From: an uncultured Glaciecola sp.
GTDB taxonomy: Bacteria; Pseudomonadota; Gammaproteobacteria; Enterobacterales; Alteromonadaceae
NCBI GenBank assembly: GCA_947496235.1
Contig: CANMCE010000002.1
Coordinates: forward strand, 1 to 64,000
Reading direction: 5' to 3'
Length of the DNA stretch: 64,000 bases
Shown: one piece after another, positions 1 through 64,000 of the stretch
Layout of the letters: every line of letters starts with the position of its first letter
Numbering within the stretch: position 1 is the first letter of the stretch
Notes under the pieces: model-generated
The model's database searches: none
Told to the model about the DNA's origin: nothing
The model's input: the letters and a program-made list of their open reading frames with translations, nothing else
Position numbers and translations under genes: made by a program

Positions 1-43
1 GGTCTCCCCATGTGAGAGTAGCACATCGCCAGACTCCCATTTA
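1..43 (+). rRNA. rrf: 5S ribosomal RNA, 3' end only
   Basis: The first bases match the 3' third of bacterial 5S rRNA, including the GGTCTCCCCATG helix-loop and the GAGAGTAG segment. The gene begins upstream of the window, so only about the last 40 nt are seen. It is followed directly by an intrinsic terminator, as expected for the end of an rRNA operon. The exact mature 3' end is estimated from the position of the terminator stem. Confidence 0.9.
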
Positions 44-48
44 GAAGA

Positions 49-77
49 AGCCCTAGTCGAGAGACTGGGGCTTTTTT
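49..77 (+). terminator. rRNA operon intrinsic terminator
   Basis: AGCCCTAGTC (49-58) pairs with GACTGGGGCT (63-72) around a GAGA tetraloop, with one G-T wobble, and is followed by six T. It lies immediately after the 5S end and is repeated almost exactly at 204-233. Confidence 0.9.
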
Positions 78-95
78 GTTTGTGCTACGCACAAA

Positions 96-197
96 TGAAA
101 CGTATTTGCGACGACCGGTGACCGGCGCGGGGATAGTGTGGGGTCTCCCCATGTGAGAGTAGCACATGGCCTCATCCGGTTACCGGGACTCCCATTT
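96..197 (+). pseudogene. Rearranged partial 5S rRNA copy
   Basis: Bases 142-167 are identical to 1-26, and 187-232 are identical to 32-77 including the terminator. Between these blocks the 5-nt segment CGCCA of the first copy is replaced by 19 nt. The 5' half of 5S is absent. A second extra stretch lies near 114-130. The extra stretches contain CCGGTGACCGG (115-125) and CCGGTTACCGG (176-186), which can pair over 11 positions (10 Watson-Crick and one G-U) and enclose the retained 5S arm. Either it is a degenerate operon-end duplication or a distinct structured RNA. The left boundary is approximate because the intact 5S upstream is outside the window. Confidence 0.6.
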
Positions 198-203
198 AGA
201 AGA

Positions 204-233
204 AGCCCTAGTCGAGAGACTGGGGCTTTTTTT
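204..233 (+). terminator. Second copy of the rRNA terminator
   Basis: It has the same 10-bp stem and GAGA loop as the terminator at 49-77, followed by seven T (227-233). It ends the rearranged 5S copy. Confidence 0.85.
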
Positions 234-244
234 ATGCATAAAAA

Positions 245-453
245 ATAATGGAGCCGTAGTGCATTAATTACACTGCTCTGTAACCCAACAAGCACCAAGC
301 CTCCAGCCATGCTAAAACAATGAACTACGACTCCATTATTTAAATCAAGGGATAGCAACAATGCACTACGACTCCATTGTTAGTGGGGGTTGTTAGGCGT
401 TGACGTTCGTGGGATGTAGGGGCTTAAAAAAATGAACTACGGCTCCATTTTTT
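245..453. repeat. Four short hairpins with a shared 11-nt core
   Basis: Four sites share the core (A/C)ACTACG(A/G)CTC: one on the minus strand (core 251-261) and three on the plus strand (323-333, 364-374, 435-445). Each core is the loop of a hairpin whose arms differ between copies yet remain complementary: AACAATG/CATTGTT at copy 3, AAAAAATG/CATTTTTT at copy 4, and 7-8 bp arms with one mismatch at copies 1 and 2. The last copy overlaps the 3' end of the diguanylate cyclase-like gene and supplies its stop codon. The remaining sequence between 234 and 436 shows no gene. Confidence 0.7.
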
Positions 454-2572
454 GCATTGTTGATTGTGGTGGATGTGTAAGATCTTTTGTTGTGCTTTTG
501 GTTATGCTAATTATTTTTGATTTTGTTAATGTTGTTGATATAAGGAATCCATCCATATAATCAACCTCTAGGTTTAAAAAGTGATAAAGGTCTTCCATGG
601 TATTGGCTTTATATATACGGATCTTTGCATTATTTAATTTGAGATAATTAATTAAATGTTTGTCAGAAAATTCTCTAACTTCCTTTTCTTTTGCATTAGA
701 AAGTAAGTTTGGATGTATGGTAATTAGGCTTAAATTTAACGATTTGAGCCAACTAATGGTGCCTTGAAACTGACCAAAGTTATTAATTGAAAGCTGAATA
801 TTTTCTTCTGCCAATCTCAATAAATGTTTAAATATGTTATTTTGCGCACCTTCATTTTTGGGCTCATCAAATTGCAGAATAATCCTGTTTAAATCAAAAC
901 TTGCGCCGCGCAAAATATGTAAAAGGTTCTCAAGAAAATGTGCACTTTCAATTGATGAGTTAGATATTGGCAGCAAAAACTTCAAATTAGGTGTCTTTGT
1001 AAAATCCCAATTGGATAATAGTGACATGGCTTTTTCGACTACGAACATATCGATTGGACAGTCTAAATCATACTTTTTCGCGATTTCATCGATTTGCTTT
1101 TTTGAATACTCATTAAATATTGCTTGCTGATTGGGTAATCTTAACTCGACTAAATCCAAGGTTTTGTCATCTGTATGAAACAGTGGAAACATGCTCAAAT
1201 GACTATTGTTGTTTCTTAAACTTTGTTTCACATGTTCAACGATTTGTCTTTCATTATTTTCTAATTTTTCAATAGTTTCGTTGTAAAAAGTAAACTGATT
1301 TTTACCCGAATGTTTTGATACATACATCGCAATATCTGCGTTTTTAAACAATTTAGAAGCTTTACTATCAATTATCTCGGCTATCGCTCCACCCAAACTC
1401 GCACCAATTTTGTAATCTTTTCCAGCTAACTGTATAGGCATCTTTAGATCACTAAGTATATTCGTAGCGAGTTTAGACAACTGCACTTCGCTTGGATTAG
1501 CTATAATAATTACAAACTCATCACCTGATAAACGCGTAAATCTATAAGTATTAGGTTTAAATACGGAATGGTGTAGTGCATTTTTAATTATTTCACTAAA
1601 TGACGTCAGTAAATTATCGCCCTCATCGTGTCCAAAAGTATCATTTACATATTTAAAATTATCTAAATCGATATAAATTATCCCGCATTTTACCGGAGTG
1701 GATTCGCTTGCTTCTAATGAATCTAAAAAGCGAATCATGCCGTTTCTGTTTGATATTTTTGTTAGAAAATCAGTTTCTACAACACTGATTAAATCCTTAT
1801 GATTTCGAATTATGAGTAGACCTATAACGACAATCCAACAAAGCATTACGGTAATAAGAATCGTATTTATGGTAACGTAACTTCCGATAAAAGTGATTCC
1901 CTCAACACTAAAGGTATATTCACCTTTAGTTGTTGCATCTAGATGCAATATTTCGATATTGGTGATGTTATTAAAATCAGTAAGGGATTGTTCCGCCGGT
2001 AAATCAAAATAACTAATCCACCAACTCTCTACACGAAAATATGAGAGAGGTAGTTTAATTTTGCGTTTGGTCGTAGTAGGGTCAATTAAAACAGCGTTAT
2101 ACTTCGCTGAAACTGGGTCGTCAATTGATGAATATTCAGGACTAAAATTCTTTAGCGCAAATCTTATTTTTCTTGGTAATTTTGGTCCTGTTGCAACTAT
2201 GTCAATTTCAACTGAATCAAAACCTGATAAATCCAATCCTTCAGCAGAATTAGCACCAATATCAAAAGCAAATCCACAAAGGTTGTTTGGATCGTCTTTT
2301 ATTACTTCGCAATGTGAAATTAGGTAATTGCCTGACACGAAGTAATTATTCTTTACATTGTCATTTACTACGACAGAAGACAGGACTACTTCTTGTTGTA
2401 TATCTAACGCATTTAATCGCTTGGTCAATGCGCCTGAGAAATAAGCAATAAGCGGCAAAAAGCTTAGTACAATAAGCCAAAAGATAAATTTTGATGAGAA
2501 TAGTCTATTCAAATGTAAAGCCTTAAAGCAACTAAAAAACAAAGGCAAAGTAATATTAATTTTATCGGCCAA
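437..2572 (-). CDS. Membrane GGDEF protein with degenerate EAL domain
   Basis: A 711-residue putative diguanylate cyclase (makes c-di-GMP from two GTP). The N-terminus has a membrane segment (about 28-48), then a periplasmic region of about 180 residues that is probably a sensor. A second membrane segment (about 235-255) precedes a cytoplasmic GGDEF domain with the motif RLSGDEF near 345-350; SGDEF is an accepted active-site variant. The C-terminal 250 residues resemble an EAL phosphodiesterase domain, but EAL reads ELR and the DDFG motif reads NNFG. The phosphodiesterase is therefore probably inactive and may bind c-di-GMP or regulate the cyclase. The last codons lie within a repeat hairpin at 426-453 whose minus-strand form ends in a T-run and may act as its terminator. 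The gene is transcribed alone, divergently from the SWIM gene. Confidence 0.85.
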   Translation of the reverse strand: MADKINITLPLFFSCFKALHLNRLFSSKFIFWLIVLSFLPLIAYFSGALTKRLNALDIQQEVVLSSVVVNDNVKNNYFVSGNYLISHCEVIKDDPNNLCGFAFDIGANSAEGLDLSGFDSVEIDIVATGPKLPRKIRFALKNFSPEYSSIDDPVSAKYNAVLIDPTTTKRKIKLPLSYFRVESWWISYFDLPAEQSLTDFNNITNIEILHLDATTKGEYTFSVEGITFIGSYVTINTILITVMLCWIVVIGLLIIRNHKDLISVVETDFLTKISNRNGMIRFLDSLEASESTPVKCGIIYIDLDNFKYVNDTFGHDEGDNLLTSFSEIIKNALHHSVFKPNTYRFTRLSGDEFVIIIANPSEVQLSKLATNILSDLKMPIQLAGKDYKIGASLGGAIAEIIDSKASKLFKNADIAMYVSKHSGKNQFTFYNETIEKLENNERQIVEHVKQSLRNNNSHLSMFPLFHTDDKTLDLVELRLPNQQAIFNEYSKKQIDEIAKKYDLDCPIDMFVVEKAMSLLSNWDFTKTPNLKFLLPISNSSIESAHFLENLLHILRGASFDLNRIILQFDEPKNEGAQNNIFKHLLRLAEENIQLSINNFGQFQGTISWLKSLNLSLITIHPNLLSNAKEKEVREFSDKHLINYLKLNNAKIRIYKANTMEDLYHFLNLEVDYMDGFLISTTLTKSKIISITKSTTKDLTHPPQSTMQKMEP

Positions 2573-2750
2573 AATGGCGTTTTTATTACCTAAACAAATT
2601 AAAAAATATATATTAAATTCAGTTACTTAGTAAAATTATACTTTAGTAAAAGATTTGCTCAAAATCGAAGAATTATTAAACCCACTTCACAACGTAAATG
2701 CCTATTGATACTATTGATCCTTTGCCCATAATTTCAGTTTCTACAAACAA

Positions 2751-4457
2751 ATGTCTTCTAATATAAACGCTATCATTCAAAGACTTGCGGGCCAGTCGGC
2801 TTACGAAAAAGGCGTAGCGCTATTTCGTGAGAATGCAGTAATTAATTTTAGAAATGAAAATAATAAAATCATCGCACAAGTCCAAGGCACTTATGTTTAT
2901 GATGTAAGCTTAACCATCTTATCTGATTCTTTCGATGGCGGGTGTTCTTGCCCGGCTTCAGAAGGCTTTGATTTTTGCAAGCATTGCGTAGCAACAGTGT
3001 TGCATTACGAAGAACAACAAGAAAAATACCAGATACTGTTAAACGGTGGTCCTGCAGATAGGGTTAAAGGGTATTTAGATTCTTTGACTGAGGGGGAAGC
3101 AAAGCAGCATTTGTATAGCTATATAAAAAGTAATTCTGAAGAGTTAGACAAGTGGGTTCTTTTTGCTGATATAGCGCTAGATAGCTTCGATATAAAGCAA
3201 TTTAGGAAACGAATCATTAAGGCTTTGCCGTTACGTGACCTATGGCGCTATGACCAAGTAAGAAATTACTTCGATAAAGCAAGAGCACAATTGTCAATTC
3301 TGTTTGAAGTTATGGATAGGCTTGAAGCTATGCAAGCGGTCGAATTGGCTGAATTCATGTTGGCCAGGTATGACAAAATTGTGGAGCGAGTGGACGACTC
3401 GGGCGGATATAGATTCGGCGTTTACTATTTAATAGAAAAACAATTCATTAAATCTTTCCAGCGTTTAACTATCGAAGACGAAAAAAAGGCTCAAATATTA
3501 ATGGGACTTTATGATAGTGAGTACTTGCATATTGATTTTGGTGATGTGGGTAAAAAGTTCATTGATTCAACTTCGTCGCCTCTTGCTATTGCTTTCTATG
3601 GTAAATTAGAAAAAAGAATCGAGACCATTAAAAAAGACAAAACACAAAGTGTCTCATCTAACATTTACCAACAAATGGTTCATTCTCTAGCCCGTTACGC
3701 ATATGTGCGAGGTGATTATGATAAGTCTGCAAGTTGGTTGGCTAGCATTGCTAAAACTTTCTCAGATGGATTCACCATTATTGAAGATTTACTTCAAGCC
3801 AATCAATTTAAACTAGCCTGTAAATATCTTAAAAATGCCAAAACTCTTGCTAAGCATAAAGATGACATCGACAAACTTAATCGTTGCCAACTTAACGTTA
3901 ATTTAAATCTGAACGATCTACCCGCCGCTTTAACGGTTGCATGGGATTTATTTTGTTCGACACTTTCGACGGAAGACTTTGAGCGCGTCGCTAACATTAA
4001 TAAAGAACTTGGTTTTGAAAAAGAGGATTTATATTCTAAAGCTGAATCTGAGATTAAAAAGTCTTTTAAATCTAATGTCCCAGATCACTTAAAAAATTAC
4101 GCCCCTTTAATTGAGTTTTATATAGCCACAAAACAGTACCAAAAAGCCAGTGATTTAGTGGAAAATCATGAGCTTCCAGAATATCAATTACATGAGTTAG
4201 CCTTTGTCTGTGTACAAAATAATCTGGCTGAAAAAGGCGTCGAGTTATATAAAAAACTGATCACGCATTTTGTATTAAAAGGACAGAACAAGGATTACCA
4301 ATTTGCTTTAGATCTCCTTTTGGAGCTAGAAGAAAATGAAAACTACCTCCCTAACAAGAGACAAAGCTTACGCCAAATTGTTACCGAATTAATGTCGACC
4401 CATACGAATAAGCCTACTTTCACAAAGCTACTAGAGCTCAATTTTTCAGAGCTCTAG
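2751..4457 (+). CDS. SWIM zinc-finger protein
   Basis: A 568-residue cytoplasmic protein. Near residues 64-78 it carries CSCPASEGFDFCKHC, which fits the SWIM zinc-finger pattern CxC-x(n)-CxH. SWIM domains bind DNA or proteins and are often encoded beside SNF2-type helicases, but no helicase lies nearby. The rest is an alpha-helical region with an appearance of tetratricopeptide-like repeats (repeated alanine/leucine helices from about 150 to 560). The substrate and partner are unknown. The ATG start has a weak ribosome-binding site. The stop codon lies inside a 12-bp hairpin stem shared with the convergent TRAP operon. Confidence 0.75.
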   Translation: MSSNINAIIQRLAGQSAYEKGVALFRENAVINFRNENNKIIAQVQGTYVYDVSLTILSDSFDGGCSCPASEGFDFCKHCVATVLHYEEQQEKYQILLNGGPADRVKGYLDSLTEGEAKQHLYSYIKSNSEELDKWVLFADIALDSFDIKQFRKRIIKALPLRDLWRYDQVRNYFDKARAQLSILFEVMDRLEAMQAVELAEFMLARYDKIVERVDDSGGYRFGVYYLIEKQFIKSFQRLTIEDEKKAQILMGLYDSEYLHIDFGDVGKKFIDSTSSPLAIAFYGKLEKRIETIKKDKTQSVSSNIYQQMVHSLARYAYVRGDYDKSASWLASIAKTFSDGFTIIEDLLQANQFKLACKYLKNAKTLAKHKDDIDKLNRCQLNVNLNLNDLPAALTVAWDLFCSTLSTEDFERVANINKELGFEKEDLYSKAESEIKKSFKSNVPDHLKNYAPLIEFYIATKQYQKASDLVENHELPEYQLHELAFVCVQNNLAEKGVELYKKLITHFVLKGQNKDYQFALDLLLELEENENYLPNKRQSLRQIVTELMSTHTNKPTFTKLLELNFSEL

Positions 4458-4460
4458 TAG
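4428..4460. terminator. 12-bp hairpin between convergent genes
   Basis: CTACTAGAGCTC (4428-4439) pairs perfectly with GAGCTCTAGTAG (4449-4460) around a 9-nt loop. It spans the stop codon of the SWIM gene and lies 18 nt beyond the stop of the TRAP large permease. No T-run follows on either strand, so it may block read-through or protect RNA 3' ends rather than be a classical intrinsic terminator. Confidence 0.5.
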
Positions 4461-4478
4461 CGCATAATTTAGTAATAA

Positions 4479-5780
4479 TTATTTAATCAGCCCAAACATT
4501 CTCGGTAACCATTCACTGATTTGCGGCACAAATGTAACAATCAAAACGCACACAAACATGGCAATATAAAGTGGAATTAAAGGTTTTATCACTGCTGTGA
4601 TTGTGGTTTTTCCTATACTGCATCCAACAAATAGCACGCCGCCAACCGGAGGTGTGCACAGTCCGATAGACAAATTCATTATCATCATGATGCCAAAGTG
4701 TAAGGGAGACACTCCTAGTTCTGCCATTACAGGCAGTAAAATAGGCGTAAATATGAGTACAGCAGGCGTCATATCTAAAAACGTGCCTACCAAAAGCAAC
4801 ATTAAGTTTATCAATAACAACAAGAGAAGCGGATTTTCAGAGAGCGCTAATATGAATTGTGTAAAACGCTGCGGAATAAATTCATAAGATAACATCCATG
4901 ACATTGCTGCCGATGCGCCTATGAGTAACATGACGATTGCGGTCGTTTGTACGGAGCGCAATAGAATGTCAGGTAGATCCTTAACGGTTATTTCACGGTA
5001 GGCAAAAAGGGATAGTAGTAAGGCGTAAGCAACTGCTATCGCGCCAGCCTCTGTGGGGGTAAATATACCGCTGATAATCCCGCCAATGACTATCAGTATA
5101 AGCAATAAACTTGGGATAGCCGCTACTAAATAACCAAAGCTTTCTCTTATTGTGTAGCTTTTTCCACGGGGGAAGTTGTTCTTAGTGGAATAAGCTGCGC
5201 AAACTAATAACAGCCCAGCTGCCATTAGAATGCCAGGTAAATAACCAGCCATGAAAAGTGCGGCGATAGACACTCCTCCGCTGGCTAAAGAAAAAATAAT
5301 CAATATGTTACTTGGAGGAATTAACATACCGGTAGTGGACGCAGTCACTGTAACCGCGGTATTAAAATTTTTGTCGTAACCTTCTTTATTCATTGCGGGT
5401 ATCATAAATCCGCCTATAGCACTGGTTGCTGCTACCGCTGAACCTGAAATAGAACCAAATAAGGCACAGGAAATTACGTTTACAAAAGCTAAGCCACCTG
5501 GAAGTCGACCAACTAATACCATTGCAAAATTGATCAGTCGTTTAGCTATACCTCCTTGCCCCATTAAGTAGCCAGATAAGATAAAAAATGGAATTGCCAA
5601 TAAAGCGAAACTATCTAGACCCGTAGCCATTCTTTGGGCGATAGTGGTGAGCGCTATATCTGGCCCCATGGTGAACAGCATTGCAAGCATTGTAGAAACG
5701 GCAATCGCAATGGCAATGGGAGTACTAAGCAACAGCAACAATACAAAACTAATAAATAATACCAGGAATGAAATATCCAT
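4479..5780 (-). CDS. dctM: TRAP transporter large permease (DctM family)
   Basis: A 433-residue inner-membrane protein with about 12 hydrophobic segments, the usual length of DctM/SiaM large subunits. It is the channel-forming part of a sodium-driven tripartite (TRAP) importer for organic acids or related solutes. Typical family features are the glycine/serine-rich SGSAVAATSAIG stretch near 113-125 and the TPPVGGVLF stretch near 376-384. It is the last gene of a dctP-dctQ-dctM operon and its start shares one base with the stop of dctQ (TAATG). The substrate cannot be told from the permease. Confidence 0.93.
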   Translation of the reverse strand: MDISFLVLFISFVLLLLLSTPIAIAIAVSTMLAMLFTMGPDIALTTIAQRMATGLDSFALLAIPFFILSGYLMGQGGIAKRLINFAMVLVGRLPGGLAFVNVISCALFGSISGSAVAATSAIGGFMIPAMNKEGYDKNFNTAVTVTASTTGMLIPPSNILIIFSLASGGVSIAALFMAGYLPGILMAAGLLLVCAAYSTKNNFPRGKSYTIRESFGYLVAAIPSLLLILIVIGGIISGIFTPTEAGAIAVAYALLLSLFAYREITVKDLPDILLRSVQTTAIVMLLIGASAAMSWMLSYEFIPQRFTQFILALSENPLLLLLLINLMLLLVGTFLDMTPAVLIFTPILLPVMAELGVSPLHFGIMMIMNLSIGLCTPPVGGVLFVGCSIGKTTITAVIKPLIPLYIAMFVCVLIVTFVPQISEWLPRMFGLIK

Positions 5781-6283
5781 TAGATTAACTCCTGATTAGT
5801 AGTTTCAGTTTCCAACTGTTTACTCGAAGTAAATAATTCTTGTGCCGCGAAAAGTAAGAACAACAGACCACTAAGAGGTAAGGCAAAATACACCAATCCC
5901 ATATTAATCTCCATGGCCGGAGAAAACTGTTCTAGGTGAAAAGACAGTAACATGAGTTCTATACCGCCATACAGCAATACACTTAGGGCAAAAGCTGCCG
6001 TCATAGCATGCACGGTTTTCACCATCAAAACTTGTGTTCTATGGCCAACTTTGTGCAAAAGAATATCGACACCTAAATGCATTTTATGGCGATAAACATG
6101 AGCTGCACCTAGCAACCCTATCCAAATAAGTAAGAATCTAGCCAGCTCTTCAGTAAAGGAACTAGGGCGTTCTAAAATAAAGCGAGAAATAACTTGCCAC
6201 ATGACATCAACAAAAAGCAATGCCATCAAAAAAATTAGTAACTTCTGTAAAGCTTGGTCGACTTTTTCAATAATATTTTTCAT
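5780..6283 (-). CDS. dctQ: TRAP transporter small permease (DctQ family)
   Basis: A 167-residue protein with four predicted membrane helices and the typical small-subunit motif RFILERPSSFTEELARFLLI (residues 35-54). It stabilises the large permease and helps dock the binding protein. It overlaps dctP by 4 nt (ATGA) and touches dctM, so the three genes are almost certainly co-translated. Confidence 0.92.
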   Translation of the reverse strand: MKNIIEKVDQALQKLLIFLMALLFVDVMWQVISRFILERPSSFTEELARFLLIWIGLLGAAHVYRHKMHLGVDILLHKVGHRTQVLMVKTVHAMTAAFALSVLLYGGIELMLLSFHLEQFSPAMEINMGLVYFALPLSGLLFLLFAAQELFTSSKQLETETTNQELI

Positions 6284-7278
6284 GGTGTTGTACTCTTCGC
6301 CGTGTCTAGCTTTTGTATTCGCTTGATAAGCTGTCCGATTGCAGAACCCCTGTATTCATCACGAATACTTTCGGTCTTTTCTACAAAATGAGATTTATCG
6401 GCTTGAATAACGGTGACGCCGTCAGCGATAACATTATCAATGGCATCTTGGGTTGCGATTTCCCATAATTCTCTTTGTTTAACAACGGAGTCATTAACGG
6501 CTGCTTGTAACCAGCTTTGTTGTTGTGAGCTAAGTGAATTCCAAACTTTTGTGCTGAATACCAAAATATCTGGAATTGAAGTATGCTCATCCAAAACATA
6601 ATACCTAGCTACTTCATAATGTTTTGAAAGGTAGAAACTTGGAGGATTATTTTCAGCACCATCCACCACGCCTTGTTGTAGCGATGTGTATAACTCTCCC
6701 CATGAAATAGGTGTGGCAGAACCACCTAAGGTATTTACCATGTTCACCGCAGATTGGCTGTTCATAACTCGGATCTTTTTTCCGACTAAATCGTCAGGAG
6801 TATTTACCGGTGCTTCTGTAGTATAGAAACTTCTACTTCCAGCATCATAATAGCCTAGCCCCATGAATAGATAAGGGGTACCAGCTTGCAACAGTTCTTG
6901 TCCTACCTCGCCGTTTAGGACAGACCATAGATGATCGCTAGAGCTAAATAAATAAGGTACACTGAAGACTTTCATTTCAGGCACAAAAGCTTCTAATGAG
7001 CTCGCGGATACCTTGGTCATCGGCAAACTTCCAATCTGTAGCAATTCTAAAGATTCCCGCTCTGAACCCAATTGCCCAGAAGCATAAATGAGCATAGACA
7101 TTTTGCCCTGACTATGAAACTCAAGGCGCTGCTTCATATATTCCATTGCGAAATGGACGGGATGATTCACATCTAAGGTATGTGCTAGTCGAATGACCTT
7201 TTGTTTATCATTCTCTTGAGAGCAACTTGAAAGTAAACAGATACTGACAAGTATAAATAACCTTATACAGAACTTCAT
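6280..7278 (-). CDS. dctP: TRAP substrate-binding lipoprotein (DctP family)
   Basis: A 332-residue extracytoplasmic solute receptor. The N-terminus is a hydrophobic signal ending in LLSSCS, a lipobox with Cys19 as the probable lipidated residue, whereas most TRAP receptors are free periplasmic proteins. The family arginine region is visible in GKKIRVMNSQ, followed by WGELYTSLQQGVVDGAEN, the conserved DctP segment near 192-209. It delivers a small organic anion to the DctQM permease. First gene of the operon, with an AGGAGG-like site just upstream (CATAATCCTCC on the plus strand). A palindrome at 7355-7372 may be its operator. Confidence 0.92.
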   Translation of the reverse strand: MKFCIRLFILVSICLLSSCSQENDKQKVIRLAHTLDVNHPVHFAMEYMKQRLEFHSQGKMSMLIYASGQLGSERESLELLQIGSLPMTKVSASSLEAFVPEMKVFSVPYLFSSSDHLWSVLNGEVGQELLQAGTPYLFMGLGYYDAGSRSFYTTEAPVNTPDDLVGKKIRVMNSQSAVNMVNTLGGSATPISWGELYTSLQQGVVDGAENNPPSFYLSKHYEVARYYVLDEHTSIPDILVFSTKVWNSLSSQQQSWLQAAVNDSVVKQRELWEIATQDAIDNVIADGVTVIQADKSHFVEKTESIRDEYRGSAIGQLIKRIQKLDTAKSTTP

Positions 7279-7674
7279 AATCCTCCTTACTGTCAGGCAA
7301 ATCTCTAACTATTGACTAAAATTTTTCTGAGACCTAGAGTTTGATGTGTGATAAATTAAACTAAAGTTTAATAATTTGGGTTTAAATCCAATATTTTAAC
7401 AATATATTATACATATGGTTTACAAATGAAGGTGAACAGATTCTGGTAATCCTCATTATGTTTTCTAGTTAAACTCGCCAACAGGATTGCTAACCTATTT
7501 CCAAATTCGGCATAAGTAAGAAATAAAAATGTGAAAGTTAGTAATGCTCGCATAGGTCTAATAATACCGATACAGAAATGAAGAATGGCTTGGTAGTACA
7601 AGCTTAATTTGGTTAGTTAACGAAGAACAATTTTGAAAAATCTAAGTGATTAAAAATTCTCAACTTAGGATGAT
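7279..7674. promoter_or_regulatory. TRAP operon upstream region with palindrome
   Basis: This 396-nt stretch has no convincing gene. ATTAAACT (7355-7362) and AGTTTAAT (7365-7372) form an 8-bp inverted repeat with a 2-nt spacer, 77 nt before the dctP start, and could be a regulator site. A 64-codon minus-strand reading frame (7407-7601) has no recognisable features and is not called. Confidence 0.4.
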
Positions 7675-7935
7675 TTGAATGAGTTTCGTAAAGGAGGTAA
7701 TTTGCGCAGGGCAAGGCTTAAAACACTCACTTTAGTTGCTATAGTAACAATAAGTACAAGTGTATTGGCACAAAATGATTTATTTGAAATTCTAGACACC
7801 GATGAAAATGGCACAATCTCAAAAGCAGAAGCAAGTGTACATTCAATATTAAAGGAAATGTTTGATTCCTTAGATGTAGATAAGAACGGCGAGCTTACCT
7901 ACAAAGAATTTGAAGTGGCGGATCTAGATATTTAG
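7675..7935 (+). CDS. Small secreted EF-hand protein
   Basis: Up to 86 residues. Two EF-hand calcium-binding loops are clear: DTDENGTISKAE and DVDKNGELTYKE, each with acidic residues at positions 1, 3, 5 and 12. Before them is a signal-peptide-like segment (RRARLKTLTLVAIVTISTSVLAQ), so the protein is probably exported and binds calcium in the periplasm or outside the cell. Two TTG starts are possible: 7675, and 7702 directly after a strong AAAGGAGGT site (7690-7698). The later start gives a standard signal peptide beginning with arginines, but the spacing is short. It stands alone, 3 nt from the end of the convergent downstream gene. Confidence 0.75.
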   Translation: MNEFRKGGNLRRARLKTLTLVAIVTISTSVLAQNDLFEILDTDENGTISKAEASVHSILKEMFDSLDVDKNGELTYKEFEVADLDI

Positions 7936-7938
7936 TGC

Positions 7939-8748
7939 CTAATCGTTTTTGGGTAGCCAGCGCTTTTTCGCTTGGCTGCCATCGATACCAAACACTTCCT
8001 CGTATTCTTTTACTCCGTATTTTTGTCTCAAAAGATCTATCAGTTCAGCATTGTTAATTAAATAATGACTAAATCTCTCAACGATCAAGATATGCTTAAT
8101 TGTAGATAGGTGGTAGCCAATTGGCACATTGGGTAAATTCGGATTAACGACTAAGGTTACGGGGTTGGTACTTTGCTCAATTAAGTGCTGAGCAATGTTG
8201 TATTCAATATCAGCCGCGGTTGAAGTGCCTCTATAAAGTGATTGAATGGATTTCTTAAGACTTGATGTTGTTAACGTATCAATTTCATAATCGCTTAAAG
8301 GCGCTAACCAAGTGACCGCTGAATAACCATAAGGAATAGCAACAGTAGAAACTTGCTCTAATTCGATATCTCTATTTTCTAATGTTACAAAGGTAGCTGA
8401 TACCGCATTCACAACGGGTAAGCTAAATATGTTGGGATCTCTGGCATATCGATAAATACTCCACAGAGGATTATCGGGGAAAACAAAATCTACTTGGCCA
8501 GATTCCATGGCGTTTTGTAATTTAACCGAGCTCATAACGATATATTCGAATTCATAATTATTCTTTTTGGCGAAACCTTCTAAAATGGTCCAAGCTAAGC
8601 CTTTATCTTCATTTCGATTAAAATCAAATAGCGGATAATGATCTAACTCGTTAACGCCAACTTTGAAGACTTTAGGTGGTTTTTCTTTAGCCAAAGAGAA
8701 ACTAGCAAAACTAATAAAAAGTAAAATAATGAAGCTGCGAATTAACAT
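7939..8748 (-). CDS. Periplasmic solute-binding-like protein (SBP_bac_3 fold)
   Basis: A protein of about 269 residues from the internal ATG at 8748; the open frame runs to an ATG at 8790. The internal start gives a clean signal peptide (MLIRSFIILLFISFASFSLA). The mature part resembles family 3 solute-binding or ABC amino-acid receptor-like proteins (GVNELDHYPLFDF, MESGQVDFVFPDNPLW), common in Alteromonadales as stand-alone sensors. No permease or ATPase is adjacent, so transport is not supported by context. Neither start has a well-spaced ribosome site. Confidence 0.65.
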   Translation of the reverse strand: MLIRSFIILLFISFASFSLAKEKPPKVFKVGVNELDHYPLFDFNRNEDKGLAWTILEGFAKKNNYEFEYIVMSSVKLQNAMESGQVDFVFPDNPLWSIYRYARDPNIFSLPVVNAVSATFVTLENRDIELEQVSTVAIPYGYSAVTWLAPLSDYEIDTLTTSSLKKSIQSLYRGTSTAADIEYNIAQHLIEQSTNPVTLVVNPNLPNVPIGYHLSTIKHILIVERFSHYLINNAELIDLLRQKYGVKEYEEVFGIDGSQAKKRWLPKND

Positions 8749-8790
8749 CTCTTTATACACGGAACTAAGATACCCTAGGAAAGTACACAT

Positions 8791-9456
8791 GGATTTATAA
8801 ATTTATCGGTGAATTCGCGTATTTCATAAATAAAGACCAGCAAATTTAACTACATAAATATCATTTTCACAAAATAACACGATAATTATTGTCAGTAAGT
8901 GCTTACAAATTTTGGTTTTGCCAAATTTTGTTTCAATCTTGTTTCTAAATCAATCTACTTTGGAAAGCACTATAAAAAATTCGAAAATCGGCTCAAGCTA
9001 TCTAGGCAAAATTTTAAGAAGACAAAAGTTTTTCTACTATTATGAGGGCGTTGTGATTTGTTTGCGTTGATTCAAAAACGGCTGTTTAAATTGCTAATAG
9101 TCTCCAGAGTTTTTATGCTGAAATTGAGTAAGAATATTCAAGTCAAATAAAAATTGCAGGCTGATATTTATCTTGCCTCGCGTTCAGATATTGTCTAGCC
9201 AATTTTGTGGTTCAGTTGCTGCTATTTCACTAGGTTGTAATGAATTTCAGAATTAGGGACCACATTTTCTTTGAGTGAGCAGAAAATATGAATTTTTGCC
9301 CATTGTTTTCTATTCACAACAAATCACAACGTTACAAAGGTTTTCTAATTATTGATATATGTGCTATTTTTGTTGGTGTAGGTTGTTGTTCACAAAAAAT
9401 CACAAGTAGTTTAAGTGCTATCTACACAGTAATGTATATTTTGATCGGATAACAAA
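8791..9456. promoter_or_regulatory. Long AT-rich upstream region with repeated motif
   Basis: A 666-nt region between two divergent genes. CACAACAAATCACAA (9315-9329) and CACAAAAAATCACAA (9391-9405) are direct repeats with one mismatch, 76 bp apart. A third site in inverted orientation, CGTTGTGATTTGTT (9049-9062), matches 14 nt around the first. They could be binding sites for the winged-helix regulator encoded just downstream. A 54-codon open frame (9288-9452) runs through the sites but lacks a clear ribosome site. Confidence 0.5.
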
Positions 9457-11514
9457 ATGACCACGTTAAAAGCTGAAATGGCAAGTTTTGAAGGCCTTGT
9501 GTTTGACACTACAAGAGGCATCTTGATAAGACATGGTTCGGAGATAAATCTTGAACCTAAAATTCATCAGTTTTTAGCGCTTTTGGTAAGTCAACCGAAC
9601 AAAGTTATCGGTAAAGAATCCGTGATTGATACTTTGTGGCAAAGCAAAGATGTGAATGATGAAGCATTGCGAGCTTTGATTAAAAAAACCAGAGAAGTTT
9701 TAGGCGACAATGCGCGTTCACCAGTTTTTATAAAAACGATTCCCAGAAGTGGTTACATCTTTCTGCCCAGCGTTTCTTTTTATTCGAAACAAGAAAAGCA
9801 TAAGTCAAAAATTAAGTTTTTAACCTTTTCAGGGTTAATGTTATGCGTAACCTTGTTGATGTTTTATGTGTTTGTCTTGCCAATTTTCACTGACGATACC
9901 ATTGAGCCTGCACCTAAAACATCTAATTTATCTGACAGAATGATTTTGGATATAGAAGGTGAAGTGAGTGATTACTTCTTTAATGGTTCAAGAATTCAAA
10001 GCCTTTCACTGAACAAAAATACCATAGTCTATAAAACGTTAAACAAAGTTTCTGAGTATCAAGCAAGGTACGAAGAAGAGGATTTACAGCATCACGGATA
10101 CTCGCTAAACCACCAACAAGTTTATTTTGTTAGAAAACAGAATGACCAAAGTTACATTGATGTGTGGCAATTAAACAGCGGATTTACTTTAGGTCCAACA
10201 TCTAGCTTATTGATCCCCCAAGATCTTAGTGGCTTATTTGCATTTGATAGCGAACAAGGAAAATTATATTTTCGCCATAACGCTACTGATGCTGACGCAT
10301 CGAATCTAAATGCTCAATTATATGTGTATGACATAGCGACAAAAACAACTGATCAATTACAGTTACAGACACGTGCTTTTAGTCAATCTACTTATCTTAG
10401 TATTAGCCCTGAAGGAAATAGAATTTTTTTACTGGATGCATATCCTTTATCGACCTTGGTGCAAATCTTGGATATGAAAGGTACTTTGCTAGTGGAAAAA
10501 AAACTGGGGTTTGCCGCTCGTCATTGGATTTGGTCTGGCGATAGTTTATCGCTCTTATTTTTATCTGATAAATATAAGCTTTACACATGGCGAATTGCCG
10601 AAAATTTATTAGATATTATGAGTGAACCCTTTTGGGGAGCATCACAGCTTATTGGGAAGTGCGGAGAAGGTTGTATTACTGGAATAGTTGAAGACGGCGT
10701 GCAAAAGATTCTTCAATTTTCTGAAAAAGCAGGTGTTGGTTCAGGCATTCTACTAGGTAAGAAATTATTAGATACGGGATTGGTAACTTCAATTGTTCGA
10801 AAAGACAGTACGCTTATTTTTGCAGACATAGATATCAGTCAAAAACAAACGCGAATTCAACTTTTGAATTTAGTGTCTGGGGAACTTTCAACTTTAAAGC
10901 TATTTGAGCAACCTGTTGTCATTGAATCTTTAAGTATTAACGCAGATGCTTCCATGTTAGCCGGAGTGCTTAACGATAAAATATTTACCCTAACGTTAAA
11001 TTCAAATTTGTTTAAATTCGCAAATTTACCTATGCCGAAGACACAGTATCCGCTTTTTGATTTTACTGACGAGGGATTACTTTATTTTTCTTCTATTGAT
11101 CCTCAAATTGGCAGCAATGTGTTCAAATTCGAGATGGAACAAAGCGTTTATGAAAGAATATCTCAAAATATGTTGATATCTTTTCCTATCAATCAAGAGT
11201 GGCAGCTAACCTTAGACACTCAAGGTAATCTTAAGGTCTACAAGGATGAATCATCCATCATAGATGTAAAAATTGACAGCAAAAATTCATTTGCGTTTAA
11301 TCCGTTAGGTATTAGTTTTATTCAAAAAGATTCCCCGAACATTATTCACACTCTGACGTTTGAAGACGAAAAAATTCATACTCAATCGATGACTCAAGAG
11401 CCAAGTGCTCATATGTTGGCTGTTGACCTTTTACATAAGGAATTAATGCTTATTCAAAGCGAAGTTCATAATAGAAAATTGAAACAAACAGCTGGGTTTA
11501 CTAAGATCTTTTAG
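9457..11514 (+). CDS. CadC/ToxR-like membrane transcription regulator
   Basis: A 685-residue protein. Residues about 10-108 form an OmpR/PhoB-type winged-helix DNA-binding domain (EINLEPKIHQFLALLVSQPN, LWQSKDVNDEALRALIKKTR, KTIPRSGYIF). A single membrane helix follows at about 122-143 (LTFSGLMLCVTLLMFYVFVL). The remaining 540 residues are periplasmic and look like a TolB-type beta-propeller (repeated blades with SPEGNRIFLL-like strands). This is the architecture of CadC/ToxR-like one-component regulators that read a periplasmic signal and act at a promoter from the membrane. The target is unknown; repeated AAATCACAA sites upstream suggest autoregulation. Confidence 0.85.
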   Translation: MTTLKAEMASFEGLVFDTTRGILIRHGSEINLEPKIHQFLALLVSQPNKVIGKESVIDTLWQSKDVNDEALRALIKKTREVLGDNARSPVFIKTIPRSGYIFLPSVSFYSKQEKHKSKIKFLTFSGLMLCVTLLMFYVFVLPIFTDDTIEPAPKTSNLSDRMILDIEGEVSDYFFNGSRIQSLSLNKNTIVYKTLNKVSEYQARYEEEDLQHHGYSLNHQQVYFVRKQNDQSYIDVWQLNSGFTLGPTSSLLIPQDLSGLFAFDSEQGKLYFRHNATDADASNLNAQLYVYDIATKTTDQLQLQTRAFSQSTYLSISPEGNRIFLLDAYPLSTLVQILDMKGTLLVEKKLGFAARHWIWSGDSLSLLFLSDKYKLYTWRIAENLLDIMSEPFWGASQLIGKCGEGCITGIVEDGVQKILQFSEKAGVGSGILLGKKLLDTGLVTSIVRKDSTLIFADIDISQKQTRIQLLNLVSGELSTLKLFEQPVVIESLSINADASMLAGVLNDKIFTLTLNSNLFKFANLPMPKTQYPLFDFTDEGLLYFSSIDPQIGSNVFKFEMEQSVYERISQNMLISFPINQEWQLTLDTQGNLKVYKDESSIIDVKIDSKNSFAFNPLGISFIQKDSPNIIHTLTFEDEKIHTQSMTQEPSAHMLAVDLLHKELMLIQSEVHNRKLKQTAGFTKIF

Positions 11515-11526
11515 CAAATCTGCAGG

Positions 11527-14500
11527 CTATTTAAAGTCTCTGGATTTACTATCGAGGGTTTTTAATAGATGGGTCAGATCGATTAGTCGACCGGCGATAA
11601 CATGAGTAACCCCGCCATCTCCTCGTTCCAATATTCCTTTCACTTGTAAAATTTTGGCATTTAAATAAGCCGCCTTTTGTGCACGAGCTGACGCTTGCCA
11701 GATAATAACGTTTGTATTGCCAGTGTGATCTTCTAATGTAATAAAAGTGACTCCAGCGGCAGTGCCTGGACTTTGTTTGCAGGAAACAACACCGATAACA
11801 GATACCAAGGATTTATGAGGTAGCTTGTGCAACTGATTCGCGGTAGTAAATCTAGGTAACAAGTCAGCATTGGCTAGCAAGGAAATGGGATGTTGATTAA
11901 TAGATAAACCGACACTGGCATAATCTTCTATCAGATCATCAAATAAACTGGGTTGACGTAAATAGGCTTGTGGCTTAGAGGCTACTTTATTCCCTTGTTT
12001 GAATAGAGGTAAGTTGCCCCTGTCATCAAGTAATTCCCAGCGACTAGCAAATCGATTATCGCTGATACTGCTAAACGCATTTGCACTTGCCAGTGCCTGT
12101 AAGCAATTGATAGGAATATCTAAATTGCGTACTTGCTGAATGGAATAAATGACATTTTTTTCTCGGTAAGACAGTATTTTTTCTACCGAGCTTTGCTTTA
12201 GACCTTTTACTAAACGCATCCCGAGGCGTATGCCATAGGCTTTTTTATGGGGCACTAATTTATGATCATATTCAGACTGCTGAATACAACAAGGTAACAC
12301 AGAGATATTATGTCGTTTGGCGTCTTGTACAATTTGCGCCGGCGTATAAAATCCCATCGGTAGGCTATTCATCAATCCGATATAAAATACGGCTGGGTAG
12401 TAATGCTTTAACCAAGCAGATACATAAGCTAAAACAGCAAAGGATGCTGAGTGAGACTCAGGAAACCCATATTCCCCGAAACCTGTAATTTGCTCAAAAA
12501 TACGCTCTGCATATTCTGCTGAGTACCCTCTTTCGGTCATGCCGGTGACCAGTTTTGCACGAAATTTGGTAAGCTCACCATTTTTCTTCCAACTGGCCAT
12601 GGCTCTTCTCAGTTGGTCGGCTTCCCCACCTGAAAAACCGGCTGCTACCATGGCCAAGGCAATGACTTGCTCTTGAAATATAGGTACGCCCATGGTGCGA
12701 GCTAATACTTTTTCAACAGCTTTAGATGGATAATTGATGACTTCTTTACCATCTCGCCTTAATAGGTATGGATGCACCATATCACCTTGAATAGGTCCTG
12801 GTCTGACAATGGCAATCTGTACCACAAGATCGTAATAGCAGCTTGGTTTTAGCCGAGGCAACATAGACATTTGCGCTCGTGATTCAATTTGGAATACACC
12901 CACTGTATCCGCTCGCTGTACACGAGCATATACCTGTTTGTCGTCCCCCAATTTAGTAATGAATGGAATACTGCAATCCTGTTCATAATGCCGGCGCAAT
13001 AAATCAAAACTTTTGCGTATTGCCGTTAACATTCCCAGTGCTAGTACATCCACCTTAAGAAGTTTTAGACTTTCCAGATCATCTTTATCCCATTGAATTA
13101 CGGTACGTTCGTGCATGGCTGCGTTTTCAATGGGGACCAGTTCATACAAAGGACCTGCCGAAATAATAAAACCGCCAACATGTTGAGAAAGATGACGAGG
13201 AAAACCAACAAGCTGCTCTACCAAGGTAACGAAGTGTTTAGCTTGAGTCGACATAGGATCTAACCCGAGTTCACAAAGTTGCGATTGCCAACTAATTGCC
13301 CGATCTCTACGATTAACGTTTTTGATAAAGAAATCTAAATCGACCTGATTAACCCCTAAGCTTTTACCTACTTCGCGCAAGGCACTTTTGAATCTATAAC
13401 ATACAACTGTGGCGGTTAGTGCTGTGCGCTGACGCCCGTACTTTTGATAGATATATTGAATAACTTCTTCGCGCCTTTCATGTTCAAAGTCTACGTCTAT
13501 GTCTGGCGGTTCATTGCGTTCTTTAGAGATAAAACGTTCAAATAACACGTCTATTTGGCGCGGGTCAACCGCAGTAATTTCTAAGCAGTAACAAACAACT
13601 GAGTTGGCAGCAGAACCACGGCCTTGATATAAAATACCCTTTGCCTTGGCGAATTGTACGATGTCATATATGGTGAGAAAAAAGTGCTCATAAGATTGCT
13701 CTTTAATTAACCTGAGTTCTTTTTCTATGGTTGCACGGACGTCGGTTGGTAATCCTTCTGCAAAGCGCTTTTTTATCCCTTCTTCAACTAGTTGCCTGAG
13801 GTATTCGGAAGGTGTCATCTTATCTGCGACAACCTCTGCAGGATACTCATAAGCCAGCTCAGATAAACAAAAATCACAAGCAGTGGCTAATAGACTAGCA
13901 TTTACTAGCCAATTGGCAGGGAATATGCGATTGAGTTTATTTAGCGGGCGTAAACATGCTTCGGCATTTGCTAATGTATTTCTGCCGAGTTCGCTTACTG
14001 TGCATCCTTGATGAATGGCTTGTAAGCATTGTAATAATGAGAGTCGAGAAGGATCATGCATTAAGGCCGCAGAGCTTGCTACTATATCCAATGATAGTGC
14101 ATTGGCGAGGGTTTGACATGCTACTATATAATCTTCTTCGTTGGCGGTTAGCCAGCGTTTTACACATAAGAATAAACGTTCTTTAAAGTGCTTTTTTAGT
14201 GACTCCCCCCATTCAAGGTTATTATTTTGGGGAGATTCATTGGGTAACCAAAGGCAAAAGCAGTGCTTAATGGTTTTTAAATCCCATTCGGATAGCTGAT
14301 ATTCACCTTTTTCCGCTCGTCGGCGAGCGTTGGTGATGATTCGGCAACATTCACTATAAGCTTGGCGGTTTGGACAAATGAGGACCATTGTTTGTTGGTT
14401 GAGCACAAATTTACTGCCGACAATCAATTTGATAGGTAAATGGTTATTACGGATTTCGGTGTACGCGCGAACCACCCCAGCCATGGAGCACTCATCGGTA

Positions 14501-14643
14501 ATCGCAATGGCCTGGTATCCTAAAAAATACGCCTGACGCACCAGTTCTTCAGGATGCGAAGCCGCTTGTAAAAAAGAAAAATTAGTTTGGCAAACTAGCT
14601 CAGCAAAGCTTAGTTGTTGTGGGTTATCAGACAAAGTAGCCAT
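11527..14643 (-). CDS. dnaE2: Error-prone DNA polymerase III alpha subunit DnaE2 (ImuC)
   Basis: About 1038 residues from the ATG at 14643, chosen over the longer frame to 14751 because family members start near MATLSDN and the extension only overlaps imuB. The order is an N-terminal PHP domain (QTNFSFLQAASHPEEL...), a polymerase domain with the catalytic aspartates in PDIDVDFEHERREEV, and a C-terminal OB fold (GVVSCKQSPGTAAGVTFITL). DnaE2 performs SOS-induced translesion synthesis and mutagenesis with ImuA and ImuB. Third gene of an imuA-imuB-dnaE2 operon; it overlaps imuB by 17 nt. Confidence 0.95.
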   Translation of the reverse strand: MATLSDNPQQLSFAELVCQTNFSFLQAASHPEELVRQAYFLGYQAIAITDECSMAGVVRAYTEIRNNHLPIKLIVGSKFVLNQQTMVLICPNRQAYSECCRIITNARRRAEKGEYQLSEWDLKTIKHCFCLWLPNESPQNNNLEWGESLKKHFKERLFLCVKRWLTANEEDYIVACQTLANALSLDIVASSAALMHDPSRLSLLQCLQAIHQGCTVSELGRNTLANAEACLRPLNKLNRIFPANWLVNASLLATACDFCLSELAYEYPAEVVADKMTPSEYLRQLVEEGIKKRFAEGLPTDVRATIEKELRLIKEQSYEHFFLTIYDIVQFAKAKGILYQGRGSAANSVVCYCLEITAVDPRQIDVLFERFISKERNEPPDIDVDFEHERREEVIQYIYQKYGRQRTALTATVVCYRFKSALREVGKSLGVNQVDLDFFIKNVNRRDRAISWQSQLCELGLDPMSTQAKHFVTLVEQLVGFPRHLSQHVGGFIISAGPLYELVPIENAAMHERTVIQWDKDDLESLKLLKVDVLALGMLTAIRKSFDLLRRHYEQDCSIPFITKLGDDKQVYARVQRADTVGVFQIESRAQMSMLPRLKPSCYYDLVVQIAIVRPGPIQGDMVHPYLLRRDGKEVINYPSKAVEKVLARTMGVPIFQEQVIALAMVAAGFSGGEADQLRRAMASWKKNGELTKFRAKLVTGMTERGYSAEYAERIFEQITGFGEYGFPESHSASFAVLAYVSAWLKHYYPAVFYIGLMNSLPMGFYTPAQIVQDAKRHNISVLPCCIQQSEYDHKLVPHKKAYGIRLGMRLVKGLKQSSVEKILSYREKNVIYSIQQVRNLDIPINCLQALASANAFSSISDNRFASRWELLDDRGNLPLFKQGNKVASKPQAYLRQPSLFDDLIEDYASVGLSINQHPISLLANADLLPRFTTANQLHKLPHKSLVSVIGVVSCKQSPGTAAGVTFITLEDHTGNTNVIIWQASARAQKAAYLNAKILQVKGILERGDGGVTHVIAGRLIDLTHLLKTLDSKSRDFK

Positions 14644-16063
14644 GCAAGAACCATTGATTGTCTGGCGTTTTGTATACCCATACTTGCTGCCCTTGAGCAT
14701 CTTGACCAACAAAATAATCACGCTGTATTTGTTGCTCGTCCCACCAACCACTAATAATTCTTTCTGGTCCTTTTATGATGGATATTTGATGGGTTAGTAG
14801 CTGAGGTTGTGGAAGTAAAATGCCAGGACGATCAGCATAAGCGGTGGATGGTTGCTTATTTCTTTTGTGGCCGACAGGAGATAGCTGACTGCATTTCTCA
14901 GGTCTAAAATCTGCGTGATAACTAAGGCTTTTAACCTTATCTTCCCCGAGCTTACTAATGAGTCTTGAAATCAGCGAAAGACCTTCAATATGGTAAGATT
15001 TTTGGGCAAACATATCGTCATTGGGAACGGGAGTTATTTCATAATTGACACAATACAACTCGACACCATAGACAGGTGCAGATAACGCTGTGCGTTCAAG
15101 TTTTAGTCCAATAATCTCGAGCCAATCACTACTCCGATAAATGGGTAGTGCACTATTAAACTCCAATTTCAAAGGGCTTTCTTCTCGCTGCAATAAATCC
15201 AGCGCAATACTCATGCATCTGGCATTACGGACATATAAAAAATGTTCCAATTTACTCAAACTGCGAGCGAGCACGGGTAAGAGTTTTTGCAGATCTTCGA
15301 TCTCATAAATTAACTCAATAAAATCTTGAAATTCTGTGGCGGGTTGGAAGAAACGCACTTTTGCAGGTGAGTGGCCGCGTAATTCATTGATCACGTTCAT
15401 ACTGTATCGACTGACGCGATTGGCCAATTCTGCCGCAGGTAATTTTTGTAACTCTTTTACCGTATGTACGCCAATGCGAGCGAGTTTTTCAACATCTTTA
15501 GCATCTATTTCAGAAAGCGAAATCGTGCACTTCTCAAGCTGTTGCTGAATGGCTTTTCGCTCTTCTGTAATGAGGGTTTTGCCTTGTAGAGCTAATAGCT
15601 TTGCCGATTGAATGGAATAAGCGCTGGCAGCTTGATAGTCATAACCATGTTGCCCAAGACAATAACTAATAATGCGCCAATAGCTCTTCAAATCGCCATA
15701 CAAATGCAACATATTTTGAGCGCGTAAAATGATCCCTGATGGTGGTGAAAGCGCAATATCTGAGGTAATTAAATAAAGGCTTTGAGCCAGTTGTTGAATG
15801 GTATTTTCTTCTATTTCAGGCATGTATTCATGCAAGGCTAAATCACTGAATAATAAACTGGCTTTCGCCAATCCCATGCCTATACGAATCCCTTGATTAA
15901 AGGCCGCTTGATTGACTTGCACAATTTGATTATTGGTACTTTGATAAATGGCCCTAGGTTTATCAATATCTTGTGTTTCTGATACCTGAGACTGCTCAAG
16001 TACATTCAGTTGCAGCATTGGAAAATGCAAATACAACCATAAAGATTGGGTATCAAATTGCAT
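14627..16063 (-). CDS. imuB: ImuB, catalytically defective Y-family polymerase
   Basis: A 478-residue protein related to DinB/UmuC. ImuB proteins lack the catalytic acidic residues of active Y-family polymerases and act as an adaptor joining DnaE2, ImuA and the beta clamp. Seen here are the N-terminal WLYLHFPMLQLNVLE segment, the helix-hairpin-helix-like EKLARIGVHTVKELQKLPA (about 195-213), and the conserved ImuB tail ERIISGWWDEQQIQRDYF...WFLHGYF. A clamp-binding motif was not identified with confidence. The gene sits 15 nt after imuA and overlaps dnaE2. Confidence 0.93.
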   Translation of the reverse strand: MQFDTQSLWLYLHFPMLQLNVLEQSQVSETQDIDKPRAIYQSTNNQIVQVNQAAFNQGIRIGMGLAKASLLFSDLALHEYMPEIEENTIQQLAQSLYLITSDIALSPPSGIILRAQNMLHLYGDLKSYWRIISYCLGQHGYDYQAASAYSIQSAKLLALQGKTLITEERKAIQQQLEKCTISLSEIDAKDVEKLARIGVHTVKELQKLPAAELANRVSRYSMNVINELRGHSPAKVRFFQPATEFQDFIELIYEIEDLQKLLPVLARSLSKLEHFLYVRNARCMSIALDLLQREESPLKLEFNSALPIYRSSDWLEIIGLKLERTALSAPVYGVELYCVNYEITPVPNDDMFAQKSYHIEGLSLISRLISKLGEDKVKSLSYHADFRPEKCSQLSPVGHKRNKQPSTAYADRPGILLPQPQLLTHQISIIKGPERIISGWWDEQQIQRDYFVGQDAQGQQVWVYKTPDNQWFLHGYFV

Positions 16064-16078
16064 CTTATCCCCGAGCGC

Positions 16079-16780
16079 TTAATTGTGTAGATTAACAACA
16101 TTGTGTTGCAGATTAGCTGATTCAGATGAGGTGTATCTGATCGACTTTTTACAACGCAAAGGAAATGGAATTTTTACCGGTGTCTTCGCCCATCCTGCTT
16201 TTTGCTTATTGATACCCACCTGAATCCAATCTTGTTGACGTTGCAAAGATAACGACAAGGTTAAAGGCAAGTTTTGCTGTAGTTGTTGGCTATAATCAAA
16301 CCAAAAACAACGGCAACGCCCTCGTTGAGCGGCCACTTCTAATTTTCTTACTTGCACTTGAGATAGATTTTTTTGCCATACAAACACATTGGCACAAGCA
16401 CCACTTTTAGCGCATTGTTCAGCGCTCCACAAAGCATCTTCACAGGAGGCATTGTGAATAATGAACAAATGCTCAAGGTCAACATTGTTGGCCAATAAAA
16501 ATTCGGCATTAATATGTCCCGGAGGAGCAATAAATACCCAAAACCTAGCATCTTTTGTATCTAATTGATGACCCAGTATGTATAGCAAGAAGCTTAGCTC
16601 ACCACTACCTTGTCGGGAGCCAATGTGCACCATGCCCGTATCTGGAAATCCAGACGAGAGAATATTGTCAAAAGAAGCAAAGCCGGTGGTCGAGCGTTTT
16701 TTTTGTTGTTCTTGTTGCTTAGCACAAGTGGCTGACCAAACCCATTGCTTGTTTTGTAGTTCATGCAAAATAGGATTCAT
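16079..16780 (-). CDS. imuA: ImuA, SOS mutagenesis accessory protein
   Basis: About 233 residues from the ATG at 16780, which has AAGG seven bases upstream; a TTG two codons earlier has no better site. The protein is RecA/SulA-like: a loop resembling a degenerate Walker A (GSRQGSGEL) lies near residue 54, and the N-terminal segment (LQNKQWVWSA) is typical of ImuA. It forms the mutasome with ImuB and DnaE2. First gene of the operon, 13 nt from a near-consensus LexA box, so it should be induced by DNA damage. Confidence 0.92.
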   Translation of the reverse strand: MNPILHELQNKQWVWSATCAKQQEQQKKRSTTGFASFDNILSSGFPDTGMVHIGSRQGSGELSFLLYILGHQLDTKDARFWVFIAPPGHINAEFLLANNVDLEHLFIIHNASCEDALWSAEQCAKSGACANVFVWQKNLSQVQVRKLEVAAQRGRCRCFWFDYSQQLQQNLPLTLSLSLQRQQDWIQVGINKQKAGWAKTPVKIPFPLRCKKSIRYTSSESANLQHNVVNLHN

Positions 16781-16793
16781 AAGCAACCTTAAA

Positions 16794-16813
16794 TACTGTA
16801 TATAAATACAGTA
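16794..16813. promoter_or_regulatory. LexA (SOS) box
   Basis: TACTGTATATAAATACAGTA differs at one position from the gammaproteobacterial LexA consensus TACTGTATATATATACAGTA and has perfect CTGT/ACAG half-sites. It ends 13 nt before the imuA start codon, so it should repress imuA-imuB-dnaE2 until SOS induction. Confidence 0.95.
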
Positions 16814-17118
16814 TAAATATTTTACTTAATTGATCAATAGAAGTCCTCGATAGAATTCAAACCTAATCTATAACTAAATGAATTTACTGAATATTATTTT
16901 TAAAGTTATGTGAATATAAGTGATTTTTAGAAAAATCACCAAGGTTAATTATTTGTTAAAAAATTATTTAAAAAGTAAATTTAGTAATTTTATTTATTTT
17001 CTATGGGCTTAGTATTCACTCTGCTCAAGGGCGCAAAATGAGCAATATAAAAAGATTTTTGACTAGTTTAAAAGGCCTGAATTTATACTTTTCAAACCTT
17101 AAAGAGGCATGACAACCG
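16814..17118. promoter_or_regulatory. AT-rich upstream region of the xylanase gene
   Basis: About 305 nt between imuA and the xylanase with no gene. GTGATTTTT (16920-16928) and AAAAATCAC (16931-16939) form a 9-bp inverted repeat with a 2-nt spacer, a possible operator or hairpin. AAAGAGG at 17100-17106 is the likely ribosome site, about 12 nt before the ATG at 17119. Confidence 0.4.
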
Positions 17119-19041
17119 ATGAGATTAGCGACACATCAGCTGCAAAAAATACTTGCGTATACCGCTTTAACAGCTTCGTTAGTTCTGCTAGCGGGCTGCG
17201 ATAATAGAAATGGAACACAACCTATACCAGAGGTAACAGTACCACCGCCACCTGAACCGCCACCGCCTCCACCACCGCCGTCACCTCCACCACCGCCTGA
17301 AGAAGGTCCAATGGCGGAAGGCCAAGACAAGTTCCTTGGCAGTGTGTGCTGTGGTAATCAGGCAGTGAATTTTTCTGATTACTTTAATCAGGTAACACCA
17401 GAAAATGCGGGTAAATGGGGGAGTACAGAAGCCACAAGGGATGCCTTTGCTTGGGATAACTTAGATGAAGCATACGAGCTTGCAAAAGACAATGGATACC
17501 CATTTAAAATGCACGTGCTAGTTTGGGGAAACCAGCAACCTAACTGGATACGAGATTTACCAACCGCAGAGCAGCTTGTAGAGATCCAAGAATGGTTTGA
17601 TGCGGTCAATGAAAGATACCCAGAACTCGATTATATTGAAGTTGTAAATGAGTTTGATAATGATCCACCGAATGCTGAAAATGATGGTCCAAATTATATT
17701 GATGCGTTAAGGCTATTTGCCCCCGAAACAACCACAGAATTAGTGGATGCCTATTTAGCGGATGGATTAACACAATCAGACGCCGAAGCTAAAGCAGCAG
17801 AATTTGATTGGATAATTAATGCATTTCAGATGGCCAGAAATACCTTCCCTGCTACTGCTAACTTGATGATTAATGAATACAATGTGATCAACTCACCAAG
17901 TAGAACTGCGAAACTAGCAGAGCTAGCGATGCTATTAAAAGATCGTGAACTAATCGATTCCATCGCCTTTCAAGCCCATGCATTTTCACTTTCAGGTACC
18001 AGTGCACAAATGCAAACTAACTTAGAGACCCTAGCCGCAACAGCACTCGATATTTACATCGCTGAACTTGATATAGATGGGCCGACCGAGCTAACACAAC
18101 TTCAGGAATATCAACGCATTTTCCCAATTTTCTGGGAGCATCCGTCGGTAAAAGGTATCACTCTTTGGGGCTATCGTCCGGGCTTGTGGCGAGATGAACA
18201 AGGTGCAGCCTTAGTGCGAGAAGATGATTCGGAGAAACCTGCACTCGTTTGGTTAAATAGCTATGTAAGGGGGCTAGAACCTGAAATAGTTGCTCCTGGT
18301 GCCATTACAATCTTGGCACAAGACACTAGTGAAGGAACTGAAGTTGTAACCTTAACGGCAACGGGTCCAAATGGCGCAGACATAGATGCCGAAGCAAGTG
18401 TGGAGTGGTCATTACTTGGTGGCGACGGTTCACAAGCCTTTGCAATAGATGCCGCTACTGGCACTGTCACGGTAGCTGGCACCTTAGAGTCAGGTGAAAA
18501 TCATCTATTGGTACAAGTGAAAGTGGATGACCATGTCAGCCGCTTACTAGATTTGGTGGTGCCTGTGGATGGTGAACCAGATCCCATCATAATCACTTAC
18601 GATTTCGTAAATGACGCTCAAGGATTCAGGGCAGATTATGGGACCACTGCAACAACCGCCCATAATGCTGCTGAGCAGGCTTTGGAAGTGACGCCAGACT
18701 GGTCGGCAAATACGCAAAATATCATTGGCCAAATAGCGTTAACCGACTATACCGGTGCCAGTATTGAATACAGCATTACTGTAACCCAAGCTCAAATTGA
18801 TGGAGGGCTGAGTGCACAGGGATACGTGCAAACCGGAGCGCCAAATTACACCCGAATATACGGTCCTCAAGAAGCCTTAATTGCAGGTACGAATACCTTT
18901 ACATTTGCACCTGTGGATGATGGAAACGGTAGCCTAGCCTTGATCGAACGTGTATCAATTCAATTTAATGGCCCCTTAACTTCAGGCACTGATGATAAGA
19001 TTTTAATTAATCAGGTAGTGGTGACTTTACCTGGTAGCTAA
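17119..19041 (+). CDS. GH10 endo-1,4-beta-xylanase lipoprotein
   Basis: A 640-residue secreted enzyme expected to cut xylan internally. The order is a lipoprotein signal with lipobox LLAGC (Cys27), a proline-rich linker (about 38-62, encoded by a CCA/CCG run), and a GH10 catalytic domain (about 66-375). The acid/base Glu178 lies in VVNEF and the nucleophile Glu316 in IAELDID; HVLVWGNQQPNW carries the substrate-binding region. Next come a cadherin-like segment (about 395-475) and a C-terminal beta-sandwich domain that may bind carbohydrate (about 490-640). The lipobox predicts outer-membrane or surface anchoring. No other xylan genes are adjacent. The GC-rich linker stands out from the AT-rich flanks. 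Confidence 0.93.
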   Translation: MRLATHQLQKILAYTALTASLVLLAGCDNRNGTQPIPEVTVPPPPEPPPPPPPPSPPPPPEEGPMAEGQDKFLGSVCCGNQAVNFSDYFNQVTPENAGKWGSTEATRDAFAWDNLDEAYELAKDNGYPFKMHVLVWGNQQPNWIRDLPTAEQLVEIQEWFDAVNERYPELDYIEVVNEFDNDPPNAENDGPNYIDALRLFAPETTTELVDAYLADGLTQSDAEAKAAEFDWIINAFQMARNTFPATANLMINEYNVINSPSRTAKLAELAMLLKDRELIDSIAFQAHAFSLSGTSAQMQTNLETLAATALDIYIAELDIDGPTELTQLQEYQRIFPIFWEHPSVKGITLWGYRPGLWRDEQGAALVREDDSEKPALVWLNSYVRGLEPEIVAPGAITILAQDTSEGTEVVTLTATGPNGADIDAEASVEWSLLGGDGSQAFAIDAATGTVTVAGTLESGENHLLVQVKVDDHVSRLLDLVVPVDGEPDPIIITYDFVNDAQGFRADYGTTATTAHNAAEQALEVTPDWSANTQNIIGQIALTDYTGASIEYSITVTQAQIDGGLSAQGYVQTGAPNYTRIYGPQEALIAGTNTFTFAPVDDGNGSLALIERVSIQFNGPLTSGTDDKILINQVVVTLPGS

Positions 19042-19050
19042 AAAACAAAG

Positions 19051-19083
19051 TGACAAATGTCACATCAAAGTTGTGACATTTGT
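19051..19083. promoter_or_regulatory. Paired palindromes before the ABC/DesKR operon
   Basis: GTGACAAATGTCAC (19050-19063) is a palindrome of two GTGACA half-sites with an AA spacer. Part of it repeats inverted downstream, so that ACAAATGTCACA (19053-19064) and TGTGACATTTGT (19072-19083) also form a perfect 12-bp stem with a 7-nt loop. The site is 9 nt after the xylanase stop and 54 nt before the ABC ATPase start. It could be an operator for the LuxR-type regulator of the operon, a xylanase terminator, or both; no T-run follows directly. Confidence 0.55.
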
Positions 19084-19137
19084 TTCTACATAGAATGCAA
19101 CGCCTCCGACACAATATACTCAACAATAGGAGGCACT

Positions 19138-20067
19138 ATGTCAGAACAAACCCCATTGATACAGGTCTCAAATGTATCGAAAAAATTCGGAAAACTGGAT
19201 GCACTTTGCGATGTCAGTTTGACTATTAACCAAGGCGAAATTATTGCCTTGTTGGGTGCCAATGGCGCTGGAAAAACTACTCTAATCAATCATCTATTGG
19301 GTCGATTAACACCCGACAGCGGTAATATCAGTATTGCTGGATACAAGCCCGGAAGTCTTCCCGCAAGACAACGTATTGGTACCATTTTGCAATCGGCGAA
19401 AATGCCTGAAACCCTGACCATTGAAGAGCACATAGTGTTGTTTAGTAGTTATTACTTAAACCCTCTTCCTTTGGCTCAAATATTAAATATCGCGGGTTTA
19501 ACGGACTTGCGTAAACGCAGATTCAAAGCATTATCTGGCGGACAGCAACAACGATTATTTTTTGCATTGGCAATCTGTGGAAATCCGCAAGTGGTGCTTT
19601 TAGACGAACCGACGGTTGGACTTGATGTGCAAGCTAGACGCCAATTCTGGCAATGTATCAGAGAACTTGCCCAGCACGGAACCAGTGTATTACTCACCAC
19701 ACATTATTTGGAAGAAGCCGACGCACTTGCCGAAAAAGCCTATTTATTGTCGCAAGGTAAGCTTTTACATGAAGGTACCTGCGATTCCTTAAAAAATAAA
19801 ATGGGCGGTAAAGTCATTCGGTTTAAAACTTCATCCATGCAAGATTTTCACACTGGCATAGCAGGCATTACCCAAGTTCAATCAAGGGGGCAGTTTGTTG
19901 AGCTGGTCAGTCAATGTGCCGAAGACACACTAGGTTACTTATTTGCACAGAAGATAGAGCTACATGACCTTACTGTTTCTCAAGTTTCACTAGAAGATGC
20001 ATTTTTACAGATGTCATCCAATTCCACACCTGAGCATCAACTAGACAATATTAAGGAGGCCGTATGA
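19138..20067 (+). CDS. ABC transporter ATP-binding protein
   Basis: A 309-residue ATPase. The start at 19138 is chosen because AGGAGG lies 5 nt upstream and the protein then begins MSEQTPLIQVSNVSKKFG; the longer frame to 19057 is unsupported. Walker A is GANGAGKTT, the signature LSGGQQQR, Walker B VVLLDEPT, and an H-loop histidine is in LLTTHY. It belongs to the CcmA/NatA-like exporter ATPases that pair with ABC-2 permeases. It overlaps the permease by 4 nt, and a two-component system follows, a layout common for exporters of peptides or membrane-active compounds. Confidence 0.93.
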   Translation: MSEQTPLIQVSNVSKKFGKLDALCDVSLTINQGEIIALLGANGAGKTTLINHLLGRLTPDSGNISIAGYKPGSLPARQRIGTILQSAKMPETLTIEEHIVLFSSYYLNPLPLAQILNIAGLTDLRKRRFKALSGGQQQRLFFALAICGNPQVVLLDEPTVGLDVQARRQFWQCIRELAQHGTSVLLTTHYLEEADALAEKAYLLSQGKLLHEGTCDSLKNKMGGKVIRFKTSSMQDFHTGIAGITQVQSRGQFVELVSQCAEDTLGYLFAQKIELHDLTVSQVSLEDAFLQMSSNSTPEHQLDNIKEAV

Positions 20068-20852
20068 GCACGCTAGTATCTAATGAAGTGAAGATGCCAT
20101 ATGCAAAAATAATCAAAATATACTATCTGGAGGCAAAATCAGAATTGCTGAAAACCTTTAGGGTACCAGCATTTACTCTTCCAAGCTTAGTCTTTCCGGT
20201 CATGTTTTATGTATTTTTTGGACTGATATTTAATCGCGATGGTTTAGACGGCCAGATGCCAGCATATATGTTAGCGACTTATGGAGTCTTTGGCGTAATA
20301 GGTCCTGCACTATTCTCGTTTGGCGTCGGTGTAGCCATAGAAAAAGACCAAGGGTGGTTAGCATTAAAGCAATGCAGCGCTATGCCCATAGGTGCCTACT
20401 TTTTTGCCAAAATTATTGCATCATTGTTATTTGGATTAATTATCATCTTGGAGCTGTTTACCCTTGGTGCTTTATTTGGAAACGTCAATATGACGAGCAT
20501 GGAGTGGGGCCTGACATTAATAAGTTTATTGCTAGGTAGTTTACCGTTTTGCGCGTTGGGACTTTGGTTAGGTTTAACGGTAAAAGGGCAAGCAGCGCCT
20601 GCAATAGTTAACTTAATTTATTTACCCATGTCGATCATTTCTGGATTGTGGGTCCCCATCAGTATTTTTCCTGATTGGATGCAGTCATTTGCGTGGGCAC
20701 TGCCGACTTTTCATTTGGCCCAGTTAACCTTGGCAATTCAAGAGTTTCATTTGGGATACTCAGTCTATATTCATGCAGGAGTGTTGTTAATTATGAGCAT
20801 CGTCTTTTTATTGTTAGCCACTCGGGCATTTAAAAAGCAAGCAATAGCCTAA
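20064..20852 (+). CDS. ABC-2 type permease
   Basis: A 262-residue inner-membrane protein with six predicted helices and a typical ABC-2 layout, starting after a short cytoplasmic N-terminus and ending in a helix near 240-255. It partners the upstream ATPase, whose stop overlaps its start (ATGA). The exported compound is unknown. The downstream DesK/DesR-type sensor pair suggests a response to membrane state or to an antimicrobial compound. Confidence 0.9.
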   Translation: MSTLVSNEVKMPYAKIIKIYYLEAKSELLKTFRVPAFTLPSLVFPVMFYVFFGLIFNRDGLDGQMPAYMLATYGVFGVIGPALFSFGVGVAIEKDQGWLALKQCSAMPIGAYFFAKIIASLLFGLIIILELFTLGALFGNVNMTSMEWGLTLISLLLGSLPFCALGLWLGLTVKGQAAPAIVNLIYLPMSIISGLWVPISIFPDWMQSFAWALPTFHLAQLTLAIQEFHLGYSVYIHAGVLLIMSIVFLLLATRAFKKQAIA

Positions 20853-20863
20853 GGACACAACAT

Positions 20864-20914
20864 ATGAAATACTCAGTATCTACAGTCAACATTTTTAACA
20901 AACAGGGATTCTAG
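20864..20914 (+). CDS. Possible 16-residue peptide ORF
   Basis: An ATG reading frame encoding MKYSVSTVNIFNKQGF lies between the permease and the histidine kinase. AAGGA sits 8 nt before the ATG (20851-20855), a good ribosome site. The stop is 4 nt before the kinase start, so translation could be coupled. It could be a translated signal peptide for the system, a leader, or a chance frame. Nothing in the sequence proves expression. Confidence 0.35.
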   Translation: MKYSVSTVNIFNKQGF

Positions 20915-20918
20915 GTAG

Positions 20919-22010
20919 ATGGGATTTTTACACCGAATCCACCAATGGTTGCTGCCGCCTAGGCGGCAACTTGGCTTCTTGCCTTACGTCTGGTTATTAT
21001 ACTTGGCGTTGTATTATTTTAATTTTTTCTTCAAGTTACCAAGTCCTCCAGAGCTCATTCTATCTATCCTTGCAACCTTGGTATTTTTAGTTCTGTATTT
21101 TTCAGCCTACCGTCGTCAAGGACTTGCTTTAGCTCTGCATATTCTCGCTTTTTTCTTAATTGGTGCTTTATGTGTATTTATTAATCTAGGTGCTAGTGTT
21201 TTTATGGTGTACGCAGCCTCTTTTTGTGCTCAGTTTCCAAACGCTAAACACGGCTTTACCGGTGTCCTATTAATCATTGTAGGCATTGGACTTTATGCTC
21301 TAATTTTTCAACTACCATTAGTTTTTTATGCGCCTGCCATGTTTTTCGCACTATTAGTCGGTGGGACCAATATCTATTTTGCGGATACCGCGCGCAAAAA
21401 CTTTATCATTAAAAAATCGCAACAAGAAATACAGCAATTGGCCACCATTGCAGAGCGTGAACGCATTGCAAGAGATCTACATGACCTCATCGGGCATACT
21501 TTTTCTTTGATAACCAGAAAAGCTGAACTGGCACAAAAACTACTTAAAATAGATGTGCAAAAAGCGGAGAGTGAATTAGCTGATATAGAGAATGAGAGTC
21601 GTCAAGCATTGAGTCAGGTGAGAGAAGCAGTTTCAGGTTACAGAACTACCACTTTGGAAAATGAACTTACCGCTGCTAAGTATTTGTGTGAGGCCGCAGA
21701 ATTGGAATTTCAATCAGATATTCCACAGCTAGATTTACCCGACCATATTAATCATGCTTTTGCCTATATTTTGAAAGAAGCAATGACTAACATTTGTCGT
21801 CATTCAGAAGCTTCTATTGTCAGAGTCTTGCTTAATAGTAAAGACCAACATCTGATGTTCTATATTCAGGATAATGGTAACGCTCAAGATCTATCCTATG
21901 GTAACGGACTTACGGGTATCAAAGAACGTGTTGAAAGCTTAAATGGAGAGTTTTCAGTGAATATTGACAATGGAGTTAAATTGCAAATCGAGGTGCCCTA
22001 CCATGTCTGA
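20919..22010 (+). CDS. DesK-type sensor histidine kinase
   Basis: A 363-residue membrane kinase. The first 150 residues hold about five to six membrane helices. The HisKA_3 dimerisation domain contains the phosphorylated histidine in ERERIARDLHDLIGH (about 184-198). The C-terminal HATPase_c domain shows an N-box-like HAFAYILKEAMTNICRHSEA and a G-box in GNGLTGIKERV. It phosphorylates the adjacent LuxR-type regulator, with which it overlaps by 8 nt. DesK relatives sense membrane thickness or fluidity; the signal here is not known. Confidence 0.93.
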   Translation: MGFLHRIHQWLLPPRRQLGFLPYVWLLYLALYYFNFFFKLPSPPELILSILATLVFLVLYFSAYRRQGLALALHILAFFLIGALCVFINLGASVFMVYAASFCAQFPNAKHGFTGVLLIIVGIGLYALIFQLPLVFYAPAMFFALLVGGTNIYFADTARKNFIIKKSQQEIQQLATIAERERIARDLHDLIGHTFSLITRKAELAQKLLKIDVQKAESELADIENESRQALSQVREAVSGYRTTTLENELTAAKYLCEAAELEFQSDIPQLDLPDHINHAFAYILKEAMTNICRHSEASIVRVLLNSKDQHLMFYIQDNGNAQDLSYGNGLTGIKERVESLNGEFSVNIDNGVKLQIEVPYHV

Positions 22011-22611
22011 GATTCGAGTTGTAATTGCAGAAGACCAAAATATGTTGCTAGGCGCATTAGCGTCAATTTTGACCTTGGAAGAAGATATCAACGTGATTGG
22101 AAGGGCTAAAGATGGCGCTGAAGCCTTACAATTGGTAAAAAGTTTACAGCCGGATGTGTTACTGACGGATATTGAAATGCCTAAAATGACAGGATTAGAT
22201 GTCGCCAGAGAGATCCAGCAGTTAGAGCTAAGAGTTAATGTGATGATATTAACCACGTTTTCCCGTGCTGGATATTTAAAGCGTGCGATGGAAGTTGGCG
22301 TGAAAGGCTACATGTTAAAAGATTCGCCAAGTGACCAACTTGCCGGCGCCATTCGAAAAATTCATTCAGGTCGAAAGGTCATAGACCCTGAACTAATTGT
22401 CGATGCCTATGATCAAATAGACCCACTTTCAGATAAAGAACGACAAGTGTTAAAACTAGCGGCTGATGGACTTTCTACTCAGGCAATAGCTGATCAGCTC
22501 TTTCTTTCTTCGGGCACTGTTAGAAATTACTTATCTAATGCTTCGAGCAAACTTAACGCCAAAAATCGCGTTGAAGCTGCTCGAATTGCTCGTCAAAAAG
22601 GTTGGTTATAA
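22003..22611 (+). CDS. LuxR/NarL-type response regulator
   Basis: A 202-residue regulator. The start at 22003 overlaps the kinase stop and gives MSEIRVVIAEDQ; the longer frame to 21964 is unlikely. The receiver domain has the acidic pair AED and the phospho-acceptor aspartate in LLTDIEMPK. The C-terminal LuxR helix-turn-helix is KERQVLKLAADGLSTQAIAD...SSGTVRNYLSNASSKL. It likely controls the upstream ABC exporter, probably through the palindrome at 19050-19083. It ends 1 nt before the convergent DUF945 gene. Confidence 0.93.
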   Translation: MSEIRVVIAEDQNMLLGALASILTLEEDINVIGRAKDGAEALQLVKSLQPDVLLTDIEMPKMTGLDVAREIQQLELRVNVMILTTFSRAGYLKRAMEVGVKGYMLKDSPSDQLAGAIRKIHSGRKVIDPELIVDAYDQIDPLSDKERQVLKLAADGLSTQAIADQLFLSSGTVRNYLSNASSKLNAKNRVEAARIARQKGWL

Positions 22612-22612
22612 C

Positions 22613-24028
22613 CTAAAAAGGCAACGGCATAGGATTACCGTTTAGCATCGCTTGTGCATTTTCCATGGTGAAGGTGAATTCATAACCTTCATCTATCTTG
22701 GTCAGCAGACCTTGTTGCACTAAGGCTTCAATTGTAGCCTGAGATTGCTGCGCCACTATGGCGTTTTTATCTTCCTCACTCATTTGGGAGAATTGAGGAT
22801 TAGCACGAAGTTGACTTCTTAGGGTCATCTCTGCAATGAACAGAGCTGCACCCTCTTCAACTAACAACTTAGCATCAACAACTGCATGCTCAGCCCAAAA
22901 CGCTGGGTCATCTAAGGTATCGGGTAAAGCTTGAACATCCACAAGTTTTGAGTTTGCATAACCATCAAATTTAGATTCGTTAATTACCCCTTTAATTTGG
23001 GGTAGATTCAATTCTGGGTTTGCTTGCAGCTGCTCAAGTACGGAATCTTGTAAAAATGCCTGCATTATCACGTCTGCTTGCTCTGGAGAGTCGATAATAT
23101 CTTCAGACATTTTCTGATAGGCTTTAAAAAAGCTTCTTTGCAAATTATTAATAGCGTAGTCAAGCTGCAGGTCTTGCATGGTAAAGGTACTGTTTACAAA
23201 ACTAGCGATTTTAGTTGAAATTAAAATATCACCCAACTCGGTTGACGTATCATAATCGCTATCTAGATCCATAACTACATTGTCCAGTCTAGTTTCTTCA
23301 CTGGTGCTTGGGTTCACAAAGCTCATGGTGCCGATGCTAATTGTAGCCACACCATTATATAAGGATTGTTCCCATGTCTGCATGAGACCTGCTTCAATGT
23401 CTGATTTGACGGTCATATTTTCAACAGACGCTACTTTAGTACCAAAAACCGATACCTCGAAAGAAGATGCTTGGTCACTTTCGTAATCGAAGGTATCCGT
23501 TGTTAAACGAGCATTTCCTTGCCAGCCGGTGGTTGAAAACGTCAGTCCGCTCTCTGGATCTGTGTAAGTTAATGCTGGAACCAAGTCACTGTATGAGGTA
23601 GTCCCAAGTAAACCATAGATACCTTCAGCAGAATAAATAAAGGCGTTACCCTCTGGCAATTCAAGATTTTCACTGGGCTCAGATAATGTCAGATTCACTT
23701 GCCAATCTACCCAGCCTAAGCCTAGTCCAGATTGGGTCAAAACAGGGCCATGTTGAGCTTTTATTGGAACAGTAAAAGACAATGCGTCTTGGTCTGCACT
23801 GTTCATCGAGCCGGCTAGCTCACCCATATCTAAGCTAATTACTAAAGAGGCTGAGGTTGAAAACCAGCCCTGCTCGCGGTCTTCTATGCTAGCTTTATAA
23901 AAAGGTTGTTCGCTGAGCTTTTCAGCAAAGTAATCTAGTTGATTGTTAAATGAGTTACCCGCAAATTTTGGTCCCACGAGACCAATAACTACGACTAAAA
24001 GTAAAAGTGCGAGGAAAAATTTCTTCAT
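22613..24028 (-). CDS. DUF945 (YdgA-like) envelope protein
   Basis: A 471-residue protein with an N-terminal signal or anchor (KKFFLALLLLVVVIGLVG) and the DUF945 pattern: repeated beta strands with the marker REQGWFSTSASL near residues 52-63 and a long C-terminal part predicted to lie in the periplasm. YdgA-like proteins are broadly conserved in gammaproteobacteria but have no firmly established function. Transcribed alone; it converges with the response regulator. Confidence 0.85.
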   Translation of the reverse strand: MKKFFLALLLLVVVIGLVGPKFAGNSFNNQLDYFAEKLSEQPFYKASIEDREQGWFSTSASLVISLDMGELAGSMNSADQDALSFTVPIKAQHGPVLTQSGLGLGWVDWQVNLTLSEPSENLELPEGNAFIYSAEGIYGLLGTTSYSDLVPALTYTDPESGLTFSTTGWQGNARLTTDTFDYESDQASSFEVSVFGTKVASVENMTVKSDIEAGLMQTWEQSLYNGVATISIGTMSFVNPSTSEETRLDNVVMDLDSDYDTSTELGDILISTKIASFVNSTFTMQDLQLDYAINNLQRSFFKAYQKMSEDIIDSPEQADVIMQAFLQDSVLEQLQANPELNLPQIKGVINESKFDGYANSKLVDVQALPDTLDDPAFWAEHAVVDAKLLVEEGAALFIAEMTLRSQLRANPQFSQMSEEDKNAIVAQQSQATIEALVQQGLLTKIDEGYEFTFTMENAQAMLNGNPMPLPF

Positions 24029-24103
24029 TCTACATCCTTGTTTTCTAAGTAATTAAAATTCTGCATTTCAGGGTTAAACGGCATAACACAAATCAAAGGT
24101 TAT

Positions 24104-25858
24104 TTACTCCTCTAGTTCTGTCGCTATAAATGTATTAATGTTGTTTTCTAAAATTGATAGAGGAATAGAGCCACTTGCAAGCACTTTATCGTGAAATGCT
24201 CTCAAATCAAACTTATCACCTAATGCTTGTTCTGCTTTTGCGCGCAATTCTTTGATTTTTAATTCCCCAATTTTGTAAGACAGGGCTTGAGCTGGCCACG
24301 AAATATAACGGTCTATCTCTGTGCGCACATTATGTTCACTCAACGCAGTATTTTCCATCATGTAATTTAATGCTTTTTCGCGAGACCAACCATATAAATG
24401 CATTCCTGTATCAACCACTAATCGGCAGGCTCTCCACATCTCATAACTTAATCGTCCGAAATCGTCGTGGGGATCTTCGTACATACCTACTTCTATGCCC
24501 AAGTATTCAGCATATAAACCCCAACCTTCTCCGAACGCAGAGATATAAGTATTACGCCGGACTTTTGGTAGATGATCCATTTCGGCAGCCAGTGAAATTT
24601 GTAAGTGATGGCCCGGTACAGCTTCATGTAAAGTGAGTGCAGGCAAGGCGTACAATGGGCGTTTATCTAAAGCATAGGTATTGACCCAATAATAACCTGG
24701 CTGATCGTCACGACGGGGAGAAATATAGCGACCTGTTGTGTACTTAGGCGCTATGCTATCTGGTACTGCTTCAACGCCATAAGGTGTGCGAGGTAATTTA
24801 TAAAACAGCTTAGGTAATTTGGCATCAATTTTTTTCGCAATATAAGACGCATTAATTATGAGCTCTTCGGGCGTTTCTGCATAAAACAATGGGCTTGTTC
24901 TAAGATAATTAATAAAGGCATTAATATCACCATCAAATTCTAATTCATCCACAATACCTTGCATTTCCGCGCGGATACGAGCGACTTCTTTTAAGCCCAT
25001 TTGGTGAATTTCTTCAGCGCTCAAATCCGTGGTGGTGTAATAACGAATTCTGTTGTTATAAAATTCTTCACCCTGAGGCCAGGTTTTCGCTGCTATATCG
25101 TCTTTAGCCGACGGTTTATAGGTGTTGACGAAAAAGTCGTAGAAATTTTTATAAGCACCCGAAGCAGCATTGATTGCCTGCTTTAGCTGCTCTGTTTGCT
25201 TATCGGTTAAGGTAAGTTGGCTATTTTTAACCGGGGCATAAAATGGATGTTGCTTAAACTTCTTATCAAAATAAGGAGTGATGGTGTCTTCGTAACCCAC
25301 TAACACGGCTTTTGGTTGTACATGAGCGTGGGCAATTCCCTGCTTCATGTAAGCAATATTGTGTTCGAACTGAACAGGTACTGCAGATAGCATCTTGATG
25401 AAGTTGTTTAGGCCTTCTTGGTTTTTTATAGAGAAATTCGAAATTGATGAGGCAATACTGCTGTGAAAACCATATTCAGACGTTATTGGGACTCGATATT
25501 CATGAAACTCAAATTGATCAACATAGTTCTGTAATCGATATTTTTGCATGTATACCGATATATTTTCATCGTCTGTGAGCTGATCGCTTTCTATTTCGTC
25601 CAGTTGTTGTAGAAAAGTTTTGAACTTCAGGTTGCGAGCGCTCATTGCCGGCATAGTAATATCGGTAAAATAGGAATCTGACGCGACACCTTCTGCTCTT
25701 GCTAAGTTAGGAAACTGAGAAACTTCATAAGACCAAATTTCATCCAGTAGTTGGCTTAAATTTTCCGAAGCTGTGGTGGCAAGTGCTTGGTGTGTACTCA
25801 CCAGTAAAAGCACTAGAGTACTAACCATGGACAACTTCTTAAGTCCTTTCATCTTCAT
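24104..25858 (-). CDS. DUF885 family metallopeptidase-like protein
   Basis: A 584-residue exported protein with a signal peptide (about 1-27, ending HQALA). The zinc-binding region HEAVPGHHLQ (HExxxxH type, about 408-417) and GEGWGLYAEYLG (about 438-449) are the DUF885 hallmarks, a family with peptidase-like active sites. The length is normal for the family. It is probably a periplasmic peptidase, but the substrate is not known. It lies 18 nt upstream of the DUF1820 stop on the same strand and may share its promoter. Confidence 0.9.
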   Translation of the reverse strand: MKMKGLKKLSMVSTLVLLLVSTHQALATTASENLSQLLDEIWSYEVSQFPNLARAEGVASDSYFTDITMPAMSARNLKFKTFLQQLDEIESDQLTDDENISVYMQKYRLQNYVDQFEFHEYRVPITSEYGFHSSIASSISNFSIKNQEGLNNFIKMLSAVPVQFEHNIAYMKQGIAHAHVQPKAVLVGYEDTITPYFDKKFKQHPFYAPVKNSQLTLTDKQTEQLKQAINAASGAYKNFYDFFVNTYKPSAKDDIAAKTWPQGEEFYNNRIRYYTTTDLSAEEIHQMGLKEVARIRAEMQGIVDELEFDGDINAFINYLRTSPLFYAETPEELIINASYIAKKIDAKLPKLFYKLPRTPYGVEAVPDSIAPKYTTGRYISPRRDDQPGYYWVNTYALDKRPLYALPALTLHEAVPGHHLQISLAAEMDHLPKVRRNTYISAFGEGWGLYAEYLGIEVGMYEDPHDDFGRLSYEMWRACRLVVDTGMHLYGWSREKALNYMMENTALSEHNVRTEIDRYISWPAQALSYKIGELKIKELRAKAEQALGDKFDLRAFHDKVLASGSIPLSILENNINTFIATELEE

Positions 25859-25876
25859 GTTACCTGCCTTTAAGAA

Positions 25877-26200
25877 TTATTTTTTTGGGGTGTAGATGGG
25901 CGAATTAATTGCGGTTACTTTATCAGAAAGCTGCGTGATTTTCGCGCTTCCTTGTTTCGCTACCTGATCTATACGCAAAACATTGTGCATTGGCACAAAA
26001 GTTCTTTCTACATCTGCAAATTCGTCTTTTAGTTTCTCATGACTGGGATCCAGCACAATTTCTGTGTGGTTATTCCACACAAAATCGCCAATTTCAATAA
26101 ATCCAAAGATTGAACTGGTAGTCAGCTCCTTCACAAAAACTTCGTAGCGTTGTCCATTACTGATAAATTGTACTTTATAAATAGGAGATTTTTGACTCAT
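25877..26200 (-). CDS. DUF1820 family protein
   Basis: A 107-residue cytoplasmic protein with the DUF1820 pattern: IYKVQFISNGQRYEVFVKEL near the N-terminus, then FGFIEIGDFVW and PSHEKLKDEFADV. The family is small, conserved in proteobacteria and of unknown function. The start has no strong ribosome site. It precedes the DUF885 gene on the same strand. Confidence 0.85.
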   Translation of the reverse strand: MSQKSPIYKVQFISNGQRYEVFVKELTTSSIFGFIEIGDFVWNNHTEIVLDPSHEKLKDEFADVERTFVPMHNVLRIDQVAKQGSAKITQLSDKVTAINSPIYTPKK

Positions 26201-26525
26201 ACAACCGATAACCTCTAACCGTCTAATACCGATTTATTAATGTATAGAATAGCCTATAAATGGCGTTATTTCATAGGCTTTCAAGGCTTGATAGGTTATT
26301 TATTCATTCTTTCAATCGAGTCTTATGGCATGGGGGGAGTTACACCTAATTTTAAAAGACGCTGTGAACCCATCCATGGGCGCTCTACGAAATCATCCAT
26401 GATTTCGAAGCTTTTAAAATTAGGTGTAACTCCCCCCATGCCATAACTACCATGATTACCTAGCTTTTAAATTTGGCTATTACTTCTCCACGTCTTTTGC
26501 TATAAAAAGATCACAATATACGAGG
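26201..26525. repeat. Gene-free stretch holding a 36-bp perfect inverted repeat
   Basis: No gene is supported here. Arms at 26323-26358 and 26411-26446 are exact reverse complements over 36 bp. The 52-nt space between them holds two smaller perfect hairpins with apex CC: CCCAT/ATGGG (26369-26380) and CGAAATCAT/ATGATTTCG (26388-26407). Together they would form a cloverleaf in single-stranded DNA or RNA. No T-run follows either arm, so it is not a plain terminator. It may be a small non-coding mobile element or a fold of two REP-like hairpins. Confidence 0.85.
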
Positions 26526-27104
26526 TCAAATCGAAGTTGCGGGTGATTCGAATAGCGCTTGAATCAAGGTATGAATATCTTCTTTACCTTGTTTTAAGTT
26601 GGCTGAGACAGCAAAACTTTGAGTAAGAAAAGTTAATTGTAAGGCTTCTTTTTCCACGTTTAGTTGTGGGCTAAGTTCGCCAGAAATTTGCGCTTTTTCT
26701 AATGTGCCGATTAACTGTTGAGTTAGGTTATCGTAGAAGTGGCGCCCAAGACCTTGAATAGTTTCGCTTTGATGTCCTACTTCCATGAGCATTTTGACGA
26801 GCAAGCAACCATTGGGAGTTATGACCTTTTCATAAGCATTAAAATAACTCGATATTGACTGATAAACTGAGCTTCCTGTACTAAACTGAGAAAACAGCGG
26901 ATTGAGTTTGTGCTCAATGTAGTGGGCGACCAAGGCTTCGAAAAAGCGTATTTTGGTATCAAAGTGTTGATAAAAGGCACGGCGATTAAAGCCCGTTTTT
27001 TCGAGCAAGGTTTGCATATTACAGCCTGCAAAGCCTCGTTCAAGTACAACTGGGAGCGCGTAGTCTAAGACTAGCTCAAGCTGATACTTAGGTTTTTGTG
27101 ACAT
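26526..27104 (-). CDS. TetR family transcription regulator
   Basis: A regulator of about 192 residues. The ATG at 27104 is preferred because GGAGA sits 5 nt upstream (revcomp of 27110-27114) and the protein then begins MSQKPKYQLELVLDYALPVV. The N-terminal helix-turn-helix is NMQTLLEKTGFNRRAFYQHF, typical of TetR, followed by an all-helical ligand-binding domain. The target is not evident: it is followed by the inverted-repeat region and preceded by the aldehyde dehydrogenase gene, which might be its target. Confidence 0.87.
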   Translation of the reverse strand: MSQKPKYQLELVLDYALPVVLERGFAGCNMQTLLEKTGFNRRAFYQHFDTKIRFFEALVAHYIEHKLNPLFSQFSTGSSVYQSISSYFNAYEKVITPNGCLLVKMLMEVGHQSETIQGLGRHFYDNLTQQLIGTLEKAQISGELSPQLNVEKEALQLTFLTQSFAVSANLKQGKEDIHTLIQALFESPATSI

Positions 27105-27214
27105 GTTATCTCCAGCAACCAATAGCATCATTCAAGAATGAATATTCTTATACGCCTTAACACATTTAAAAACAAGTAGAATTTGGGTATTTGATTGTTA
27201 CACCATCATACAAT

Positions 27215-27241
27215 AAAAAACGCTTGGTGAGGCACCAAGCG
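27215..27241 (-). terminator. Intrinsic terminator of the aldehyde dehydrogenase gene
   Basis: CGCTTGGTG (27221-27229) and CACCAAGCG (27233-27241) form a perfect 9-bp stem with a 3-nt loop. On the minus strand it is followed by a run of six T (27220-27215). It lies 35 nt beyond the stop codon. Confidence 0.9.
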
Positions 27242-27276
27242 CGTAGGTTACTACTTTGAGAAATTTTTAGCTCTAG

Positions 27277-28686
27277 TTAATCAGCAATAAAAATAGTCTT
27301 CTCATTGACAAACTCTCGCATCCCAAAACCACCATGTTCTCGGCCATACCCACTGTTTTTCACACCACCAAAAGGCAGATTTGGTTGAGCCAAAGAATAG
27401 CCATTAATGTTCACCATGCCAGTGTCAAACTCGTCTCGAGCAAGTTTTATCGCCTTCTTCTTATCCTTAGTGAAGATACCTCCACCAAGTCCATAACGTG
27501 AATCGTTAGCGATGCGCATAGCGTCTGCGTCACTTTCAGCTTTGATCAGTGAAGCAACCGGGCCAAACAGCTCATCATCGTATGCTGGCATACCTGGTTT
27601 TATATTTTCTAATACCGTGACGGGATAAAACCACCCTGTAGTATCAGGAATTTCCCCTCCTAGTAAAAGATTAGCGCCACTATCTATAGATTCTTTCACT
27701 TGGTTATGAAGTTTATCTCTTAAATCTTCACGAGCCATTGGGCCGAGATCAGTATCTTTAGCCTCTGGGTCTCCAACTTTCAGCGCTTTAAAAGCACTTA
27801 AAAATTGTTGTTTAAATTCGTCATAGACTGAAGCGGAAATGATAAAACGTTTTGCAGCTACACAAGTCTCTCCGTTATTCACAATACGTCCCTGCACACA
27901 AGCCTCTACCGCGGTTTTAATATCAGCGTCTGACAACACCACATAGGCGTCGTTGCTCCCCAATTCTAAGACAGTTTTTTTAGATAGACCAGCAGCCGTT
28001 TCCGCTACTGATTTACCTACTTCATCGCTACCTGTGAAGGTAACACCTCGTACCTTATCGTGTTGAATAAGCGCGCTAGCAGTTTTACCGTCTATAAGTA
28101 ACGAATGGTAGACATGTTTTGGAAAACCCGCGTCCTGATATAATTTTGTAATGAGTTCGGCCATGCCGAAAACATTTTGCGAGTGTTTCATGACAGTTGT
28201 ATTTCCTGCCATAATATTAGCTGCACTGTAACGAATGACTTGATATAGAGGAAAGTTCCAAGGTTGAATACCTAATATGACACCGATCGGCTGAAATGTA
28301 ATTATAGCGGAACCGCCTTCATATTCTCGATCTTCGTCCTTCAATACAGAAGCTCCTTGGTCTGCCGTGTAACGACAAATAGCGGCACAGAGTTCAATTT
28401 CTTGCTTGCCTTGTTCTACAACTTTTCCCATTTCTTTTACCATTAAATTGAGAATAGTGTCAGATTGCTTTTCAATTTCATCAGCTAAGTTATTCATTAG
28501 CCTCTTTCGTTCATCAAAGTCAGTTTTTTTCCACTCTAAAAAGGCTTGGTGTGCAGCATCAACTGCTTCGTTTGCTTCTTGCTCTGTAGCTAGAGTATAT
28601 TCAGCAACCGTTTGTTCTGTCGTTGGATTAATTGTTTTAACTTTATTGGCCACGATAAGTCTCCTATTTTGCATATTGAATTCCAT
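27277..28686 (-). CDS. NAD(P)-dependent aldehyde dehydrogenase (succinate-semialdehyde type)
   Basis: A 469-residue cytosolic enzyme that oxidises an aldehyde to an acid. The catalytic glutamate is in VLELGSNDAYVV, the catalytic cysteine in NNGETCVAAKRF, and the cofactor-binding FTGSDEVGKSVAE is present. The best family match is the YneI/Sad succinate-semialdehyde dehydrogenase group, judged from overall pattern. An ATG four codons in (28674) is an alternative start. A TetR gene lies downstream, beyond the terminator. Confidence 0.85.
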   Translation of the reverse strand: MEFNMQNRRLIVANKVKTINPTTEQTVAEYTLATEQEANEAVDAAHQAFLEWKKTDFDERKRLMNNLADEIEKQSDTILNLMVKEMGKVVEQGKQEIELCAAICRYTADQGASVLKDEDREYEGGSAIITFQPIGVILGIQPWNFPLYQVIRYSAANIMAGNTTVMKHSQNVFGMAELITKLYQDAGFPKHVYHSLLIDGKTASALIQHDKVRGVTFTGSDEVGKSVAETAAGLSKKTVLELGSNDAYVVLSDADIKTAVEACVQGRIVNNGETCVAAKRFIISASVYDEFKQQFLSAFKALKVGDPEAKDTDLGPMAREDLRDKLHNQVKESIDSGANLLLGGEIPDTTGWFYPVTVLENIKPGMPAYDDELFGPVASLIKAESDADAMRIANDSRYGLGGGIFTKDKKKAIKLARDEFDTGMVNINGYSLAQPNLPFGGVKNSGYGREHGGFGMREFVNEKTIFIAD

Positions 28687-28916
28687 TTAGCAAAACAGAG
28701 GCCACAAATTAATACTATAAATTTCAACTGGTTATGTTTTTATTGATGGGGGCGACTAGAATGGTTTACACGGTTTTCATTTATAAGAGTAGTTTTTTCA
28801 CACCTTACTATTCTGTCCTGATTGGATAGATTTTAGGTAAATTGTAGGAAAGCGATCAAATATGACCCTATTTATGGTATAAATTGATAGTTAAATAACA
28901 ACAAGAGAACTAATAC

Positions 28917-30578
28917 GTGAGACAGAAGTTTATTATAACGCTAGTTGCTGTTACTAGCATCCTAGGCTGCACATCTACACAGCCTTCAAACCAAAGCAAC
29001 CCAGCAATTTCATCACCTACTCCAAACATTGAAAATATAAAAGGCCACATGAACTTCTTGGCCGATGATTTACTGGAAGGTCGAGATACAGGCTCTAGAG
29101 GTGCTGAGTTGGCAGCGCTTTATATTGCCAGTGAATTTAAAAAATATGGATTAACCCCTGGCGCTGGGAATGATTCGTTTTTTCAGCGAGTCACCTTTCG
29201 CAAAGCTTTACTTGTCCAAGAGTCACCTTCACTTACTTTCAGTGGCGAACAAACCTTAGCATTGGACTATCCGAGTGACTATATTGTTGGTCCAAGTGCC
29301 GCTAGAGTGGATTCAAAAGTAAATGCTGAACTGGTCTTCGTTGGCTATGGTATTGTGGCGCCTGAATTTGAGCATAATGACTATGCCGATTTAGATGTTG
29401 AAGATAAAGTTGTTGTTATGCTGTCAGGCAAACCTGCCTCTTTTCCGTCTGAAGAAGGTGCTCACGTAGCATCGGGAAGTCAGAAGTCTAAATACGCGGT
29501 TGAGCGCGGTGCAATTGGTATCATCACATTGCAAACCCCTGCCGGTGAAAAAGTTCGTCCCTATCAGACGTCATTGAATTATATTCATACACCAAGAATG
29601 CGTTGGATTGGCGAAGATGGAATCCCCGGCAATGTGCATCCAGAAATTCAAGCCTCTGCATATTTAAGTATGCCCACGGCGAAGAAATTATTTGAAAATG
29701 CCGGCAAAGACTTAGAACAAGTTTATGCGCAATTAGAAAATGATGAAGTACCTGTAGGTTTTGAATTGCCCGTTACAATGGAGTTATCTTATCAGTCGAC
29801 CCATGAAGATTTAACTAGCCCAAATGTGGCTGGTGTGTTGCCAGGTTCAGATCCTGAATTGGCAGATGAGTTTGTAGTGTTTACTGCGCACTATGATCAT
29901 ATCGGTATTTCAAAATCGGTTGAAAAAGATCGTATTAATAATGGCGCTATGGATAATGCCACAGGTACTTCAGTATTGATGGAAACTGCGCGTATGTTTT
30001 CAACCCTAGCTGAAGCGCCCAAACGTTCAATTTTGTTCTTGGCGGTAACAGGGGAAGAAAAAGGTCTGTTAGGTGCTGATTATTATGCACAAAACCCAAG
30101 TGTTGAGGGTGAGATGGTAGCCAATGTGAATTTAGACATGCCGCTACTAACTTATGAATCAGCTGACGTTATTGCTTTTGGTGCTGCGCACAGTACCATG
30201 GGTAAATCTGTAGAAAATGCAGTAGCAAATGCTGGCATTAGCCTTAGCCCAGATCCATGGCCAGAATTGAATTTGTTTACTCGTTCAGATCATTACGCCT
30301 TTGTAAAACAAGGCATTCCAGCGGTCTTTTTGGTAACGGGAATAGAGTCAAAAACCCCAGGCATTGAGGGTGATAAGGTATTGAGTAATTTCCTGAAAAC
30401 TAATTATCATCGCCCTTCAGACGATCTCAGCCAAGCCTTTGTGTGGCCTGCGGCGAAAACCTTTGCTCAAGTAAATTTTGAAATCGGTCTGGAGCTTGCC
30501 CAACAAGAAGCAAGACCTGCTTGGTATAAAGAGAGTTTCTTTGGAAAGACCTTTGGTAAGGTGTTTGTTCAAGAATAA
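28917..30578 (+). CDS. M28 family metallopeptidase lipoprotein
   Basis: A 553-residue exported peptidase. The GTG start at 28917 gives a lipoprotein signal with lipobox SILGC (Cys18). A protease-associated (PA) domain is inserted in the first half (about 125-260). The M28 zinc ligands are visible in order: H in TAHYDHIG, D in MDNATGTS, the catalytic E and ligand E in GEEKGLLG, D in NVNLDMP, and H in RSDHYAF. It is likely an aminopeptidase facing the periplasm or the cell surface. AAGAGAA lies upstream of the start. Confidence 0.92.
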   Translation: MRQKFIITLVAVTSILGCTSTQPSNQSNPAISSPTPNIENIKGHMNFLADDLLEGRDTGSRGAELAALYIASEFKKYGLTPGAGNDSFFQRVTFRKALLVQESPSLTFSGEQTLALDYPSDYIVGPSAARVDSKVNAELVFVGYGIVAPEFEHNDYADLDVEDKVVVMLSGKPASFPSEEGAHVASGSQKSKYAVERGAIGIITLQTPAGEKVRPYQTSLNYIHTPRMRWIGEDGIPGNVHPEIQASAYLSMPTAKKLFENAGKDLEQVYAQLENDEVPVGFELPVTMELSYQSTHEDLTSPNVAGVLPGSDPELADEFVVFTAHYDHIGISKSVEKDRINNGAMDNATGTSVLMETARMFSTLAEAPKRSILFLAVTGEEKGLLGADYYAQNPSVEGEMVANVNLDMPLLTYESADVIAFGAAHSTMGKSVENAVANAGISLSPDPWPELNLFTRSDHYAFVKQGIPAVFLVTGIESKTPGIEGDKVLSNFLKTNYHRPSDDLSQAFVWPAAKTFAQVNFEIGLELAQQEARPAWYKESFFGKTFGKVFVQE

Positions 30579-30591
30579 AGGTATTGATAAT

Positions 30592-30630
30592 AAAAAGGCG
30601 TTTTTGAGATTTTATCAAAACGCCTTTTTT
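30592..30630. terminator. Bidirectional intrinsic terminator
   Basis: AAAAGGCGTTTT (30593-30604) pairs with AAAACGCCTTTT (30617-30628), followed by further T on the plus strand and preceded by A on the left so that the minus strand also ends in T. It lies between the convergent M28 peptidase and slmA genes. Confidence 0.9.
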
Positions 30631-30635
30631 ATAGT

Positions 30636-31223
30636 TTAGAAATACTTAGTTTTAAACGCCATCCAATGCTCACCAAATTCGTGAGTCGGCTTACGATTGA
30701 ATTTGCTGCGAATAAATTGATTAATACGTCCATCGACAAAACAAACTAGAATATTGGCTAAAACGGCTTCATTGATAACGGCCTCTTTACCTTCTCTTAG
30801 TTTTCTTTCTCGTAAAACCTGCTTAATTTGTACTTCGACACGATCGAATAACTGAGCTACACGCTCTCTCAAACGTTCTTGTTCACCGGTCAATGCATCT
30901 CCATTTAGGATACGCGTAATTCCGGGATTTTTCTCAGCAAATCCAAGTAATAAATGTAAAATCAATTGGCAGCGGTTGGCTGCGTCTTTTTCTTCAGCAA
31001 TAATTTTATTTATACGAGAGAAAATAGTTTCTTCAATAAATTCAATTAATCCTTCAAACATGCGAGCTTTTGAGGGAAAGTGACGATAAAGAGCAGCTTC
31101 TGAAACGCCTACTTCTTCGGCTAACTTAGCCGTGGTAATACGTTGTCCATTGTTAGTTTCTAACATGCCAGCTAATGCTTGTAAGATTTGCGCCTTGCGA
31201 TTAGGCTTTTTTGTTGCGGGCAT
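30636..31223 (-). CDS. slmA: Nucleoid occlusion factor SlmA
   Basis: A 195-residue TetR-fold protein that blocks FtsZ ring assembly over the chromosome. The helix-turn-helix is [21 protein letters not shown] and the pattern [13 protein letters not shown] followed by [19 protein letters not shown] is typical of SlmA. The position just downstream of coaBC (17 nt between the genes) is the usual gammaproteobacterial arrangement. Confidence 0.95.
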
Positions 31224-31240
31224 AGCTTGTTCCCTACTTC

Positions 31241-32470
31241 TTATATAAGTTGTTCTTTATAATGTTTGTATTCTTGATAAACAAGATTCAATAGCTTGCC
31301 AGCAAGTGAGCGCTTACTTTGTTGTTTTAATTGGTACTCATTGTCAGCAGTTAAAACTATAAGCGCATTTTCATCAGAATTAAAGCCTAATTCTGGGTTA
31401 GATACATCATTTGCTGCAATCATATTCAGTTTTTTTCGGCGCAGCTTATCTTTTGCATAATCTTTAACATTCTGAGTTTCCGCCGCAAAGCCTAAAGTAA
31501 AAGGCGGATTTTTTCGGCCTGCAACCGTTTTTAAAATATCTGGATTTTGAATCAAGGTAAGTTGCATGGGGTCATCAGATTTCTTTTTGATTTTTTCATC
31601 GCTCACAGATTCAACGCGGTAGTCAGCCACTGCCGCACAAGCAATAAAAATATCTTGTTGCTCTATGCTGTCATTAACCCGTGCTAGCATGTCTTGCGCT
31701 GTGATGACGTTAAGCGTATTTACGTTTTCCGGCGGTTGGATATTTACCGGACCTGATACTAAGGTTACTTCTGCCCCCATCTGAGCTGCCGCCTCTGCCA
31801 GCGCATAGCCCATCTTACCTGAGCTATGGTTGCTGATATATCTCACTGGATCTATGATTTCGCGCGTTGGCCCAGCGGTAATCATAATTTTGATTCCAGA
31901 TAGTTCGTTTGAAGGTGATTCTTGTAAACCAACAAAACTCACCACAGATTGCACTATCTCATCAGGTTCAAGCATGCGACCGAATCCTACGTCGCCACAA
32001 GCTTGCTCTCCTGATGCAGGACCTAATTGAAGGGCTTTTCTATCAAGCAAACGTTGCATATTTTCTTGGGTCACTTGCGCAGCCCACATTTGTTGATTCA
32101 TCGCTGGAGCGATAAGCAATGGAGCGGTTGTTGCTAACGCTAGAGTGGTTAACAAATCGTCGGCAAACCCATTTGCTAGTTTTGCTATGGTATTCGCAGT
32201 CGCGGGCGCTATTAGAAAAACATCTGCCCATTTGGCTAATTCGATATGACCCATTCCAAGTTCAGCGTCTTCATCAAGTAAGTTGGTGCTAACTTTGTTT
32301 CCTGATACTGCTTGTAATGACAGGCTTGAAACAAAGTGACTGGCAGACGCTGTCAGTACAACGCGTACATTTGCTCCTTGCGCTTTTAATTTTCTGACTA
32401 AATCTGGTGTTTTGTACGCAGCAATGCCGCCGCAGATACCTAATAAAACGTTCTTTTGTACAAGTTGCAT
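31241..32470 (-). CDS. coaBC: Bifunctional phosphopantothenoylcysteine synthetase/decarboxylase (CoaBC)
   Basis: A 409-residue enzyme for two steps of coenzyme A synthesis. The N-terminal flavoprotein decarboxylase (CoaC) has [15 protein letters not shown] and the active-site PAMNQQMW. The C-terminal synthetase (CoaB) has [27 protein letters not shown] and the lysine-rich KIKKK stretch. Divergent from radC, as in many gammaproteobacteria. coaD, another CoA gene, lies about 4.4 kb away. Confidence 0.96.
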
Positions 32471-32551
32471 AATTTTCTAAATCAGGTTCAATAAAGGTTA
32501 GGGAACGGAATCTCTTTCATCATTAAAACATTGTTATTCAAGGAAGGAAAC

Positions 32552-33226
32552 ATGAAAATTATGCATTGGCCTGAGCAAGAGCGGCCGCGGGAGAAGCTTC
32601 TGCATTTTGGGGCAAGTACATTAAGCGATGCAGAACTCTTAGCCATATTCATACAAACAGGCACCAAAGACGCGAATGCGGTTAACTTAGCAAGAGAAGC
32701 CTTGTCATCTTTTGGTTCGATTCGGCAATTACTCAATGCGCCTAAACAAAAGTTATTAAAAGCCAAGGGCTTTGGTATCGCTCGCTATGTTCTGTTACAG
32801 GCTTGCGTTGAACTTAATCGTCGTTCAATGACAGAACAAATGGTGCGAGAACATAGCTTTACTAGGGCCGAAGATGCATCCAAATTTCTTCTACAACACT
32901 TACGAGATAAATCAAAAGAGGTTTTTTCAGTAATAATGTTGGATTCTCAACATCAATTGATTGCTAATCGAGAAATGTTTTCCGGCACCATAAACAGTGC
33001 AGCCGTTTATCCGAGAGAAATCGTGAAGCAAGCCCTAGAAGATAATGCCGCGGCTGTTATATTAGCGCATAATCATCCATCAGGTTTACCAGAACCGAGT
33101 CAGGCGGATCGATACATAACCAAAAAGATAGTAGAAGCATTGGCATTAATTGATGTAACAGTGCTTGATCACTTTGTTATTGGCGATGGAACTGCGGTAT
33201 CATTCGCCCAGCGTGGTTACTTATAA
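32552..33226 (+). CDS. radC: RadC family JAMM protein
   Basis: A 224-residue protein from ATG 32552 with AAGGAAGG just upstream; the longer frame from 32531 uses a TTG with no advantage. The C-terminal JAMM/MPN metal site reads HNHPSGLPEPSQAD. An N-terminal helix-hairpin-helix-like region (LLKAKGFGIARYVLLQA) is present. RadC was named for DNA repair, but its biochemical role remains unsettled. Divergent from coaBC. Confidence 0.93.
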   Translation: MKIMHWPEQERPREKLLHFGASTLSDAELLAIFIQTGTKDANAVNLAREALSSFGSIRQLLNAPKQKLLKAKGFGIARYVLLQACVELNRRSMTEQMVREHSFTRAEDASKFLLQHLRDKSKEVFSVIMLDSQHQLIANREMFSGTINSAAVYPREIVKQALEDNAAAVILAHNHPSGLPEPSQADRYITKKIVEALALIDVTVLDHFVIGDGTAVSFAQRGYL

Positions 33227-33255
33227 AAACTTAAACTATTACGTCAACGGACTCT

Positions 33256-34017
33256 ATGACACCAGTATTTCTAATTAATTTAGACAGATCTCCAGATAGA
33301 TACGCTTTCTCAGCAAAACAGTTGGGAGAATATAGTATTGCGTTTCAAAGGATACAAGCAGTTGATGGTGTATCCCCCTTACCAAATAAATTCGATAATA
33401 TTATAGCCGATGATTTTAGTGGCTATTATAAGAAGCTTTCAAATGCCGAATTAGGTTGTTATTTAAGTCACAAGAATTGCTGGGAAATTATTGTTAAGCA
33501 AAATATCGAGTATGCGATTGTTTTAGAAGACGACTTTTTATTAACAGAAAGTTTTCCCGCTGTGGTACAGCAGCTTTCAAATTTGCCAATAGAATGGGAC
33601 TGTTTAAAACTAGCGGAACATCCAGCAAAGCGACATGCTGTTTTTGAGTTGCCTTTTCAACAGTGGCAATTAGTGGTTTACAACAAAGTACCAGCTAGAA
33701 CGGGTGCATATGCTATTAGTCTTTCAGGCGCAAAAAAAATGTTAGCCCATGCAGAAAAGGTGGCACGACCTGTTGATATCGATTTTCAATATTGGTGGGA
33801 GATGCAGTTAGATATTTTTGGACTAAAACCTTACCCTGTTCTAATTGATACAAATAAAGAAAGTACTATTGATAATAACGGTAAAGGTCGTAAAAAGGCT
33901 GAGAAAAGCTTTTACAAGCAAGTGCGCCAAAAACTAGCATTTACTACTCAAAATATAATAAAAACAAACCAACGTGTTCGAGCTTTAAAGCAAAAATACC
34001 CTGATGGTAAGAAGTAA
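33256..34017 (+). CDS. Glycosyltransferase family 25
   Basis: A 253-residue cytosolic sugar transferase. The family 25 opening VFLINLDRSPDRYAFSAKQL and the acidic LEDDF motif near residue 92 are clear. GT25 enzymes add sugars to lipooligosaccharide or lipopolysaccharide. It is followed after 2 nt by a GT2 gene and is likely co-transcribed with it. The sugar and acceptor cannot be deduced. Confidence 0.88.
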   Translation: MTPVFLINLDRSPDRYAFSAKQLGEYSIAFQRIQAVDGVSPLPNKFDNIIADDFSGYYKKLSNAELGCYLSHKNCWEIIVKQNIEYAIVLEDDFLLTESFPAVVQQLSNLPIEWDCLKLAEHPAKRHAVFELPFQQWQLVVYNKVPARTGAYAISLSGAKKMLAHAEKVARPVDIDFQYWWEMQLDIFGLKPYPVLIDTNKESTIDNNGKGRKKAEKSFYKQVRQKLAFTTQNIIKTNQRVRALKQKYPDGKK

Positions 34018-34019
34018 AT

Positions 34020-34850
34020 ATGAAACAGACTCCCACACTCGTAAGCGTAATTTTTTCAACCTATAACTCCATCAATTGGATGATGAAAACGCTTTGGGGT
34101 CTTCATTACCAAGAATTCCAGAATTTTGAAATTATCATTGCGGATGACGGTTCAACAGAAGAAACCAAAGAAGCTATTGATAGGTTTAAAGCTGAAACTG
34201 GTCGCGAAGTGAAGCATGTTTGGCAACCAGATCATGGATTTCAAAAAACTAAAATTCTTAATAAGGCCCTCGTAGAAAGCAAAGGCGATTATATAGTGTT
34301 TACAGATGGAGACTGTATACTACGTAAAGATTTCCTTGCCGTGCATGTTTCATTAGCCGAACCAGGATACTTTTTGTCAGGTGGGTATTTTAAATTGCCA
34401 ATGGAAACTAGTGAGAAGATTACTCGCGAAGAAATAGCAAATGGGAAGGCCTTTGAACTCGAGTGGCTGTTAGCAAATGGACTCAAAAAAACGCATAAAA
34501 CTATGAAACTGAGTGCAAAGGGACTAAAAGCAAAGCTATTAAATTCTCTAACCCCAACCAAGGCAACTTGGAATGGCCATAACGTATCTGGTTGGCGCGA
34601 AGATATTTTTAAAGCCAATGGGTTTGATGAACGCATGCAATATGGTGGTGAAGATAGGGAATTGGGAGAGCGTTTGTTTAATGCAGGTATAAAATCTAAA
34701 CAAATTCGATATTCTGCAATTTGTATACATTTAGATCATGCCAGAGGTTATGTGACTCAGGAAATGCGTGATAAAAACGCGGCGATTCGTAAAACAACAA
34801 AGCAGCAAAGACTAACAAGAACCCCTTACGGGATCGAAAAAGATCAGTAA
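34020..34850 (+). CDS. Glycosyltransferase family 2
   Basis: A 276-residue GT-A fold transferase. SVIFSTYNSINWM opens the fold, ADDGSTEETKEAI holds the nucleotide-binding aspartates, FTDGDCILRKDFL carries the DxD motif, and a C-terminal galactosyltransferase-like segment reads FDERMQYGGEDRELGERL. It probably extends a cell-surface glycan. It begins 3 nt after the GT25 gene. Confidence 0.88.
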   Translation: MKQTPTLVSVIFSTYNSINWMMKTLWGLHYQEFQNFEIIIADDGSTEETKEAIDRFKAETGREVKHVWQPDHGFQKTKILNKALVESKGDYIVFTDGDCILRKDFLAVHVSLAEPGYFLSGGYFKLPMETSEKITREEIANGKAFELEWLLANGLKKTHKTMKLSAKGLKAKLLNSLTPTKATWNGHNVSGWREDIFKANGFDERMQYGGEDRELGERLFNAGIKSKQIRYSAICIHLDHARGYVTQEMRDKNAAIRKTTKQQRLTRTPYGIEKDQ

Positions 34851-34865
34851 TTTTTCCAATTTGAG

Positions 34866-34894
34866 TTGTTTTTTTGTGCTAATTACTGTATAAA
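34866..34894 (+). promoter_or_regulatory. Sigma-70-like promoter of rpmB-rpmG
   Basis: TTGTTT (34866-34871) and TATAAA (34889-34894) are separated by 17 nt, close to the sigma-70 consensus. They are about 90 nt upstream of the rpmB ATG and directly follow the GT2 gene. Confidence 0.6.
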
Positions 34895-34983
34895 GTGCGC
34901 CCTCATATTTAATAGCGTTTATAAGCAAGTTAGATGTTTGCTAAAAAATAAACAGCAAGGTTAGTTGTTCTGGAGACAAAGAA

Positions 34984-35220
34984 ATGTCAAGAGTATGTGT
35001 AGTAACTGGAAAACGTCCAGTTGTAGGAAACAACCGTTCGCACGCGAAAAACGCAACGCGTCGTCGTTTCTTACCAAATTTACAAACCCACCGTTTTTGG
35101 GTTGAAAGCGAAAACCGTTTCGTAAAACTTCGTATATCTACTAAAGGTATGCGCGTTATAGATAAAAAAGGTATTGATGCAGTATTGTCTGACATCCGTG
35201 CTCGTGGTGAGAAGGTTTAA
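34984..35220 (+). CDS. rpmB: Ribosomal protein L28
   Basis: A 78-residue basic protein of the large ribosomal subunit. [20 protein letters not shown] and [15 protein letters not shown] match L28. GGAG lies 11 nt before the start. First gene of the rpmB-rpmG operon, with rpmG 11 nt downstream. Confidence 0.98.
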
Positions 35221-35231
35221 GGAATATATTC

Positions 35232-35387
35232 ATGCGTGATAAAATCAAATTAGTATCATCTGCTGGCACTGGATTCTACTACACCACAGATAAAAACAAG
35301 CGTAACATGCCTGGCAAAATGGAGATCAAAAAATATGATCCTAAAGTGCGCAAACATGTTATGTTCAAGGAAGCAAAAATTAAGTAA
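35232..35387 (+). CDS. rpmG: Ribosomal protein L33
   Basis: A 51-residue large-subunit protein. It begins [17 protein letters not shown] and ends [11 protein letters not shown], a full-length L33 of the type without the four zinc-binding cysteines. It is preceded by AAGGAA. Co-transcribed with rpmB and followed by a terminator. Confidence 0.98.
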
Positions 35388-35430
35388 GGCTAGGCCTTCA
35401 CTCGTTTAGAGTGGTTTTGTCTCCATTTAA

Positions 35431-35454
35431 AACCCTGCTTTGGCGGGGTTTTTT
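35431..35454 (+). terminator. rpmB-rpmG intrinsic terminator
   Basis: AACCCTGC (35431-35438) pairs with GCGGGGTT (35443-35450) around a TTTG loop, with one G-T wobble, and is followed by a T-run. Confidence 0.9.
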
Positions 35455-35512
35455 GGTTTTTGCCTCAGATTATTTTAAGATATTAAAGCTATCGATTTGT
35501 TTGAGAAATTAA

Positions 35513-35989
35513 ATGCGTAAACTATCCCAGAAAGCTTGGAACAATGTATTGATTTTTTCCATGTTGATTCTAATTGTTATCTTCAATTGGGAGCGTTTTT
35601 TCGGGATTGCGACCAATGATCGTATGCAACTAGTGCCCACAGGTTCAGTTGTATTGAGCATGCAAATAGATCAAGTGGTATTTGAACGCATCGGCACCAG
35701 TTGGCGAGTAAATGCACCCAAACAAGCCTTATCACCTGACTTGGATACTAACGCCATAGAAGACATGGTAAAAATGTGGCAGTCGGCGACTATCAAGCAA
35801 CCTGATGTAGAAATTGATAAGTCTAGCCTATTTCCTTTAGATCATGTGGTTACCTTATTTGTGTCGGGAGAAGGCACCCCTTTGGTCTATTCGTTCAAAA
35901 CCCTAAATGAGCAAGTATATGTCATTTATGATGCTCGATATTATGTATTAGACTTCCCAAGCCTTGAGCAGTTAGTTCCGCAACCTTAG
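35513..35989 (+). CDS. Conserved membrane-anchored protein of unknown function
   Basis: A 158-residue protein with a single N-terminal membrane segment (about 11-28, WNNVLIFSMLILIVIFNW) and a soluble, probably periplasmic, domain rich in beta strands. No family was recognised with confidence. It starts about 60 nt after the rpmG terminator and ends 8 nt before mutM, so it is likely transcribed with mutM. Confidence 0.8.
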   Translation: MRKLSQKAWNNVLIFSMLILIVIFNWERFFGIATNDRMQLVPTGSVVLSMQIDQVVFERIGTSWRVNAPKQALSPDLDTNAIEDMVKMWQSATIKQPDVEIDKSSLFPLDHVVTLFVSGEGTPLVYSFKTLNEQVYVIYDARYYVLDFPSLEQLVPQP

Positions 35990-35997
35990 AGATAAAA

Positions 35998-37310
<1,313 letters not shown>

Positions 37311-37452
37311 TTAACACATTCCATTCGCCATGCAGTAAACGAGAAATCCTGTTGAAAAGCAAACTTATTCAAAAAAAAATGTAGCTAAACTTATTTTAAG
37401 CTATGATCGGGCTATTGGATCTAACGATTTTACAATTTACTTCACGGACAAG

Positions 37453-38919
37453 ATGAGATTTAAATTACTAGCAGTCGCCGCCTTAGTCACCTCCAGTCTT
37501 AGTACTACAGCTGTTCAAGCGTCCCCATGGGTTGGAACAGTAGATAAACAGTTGCACTACGATTTGCAGACCTTGGCTGAATGGGGATATGTAGATTTGG
37601 CGGTCACCGCTTATCCAGTTCCTTGGAAAGGCGTGGCTGAAGCAATTGAAGAGATATCCTTAGATCAAGAAATGCCTTTCAGACCTCAACAAGCCTTGAT
37701 GCGCATACGGCATTATCTAAATTTGCACAAAAGCCAACAATCCCGTCGATATCTAACCATCGAAGGAGCCAGTGATGATGTTAGATTCCGCTCTTTAGAC
37801 GACGGTGTTGATGACACAGGTAAACTTACCATCAGTAGCGAGTTTTACTACGAGCGTTGGTCAGGGCAATTGAGCGTCAACTACACCTCTGGTGGAAATA
37901 AGAATCTAGATGATAGCTTTATTGCTTACCAATTTGGCGATTGGAATTTACGTTTAGGTGCAATAGAGCAGTTTTGGGGCCCAGCTCAGTCAAGTAGCTT
38001 GATTATGTCCAATAATGCCCGTCCGATTAAGTCGTTAGCCCTTTCACGTTCATCTTCTACCGCTTCACAAAGCCCTTGGTTAAGCTGGATGGGACCCTGG
38101 TACTTAACAACACAAATTGGCCAAATGGAAGCCTCTAGAAGTGTTCCCGATACCAAAATACTAATGAATCGATTCAATGCAAGACCATTTGACGGACTTG
38201 AAGTAGGGGTTTCTTGGGTGGCTATGTGGGGTGGCGAGGGGAGGCCAAGTGGACTGAGTGCATTCATCGATGTGATTACTTTCAAAGGTATTTGTGGTGC
38301 TGCCGATGGGGACTGCTCTGAATCAGGACTCACCAAACGTGGAAACCATATTGCAGGCTTTGATATCAGTTATTCTACCCAATTATTTGACCGCCCCGTC
38401 ACCTTTTATGCACAACGTATTGGCGAAGACGCTGTGGATTATTACAGAATAACCGACAATGCAAATTTGTTTGGGGTATCGACTTATATTGAAAATGCTA
38501 AGATTTTCTTAGAGACCAGTGATACCAATGTGAATTGTGATGGAAATTTCACTGATAATCTTAATTGTTATTATGAAAGCGGTGAATATCCGGATGGCTA
38601 TCGACTTTATGACAGGGCGATAGGCAGTACTTTTGATAGCGATGCCAAACAAATTACTTTGGGGGCAAACTATCGTTTTGAAAGTGGTGCTATCGCTGAA
38701 GTTTATTTGCGCAGTGCAGAGCTCAACAAAGATGGAATAAGGCCCTCACCTGTACTGACAGAAGGGGCTAGTGAAGATGTAGTAGAATTATCTGGGTTTT
38801 ATCAACAACCTTATGGGGATTGGTTGCTAAAAGCTGGCGGCACTGTTGCCAACAGAGATTTACCCTCAGAATCTACAACAGACGCCTTGTTGTACTTAAA
38901 AGCGCAATATGTATTCTAA
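37453..38919 (+). CDS. Wzi-like capsule assembly outer-membrane protein
   Basis: A 488-residue protein with a signal peptide (about 1-23, ending VQAS). It has the Wzi/CapA family opening WVGTVDKQLHYDLQTLAEWG and repeated amphipathic strands ending in an aromatic C-terminus (YLKAQYVF), as in outer-membrane beta-barrels. Wzi proteins tie capsular polysaccharide to the cell surface. It is followed after 16 nt by a GT25 gene, with which it is likely co-transcribed. Confidence 0.87.
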   Translation: MRFKLLAVAALVTSSLSTTAVQASPWVGTVDKQLHYDLQTLAEWGYVDLAVTAYPVPWKGVAEAIEEISLDQEMPFRPQQALMRIRHYLNLHKSQQSRRYLTIEGASDDVRFRSLDDGVDDTGKLTISSEFYYERWSGQLSVNYTSGGNKNLDDSFIAYQFGDWNLRLGAIEQFWGPAQSSSLIMSNNARPIKSLALSRSSSTASQSPWLSWMGPWYLTTQIGQMEASRSVPDTKILMNRFNARPFDGLEVGVSWVAMWGGEGRPSGLSAFIDVITFKGICGAADGDCSESGLTKRGNHIAGFDISYSTQLFDRPVTFYAQRIGEDAVDYYRITDNANLFGVSTYIENAKIFLETSDTNVNCDGNFTDNLNCYYESGEYPDGYRLYDRAIGSTFDSDAKQITLGANYRFESGAIAEVYLRSAELNKDGIRPSPVLTEGASEDVVELSGFYQQPYGDWLLKAGGTVANRDLPSESTTDALLYLKAQYVF

Positions 38920-38935
38920 TCTGTGAGATAAAAAG

Positions 38936-39694
38936 ATGTTTGAGGCCTTTAATCAATATTTTGACAAGATCTACATAGTGACCTTAGAGGGTTACGAAGA
39001 CAGACATAAAAGTATTGAAAAATACATGGCGGGCTTAGATTATACTTTGTGGTGGGGAACCGACAAACGCAAATTACCCCAAGACATCCTCCAAGATACC
39101 GCATTTTACGATGATGCGGCTCATAGACATACAAAGCGCACTACTAGGTCAATGAATCTAGGTGAACTGGGTTGTGCTGATTCTCATCGCAGAATTTACC
39201 AAGATGCGGTAGAAAACCAATACCGAAGAGTCGCCATATTCGAAGATGATGCTGTGCCTAACCCCAAGGTTTTGGCTAATTTCGCGCAACAAATGGCAAC
39301 GCTTCCGCAAGATTGGGATACGGTCATTTTTGATTATTACGATGCACATTTTGAGGATTTTAAAGGTAAGTTAAAACAAGCAACCTATAAGATGTTCCAT
39401 AAATTGCACATTGCTAATTGGCATAAAGTGCCAGTGGAATTAATAGACCAAATGCTAATGCGGGATTTTAACCAATATTTCTATTTATCGGGTCGGTTTT
39501 CAGGTTCCCACGCATATGCTGTGAGTTTAAACGCAGCTAAAAAATACTTGGCTTACCAAACCCCAATAAAGCTGCAAGCTGATAGGATTTTTTATTACCA
39601 CAAATCATCTTTCCCGCTACATAATTTTGCTTGTAAAGAGCCTATGTTTTTACAGGGTGAAGTTGCACAGCAATCCACAATTCAATTTCGCTAA
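38936..39694 (+). CDS. Glycosyltransferase family 25 (second copy)
   Basis: A 252-residue transferase with the GT25 pattern: YIVTLEGYEDRHKSIEKYM at the start, LGELGCADSHRRIY and the acidic FEDDAVPN (about 100-107), and AYAVSLNAAKKYL near the C-terminus. The overall sequence is diverged from the family 25 gene at 33256, so it is likely to have a different acceptor. It probably adds a sugar to LPS or capsule. Confidence 0.85.
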   Translation: MFEAFNQYFDKIYIVTLEGYEDRHKSIEKYMAGLDYTLWWGTDKRKLPQDILQDTAFYDDAAHRHTKRTTRSMNLGELGCADSHRRIYQDAVENQYRRVAIFEDDAVPNPKVLANFAQQMATLPQDWDTVIFDYYDAHFEDFKGKLKQATYKMFHKLHIANWHKVPVELIDQMLMRDFNQYFYLSGRFSGSHAYAVSLNAAKKYLAYQTPIKLQADRIFYYHKSSFPLHNFACKEPMFLQGEVAQQSTIQFR

Positions 39695-39698
39695 CTAA

Positions 39699-40418
39699 TT
39701 AGTTTTTAGCGTACCCATCTAATAGAGAATGCCAATTCTCATCGCTGAAATGGTAAACCGGATATTGATTTTTTTGCTTTAAAATGGAGCGTTGAAGTCG
39801 GGCTAGATTGTCTGATTTCCAATTCCCATCGTTACGCACTTTACACTTATCAAAATCTATCAAGAATACCTGTTCTTGCTTATCAATTAGGATGTTTTTT
39901 ACATTTAAATCTGGATGCCAAACGTTTGCGTTATGCAAACGTCGAATTTGTTTTCCAATTGCTATCCAACCTTGACTAGAGAATATTTGTTCTTGTAATA
40001 CTTGGTGCAGCTCTTTTGTCTCAGGAATAGCTTTGGTTAGAATATCACAAGTATAAAATGGCCCTTTTTTCTGTACTTTTGCTGCTACAGGTTGAGGCGC
40101 TAAGATGTCTTGTTTTTGGATTAGATTTAAAATGTAGAGTTCTTTAAAAGCGCGGGTATTTTCGATGCCCTGCCAAATAAATTTATCTTCTGAAAATTTA
40201 GCGACCAAGCCGCCTCTTCGATAATGCCTCAGCACGAGTTGATTATCACTCAATTGGAAAAAAAATACCTTGCCTCGACCCGATTGTACCTTAATTACCA
40301 TGCCATTTTCGGCCAGAAAGTCTGGATCAAAATGAACATCTTGTATTAAATCAAAGTAACTTGGATCGCTAACTAATATGTATTCATTGGCGCTAATTTG
40401 TCGAACAGAAATTGGCAT
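39699..40418 (-). CDS. kdkA: 3-deoxy-D-manno-octulosonic acid (Kdo) kinase
   Basis: A 239-residue kinase that phosphorylates the single Kdo of the LPS inner core. The kinase-like motif HNANVWHPDLNVKNILI holds the catalytic aspartate, and VFLIDFDKCK the metal-binding aspartate. KdkA is found in bacteria whose lipid A carries one phosphorylated Kdo. Divergent from the heptosyltransferase gene. Confidence 0.93.
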   Translation of the reverse strand: MPISVRQISANEYILVSDPSYFDLIQDVHFDPDFLAENGMVIKVQSGRGKVFFFQLSDNQLVLRHYRRGGLVAKFSEDKFIWQGIENTRAFKELYILNLIQKQDILAPQPVAAKVQKKGPFYTCDILTKAIPETKELHQVLQEQIFSSQGWIAIGKQIRRLHNANVWHPDLNVKNILIDKQEQVFLIDFDKCKVRNDGNWKSDNLARLQRSILKQKNQYPVYHFSDENWHSLLDGYAKN

Positions 40419-40587
40419 TATTATTTTAAATTCTCATTTTGCTTACTGAAGTAGCTAATCGGCCTAATGAGAATAATGATCTCAGCGACTAACATCCTTG
40501 TTCAAAAGACTTTGTTTATCCTCTTTACCGGTTATGGTAATTTAGCATTATATTAATCCGTCGGCTAACTGTTAGTAGAAATCCACT

Positions 40588-41628
40588 TTGAAACTTTGCA
40601 TTTTAAGACTTTCCGCATTGGGTGATGTTTGTCACGCGGTCGCTATGGTGACTGCAATCCAGCATCAGCGTCCAGACGTTGAAATCACTTGGATTATTGG
40701 CAAACTCGAATATCAATTATTGAAAGGCATGCAAGGTATTAACTTTGTTGTTTACGATAAGAAACAAGGAAAACAAGCAAATCATCAAGTTAAACAAGCC
40801 CTGTCAAATATTACCTTTGATGTATTATTTGTGATGCAAGTTGCTTTAAGGGCAAATTTATTGTCTCGGGTAATAAAGGCTAAGAAAAGGGTTGGATTCG
40901 ATTGGCATCGCAGCAAAGAAGCTCATTGGTTATTTGCAAATTCTCGTATCAGGGCGCAGAAAACTGCCCATGTACTCGATGGGTTTTTGGGCTTTGCTGA
41001 AACCATAGGGGTAATGAAAGAGTCGCCTGTGCAATGGGAAATACCCATTGAGCAAAAGGAGCAAGATTGGGCTGCTGAACAACTTAAAGACCTAGGCGAA
41101 TTTGCTGTTATTAGTCCGGCGGCCTCAAAGGCAGAGCGTAACTGGCTACCAGAACGTTATGCAGCCACTATCGACTATTTAGCTAAAAAAGGTCTGTCAG
41201 TCGTGCTATGTGGAGGCCCCAGCGATTTAGATAAAGAGATTAGCCAGAGCATACTAAGCAAAACCAACGCTGTTAGTCTTAATCTGGTCGGTAAAACAAA
41301 TTTGAAACAGATGTTATCCGTATTAGGTCGCGCTAGCTTAGTCATTGCGCCTGATACTGGGCCTGCTCACATGGCCACTACGCAAGGGACTAAGGTCATT
41401 GGTTTGTATGCTCATAGTAATCCTAGACGCACTGGGCCTTATAATGATCTTGATTCCGTAGTTTCAGTGTATGATCAATGTATACAACAACAAACGGGCA
41501 AGCCTTGGCAAAAATTACCTTGGGGTAAACGCGCTAAGGGAAAAGATCTAATGGCCTTAATTGAAGTCGAGACCGTGATAGAGGCTATTGATAAGGTTTT
41601 AGCGAGCAAATCCGATTCTCTCGTTTAG
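40588..41628 (+). CDS. LPS heptosyltransferase-like glycosyltransferase family 9
   Basis: A 346-residue enzyme. MKLCILRLSALGDVCHAVAM matches the family opening; SALGD and the C-terminal ADP-heptose-binding APDTGPAHMA are clear. It probably transfers heptose to the inner core. The start is TTG at 40588, chosen because it gives the conserved N-terminus. Whether it is heptosyltransferase I or II cannot be told. Confidence 0.9.
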   Translation: MKLCILRLSALGDVCHAVAMVTAIQHQRPDVEITWIIGKLEYQLLKGMQGINFVVYDKKQGKQANHQVKQALSNITFDVLFVMQVALRANLLSRVIKAKKRVGFDWHRSKEAHWLFANSRIRAQKTAHVLDGFLGFAETIGVMKESPVQWEIPIEQKEQDWAAEQLKDLGEFAVISPAASKAERNWLPERYAATIDYLAKKGLSVVLCGGPSDLDKEISQSILSKTNAVSLNLVGKTNLKQMLSVLGRASLVIAPDTGPAHMATTQGTKVIGLYAHSNPRRTGPYNDLDSVVSVYDQCIQQQTGKPWQKLPWGKRAKGKDLMALIEVETVIEAIDKVLASKSDSLV

Positions 41629-41768
41629 CATACTTTTTAAAAAGAGATTCGAGATAAAACTGTAACCCTTGTCATAGCTTCGCAATCTTGCCTTGTTAAC
41701 ATCATTACTGTTGATAGAACAGTTAATTACTGACTCATGTAAACCCTAGAAATCCCGAGCGAGGTAAA

Positions 41769-42530
41769 ATGAAAATATTGGTAGATACTCATTCCCATAC
41801 TGTTGCTAGTACACATGCATATAGCAATGTTCATGATTATTTTCGTGAAGCTAAGGTAAAGGGTATGCAAATGTTTTCGCTTACTGATCATGGACCCGAA
41901 ATGCCAGATTCACCGCATCCTTGGCATTTTGGCAATCGCCACGTAATACCACGAATAATTGACAACATAGCTTGTTTAAAGGGCATTGAGGCAAATATTT
42001 TACCACCTGAAGGTGGTTTGGATGTACCCGCTGGCATGTACCCTTATTTGGATTTTGTAATTGCCAGTTTTCACGAACCCGTATTTGCTCCCTCAAACAA
42101 ATCTGAACACACAAAAGCTGTGGTAAACACTTTTAAAAATACTGATTGCCAAATTCTAGGCCACCCTGGAAACCCCAATTATCCTTTGGATTATGAAGAG
42201 GTAATTCGTGCGGCCAAAGACAACAATGTGTTGCTGGAAATCAACAATAGTTCTTTCACCCATTCTCGTCGCGGCAGTGAACCCAATTGCATTCGGATTT
42301 TAGAACTTATTGATAGCTTAGATTGGAAAGTAGTGTTTTCTAGCGATGCTCATATAGCTCACCATCTCGGCGACTACTCAGCGAGTATTCAACATGCCAA
42401 TACTATTGGATTTCCCATTGAACGCATTGTAAATCGTAATGCAGAAACCTTTTTATCTTTCTTAAAACAGCATAATAAAGATGTTGCTGATGAGCTCTCA
42501 GAATGGTGTAAGCAGCTCACTTCGACTTAA
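41769..42530 (+). CDS. PHP-domain phosphatase (YcdX-like)
   Basis: A 253-residue cytosolic metallohydrolase. The PHP metal-binding signatures are DTHSHT, LTDHGPEMP, the GIEANIL glutamate, and SDAHIAHHLGDY near residue 195. Close to E. coli YcdX, a zinc phosphatase linked to swarming. AGGTAAA lies just upstream of the ATG. Transcribed alone. Confidence 0.92.
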   Translation: MKILVDTHSHTVASTHAYSNVHDYFREAKVKGMQMFSLTDHGPEMPDSPHPWHFGNRHVIPRIIDNIACLKGIEANILPPEGGLDVPAGMYPYLDFVIASFHEPVFAPSNKSEHTKAVVNTFKNTDCQILGHPGNPNYPLDYEEVIRAAKDNNVLLEINNSSFTHSRRGSEPNCIRILELIDSLDWKVVFSSDAHIAHHLGDYSASIQHANTIGFPIERIVNRNAETFLSFLKQHNKDVADELSEWCKQLTST

Positions 42531-42731
42531 CAAGGATTGGAACTTCTGCCCTGAGTTTTAGACTAAATGTTGGTCTGTTGCACAAATTAATGGAATATTG
42601 CTTCCTAAGTAAAATGTTAACTATTTGAAATTTATTGATATTTTTATTGGTGTGCAAATTGCTTTGCTTAAGTAGTTTCTAGTAGCTAGTAACAGCAGTT
42701 TTTCTGACAAAGTCTATAAGGAGAGCTAGAT

Positions 42732-45164
42732 TTGACACCGATAAAAGGAACAGGCCAACGATCTAAGGATCATCAAGCAGCTCAACGTGCTTCTTCTGTT
42801 ATCGACCCGAGCTGTTACCCTAAGATGGAGCAAAAAGCGCGATGGTATTTTACCCAACTACATAGCCTGTGCGTACAAGATGACTTTTTAACTCAACTTA
42901 CCTCAGAATATCAACAATGGGCCAATACTCAAATCAACAGTAAGCAGAATCTGGCGCTATCTGAAATTGAGAAAAAAATGCAGCAAGGAGAAGGTTTTGA
43001 CAGCCTTTCGTTTTTGCAAAAGTTATCAATGGATAACCAACTAAAAGATTATTTAGACAAGTCACTTTCCTATATTTTTATGCGCGACCTAGGAAAGTCT
43101 ATCCGAGATCAGGCGGTGGCCGAGCAAATTTCCCGTTTATCTCAGAGAATTCAAAAATGGGTGAGAAAGAAACAATCACGAAGTGAAAAAACGGTGATTG
43201 AAAATAGCTTTATTGAGCAAAAAGCTATGGAATATCAGGTTACAGATGCTGTCAACTGGCTCAAAAGTAAGTTGCAGGTGTTAGAGCAAAAGCTTCCGGA
43301 ATCGTTGGATAAAAATAACGGGTTACGGAAACTGGTCAAAGTATTGGCGGGTGTTGTTATGCACCAGTTAATAGAATTGCCCAAAGACATATCAAACAAA
43401 CAGCGGGCTGAACGTTTAGATAAGGCAATACGTTTAGGTTATTGCTACGGGCTGACTTATCCATTAATCGATGACATCCAAGATTCGTCGAATTTTTTAG
43501 ATTCCGATGAAAAAGAAGCGTTTAATCAGGCTATACGAGAAAGTCTTTTGTGTGGCAAAGTCACGGCGTTTCCAGAATTTAAACATGCCCATAAGGAAGT
43601 TATGAGCTTTATTTATGAGGAATTGGAAGCTGCATTCAAATGTATTCAATCCTATTTATCGGATCAAGAAGCAAAGTATTTTTTTGAACAAGCCTTTGTC
43701 TTTTTTGAGGCCCAAAACATTGACCGTAAAAAATCATTAAATTCTAACGAATATTCAGATGAAAGTTTGTATTTACCAGTGATTCTTAAATCATCGGGTA
43801 GTCGGCTGTTAGCTAGAGATATAGTGCATAATCACAGGGATGAAGACTTCGATTATCGAACATTTTGTTTTGGTATTTACAATCAATTTAATGACGACAT
43901 CAAAGATTTATTTTCGGACATCGCCGAAGATAACCTCACACCTTACAGCTATTACTATATGCATCCCTCGGCTCATGAAAACAATATAAATCCGTATAGA
44001 GTTTATTGGGCGGTTGTTTATCACTTAATCTCTCAGGTATATGAAAATGATAGCAAGGTAACAGCATTATTTTTAGAACGTAGTATCAACGCTCATAAAA
44101 GCCTTAAAAATGACATTGGCGATGCTGAATATAAGAAGTTAGAGAAATCACTCCTAACAACCGGTAATCAAGCATTTGATAAGTTAATTTCTCGATTAGT
44201 GCATTTACCAAATCAAGTAGCTTGGTTCGATAAACTCATCAGCCGAGAAGTATCAGATTATTTTGAGAAACAGCGTCGAGTTAAAGAGCAATTTAAGCAG
44301 GAGTTTGTCGCAGCGCAGGACTTTATTAATCAGCATATCGAGTTATCTCAACACCATAGAATACCCAACACGCAGTTAGCCGAATCAGCTAACTATGCTT
44401 TGGCTGCCGGTGGAAAAAGACTTCGTCCGGTACTGGCATACATATCCTTGACTCAAAGGTACGGTTTTTCTGAAAATCAAACCATTCCAGTGTTGCAACT
44501 GCTGGAGTATATGCATACTGCATCATTAATTTTTGATGATAAGCCTAGTCAAGACAATGCCTCTTTTCGTCGAGGCAAGCCAGCACTACACACACACTGC
44601 AAGAGTGAGGCGCAAGCAGAGCTGGCGGGCGTTTATTTGATGATGAAAGCTGTAGAGGTACAAACTCGTGTTCAGAATATTGCTCCTGAGCACATTCTTG
44701 CGTCAATTCAATATGCGGCGAATACCACGCAGGCTATTTGTGAAGGGCAACTATTGGATTTACAGTCCCACAATCAACAAACCTCTATTGAAGACTTAGA
44801 GCAAATCTGTTTCTTAAAAACCAGTTTGGCGATTGAGGCTGCGATTCTAATTCCGGCCATCTTGGCAGGGGTGAATGACATTGAAAAAGAGCACCTCAAG
44901 CGTTTTGCAAAATACCTTGGGCTAGTATTTCAATTGAAAGATGATTTACTTGATGCTCAAGGTGATGCAGTAATCTTGGGAAAACCAACCCAACAAGATA
45001 TTAAGAGCTCTAAAGCAACATTTGTGACTTTGCTAGGAATAGATAATGCACAAGATAAACTTATGCATTATCAAAGTAAAGCTTTGGAATCGTTGAATAA
45101 ACTGGCGACTAAGAGTCACTTTTATGAGCAATTATTAGAATACGTGGCATTAAGACAACATTAG
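42732..45164 (+). CDS. Two-domain class I isoprenoid synthase
   Basis: An 810-residue protein with two prenyl-synthase-like halves. The C-terminal half (about 525-810) is a polyprenyl synthase like IspA: GGKRLRP near 559, first aspartate-rich motif DDKPSQD near 602, second motif KDDLLDAQGD near 735-744. The N-terminal half (about 160-460) also has a DDIQD motif at 247-251 and DDIKD at 388-392, spaced like the paired metal sites of class I isoprenoid synthases. The usual IspA is about 300 residues, so this is a fusion. The product is unknown; it might make and then rearrange or extend an isoprenoid. Start TTG at 42732, with AAGGAG about 7 nt upstream. No cyclase or oxidase lies next to it. Confidence 0.8.
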   Translation: MTPIKGTGQRSKDHQAAQRASSVIDPSCYPKMEQKARWYFTQLHSLCVQDDFLTQLTSEYQQWANTQINSKQNLALSEIEKKMQQGEGFDSLSFLQKLSMDNQLKDYLDKSLSYIFMRDLGKSIRDQAVAEQISRLSQRIQKWVRKKQSRSEKTVIENSFIEQKAMEYQVTDAVNWLKSKLQVLEQKLPESLDKNNGLRKLVKVLAGVVMHQLIELPKDISNKQRAERLDKAIRLGYCYGLTYPLIDDIQDSSNFLDSDEKEAFNQAIRESLLCGKVTAFPEFKHAHKEVMSFIYEELEAAFKCIQSYLSDQEAKYFFEQAFVFFEAQNIDRKKSLNSNEYSDESLYLPVILKSSGSRLLARDIVHNHRDEDFDYRTFCFGIYNQFNDDIKDLFSDIAEDNLTPYSYYYMHPSAHENNINPYRVYWAVVYHLISQVYENDSKVTALFLERSINAHKSLKNDIGDAEYKKLEKSLLTTGNQAFDKLISRLVHLPNQVAWFDKLISREVSDYFEKQRRVKEQFKQEFVAAQDFINQHIELSQHHRIPNTQLAESANYALAAGGKRLRPVLAYISLTQRYGFSENQTIPVLQLLEYMHTASLIFDDKPSQDNASFRRGKPALHTHCKSEAQAELAGVYLMMKAVEVQTRVQNIAPEHILASIQYAANTTQAICEGQLLDLQSHNQQTSIEDLEQICFLKTSLAIEAAILIPAILAGVNDIEKEHLKRFAKYLGLVFQLKDDLLDAQGDAVILGKPTQQDIKSSKATFVTLLGIDNAQDKLMHYQSKALESLNKLATKSHFYEQLLEYVALRQH

Positions 45165-45185
45165 GGCTTGCTCTAGGTTTCTCAA

Positions 45186-45908
45186 TTATAGACTGGCATT
45201 TAACTGGCTCACACGACTGAGTAGTTTGGCCTTGTACATTAATTGATTCCGATAGTAAAAGTTGTCATCGATATGCACCGGATCAGCGGTGGAAAATTCG
45301 CCTCCCCAACGAAGTACATCATCATCGCATAATGACTTAATAAAACGTCTTACACCCTCAGGAAGATTATCTAAATTTTCCTTAACTAAGGCTTTAGAAT
45401 TATACAACTTACCGTCACACATCACATTCATGTCGATGGCATGGCCTACAAAATGACAACTACGAGTGGCGGGCGGCACTATAGCACCCATCACTTGTTC
45501 ACTTACATTGCGTATCGAAGAAGTGACCCAAATTTTGACCTTAGATTGTTTGGCAAATTCATTTACCCGGTTTAGTTCAGGTACGAAGTCTTTGTCTACT
45601 TTAACACTTTCCCCAATGAATTCAGATCCAGCAAAAGTGGTTAAAACAAACTCCTCTGAAGGATGAATTAACGATTGAGTGCCAGCCTCAATACCCGTTT
45701 GGGATTTCTCTAAGCTTTTAGGAGGGATTTTTTCAATATAATCACCATGCACATAACCTACCTTCCCAGCATGAGTTTTCACTCGGTAAAAGGTGACCTC
45801 ATCAACAATTTCTACTTCTTGATTATGCTGTAATACAGCGACTTTAGTGCCGTTGGGTTTTTCCCGTAAATTTAAGCCTGAGTCAGGTTTTACTCGTCCT
45901 CTTTTCAT
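45186..45908 (-). CDS. SH3b-M15 peptidoglycan peptidase (endolysin-like)
   Basis: A 240-residue protein with an SH3b cell-wall-binding domain (about 5-62, LNLREKPNGTKVAVL, GKVGYVHGDYIEKI). A C-terminal M15/VanY-type peptidase domain (about 100-235) follows, with the metal site SCHFVGHAIDMN (SxHxxGxAxD) and the last ligand in PVHID. There is no signal peptide, as in endolysins released by a holin. The stop converges with the isoprenoid synthase at 21 nt. The next gene is a holin-like protein. Confidence 0.85.
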   Translation of the reverse strand: MKRGRVKPDSGLNLREKPNGTKVAVLQHNQEVEIVDEVTFYRVKTHAGKVGYVHGDYIEKIPPKSLEKSQTGIEAGTQSLIHPSEEFVLTTFAGSEFIGESVKVDKDFVPELNRVNEFAKQSKVKIWVTSSIRNVSEQVMGAIVPPATRSCHFVGHAIDMNVMCDGKLYNSKALVKENLDNLPEGVRRFIKSLCDDDVLRWGGEFSTADPVHIDDNFYYRNQLMYKAKLLSRVSQLNASL

Positions 45909-45913
45909 GAGGC

Positions 45914-46447
45914 TTATCCTTTAGGCTCTTGGTCAAAGGCCGAAATCATATTTTTTATACGGCTGTTACTTTCCCGTGCAGAACGGATCTTTTGAATTTT
46001 CTCGATACCTCTTGAGCCAAAATAAAAGCCATAGATGGTCAACATTATGGTTTGAAAGAAGGGGATCCATTCTTCAACTAGCTTAACCTGATCAGGGGTT
46101 AGACCACTGTTAAAAATGGTTAAAAACATCAGGATAACGATAGAAACTGTCATGAATATTAGTGTCATTGGCCGAATATTTTTTGACAGCCAACTATCGC
46201 TTTTCATGTCGAGCCTCAGACGCTCGGTCAGTTCTTGTTCTTGTTTTTCTTCATGCATAGCGGCTTCGCGATCCATTTGCATAAGAAGTTCTTGCAAGCG
46301 TAAACGATAAGCCGTCTTAATTTTTTGTTGTTCAATTTCGGTAAGTGCGATTTCTTCATCTGATGTGATGAGATCGTCGAGTGCTTTACCAACAGAAGTG
46401 ACTACATCGGTTGTTGATTTACTAAATAGAGTGCTAAGCCAGCCCAT
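45914..46447 (-). CDS. 3TM holin-like protein
   Basis: A 177-residue protein with a charged N-terminal coiled-coil-like region, two membrane helices (about 90-112 and 128-148), and a charged C-terminus. The pattern (SWLSKNIRPMTLIFMTVS, FFQTIMLTIYGFYFGSRGIEK) matches the holin family named for three transmembrane segments that is also found in gene transfer agents. It would let the neighbouring cytosolic peptidase reach peptidoglycan. No other phage genes are near. Confidence 0.8.
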   Translation of the reverse strand: MGWLSTLFSKSTTDVVTSVGKALDDLITSDEEIALTEIEQQKIKTAYRLRLQELLMQMDREAAMHEEKQEQELTERLRLDMKSDSWLSKNIRPMTLIFMTVSIVILMFLTIFNSGLTPDQVKLVEEWIPFFQTIMLTIYGFYFGSRGIEKIQKIRSARESNSRIKNMISAFDQEPKG

Positions 46448-46612
46448 GTGAATGTCCCCAATATCCTTAATCTAAAATGCCAACTGCTTACTCATACAAA
46501 TAAACAAAGCTAAGTAGCAGTCAGAGGTTGCAGTCATGACATTGGGGATACTGCGAACATTCGCCAAAGACGTCCATGCCTTAATACGTCATCATTTGTT
46601 AATTTAATGTGA

Positions 46613-46656
46613 TTTTCAACTGTTTTTTTCTTGAACAGCATAGAAACAGTTGAAAA
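46613..46656. other. 13-bp inverted repeat in the holin upstream region
   Basis: TTTTCAACTGTTT (46613-46625) and AAACAGTTGAAAA (46644-46656) form a perfect 13-bp stem with an 18-nt loop, 32 nt beyond the end of the secreted protein gene. It may be a weak terminator of that gene (no following T-run) or an operator for the lysis pair. Confidence 0.5.
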
Positions 46657-46687
46657 AGGGCAAATATTCGCTTTTCTAAACGTTTAA

Positions 46688-47182
46688 CTAACGGAATTCT
46701 ATCCGAGTGATATAAAACGCGGCTATATCTTTATCTTGGGCTTGCAACCAAATGCCTTCAACTTGCTGATCCTGCGCACCTAAGTCCGCTAATGAAATTT
46801 CAGCATATTGCCATTGTTTGGTTTGCGGTTTTATCAGATAGGTGGATTCCAAGGGTTGCCCATTAGATATCAACTTCACCGCTAAAGTTTGACCGCCTTC
46901 CATACCGCCATTGATGACAAAGCTTAAGGTGGTAAATTGGCTGATATCAAATGCGTCATGATGTAATGATAGAGCAGACCAGGGTTTACCTGACACCTTT
47001 ATAGGCTTTGCATTCCCTGCGGGCACGGAAAACTCTACCTGCGCCCAGCTATGGTTGACCCAACCATTTTTAAGCTCATCATCGTATACGACAAAAGGGT
47101 TTGGCTCTTTTGCATGTAAAAAACCAACAAAAGAAAGCGTTACCAAAGAATAAGAACAAATTTTGAGTATCCAAGATTTCAT
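46688..47182 (-). CDS. Secreted beta-sandwich protein, possible carbohydrate-binding
   Basis: A 164-residue protein with a signal peptide (about 1-24, FVGFLHAKE). The mature part has the pattern VYDDELKNGWVNHSWAQV...WSALSLHHD...FDISQFTTLSFVIN seen in carbohydrate-binding-like modules of extracellular glycosidases. No catalytic domain is attached. The function is not known, and it is separate from the xylanase gene. Confidence 0.6.
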   Translation of the reverse strand: MKSWILKICSYSLVTLSFVGFLHAKEPNPFVVYDDELKNGWVNHSWAQVEFSVPAGNAKPIKVSGKPWSALSLHHDAFDISQFTTLSFVINGGMEGGQTLAVKLISNGQPLESTYLIKPQTKQWQYAEISLADLGAQDQQVEGIWLQAQDKDIAAFYITRIEFR

Positions 47183-47371
47183 GTTGCGCGAACTGTTAAA
47201 ATGTTGTTAATAGCAATATTGTATGCTTTTTAACGCAAAAGTGAATCAAAAATCTACAGTTAAAGACTTTTAGTGATCAAATCGGCGTAAAACAGCGTTT
47301 ATCCATTAAAATTAGTTGTAACTGCATTTAAATATTAAATAATGACATTTAATATTTTTCTAATTATTCGC

Positions 47372-47395
47372 GGTCGGCTACACTTTACGCCGACC
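47372..47395 (+). promoter_or_regulatory. Hairpin before kbl
   Basis: GGTCGGC (47372-47378) and GCCGACC (47389-47395) form a 7-bp stem with a 10-nt loop, ending 27 nt before the kbl ATG. It would lie in the mRNA leader and may affect expression or stability, or be an operator. Confidence 0.4.
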
Positions 47396-47421
47396 ACAGA
47401 TTTTAACTACAGGGTAAGCCA

Positions 47422-48618
47422 ATGAAGAATGCTTTTGTCCAATATCTTCAGGAGCAAATAGCACAAACAAAAACAGATGGGCTTTACAAAAAAGAGCGCG
47501 TCATAACGTCTCAACAATTTTCTGATATTGAAGTCACTGACGGCGGTCATGTGATTAACTTTTGCGCCAATAATTATCTAGGGCTGGCCAATAATAGTGC
47601 GTTAATAGACGCAGCTAAATCGGGGTTAGACAGTCACGGCTTTGGTGTTGCTTCCGTCAGGTTTATTTGTGGAACCCAAGATATCCACAAGCAACTGGAA
47701 CAAAAAATCAGTGACTTTTTAGGTATGCAAGACACTATTTTATATCCGTCTTGTTTTGATGCAAATGGTGGCCTCTTCGAGACTATCTTAACAGAACAGG
47801 ACGCCATTATTTCAGACTCCCTAAATCACGCCAGTATTATTGATGGTGTTCGCTTGTCGAAAGCTAGACGTTATCGCTACGAAAGCAATGATATGCAAGC
47901 ACTAGAAGCGCAATTGATAAAAGCCACTGAAGAAGGCGCGAGATTTAAGCTCATAGCTACTGATGGTGTGTTTTCAATGGATGGCGTTATTGCCAACCTC
48001 AATGGCATTTGTGATCTTGCAGATAAATATGATGCCTTAGTAATGGTGGATGATTGTCATGCTACTGGCTTTATTGGCGAAAACGGCAGAGGCTCCCATG
48101 AATATTGTGGTGTTATGGGCAGAGTGGATATTATCACTGGTACCTTGGGTAAAGCCTTAGGTGGGGCATCTGGTGGTTATACTTCCGGCAAAAAAGAAGT
48201 CATTGAGTGGCTAAGACAACGTTCACGCCCGTACTTATTCTCTAATAGCGTCGCTCCTCCAATTGTTGCGGCATCTTTAAAAGTGTTTGACATGATGCAA
48301 GATGGCAGTGAGTTGCGAAACAAGGTGCATCAAAACGCCAAACATTTCAGAACTCGAATGGAACAAGCTGGATTTACCTTAGCGGGCAAAGATCACCCTA
48401 TTATTCCTGTCATGTTGGGTGACGCGAAAATTGCCAGTGAAATGGCGGATAAATTGCTCGAAAAGGGTATTTATGTCATCGGATTTTCCTTTCCTGTAGT
48501 GCCCAAGGGAAAAGCCAGAATTCGTACCCAGATGTCAGCCGCACACTCTATTGAGCAAATCGACAAAGCGGTTGATGCATTTATTGAGGTTGGTCGCGAA
48601 ATGGGCGTTATTGCATGA
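47422..48618 (+). CDS. kbl: 2-amino-3-ketobutyrate CoA ligase (glycine C-acetyltransferase)
   Basis: A 398-residue PLP enzyme that cleaves 2-amino-3-ketobutyrate to glycine and acetyl-CoA, the second step of threonine catabolism. [15 protein letters not shown] and [17 protein letters not shown] (PLP lysine in TLGKALGG) are diagnostic, and the length matches E. coli Kbl. AGGGTAAG precedes the ATG. It overlaps tdh by 4 nt. Confidence 0.97.
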
Positions 48619-49640
48619 AGTCGTTGGCAAAATTGAAAAGAGAACCAGGTATTTGGTTAGCTGAAAACCCAAAACCTAATGTGGGTCATAATGACATTCT
48701 GATAAAAATTCGTAAAACGGCTATTTGCGGAACAGACATGCATATTTACCACTGGGATGAATGGTCACAAAATACTATTCCAGTCCCTATGATTGTGGGG
48801 CATGAATACGTGGGAGAAGTGGTAGCCATTGGCAGCGAAGTAAACGGCTTTTCAATAGGTGATAGAGTGTCTGGAGAAGGGCATATTACCTGTGGATATT
48901 GTCGTAATTGCCGAGCCGGACGTCGACACCTTTGTCGAAATACTACCGGCGTTGGGGTAAATCGTTCTGGCGCCTTTGCTGAATTCTTATCTATTCCCGC
49001 GTTTAACGCATTTAAGATACCGAATAATATCAGCGACGATATGGCGGCTATTTTTGATCCTTTTGGCAATGCGGTACATACAGCATTGTCCTTTGATTTA
49101 GTTGGCGAAGATGTTTTAATTACCGGCGCAGGCCCTATCGGGATTATGGCAGCAGCTGTTGCTAGACATGTAGGAGCGCGCCATATAGTCGTAACTGACG
49201 TCAACGATTACCGGTTGGAACTGGCAACTAAAATGGGAGCTACCCGTGCAGTCAACGTGAGCAATACCAATATTAAAGATGTGATGCGAGATTTGGGCAT
49301 GACAGAAGGTTTTGATATTGGCTTAGAAATGTCAGGTGTTCCTATGGCGTTTCGAGATATGTTAGATAACATGAATCATGGTGGCAAAGTTGCTATGTTA
49401 GGAATACCGCCTAAAGACGTGGCAGTGAACTGGAACAATGTAATTTTTAAAGGTCTCACCATTAAAGGCATTTATGGGCGGGAAATGTTTGAGACTTGGT
49501 ATAAGATGGTTTCTTTACTTCAAAGTGGACTCGATTTAAGTCCTATTATCACCCACAGATTTGATGTATTGGATTTCCAAAATGCATTCGATGTGATGGG
49601 ATCTGGTCAGTCAGGCAAAGTCATTTTAAATTGGACCTAG
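48615..49640 (+). CDS. tdh: L-threonine 3-dehydrogenase
   Basis: A 341-residue zinc-dependent dehydrogenase that makes 2-amino-3-ketobutyrate from threonine. The catalytic zinc site is in [16 protein letters not shown] and GHEYVGEV, the structural zinc cysteines in [15 protein letters not shown], and the NAD-binding loop in [13 protein letters not shown]. Second gene of the kbl-tdh operon. The 14-nt spacer to glpE suggests continued transcription. Confidence 0.97.
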
Positions 49641-49654
49641 TAAGAGGAAAATTA

Positions 49655-49978
49655 ATGGAGCAGTTCCAGCATATTTCACCAGAGCTAACAAAAGAACGCT
49701 TAGATAAGGGTGAAATTAAAGTTGTGGATATTAGAGATGAGCAATCGTTCGAAGTTGGCCACATTCCTTCGGCATACCATTTAACTAATGGAAGCTTGAC
49801 CAATTTCATGAACGAAAATGACTTCGAAGTACCTATAGTTGTCTGTTGCTATCACGGAATCAGTAGCCAGCAGGCAGCGCAATATCTTATTCATCAAGGG
49901 TTTGAAGAAGTATATAGCATGGATGGTGGTTTTGAAGCATGGCGAACTCAATATGAGTATGAAAGTGGTAATTCCTGA
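49655..49978 (+). CDS. glpE: Thiosulfate sulfurtransferase GlpE
   Basis: A 107-residue single-domain rhodanese starting [13 protein letters not shown]. The active-site loop is [12 protein letters not shown], with the catalytic cysteine in VVCCYHGIS. The ATG at 49655 has AAGAGG upstream; the longer frame to 49631 would overlap tdh. Next to glpG as in E. coli, though without glpD or glpR here. Confidence 0.93.
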
Positions 49979-49983
49979 TTAAC

Positions 49984-50850
49984 ATGCACCAGTGGATCCC
50001 TGTAGTAGCTTTTAACAACAAAGGATTAGGCTTAACCTTTGCTAGGTTTTTACAATGCCAAGGTATTCAAAGCCGTGTTGAGGAAGTGGTGGAGAATGCT
50101 AACAATCCTCAATATCAAGTATTCATTCAAGACCCTGAAAAAATTGAGCTTGTTTCCGAGTTAGCGAAAAAGTTTGCAGCAAATCCTCAAGCTAAGGAGT
50201 TCCAACAAGCCGCTTGGGAAACCGGCGAAATACAAGAAAGTATCAAATTCGGTAGCGTAAATTTTCAGCCAGCGCGCTTGTTAGCTGTACCTTTTACTTC
50301 ACTAATTATGCTGCTTTGTCTGGTCATATACATTAGTTTCTTCTTTGGTTTTTTCGACGCTGTTAGAAACCTACTAAGCATACAACCCTTGTCATTAATG
50401 GCTGAAAATCATGAATGGTGGCGTTTGTTTGGGCCTAATTTCATTCATTTTTCAATTTTACACATTGCCTTCAATTTACTTTGGTGGTGGATACTGGGAG
50501 AGCAACTTGAAAGGGTGTTTGGCACTTTTTGGTTAGTGGTGTTGTTTGTGATTTCCAGTTTATTTGCAAACTTAAGTCAACTGCTAGCAACTGGACCTGA
50601 GTTCGGTGGATTATCCGGCGTGGTTTATGCGTTGTTTGGTTTTGTATGGTGGATTGGTTGGTTAAGGCCTAAATGGAATGTCTCCTTACCCACCAGTTAT
50701 ATTGTGTTTATTTTAGTTTGGCTGGTACTGGGTTTCTTACAAATTCTGCCTGTAAACATGGCCAATCAAGCGCACTTATTTGGATTAGTATCAGGTTGTT
50801 TGCTCGCTTTATTGTTGCATATTTGGATAAAATCGAAACAGCGAGCTTAA
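49984..50850 (+). CDS. glpG: Rhomboid intramembrane serine protease GlpG
   Basis: A 288-residue inner-membrane protease. The cytosolic N-terminal domain (about 1-85) is followed by six helices. The active-site serine is in GGLSGVVYALFGF and the catalytic histidine in NQAHLFGLVSG; HILHIAFNLLWWW-like helix 2 (FSILHIAFNLLWWWILGEQL) is present. It cleaves membrane proteins within the bilayer. It starts 5 nt after glpE. Confidence 0.96.
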   Translation: MHQWIPVVAFNNKGLGLTFARFLQCQGIQSRVEEVVENANNPQYQVFIQDPEKIELVSELAKKFAANPQAKEFQQAAWETGEIQESIKFGSVNFQPARLLAVPFTSLIMLLCLVIYISFFFGFFDAVRNLLSIQPLSLMAENHEWWRLFGPNFIHFSILHIAFNLLWWWILGEQLERVFGTFWLVVLFVISSLFANLSQLLATGPEFGGLSGVVYALFGFVWWIGWLRPKWNVSLPTSYIVFILVWLVLGFLQILPVNMANQAHLFGLVSGCLLALLLHIWIKSKQRA

Positions 50851-50858
50851 TTGAGTAA

Positions 50859-51326
50859 TTAACCGCCTTGTCGTAAATACTTAGTAAATATTACGTCGCG
50901 CACAGTTTCTTTCCCTGTTTCTCTTACCATAATATCTTTAAAGCTTTTTAAAATTGAGCGTCGAATGTTCTCGCGACCCGTCAACGAGCGAATGTTTTGG
51001 TCTGTCTGGGCGCCAATAATTTCGATTGCCGTGGCACGTAAAAGTGGCATGTGGTGTTCCACATTTGGAATATTTGCGGGGTCGGCTAACATGATTTCAA
51101 TAGTAACGCGTAAGTATCCTAAGCGTTTCGAGTTATCGCTCACGTAGTTAGTAATGATGTCTGGTTCCAATGCAATATAGGCATAAGAGGGTTTTGCACT
51201 TTCTTCCCCTTCCTCTTCTTCTTGGGCAGAAACGGGAGAATTGAGGAGTACCAAGATCGCCAGTACAAACATATATGCAAAGCATCCTGCCCACGTACTT
51301 CTCATTAATCTTGTCTGTTCTTGCAT
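50859..51326 (-). CDS. Orphan FliL-like flagellar-associated protein
   Basis: A 155-residue membrane or exported protein with a hydrophobic N-terminal segment (about 17-35, AYMFVLAILVLLNSPVSAQ), an acidic linker (EEEEGEES), and a FliL-type C-terminal domain (YIALEPDIITNY, LGYLRVTIEIML, ENIRRSILKSFKDIMVRE). FliL supports flagellar motor function, but no flagellar genes are adjacent, so it may be a paralog with another task. Divergent from ubiC. Confidence 0.8.
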   Translation of the reverse strand: MQEQTRLMRSTWAGCFAYMFVLAILVLLNSPVSAQEEEEGEESAKPSYAYIALEPDIITNYVSDNSKRLGYLRVTIEIMLADPANIPNVEHHMPLLRATAIEIIGAQTDQNIRSLTGRENIRRSILKSFKDIMVRETGKETVRDVIFTKYLRQGG

Positions 51327-51449
51327 TTTACTTACCTTAAGGCCTATGTAGCGAGCTCAACTAGAGCATAAAAGCGAGCAAATTTTAGGGTTATTAAAAA
51401 TCACTATGTTAGACTACCTTTATCGGTTAATTTTAAGAATTCTTCAGCT

Positions 51450-51992
51450 TTGTTGTTAAATAGATTTCCCTTTGGATTACAAGTAGACTGGGTCGATACA
51501 GAAAGATTCTCTCCAGTACAACCTGAGTTGCAAGATTGGTTGCTTAACACAGGTAGTTTAACGGAACGTTTAGAAGGTCATTGTGAACGATTTTCAGTGC
51601 AAGTCTTAGGACAGGCATCGGTCGCTTTAGATAATTCTGAAAAGCGCTTGCTATATACGCAAAGCGACCAAGATTGGCAGGTTAGAGAAGTTATTTTACA
51701 TGGCGATGATCAACCTTGGGTGTTTGCTCGCTCAGTACTGCCTTTGGCTTTATGTGAAGCAGAATTAAAAAACTTAGGCTCTAAACCTTTGGGTAAACGG
51801 ATTTTTAATGATCCTGAATTTGTGCGCAGTGAATTTGAGGTAGGTCGAATGCTAGTGCATCCTTTAACTAATCAAAGCAAAACCGGACATGCTCTGTATG
51901 CAAGACGTTCTTGTTTCACTATGCAGGGTCAACAATTGCTAGTAGCAGAGGCATTTTTGCCTGATTGCCCTTGTTACCAAAATATTGCTTAG
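51450..51992 (+). CDS. ubiC: Chorismate pyruvate-lyase UbiC
   Basis: A 180-residue enzyme that makes 4-hydroxybenzoate from chorismate, the first committed step of ubiquinone synthesis. WLLNTGSLTERLEGHC and the C-terminal arginine and acidic region VRSEFEVGRML and YARRSCFTMQGQQLLVAEAFLP are characteristic. The start is TTG at 51450, or the next codon 51453; no ATG is in frame. The ubiA gene overlaps or closely follows. Confidence 0.92.
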   Translation: MLLNRFPFGLQVDWVDTERFSPVQPELQDWLLNTGSLTERLEGHCERFSVQVLGQASVALDNSEKRLLYTQSDQDWQVREVILHGDDQPWVFARSVLPLALCEAELKNLGSKPLGKRIFNDPEFVRSEFEVGRMLVHPLTNQSKTGHALYARRSCFTMQGQQLLVAEAFLPDCPCYQNIA

Positions 51993-52002
51993 GAAATCCT
52001 CT

Positions 52003-52890
52003 TTGCTGTCATTGAAAACTCAACATTTTAATGCTTATTGGCGGCTGATGCGGGCTGACCGGCCTATAGGAAGCTATTTGCTACTATGGCCTACCATGTG
52101 GTCAGTATTTTTATCTTCATACCAATTGTCGGGTACAGGTGTTCCTCCAATAGACATTATTTGTATTTTCGTTATGGGCGTATTTTTAATGCGCAGTGCT
52201 GGTTGCGTAATAAATGACTATGCAGACCGAAACTTTGATGGCAGTGTAGAACGAACAAAGTCAAGGCCACTGGCGACAGGCGAAATATCGGAAAAAGAAG
52301 CGCTGCAGCTTTTTTCTATATTAATTGGGCTGAGCTTTATTTTGGTATTACAGCTTAACTGGCAAACAATATTGCTTTCTGTAGTCGCCCTTCTTTTAGC
52401 TTCAGTGTATCCCTTTATGAAACGCCACACGCACTTTCCACAAGTAGTGTTAGGCGCGGCATATAGTTGGTCCATTCCAATGGCAGCAATGGCTATATTA
52501 GAGACGGTGCCTTACTGGGCATGGGTGCTTTATTTTGCCAATTTACTCTGGACCGTAGCTTACGACACACAATACGCCATGGTAGATAGAGACGATGACT
52601 TAAAAATAGGCATTAAATCAACAGCTGTACTTTTTGGAAAGTATGATTTGTTGATTATTGCCATTTTACAAACAAGTTGCGCCCTCATGTTGGCTGGCGT
52701 ATTTTGGTATTTCACACTGACATGGCCAGCTTATCTTGGGTTAGGACTAGGCTACTTGTTATTTATTCGACAATGGATAAGCACTAAAAATAGAGACAGG
52801 GACGCGTGTTTCCAAGCGTTTTTAAATAACCACATTGCCGGAATGTGCATTGGTATTGGTGTCATGATTTCCGTCATATTTTCTTTATAA
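52003..52890 (+). CDS. ubiA: 4-hydroxybenzoate octaprenyltransferase
   Basis: A membrane prenyltransferase of about 295 residues with nine predicted helices. The polyprenyl-pyrophosphate-binding motif NDYADRNFDGSVERTKSRPL and the second site DTQYAMVDRDDDLKIGIKST are clear. The start is TTG at 52003 because AGGA sits about 7 nt upstream; a TTG at 51985 inside ubiC is an alternative. It attaches the polyprenyl tail to 4-hydroxybenzoate, using the ubiC product. Confidence 0.94.
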   Translation: MLSLKTQHFNAYWRLMRADRPIGSYLLLWPTMWSVFLSSYQLSGTGVPPIDIICIFVMGVFLMRSAGCVINDYADRNFDGSVERTKSRPLATGEISEKEALQLFSILIGLSFILVLQLNWQTILLSVVALLLASVYPFMKRHTHFPQVVLGAAYSWSIPMAAMAILETVPYWAWVLYFANLLWTVAYDTQYAMVDRDDDLKIGIKSTAVLFGKYDLLIIAILQTSCALMLAGVFWYFTLTWPAYLGLGLGYLLFIRQWISTKNRDRDACFQAFLNNHIAGMCIGIGVMISVIFSL

Positions 52891-52994
52891 CGACCAAATC
52901 ATCTAAATTAAATATAAAAAGTAGCACTAAATTATGGCAGATGATCTTACATCATTTGTTATAATTCTTAGCCCGAATTTTTAACTAATAAAAT

Positions 52995-55004
52995 ATGAAA
53001 CTAAATCCCGCTCAACAACAAGCAGTAGAGTATGTGACAGGCCCCTGTTTGGTGCTAGCTGGTGCTGGAAGCGGTAAAACCCGAGTTATTACCAATAAAA
53101 TTGCTTATTTAGTCAATCAATGTGGCTATAAACCTAGTCAAATTGCGGCGGTTACCTTCACAAACAAAGCGGCCCGGGAAATGAAGGAGCGCGTTGCTGA
53201 TACATTGGGTAAGAAGTCATCTCGGGGTATCAAGATTTCAACTTTCCACACAATGGGACTCAATATTTTAAAGCGCCATGCGTCAGATATAGGCTATAAA
53301 CCAGGCTTTTCGTTATTTGATGATAAAGACAGTCTAGCCTTGTTAAAAGACCTTACACAAGACGTCTACGATGGTGACAAAGACGCACTACAATCCTTAC
53401 AAAAGAAGATTTCGTTTTGGAAAAATGAGTTGGTCATGCCAGCTCAAGCAACTAAATTATCAACTCAGGCTGAAGAGCAAGAGTTAGCACAGTTTTACGC
53501 TGAATATCAACGTCACCTTCAGGCGTATAACGCCTTGGATTTTGACGATTTGATATTGCTTCCTACCTTGTTATTCATGCAAAACGAAGAGGTAAGGGAG
53601 CTCTGGCAGAGACGCATTCGGTATTTATTAGTCGACGAATATCAAGATACCAACAGCAGTCAATACACCTTGGTAAAATTGCTGGTGGGACAGCGAGCGC
53701 GCTTTACCGTGGTAGGTGATGATGATCAGTCAATTTATTCTTGGCGTGGTGCGCAACCGAAGAATTTGGTATTGCTACAAAAAGACTTTCCCCAGTTGCA
53801 ATTGATAAAGTTAGAGCAAAATTATCGTTCTTCAGGCAGGATTTTACACTCAGCTAATATCCTAATTCAAAATAATCCCCATGTATTTGATAAAAAGCTC
53901 TTTTCTGCACTAGGTTACGGAGATCCGTTAAAAGTTCTGGTCGCAAAAGACGAAGAGAATGAAGCTGAAAAAGTAATTGCCGAGCTCATGGCTCACAGGT
54001 TCATGAATGACACTGAATACCGAGATTACGCTATCTTATACCGAGGTAATCATCAAAGCCGCGTATTTGAAAAATTGCTTATGAAAAACCGCATTCCCTA
54101 CCGAATTAGTGGTGGAATGTCTTTTTTCGGTCGAGCAGAAGTAAAAGATATAATGGCCTATTTACGCTTGCTAACAAACCAAGAAGACGACAATGCCTTA
54201 TTACGCATTATCAATACACCCTCCAGAGGAATAGGCAGAGCTACCTTAGCTAAAATAGGTGAATTTGCTCATACCCATCACATTGGTTTGTTTGAGGCCA
54301 TGTGCCATAGCGGTTTAACCTCAACCCTTGGTCAAAATGCTGGTGGTAAAGTAGCACAATTTGCCAAATTAATTGTGATGACCTCTGACAATGCAAGGCG
54401 GGGCGATACTCAAGCCGTATTAAGAGATTTTATTAAACAACTAGATTTTGAAGAATGGTTGTTCTCACAGAGTCCAAGTCCCAAAGCTGCGGAAATGGCC
54501 ATGGCCAATATTTCTACGCTATTTGGTTGGGTACAAGACATGATTAAAGGCGACGAATTACAAGCGCCCATGACATTGCCTGAAGTGGTCCAACGGCTAA
54601 CACTACGCGATATGATGGAAAGAGGGGAAGATGCCGATCATGCCGACCAGGTACAATTGATGACATTACATGCATCTAAAGGTCTCGAATTTCCTTACGT
54701 GTTTATGGTTGGCATGGAAGAAGGTTTATTACCCCACCAAAGCAGTATTGATGAAGACAATATTGAAGAGGAACGCCGACTCGCCTATGTGGGTATTACA
54801 AGAGCTCAACAGCAGTTGTATTTTACTATCGCCCGAGAGAGACGTCAGATGGGAGAACTTTACGAACCAGAACCAAGTCGTTTCTTACACGAATTACCAC
54901 AAGATGACATTGAATGGGAATGGGAAAAACGAAAACCAGACGCAGAACAGCGTAAAGCGACTGCACAAAAAGGCATTGCAAATCTTCGTAATATTTTTGA
55001 CTAA
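52995..55004 (+). CDS. rep: ATP-dependent DNA helicase Rep
   Basis: A 669-residue superfamily 1A helicase. Walker A is GAGSGKTRV, helicase motif II is in VDEYQDTN, motif III in [15 protein letters not shown], and motif V/VI in [14 protein letters not shown] and [15 protein letters not shown]. Length and pattern match Rep rather than UvrD. It clears protein blocks ahead of replication forks. It follows ubiA after about 100 nt. Confidence 0.95.
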
Positions 55005-55051
55005 ATAGTTAACCCCAATTGGGCGTTATCGTTTTTATAGGGTTGGTTTTT

Positions 55052-57628
55052 TTACAATATCGAAGCTTCACCGAGCATTTTTCCTTGCAAATAGTGACAG
55101 CCTAAATTACTGATTTCCATCTGAATTTCAGCATCATCAATCCCATCTGCGATGACTTGAATCTCATTGTTTTGGGCAATTAAAATAATAGATTCAACTA
55201 GCTGTTGATACTTTAACGACATGTCAATGGACTGTACCAGAGCTGCACTTAGCTTGATATAGTCAAAATCAAACTTAAACAAATGGGTTAAGGAAGCCGA
55301 TTGATTACCAAAGTTATCCAAGACTAAGCTGACGCCTAGACTTTGCATTTTTGCCAATATAGAGGGTAAATACTTTGGAAATTTTGCCAATGATTGCTCA
55401 GTTAACTCAAATACAAGGTTGCTACTATCAATTTCAGACCACTCAAGCAATTGCAATAAATTCTCGTAGGAGTCCTTGTGCATTAGATGTTCAGCGGATA
55501 AGGTTAAACCTAATTTATAATCTTGCGTATTTTTGTTTGCCTGCCACATTTTTAGCTGCTTAAATGCCAAATCAATCAAGTATTGATTTACCGCATGATT
55601 CAAACCAGTGTTGTTAGCTAATTGCCAAAATTCTGCCCGAGTAATTAAGCTATTCTCTCGGCGCCAGCCCAGCGTAAATTCGTAAAATAAAATAGATTCA
55701 TCATGTGACGATTTCACAGGTTGAACTAAACAAACGAAGTCGCCTTGTTTAAATGCTTTTCTAAATTCAAGCTCCAATGCCACTTCTTTGATTAATTGGT
55801 TTCGCATGCTGATATCAAAAAATACAAAGCGGTTTCGCCCGAGATTTTTAGCATGGTACATAGCAGCATCGGCATCTCGAAGTGCGAGATCACCGTCTTC
55901 ATACTCTGATGATATTTCTACAATACCCACACTGGCGCCAGAAAATACTTCTTTGCCTTCAATATCAAATGGGGCTGATACAGCTTCAACGATGCGTTGC
56001 GCAATGTGTTCAACGTCTGATAGGTTAATGTAACTATCCAACAATACAACGAATTCATCACCACCTAAACGAGCTAATAAATCATGACTGCGTTTACAAT
56101 GATTAATTCGAATAGCGACTTCTTTTAAGAATTCATCACCAGCATGGTGACCAAGTGTATCATTTATGACTTTAAACCGATCTAAATCGATAAATAAAAG
56201 CGCATAGTTATGGTTTTCGTAGCGTTGTTTACTGGCAATCGCTAGCTCAAGTCGACTATTGAATAGCACGCGATTAGGCAAGCCTGTTAGCGCATCATGA
56301 TGGGCGTCATGAATTAACTTAAGTTCAATCTCTTTACGCTGTTCAATTTGCTTTTTCAACGAACGGTTAGATTGATCTAACTCCGCTGTACGTTCACTGA
56401 CCATTTTAGACAATTGTTTGTTATACAAAAGCACTTCCTGCTGTGCTTTGCGTCTTTCTATCGCGACCGAAATATGATGGGATACAAAACGTAGTATATC
56501 TAAATCTTTGTCTGTGTAATCTGCACTGGCGCCATAAGTTTGCACGGCAAGTACACCTTCTACTTTATTATCGATGATCAAAGGTGCGCCTAACCAAGAG
56601 TTGCCACTTTGTAACATGCCAACAACGGTTGTTTCATCAATTGCGCCTGTGCCCCGAATATTGTTCATTTTAGCAGAGTCTAGCAATACAGCTTCTTTCC
56701 GATGAATGACATATTCAGTTAATCCATTTTTGAGCTTTCTTGGTTCATTTGAATCGTTGTGTTTTCCAACAAAATAAGGGAAAGATAGTTGGTCTCGTTT
56801 TTCATTTAACACTGCAATGTAACAGTTAGGCGCATGCACTAAACGATTAAGAATTGTGTGAATTTTGCCGTAAAATGTCACAATATTTTCATCGCCTGCC
56901 GCAGATAACTCACTGATTTCAAAAAGCGCCTTTTGCAGCGCTTCCATGCGTTCCCGCTCAGCAATTTGTGTTTTTAATTGACTGTTAGTTTGCTCGAGTT
57001 CGTATGTGCGTTGTTGGATAATTTGTTCTGTTAATTCACGATGTTTAACGCGGTCAACGGCGGTGATAATGTGACGCGAAATAAAGCTAAGAATATCAAG
57101 ATCATCTTCAGAGTAGCGAATGTCATCGTTGTAGCTTTGAACCGTTAATGAACCTATAGTTTCGCCGTCTCTTTTTAATGGAATACCCATGAAATCCACT
57201 GGTGGTGAGCCGACTATTTCAAAGCCTTTTTCGGCGCTTTGTTTTTCATAGTTTTCTTTGGTGAGCACCAGGGTTTCACCCGACCGTAGGATATAGGCCG
57301 TGATACCGTTGCGGACTTTTTCGTAGGGAATGTCGCTGACGACTTTTTCGTCAAATTCGTCAACAAAATAACTAAATTTTATTTTGTCATCTTGTTTATC
57401 ATAAAAGGCAACAAAAAAGTTATCTGCAGGCATAAATCCACGCACGATATCGTGAATTTCCCTGTAAAGAGATTCTAGGTTGCTCGAAGAAGATGATAGC
57501 TCACTAATGCTATAGAGGGCTTTTTGAATCCTTTCGGCTCTTTTATATCTTTCCGTAATATCTTGAAGTTGCGGCACCATTGCCCGCAACTCCAATTCAT
57601 CCAGATCACCAACGCTCGATTTTTGCAT
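55052..57628 (-). CDS. GAF-GAF-GGDEF protein with degenerate EAL domain
   Basis: An 858-residue cytosolic sensor. The order is GAF 1 (about 30-200), a coiled coil, GAF 2 (about 230-405), a second coiled coil, a GGDEF domain with an intact RLGGDEF site near 522, and a C-terminal EAL-like domain (about 620-858). EAL reads EFT, the DDFG motif reads DNFG, and the loop ends QGK, so phosphodiesterase activity is doubtful; ELTE is retained. The predicted action is c-di-GMP synthesis controlled by GAF ligands or light/redox. It converges with rep and is divergent from nothing close. The cytochrome gene lies 42 nt upstream. Confidence 0.9.
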   Translation of the reverse strand: MQKSSVGDLDELELRAMVPQLQDITERYKRAERIQKALYSISELSSSSSNLESLYREIHDIVRGFMPADNFFVAFYDKQDDKIKFSYFVDEFDEKVVSDIPYEKVRNGITAYILRSGETLVLTKENYEKQSAEKGFEIVGSPPVDFMGIPLKRDGETIGSLTVQSYNDDIRYSEDDLDILSFISRHIITAVDRVKHRELTEQIIQQRTYELEQTNSQLKTQIAERERMEALQKALFEISELSAAGDENIVTFYGKIHTILNRLVHAPNCYIAVLNEKRDQLSFPYFVGKHNDSNEPRKLKNGLTEYVIHRKEAVLLDSAKMNNIRGTGAIDETTVVGMLQSGNSWLGAPLIIDNKVEGVLAVQTYGASADYTDKDLDILRFVSHHISVAIERRKAQQEVLLYNKQLSKMVSERTAELDQSNRSLKKQIEQRKEIELKLIHDAHHDALTGLPNRVLFNSRLELAIASKQRYENHNYALLFIDLDRFKVINDTLGHHAGDEFLKEVAIRINHCKRSHDLLARLGGDEFVVLLDSYINLSDVEHIAQRIVEAVSAPFDIEGKEVFSGASVGIVEISSEYEDGDLALRDADAAMYHAKNLGRNRFVFFDISMRNQLIKEVALELEFRKAFKQGDFVCLVQPVKSSHDESILFYEFTLGWRRENSLITRAEFWQLANNTGLNHAVNQYLIDLAFKQLKMWQANKNTQDYKLGLTLSAEHLMHKDSYENLLQLLEWSEIDSSNLVFELTEQSLAKFPKYLPSILAKMQSLGVSLVLDNFGNQSASLTHLFKFDFDYIKLSAALVQSIDMSLKYQQLVESIILIAQNNEIQVIADGIDDAEIQMEISNLGCHYLQGKMLGEASIL

Positions 57629-57670
57629 GTAAAAACTCTCTCGTTGGAGACGCTGCAGCCTATTTGTAGT

Positions 57671-58069
57671 CTAGATGCCTTCAGTCATGTACTCAATAGC
57701 AATCTTGATGTCTTCATCAGTACAACTGCTACAAGTACCTTTGGCTGGCATACCAGGCGGGATACCATTTATGGCATTTTGCCATACTTGGTCAAACCCT
57801 TTTTCTAGCCTAGGTTGCCAATCAGCTGCATTTTGGAATTTAGGCGCACCTAAAACTCCAACAGCATGACAGGCTTGACATGCAGACTCATAAATCGACT
57901 TACCCGTTTTGGGTTGGGCTGAAGCTGTCTCACTTGCTGCTCCTGCAACTTTGACCTGTCCAACTGGCTTAATTCTTTCAATAATGTCTTCTTCGGTCAT
58001 TTCTTGTGCGATTACAGAAGAAATACCAAAGACAGCCAACATCACAGCAATACCTGTTTTGAATTTCAC
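57671..58069 (-). CDS. Cytochrome c5-family protein
   Basis: A 132-residue exported electron carrier. It has a signal peptide (about 1-22, ending SSVIAQ), a heme-binding CQACH motif and a probable axial methionine in PPGMPAKGTCSSC; the extra CSSC pair is typical of cytochrome c5. It works in the periplasm. It is transcribed towards the GGDEF gene, 42 nt away. Confidence 0.92.
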   Translation of the reverse strand: MKFKTGIAVMLAVFGISSVIAQEMTEEDIIERIKPVGQVKVAGAASETASAQPKTGKSIYESACQACHAVGVLGAPKFQNAADWQPRLEKGFDQVWQNAINGIPPGMPAKGTCSSCTDEDIKIAIEYMTEGI

Positions 58070-58429
58070 TCAACTCTCCCGAGAATATGCTTGCTTAAAT
58101 AATATCCGTGCGATTATAACCCGAATATGACTTTGCACAACCTCTGATTGATGATTAAGACTATAGTGGTGTTGCTAAAAATGCACAGATAATAAACCTA
58201 ATTTATTGTTTGAATTTGGCAGCTTGTAGCAGTCACGTTGCATAACTGTTATCGGCTAGAATACGGAATGCTTACTTTTTTTCCAGTGTTTTGAGTATAT
58301 TTTTTGATATGCAGTGTGTTATGACATACCTTTACTTAATCAAAGCGATGCTAAATGAAATTAAGTATTTCCCGCTTTAATGTCGATAAAAGACTAGCTG
58401 TTAAGTGAAAAACACATCAAGAGAATCAA
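58070..58429. promoter_or_regulatory. Upstream region of the chemoreceptor/ODP pair with possible FliA promoter
   Basis: A 360-nt gap. GTCGATAA (58382-58389) matches seven of eight bases of the flagellar sigma-28 -10 element GCCGATAA; TAAGTATT (58362-58369) is a partial match to the -35 TAAAGTTT with a 12-nt spacer. It lies 40 nt before the GTG start at 58430. AAGAG (58420-58424) is the ribosome site. The rest holds no feature I can support. Confidence 0.45.
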
Positions 58430-59029
58430 GTGAAAAAAAATACTGGAAAAGATTTTTTTATCATTTCTGCGGCAGTGGCTGGTGAGCTGTTTCAAGCTAT
58501 GCGAGTGGCGGAGAAAATTGCCTTGGCATCAAGCAACGCAGGTGTTCTGGCTTTCAGAGCAGGTGAGCGAGCCGCGGGATTTGGTGCATTAACAGGTTTT
58601 CTTGCCGAGCTTTCGAAAAAGACGGGTACTATGGCAAATGGCATCAATCAACGGGCGATTAAAATCAGCCAGATGTCTTCAAATTTCTTACGTACAGACA
58701 GCACTATCAAGCAAATGCAAAAAGTAATGAGAGACGCAAAAGATGCGCCTTACATAGACAGTTTGCAAATGCCATTGGAAAATATTCAAGAATCAACCGC
58801 GCGAGAGCAGATCTTATTTAACCAAGAAGTTAATAAGCTTTACAGTCAACTATTAGATCTTAAAAAAGAACTCGAATCGGCAAAGATTATTGCCACTATG
58901 TCGCTAGTTGAATCTTCACAAGCAGATAAAGAGTATCGCGCTGCGCTTACAGATAACGCAGTAAAAATATCAGATGCTGCTAAACAAATTGAAACCCATG
59001 TTGATAATGCGCTTGCGCTTTTTCGATAA
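58430..59029 (+). CDS. Soluble chemoreceptor-tip-like protein
   Basis: A 199-residue protein without membrane segments. Residues about 30-62 read like the signalling tip of methyl-accepting chemotaxis proteins (ALASSNAGVLAFRAGERAAG compares with the ALNAAIEAARAGE region, then ELSKKT compares with LAERT). The rest is helical coiled coil. There is no ligand-binding domain, HAMP or second half of the hairpin, so it is a receptor fragment. The next gene, 31 nt away, encodes an ODP-like diiron protein, which suggests a joint oxygen or iron sensor for chemotaxis. Start GTG at 58430. Confidence 0.65.
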   Translation: MKKNTGKDFFIISAAVAGELFQAMRVAEKIALASSNAGVLAFRAGERAAGFGALTGFLAELSKKTGTMANGINQRAIKISQMSSNFLRTDSTIKQMQKVMRDAKDAPYIDSLQMPLENIQESTAREQILFNQEVNKLYSQLLDLKKELESAKIIATMSLVESSQADKEYRAALTDNAVKISDAAKQIETHVDNALALFR

Positions 59030-59060
59030 GATTTAATCTACTTAGATCTAGAGGAAACCT

Positions 59061-59798
59061 ATGATTTGTCAAAAAATATACTCAGATGTAAAACATCAGT
59101 GGTTTGTGTTTGGACGAGATCCGAGTAAACCGAATAAAATTATCGATACTAATCAATACATGATTAAAACCTCAAAAAATGCCTTCTTAATGGATCCCGG
59201 TGGTATCGAGCTCTTTGCTCCAATGCTGGCGAGTATTGTCAAAGAAATACCCCTAGAACAGATTAAACACGTATTTGCGTCTCACCAAGATCCCGACATT
59301 ATTTCTTCTTTAGGTTTATGGGATAAAGCGCTTACAGATGCGACCTTGTTTGCACCTCGAATTTGGGAAGGTTTTTTACGTCATTTCGGTATGGAAACAA
59401 TGAAATTTAAAGGGATTCCTGACGAAGGAGACAAGTTGAATATTGACGGTATTCAATTGCAATTCATTCCTGCACATTATCTGCACTCGTCGGGTAACTT
59501 TAATGTATATGATCCTGAAGCTAAAATTTTGATGTCCGGCGATATAGGCGCCGCTATAGAACCTGTAGATGCACCTATGGAAGTAGAAGACTTTGATGCG
59601 CATTGTAAATTTATGGAGGGTTTTCATCGTCGTTGGATGCCTTCAAATACAGCCAAAAGCAATTGGGTTGAGCGAGTGAGCAAACTCGAGATTGATATGA
59701 TGTGTCCTCAGCATGGGCGCATATTTACTGGGGACAATGTTAAGCGTTTTTTAGAATGGTTTGATAAATTGGAAGTCGGGTCAGCGGCAATTAGTTAG
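59061..59798 (+). CDS. ODP-like metallo-beta-lactamase-fold diiron protein
   Basis: A 245-residue soluble protein related to flavodiiron proteins but lacking the flavodoxin domain. The metal site is HQDPDI (His75, Asp77, Asp79), then His139 in AHYLHSSGNF, Asp161 in SGDIGA and His218 in PQHGRIF. This is the pattern of the oxygen-binding diiron proteins (ODP) that serve chemoreceptors, where a flavodiiron His-x-Glu-x-Asp site reads His-x-Asp-x-Asp. It probably binds oxygen or iron and reports through the protein encoded upstream. GAGGAAA precedes the ATG. Confidence 0.75.
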   Translation: MICQKIYSDVKHQWFVFGRDPSKPNKIIDTNQYMIKTSKNAFLMDPGGIELFAPMLASIVKEIPLEQIKHVFASHQDPDIISSLGLWDKALTDATLFAPRIWEGFLRHFGMETMKFKGIPDEGDKLNIDGIQLQFIPAHYLHSSGNFNVYDPEAKILMSGDIGAAIEPVDAPMEVEDFDAHCKFMEGFHRRWMPSNTAKSNWVERVSKLEIDMMCPQHGRIFTGDNVKRFLEWFDKLEVGSAAIS

Positions 59799-59806
59799 TA
59801 ATCGGA

Positions 59807-60556
59807 TTAGCTACTGCAGGTGTTACAGCTTAGGTTTTTAGGTACGCTAAAAGACCTCCATTTAGATATACTGGCATCGTACATTTGTAAGGTGTTGGTA
59901 GCTAATTGTCCAAAATCAGTCAGCACCTTAATTGCTTCAAGTGCTTGAGTTGCACCTATAATGCCTACCAAAGGTGACATCACACCGGATTCTACACAGC
60001 TCAATTCTGGTGCTGCAAAATACTGACTTAAACATTGGTAGCAAGCGGTTTGCTTTTTGGGTTGCATGCAAAAAATCTGTCCTTCCATCCTGATTGCAGC
60101 CCCTGAAACCATATCTACTTGATGTTGCCAGCAAACCTGATTTATTGTGTTTCTAGTGACGAGGTTATCACAGCAATCAAGCACGATGTCTTGCTCAGGG
60201 ATTAGTTGATTCAATACTGGCTGAGTGGCTTCTTGATGCAAAGCCTCAATTTCAATTTCGCTGTTGATTTCGGACAGAGCTTGTTTAGCGGATTCCACTT
60301 TTGGGGAGTCTAGGCGTGCTTCAGTATGTAATATTTGTCGTTGAAGATTACTCAAGTCCACCTTGTCAAAGTCAATCAAGGTTAGTTTGCCAACGCCAGC
60401 TGCAGCTAGATATTGCGCTACCGCGCAGCCAAGACCGCCTAATCCGACAATTAAAGCCGTTTTGTTGATCAGGGCTTCTTGCTTGTCCAAATCAAAACCA
60501 TTGAGCACTATCTGTCTGTTGTATCTTAGTGCTTGTTGGTGAGAGATGGTCTTCAT
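59807..60556 (-). CDS. moeB: Molybdopterin-synthase adenylyltransferase (MoeB)
   Basis: A 249-residue E1-like enzyme that adenylates the MoaD C-terminus for molybdopterin synthesis. The ATP loop is GLGGLGCAVAQYLAAAGVG, the NLQRQ segment is in LSNLQRQILH, and the zinc cysteines are in CYQC and CNTC. The ThiF alternative cannot be excluded, but moeA is adjacent and the order moeA-moeB favours MoeB. 14 nt after moeA. Confidence 0.9.
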   Translation of the reverse strand: MKTISHQQALRYNRQIVLNGFDLDKQEALINKTALIVGLGGLGCAVAQYLAAAGVGKLTLIDFDKVDLSNLQRQILHTEARLDSPKVESAKQALSEINSEIEIEALHQEATQPVLNQLIPEQDIVLDCCDNLVTRNTINQVCWQHQVDMVSGAAIRMEGQIFCMQPKKQTACYQCLSQYFAAPELSCVESGVMSPLVGIIGATQALEAIKVLTDFGQLATNTLQMYDASISKWRSFSVPKNLSCNTCSS

Positions 60557-60570
60557 ACTTTTTGCTAGGC

Positions 60571-61803
60571 CTAAATAAGGGGGGAAGAAAATAATTGAAT
60601 TTGCACACTTGCGCCGGCTTCAATATCACCAGCTTCCTGATCAATCACAGCAAAACAATTACTCTGTCGAAAGCTCGATAATATGCCAGAACTTTGTGAA
60701 ACTGCACTGGTAACCATAAGTTGCCCATTGTCATCGCGGTAACAAAAGGCACGTTGAAAATCTGTCCTACCAGGTCTCTTACGGAATTTTTGAGCGGCGA
60801 TTGCTGTAAGCAAAAAGGGTTTATCTATACTCTGTCCGCTCATTTGACATAAGGCTGGCATAGCTACCTTATCCATAGTTACCGCCGATGAAACAGGGTT
60901 CCCCGGTAATCCAAAAAAGATACTATTAGGCAATTGTCCAAACGCCAGTGGTTTTCCTGGTTTAATGGCAAGTTTCCAAAATGCTATCTGTCCCAGCTCT
61001 TGTAATACTTCTTTCGTGAAGTCCGCTTCTCCAACCGACACTCCACCACTGGTGATAATACAATCCGCGATTTGGTCGGCTTGCTCAAAAGTCGCACGAA
61101 TAGCTTGTTTATCGTCTTTGATGATCCCCAAGTCCACTGCTTCAAAACCTAAACGCTTAATCATAGCGATCAACATGGGTCTGTTGGTATCAAATATATG
61201 ACCTTTAGGTAAAACATTTCCTGAAGCTACCAGCTCATCTCCAGTGGAAAAAACAGCGATTTTTAGGCGCCGGAAAACGTGAATTTCAGACAGTCCTAAA
61301 GACGCTAAAAGACCTATATCAACAGGTGTAATTTTGCTTCCTTTGGGTAAAACCACCTGTCCCTTTTTGATATCAGAACCTTGTCGTCTAATATTGTCAC
61401 CAAGCTTAGCGAGTTGTAAAAATTCGATTTCATTCCCATTTGCTTTTACGTTTTCTTGCATCACCACCGTATCAGCATATTCGGGAATTTCTGCCCCTGT
61501 CATGATTCGCACGCATTGTCCGGACGACATTTTCCCTTCGAAAGATGTTCCTGCAAAGCTCTTGCCTACCAATTGGAGTGACTTTGAAGTTGCTAAGTCA
61601 GCATGTTTGATGGCATATCCGTCCATGGCCGAATTATCAAATCCGGGAACGTCTATGGGCGATATTATGTCCTGGGCGACAATACGGTCGATGGCATCTA
61701 CAATTTTAACAATCTGAATTTCTTGAACGGGCTGAACTAACTGTAGAATTTTCTCATGGGCAATGGCTATTGGCATCAAGCCCGTTGAGCTTTGTGAGTG
61801 CAA
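60571..61803 (-). CDS. moeA: Molybdopterin molybdenumtransferase
   Basis: A 410-residue enzyme that inserts molybdate into adenylated molybdopterin. MoeA markers are the PGFDNSAMDGYAIK motif, the SGGVSVGEADFTKEVL loop and the GLPGNPVSSAVTMD motif. Second-to-last gene of the modABC-moeA-moeB run; 28 nt from modC. Confidence 0.95.
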   Translation of the reverse strand: MHSQSSTGLMPIAIAHEKILQLVQPVQEIQIVKIVDAIDRIVAQDIISPIDVPGFDNSAMDGYAIKHADLATSKSLQLVGKSFAGTSFEGKMSSGQCVRIMTGAEIPEYADTVVMQENVKANGNEIEFLQLAKLGDNIRRQGSDIKKGQVVLPKGSKITPVDIGLLASLGLSEIHVFRRLKIAVFSTGDELVASGNVLPKGHIFDTNRPMLIAMIKRLGFEAVDLGIIKDDKQAIRATFEQADQIADCIITSGGVSVGEADFTKEVLQELGQIAFWKLAIKPGKPLAFGQLPNSIFFGLPGNPVSSAVTMDKVAMPALCQMSGQSIDKPFLLTAIAAQKFRKRPGRTDFQRAFCYRDDNGQLMVTSAVSQSSGILSSFRQSNCFAVIDQEAGDIEAGASVQIQLFSSPLI

Positions 61804-61831
61804 AATTATCTCTCCAAATAATAGCGCTTGT

Positions 61832-62896
61832 TTATAAATCGCTAAAAACTGCGGTCACTGAGTCTTTAGGCGTCAATTTTAAGGTCTCAACCAGATAGTT
61901 GGATACTACGGCAATTAGTTGCTGTCCATCTACTTCTAAATGCACATATGATATGTTTTTGTTGCTACCTTTGCCAATCTGTATCTTTGTAATTACACCG
62001 GACAACTTGTTCATTGCAACTATTTGGTTTACCTCGGAAATACTGAGCAATATTTTGGTGGTTGGAATTTGCAATCTTTGCGTGAGCAGAGGTTGATTCA
62101 TTGATGGGTCATAAGTTGTATAAATTAATTGCTGACTATCTTTCAGTCGATATTTGCGAAGCCCTTGATTTTCAAGATCTGACAGGAATTCTACATCCAA
62201 GATTGAAAAACTAAGGCTTTTGGATAAATCATTTTCCAAAGCAGAATTGGTCGATTGAATTGGAAAAATATCAAATTTATCGACTCGTATACATTGTTGA
62301 GTAAAAAAAGCGATATCTGATGCATCGTGACTTACCAATACAAACTTGCGTTGATATTTGTCCTGCCAAGATAAAAGTACATTCATTACAATTTCCCGCG
62401 ACGTCTTATCGATGGCGGAAAGCACTTCATCCAATAGTAATATGGGTTTACCTGATAGCATAGCGCGAGCTATGAGTACTCGTTGTGTTTCTCCCCCAGA
62501 TAGGGTGGCTGCGGGTTTATTTAGCAGGTCTTGAATGCCTAAATCCGCAACAATTTGGTTATAGAAATCATTGTCCTTTACTCCAAATCGTGAATGTTTG
62601 TGTACCAGTAAAAGGTTTTTTTCTACTGATAATGTGGTTAAGAGTCCAAAAGTATTACTCACGTATACGCAGGGATTGTTAGCAGTCTCGTTATCCCAAC
62701 TCAGGTCGCCGAAGGTCACACTGCATAGGCAATTTGGCAAAAGCCCCGCCATGGTTTTTAGTATACTGGTCTTGCCCGCACCTGAATCACCGATTATCCC
62801 AAGATTTCCTGACAGCAGATGCTCTTCAATCTTTTGTATGGCACCAGCGTTTGGCTCTTTCAAGCTAATATTCAGATGAAATGGGATACTGGTCAT
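61832..62896 (-). CDS. modC: Molybdate ABC transporter ATPase
   Basis: A 354-residue ATPase of the molybdate importer. Walker A is GDSGAGKTS, the signature is LSGGETQR, and Walker B is ILLLDEVL. The C-terminal region (about 290-350, LSISEVNQIVAMNKLSGVIT) is the molybdate-binding TOBE/Mop domain of ModC. It overlaps modB by 4 nt. Confidence 0.94.
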   Translation of the reverse strand: MTSIPFHLNISLKEPNAGAIQKIEEHLLSGNLGIIGDSGAGKTSILKTMAGLLPNCLCSVTFGDLSWDNETANNPCVYVSNTFGLLTTLSVEKNLLLVHKHSRFGVKDNDFYNQIVADLGIQDLLNKPAATLSGGETQRVLIARAMLSGKPILLLDEVLSAIDKTSREIVMNVLLSWQDKYQRKFVLVSHDASDIAFFTQQCIRVDKFDIFPIQSTNSALENDLSKSLSFSILDVEFLSDLENQGLRKYRLKDSQQLIYTTYDPSMNQPLLTQRLQIPTTKILLSISEVNQIVAMNKLSGVITKIQIGKGSNKNISYVHLEVDGQQLIAVVSNYLVETLKLTPKDSVTAVFSDL

Positions 62897-63594
62897 GAGT
62901 GTCCACCGAAATCTTTTGCTGGATTGAATCTGGCAGCCGAGCGATTAAAACGGAAAAGTAGAGTTAAAATTGCAAAACTCAGTACCAGTAAAATTAATGC
63001 AAGCTTGTTAGCTGATGCATAATCTAGCATCTCCACATGCTGATACAGAGCGATAGAAACCACTTGAGTTTGACCTGGAATATTGCCACCTATCATTAAT
63101 ATCAACCCAAACTCACCAAGAGTGTGAGCGAAGCCTAGTGTTGCGGCGGTGATTAACGCTGGTTTTATCTGTGGCAGTAACCAGAAATAAAACGCTCTGT
63201 ATTTAGATACACCTAAGGTCTGAGCAATCATTAAAACTTGAGTGCCTTGCTGTTCAAAAGCGGCTATTAAAGGCTGCATCACAAAAGGCATAGAATAAAT
63301 GATGGAGCCAACGAGAATACCGCCAAAACTAAATACAAATTGTTCCCCAAAAAGTTGAATCCACAAACCGCCTAAAAAACTCTCTGGAGAAAACGCAATC
63401 AATAAGTAAAAGCCTAAAACCGTAGGTGGCAGAATTAAGGGTAGAGATACCATGGCTTCGATAAAAGGTTTGAAACGGCCTCTATATCTACTGATTTTCC
63501 AAGCCAGTGGCAGACCTAATAGAAATAAGATCACAACCGTCAATGCAGCTAATTTGAATGTTAGCCATAATGCTTGTAAGTCAGGCAAAATCAT
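62893..63594 (-). CDS. modB: Molybdate ABC transporter permease
   Basis: A 233-residue permease with five membrane helices. LPLAWKISRYRGR, VSLPLILPPTVLGFYLL and the coupling EAA-like ALITAATLGFAHTLGEFGLI are typical ModB features. Immediately downstream of modA; overlaps modC. Confidence 0.95.
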   Translation of the reverse strand: MILPDLQALWLTFKLAALTVVILFLLGLPLAWKISRYRGRFKPFIEAMVSLPLILPPTVLGFYLLIAFSPESFLGGLWIQLFGEQFVFSFGGILVGSIIYSMPFVMQPLIAAFEQQGTQVLMIAQTLGVSKYRAFYFWLLPQIKPALITAATLGFAHTLGEFGLILMIGGNIPGQTQVVSIALYQHVEMLDYASANKLALILLVLSFAILTLLFRFNRSAARFNPAKDFGGHS

Positions 63595-64000
63595 TTAACA
63601 GCCTTCTTTATGTGTGATTTGGGACAAGTCTGTTTGGTATCCAAGTTTGTTCAATTGAATTTGACTGGTGCACGACAGCAAAAAATCTTTGAAAATAGCG
63701 GCCTCTTTTTTCAACTTAGATTTTTGCAGAACCACACCAAACTGTTCTATAGGGGTATGCAGTGTAGAATTTACCGACTGAAAGGTTAAATATTTCGCAT
63801 TTTGACTTTGTTTATATGCCTGAATAACCATAGACTCAGCAACAAACGCAACGTCAGCATTACCAGAATCTGCGAATTGAAACGCTTGAGCCACATTATT
63901 TCCCTGCACGATTTTGGCGCGATTCACCAAAACAGATCCAAGTACCTGAGCAGCTGCAAGTCCATATGGCGCAGAGGTCTCATTAGCAATTGCGATACGC
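63595..64000 (-). CDS. modA: Molybdate-binding periplasmic protein, C-terminal part
   Basis: The frame continues off the window at 64000, so the N-terminus with the signal peptide is missing. The visible part of about 134 residues reads IANETSAPYGLAAAQVLGS, IVQGNNVAQAFQFADSGNAD and FVAESMV, typical of ModA. It binds molybdate for the ModBC importer. It is directly followed by modB with no gap. Confidence 0.93.
   Translation of the reverse strand, partial: RIAIANETSAPYGLAAAQVLGSVLVNRAKIVQGNNVAQAFQFADSGNADVAFVAESMVIQAYKQSQNAKYLTFQSVNSTLHTPIEQFGVVLQKSKLKKEAAIFKDFLLSCTSQIQLNKLGYQTDLSQITHKEGC

Follow-up and report, generated by a model that had tools for sequence, protein, structure and literature searches.

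The window analysed here, a stretch of 64,000 nucleotides from an uncultured Glaciecola sp., encodes an accessory protein that is conserved in a few gammaproteobacteria and that, on the evidence of its sequence, is an isoprenoid enzyme with two sites and predicted catalysis. The gene is a single uninterrupted frame of 810 codons (810 residues) on the plus strand with a TTG start at 42732, and it joins an N-terminal half (N-half) with two aspartate motifs to a C-terminal half (C-half) that belongs to the prenyl diphosphate synthase family. The preliminary description had proposed two aspartate-rich sites in one chain, and both pairs of motifs are indeed conserved in every homologue that we aligned. 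It had also suggested looking for the same fusion in other genomes, and a scan of genome contigs returned 14 encoding loci, all of them fused. These come from Aliikangiella, Pleionea, Kangiellaceae MAGs, Ningiella, Glaciecola and unclassed gammaproteobacterial MAGs, with both halves at least partly in one open reading frame at 14 of 14 loci; 12 are nearly complete, and the L016 and L018 copies are cut at the locus ends. The window protein, these 14 and one further homologue (L060, from a survey of the family of Aliikangiella genome G575) make up a 16-row alignment, and the features discussed below are collected in Table 1.

Table 1. Features of the fusion gene, in window coordinates; residue numbers are those of the encoded protein.
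Feature	Position	Strand	Basis or remark
Ribosome-binding-like AAGGAGAG	42718..42725	+	includes GGAGAG 42720-42725, six bases ahead of TTG
Whole fused ORF, 810 aa	42732..45164	+	homologous fused ORFs at related loci
N-terminal helical extension, residues 22-165	42795..43226	+	mean pairwise identity 0.328
N-half core, residues 171-473	43242..44150	+	all-helical model, class I synthase-like, no family match
N-half GLRKLVK, 197-203; R199, K200, K203 conserved; likely GGKRxR counterpart	43320..43340	+	alignment, motif-order test
N-half first Asp motif DDIQD, 247-251, no RRG after	43470..43484	+	16-row alignment
N-half AQNIDR, 327-332, likely GQxxDL counterpart	43710..43727	+	alignment, motif-order test
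N-half KSSGSR, 353-358, likely KT-motif counterpart, R358 invariant	43788..43805	+	alignment, motif-order test
N-half second Asp motif NQFNDDIKD, 384-392, QxxDDxxD form	43881..43907	+	alignment, motif-order test
N-half DNLTPY, 400-405, like EGKPTLP tail of own IspB, Lys to Asn	43929..43946	+	pairing is our interpretation
Predicted long helix linking halves, residues 499-535	44226..44336	+	full-length model
C-half prenyl diphosphate synthase, residues 529-810	44316..45161	+	PF00348; fold TMt up to 0.89
C-half GGKRLRP, 560-566	44409..44429	+	16-row alignment
C-half first Asp motif DDKPSQD, 602-608, plus RRG, 613-615	44535..44576	+	16-row alignment
C-half GQLLDL, 672-677	44745..44762	+	16-row alignment
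C-half KT, 696-697	44817..44822	+	16-row alignment
C-half second Asp motif FQLKDDLLD, 733-741	44928..44954	+	16-row alignment

The C-half can be assigned firmly to the all-trans prenyl diphosphate synthases. PF00348 matches residues 548-778 (E 1.8e-45; 155.6 bits against a curated cut-off of 27), and the GGKRLRP, DDKPSQD and KDDLLDAQGD motifs that had been read as IspA-like in context are all present, with DDLLDAQGD at 737-745. GGK, DDx4D and RRG occur in 16 of 16 rows, and KT and the second motif FQxxDDxxD in all 15 rows that reach that far (L016 ends early), with Tyr in place of Phe in two. This half resembles the bacterial IspA/CrtE-type synthases (PF00348) in its fold and throughout the core motifs, and in the full-length model (pLDDT 81.9, pTM 0.76) it superposes on solved FPP and GGPP synthases with TMt up to 0.89. 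It earns no curated function name, because its best NCBIfam models, an FPP synthase subfamily (211 bits, cut-off 275) and CrtE (160.7, cut-off 460), both score below their cut-offs. An aromatic residue five positions before the first aspartate motif halts the chain at C15; the C-half has Ala there in 15 of 16 rows and Ser in the other, and the window genome's own proteins have Tyr (IspA-like) and Ala (IspB-like). The small residue suggests, under this rule, a C-half product of C20 or longer.

The N-half carries DDIQD (247-251) and DDIKD (388-392) exactly where they had been placed, and the conservation in homologues on which that reading had been staked holds throughout, with D247/D248/D251 and D388/D389/D392 invariant in 16 of 16 rows. 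R199, K200, K203, Q328, K353, S354, R358 and Q385 are also kept, both in an alignment of 15 members and in the 16-row alignment, and D331 in 15 of 16 rows (Glu in L015). Mean pairwise identity over 91 pairs, with L016 and L018 left out, is 0.495 for the N-half core (171-473) and 0.502 for residues 536-810, and since the two cores are equally conserved the N-half is under constraint. The longest invariant run of the entire protein, FGIYNQFNDD (380-389, in the alignment without the L016 row), spans the start of its second aspartate motif. With K562/R565, the first aspartate motif at 602, Q673/D676, K696 and the second aspartate motif at 737 with Q734 taken as the C-half counterparts, the spacings between successive motifs, C-half against N-half, are 40 against 47, 71 against 81, 23 against 25 and 41 against 35 residues. 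When both N-half aspartate motifs were held fixed and the remaining core columns shuffled 100,000 times, no shuffle reached even three of the four other motifs (basic pair, QxxD, KS, and Q at -3), each of which, taken singly, landed in its spacing window at a rate of 0.2 to 1.4%; the windows were the C-half spacings ±10, chosen after the alignment had been seen, and the N-half gap of 81 from first aspartate motif to Q sits exactly on the edge (71 plus 10).

Two familiar elements are missing from the N-half. RRG follows the first aspartate motif in none of the 16 rows (residues 252-262), and the NSE triad was not found in the 16-row alignment, where the second motif has the QxxDDxxD form in all 16 rows in place of NSE/DTE. 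What is kept and what is lost bear on two alternatives. In one, the N-half would be a second elongator, which within the one polypeptide lengthens the prenyl diphosphate that the C-half makes as a short primer. Chain-elongating enzymes usually have aspartate motifs of the DDxxD type, as both motifs of the N-half are, and the N-half retains KS, the Q at -3 and a basic pair like that of helix B; its EDNLTPY is also similar to EGKPTLP, the tail of the IspB encoded in the window genome. However, RRG and the Lys of GKxT hold diphosphates in elongating prenyl synthases, and in the N-half RRG is absent and that Lys appears as Asn; with an IspB-like gene already in the window genome, we consider a second elongator unlikely. 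In the other alternative, for which the missing RRG speaks, the N-half would have no catalysis of its own and would act on the C-half as small subunits do in heteromeric enzymes, by setting its chain length or stability. Heteromeric prenyl synthases exist, but their non-catalytic subunits lose the aspartate motifs, whereas here both are invariant in every row and the second falls within the longest invariant run, which makes such a partner distinctly improbable. Class II activity was rejected, as DxDD is not conserved: two of the 16 rows have it, each in a different position.

The N-half of the window protein has no Pfam or NCBIfam match at E 1 or better and no PHROGs match at E 10, and PF00348 is not listed for the N-half of any of 15 members in the Pfam scan. 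By this measure it appears to be a class I-like domain undescribed in the Pfam, NCBIfam and PHROGs libraries searched. The 15 N-halves scanned gave matches to 16 Pfam families (best E 0.00059) and seven NCBIfam families (best E 0.00049), scattered in one or two members each, and we interpret these as chance. When PDB sequences were searched with a profile, the lone weak match, to the viral protein F93 (E 0.049), is likewise taken as chance though it spans the first aspartate motif.

Direct profile comparisons of the N-half with prenyl synthases are weak or mixed. The hhalign probabilities range from 0.1 to 13%, and the local matches place the first aspartate motif of the N-half on the second of the prenyl synthases. 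In profile alignments the observed score was reached in two of 300 shuffles against IspA/IspB, 20 of 300 against the C-halves and one of 300 against both together, and the reversed controls scored 38.8, 49.5 and 24.5 where the real alignments scored 39.5, 48.2 and 43.4, respectively. Both aspartate motifs were paired in order only with the IspA/IspB profile, a set of 23 ORFs that includes at least one apparently unrelated (L022, 316 aa).

An AlphaFold2 model of the N-half built from 15 sequences is all-helical (pLDDT 84.0, pTM 0.82). In the full-length model the first aspartate motif ends helix 222-251 in the N-half and helix 581-603 in the C-half; Q328 lies within helix 311-332, and Q673 within 652-681; K353 is the eleventh residue of helix 343-365, and K696 the eleventh of 686-711; and the second aspartate motif ends helix 375-391, with C-half residues 737-741 in helix 716-743. 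With an E limit of 10, Foldseek lists 425 PDB matches to the N-half model, of which none attains 0.001 (best 1.3e-3). Judged by their titles the best 50 of the 425 are prenyl diphosphate synthases, with 9a4c left out of this judgement; these 50 have TMt of 0.33 to 0.48 and rmsd of 13.8 to 19.1. Against viral models the top match is an uncharacterised Pithovirus LCPAC403 protein (E 2.3e-4, TMt 0.59), followed by an uncharacterised Cedratvirus kamchatka protein (E 6.3e-3, TMt 0.55) and an Indivirus trans-prenyltransferase (E 0.16). We note that the first two TMt values exceed those of all the best 50 of the 425 PDB matches.

The model thus suggests a resemblance to prenyl synthases in type and order, with a poor superposition that is no proof of fold. 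Because the case rests on motif order and fold, with profile comparisons weak or mixed, we infer descent from prenyl synthases, and regard homology as likely, not proven. The claim that this half is a class I synthase is accordingly upheld in part: the motif order and the prenyl synthases that head the Foldseek list favour it, and the missing family match and RRG, the weak profiles and a TMt of at most 0.48 do not. The preliminary description had looked to structure prediction of the two halves, and this went well for the C-half; the N-half came out helical with a poor superposition, and the failure to fold that would have told against the claim was not seen.

The explanation that we prefer, and hold to be about evenly balanced between right and wrong, is a bifunctional class I enzyme in which the C-half makes a C20-type diphosphate that the N-half ionises and converts. 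The C-half would condense isopentenyl diphosphate with an allylic primer to give a C20-type prenyl diphosphate (GGPP or slightly longer). The N-half, as a highly diverged and probably prenyl-synthase-derived domain, would bind Mg2+ between its two aspartate motifs, ionise the prenyl diphosphate made by the C-half and turn it, as a terpene synthase would, into what is most likely a terpene, cyclic or linear. The motif order of the N-half, its Foldseek list of prenyl synthases, the constraint on its core and the carriers without PF00494 (below) support this make-then-convert chemistry. Counting against it are the lack of a family match, the low hhalign probabilities, the mixed profile alignments, the low TMt, the absence of NSE and the lack of a biosynthetic cluster.

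The order of the two halves, by analogy, also supports it. In the available text of PMC8307374, chimeric terpene synthases with an N-terminal terpene synthase and a C-terminal prenyltransferase are called unique to fungi, and candidates for them are chosen by DDXXD/E and NSE/DTE motifs, of which the N-half has the DDxxD first motif. Like these enzymes (PTTS; fusicoccadiene-synthase type), the protein described here appears to combine an N-terminal class I-like half with a C-terminal prenyl synthase in one chain, of 810 residues against about 700 for the fungal chimeras, to judge from the same text. It differs from them in its bacterial host and in its N-half, which has QxxDDxxD, matches no terpene synthase family and carries a helical extension in addition. 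We found no report of the bacterial fusion described here in the literature searched, with most subscription journals and bioRxiv preprints outside its coverage.

The NSE triad is not strictly required, since a prenyl-synthase-like terpene synthase retains an unchanged DDxxN second motif, going by the portion of PMC7484799 available. That portion also reports that loss of an arginine accompanied terpene synthase activity, and we read the basic pair kept in the N-half as the place of this arginine, which counts against our preferred explanation. As far as the accessible parts of these sources go, termite terpene synthases arose from GGPP synthase duplicates (PMC13143122), and the rust fungus and termite enzymes (PMC7484799, PMC13143122) offer a parallel in which a prenyl synthase scaffold was turned to terpenes, once without NSE. 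They are, however, easily recognised GGPP synthase paralogues with no fusion described in those parts, whereas the N-half is beyond sequence recognition. A more specific proposal is that these proteins form a bacterial family of chimeric terpene synthases independent of the fungal one, each a fusion of a GGPP-type synthase with a terpene-forming domain whose origin is a prenyl synthase and not a terpene cyclase, with two aspartate motifs and no NSE; we advance this tentatively, as something that may well not hold.

The fusion is an extra gene, because an IspA-like and an IspB-like gene (by size and score) are present besides it in 10 of the 10 carriers checked. The window genome has the same three, and Ningiella has a fourth PF00348 gene. 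Unlike the fusion, the IspA- and IspB-like proteins of carriers have a single domain (open frames of 297 to 342 residues). PF00494 (squalene/phytoene synthase) has a match in one of 15 carrier genomes, that of Ningiella, and since the other 14 are without one they appear to lack a phytoene or squalene synthase that would use the product of the fusion. This absence, together with two intact aspartate motifs and an altered diphosphate pocket, would suit an N-half that couples two allylic diphosphates, or one with an unusual acceptor, in a non-head-to-tail fashion (squalene-type or irregular), yet the N-half itself has no PF00494 match in the Pfam scan and nothing bears directly on such coupling, which strikes us as the least probable of the readings considered. 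The terpene synthase profile PF19086 matches none of the 15 carriers, but none of 14 controls either. We also note that on contig C2 of the Ningiella genome (G580), in the stretch 42236-45254, a squalene/phytoene synthase gene lies about 1.7 kb from the fourth PF00348 gene, which suggests a separate carotenoid-type cluster in that carrier.

Neighbours of the fusion in the window include LPS-type glycosyltransferases, a Kdo-kinase-like gene, a PHP-domain gene, a lysin-like gene, a sub-threshold holin-like gene and a class I/II aminotransferase-fold enzyme. The surroundings of the fusion gene show no biosynthetic cluster, either in the window or at the 14 related loci when the first 60 residues of ORFs within at most 5 kb per side were read by eye; neighbouring genes vary among the 14 loci over the same range. 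At 45186-46447 (minus strand) the lysin-like gene (SH3_3 plus Peptidase_M15_4) stands beside a gene with a sub-threshold GTA_holin_3TM match, and the two make a small phage-like or gene-transfer-agent-like pair adjoining the fusion gene. The Glaciecola UBA2563 copy at L016 has, about 0.7 kb upstream, two ORFs (3293-4314) that by eye resemble parts of IS3-type transposases.

Carriers are few in the genomes surveyed. Two of 119 genomes of the order had a match when the single N-half was the query. The class (one of 369), family (one of 98) and phylum (one of 398) surveys each returned only the window's own genome; these surveys are samples that missed known carriers, and some genomes recur among them. 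In the G575 family, 11 of 40 genomes carry the fusion. The carrier genomes measure 3.6 to 7.0 Mb; of the 29 that do not carry it, 23 are under 3 Mb. No stand-alone N-half occurs among the matches of these five surveys, and two matches in genome G617 look like a single gene split across two contigs. A search for plasmid-borne homologues gave no match.

Three genomes of the same genus had no fusion match in the family survey. A window helicase (52995-55004) is 78% identical to that of Ningiella, 74-75% to those of the three same-genus genomes and Glaciecola, and 52-53% to those of two Aliikangiella genomes and one Pleionea genome; the fusion protein is about 52% identical to that of Aliikangiella and 40-41% to those of Ningiella and Glaciecola. 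Two changes are needed on the fusion tree to account for the three Alteromonadaceae copies, which 0% of 200 bootstrap trees group together; the position of the window copy itself is poorly fixed, and a single Alteromonadaceae clade is not rejected by the AU test (p 0.152). Horizontal transfer into the window genome is suggested, not shown, by these sequence comparisons. The PHP gene upstream of the fusion (41769-42530, plus strand) has one weak match in five relatives (the three same-genus genomes, Ningiella and Glaciecola), and a comparison by way of this flanking gene found no empty site among them. Since the PHP gene is without a good homologue in the five, the region that holds the fusion may be a variable one.

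If our preferred explanation is true, a class I architecture that makes and then converts a prenyl diphosphate evolved at least twice. The bacterial family would escape profile-based mining for terpene synthases, because none of the libraries searched has a match for its N-half. Several of the carrier gammaproteobacteria are presumably marine, and the fusion offers a testable source of an as yet undescribed marine isoprenoid and a case for how the prenyl synthase fold may change its job.
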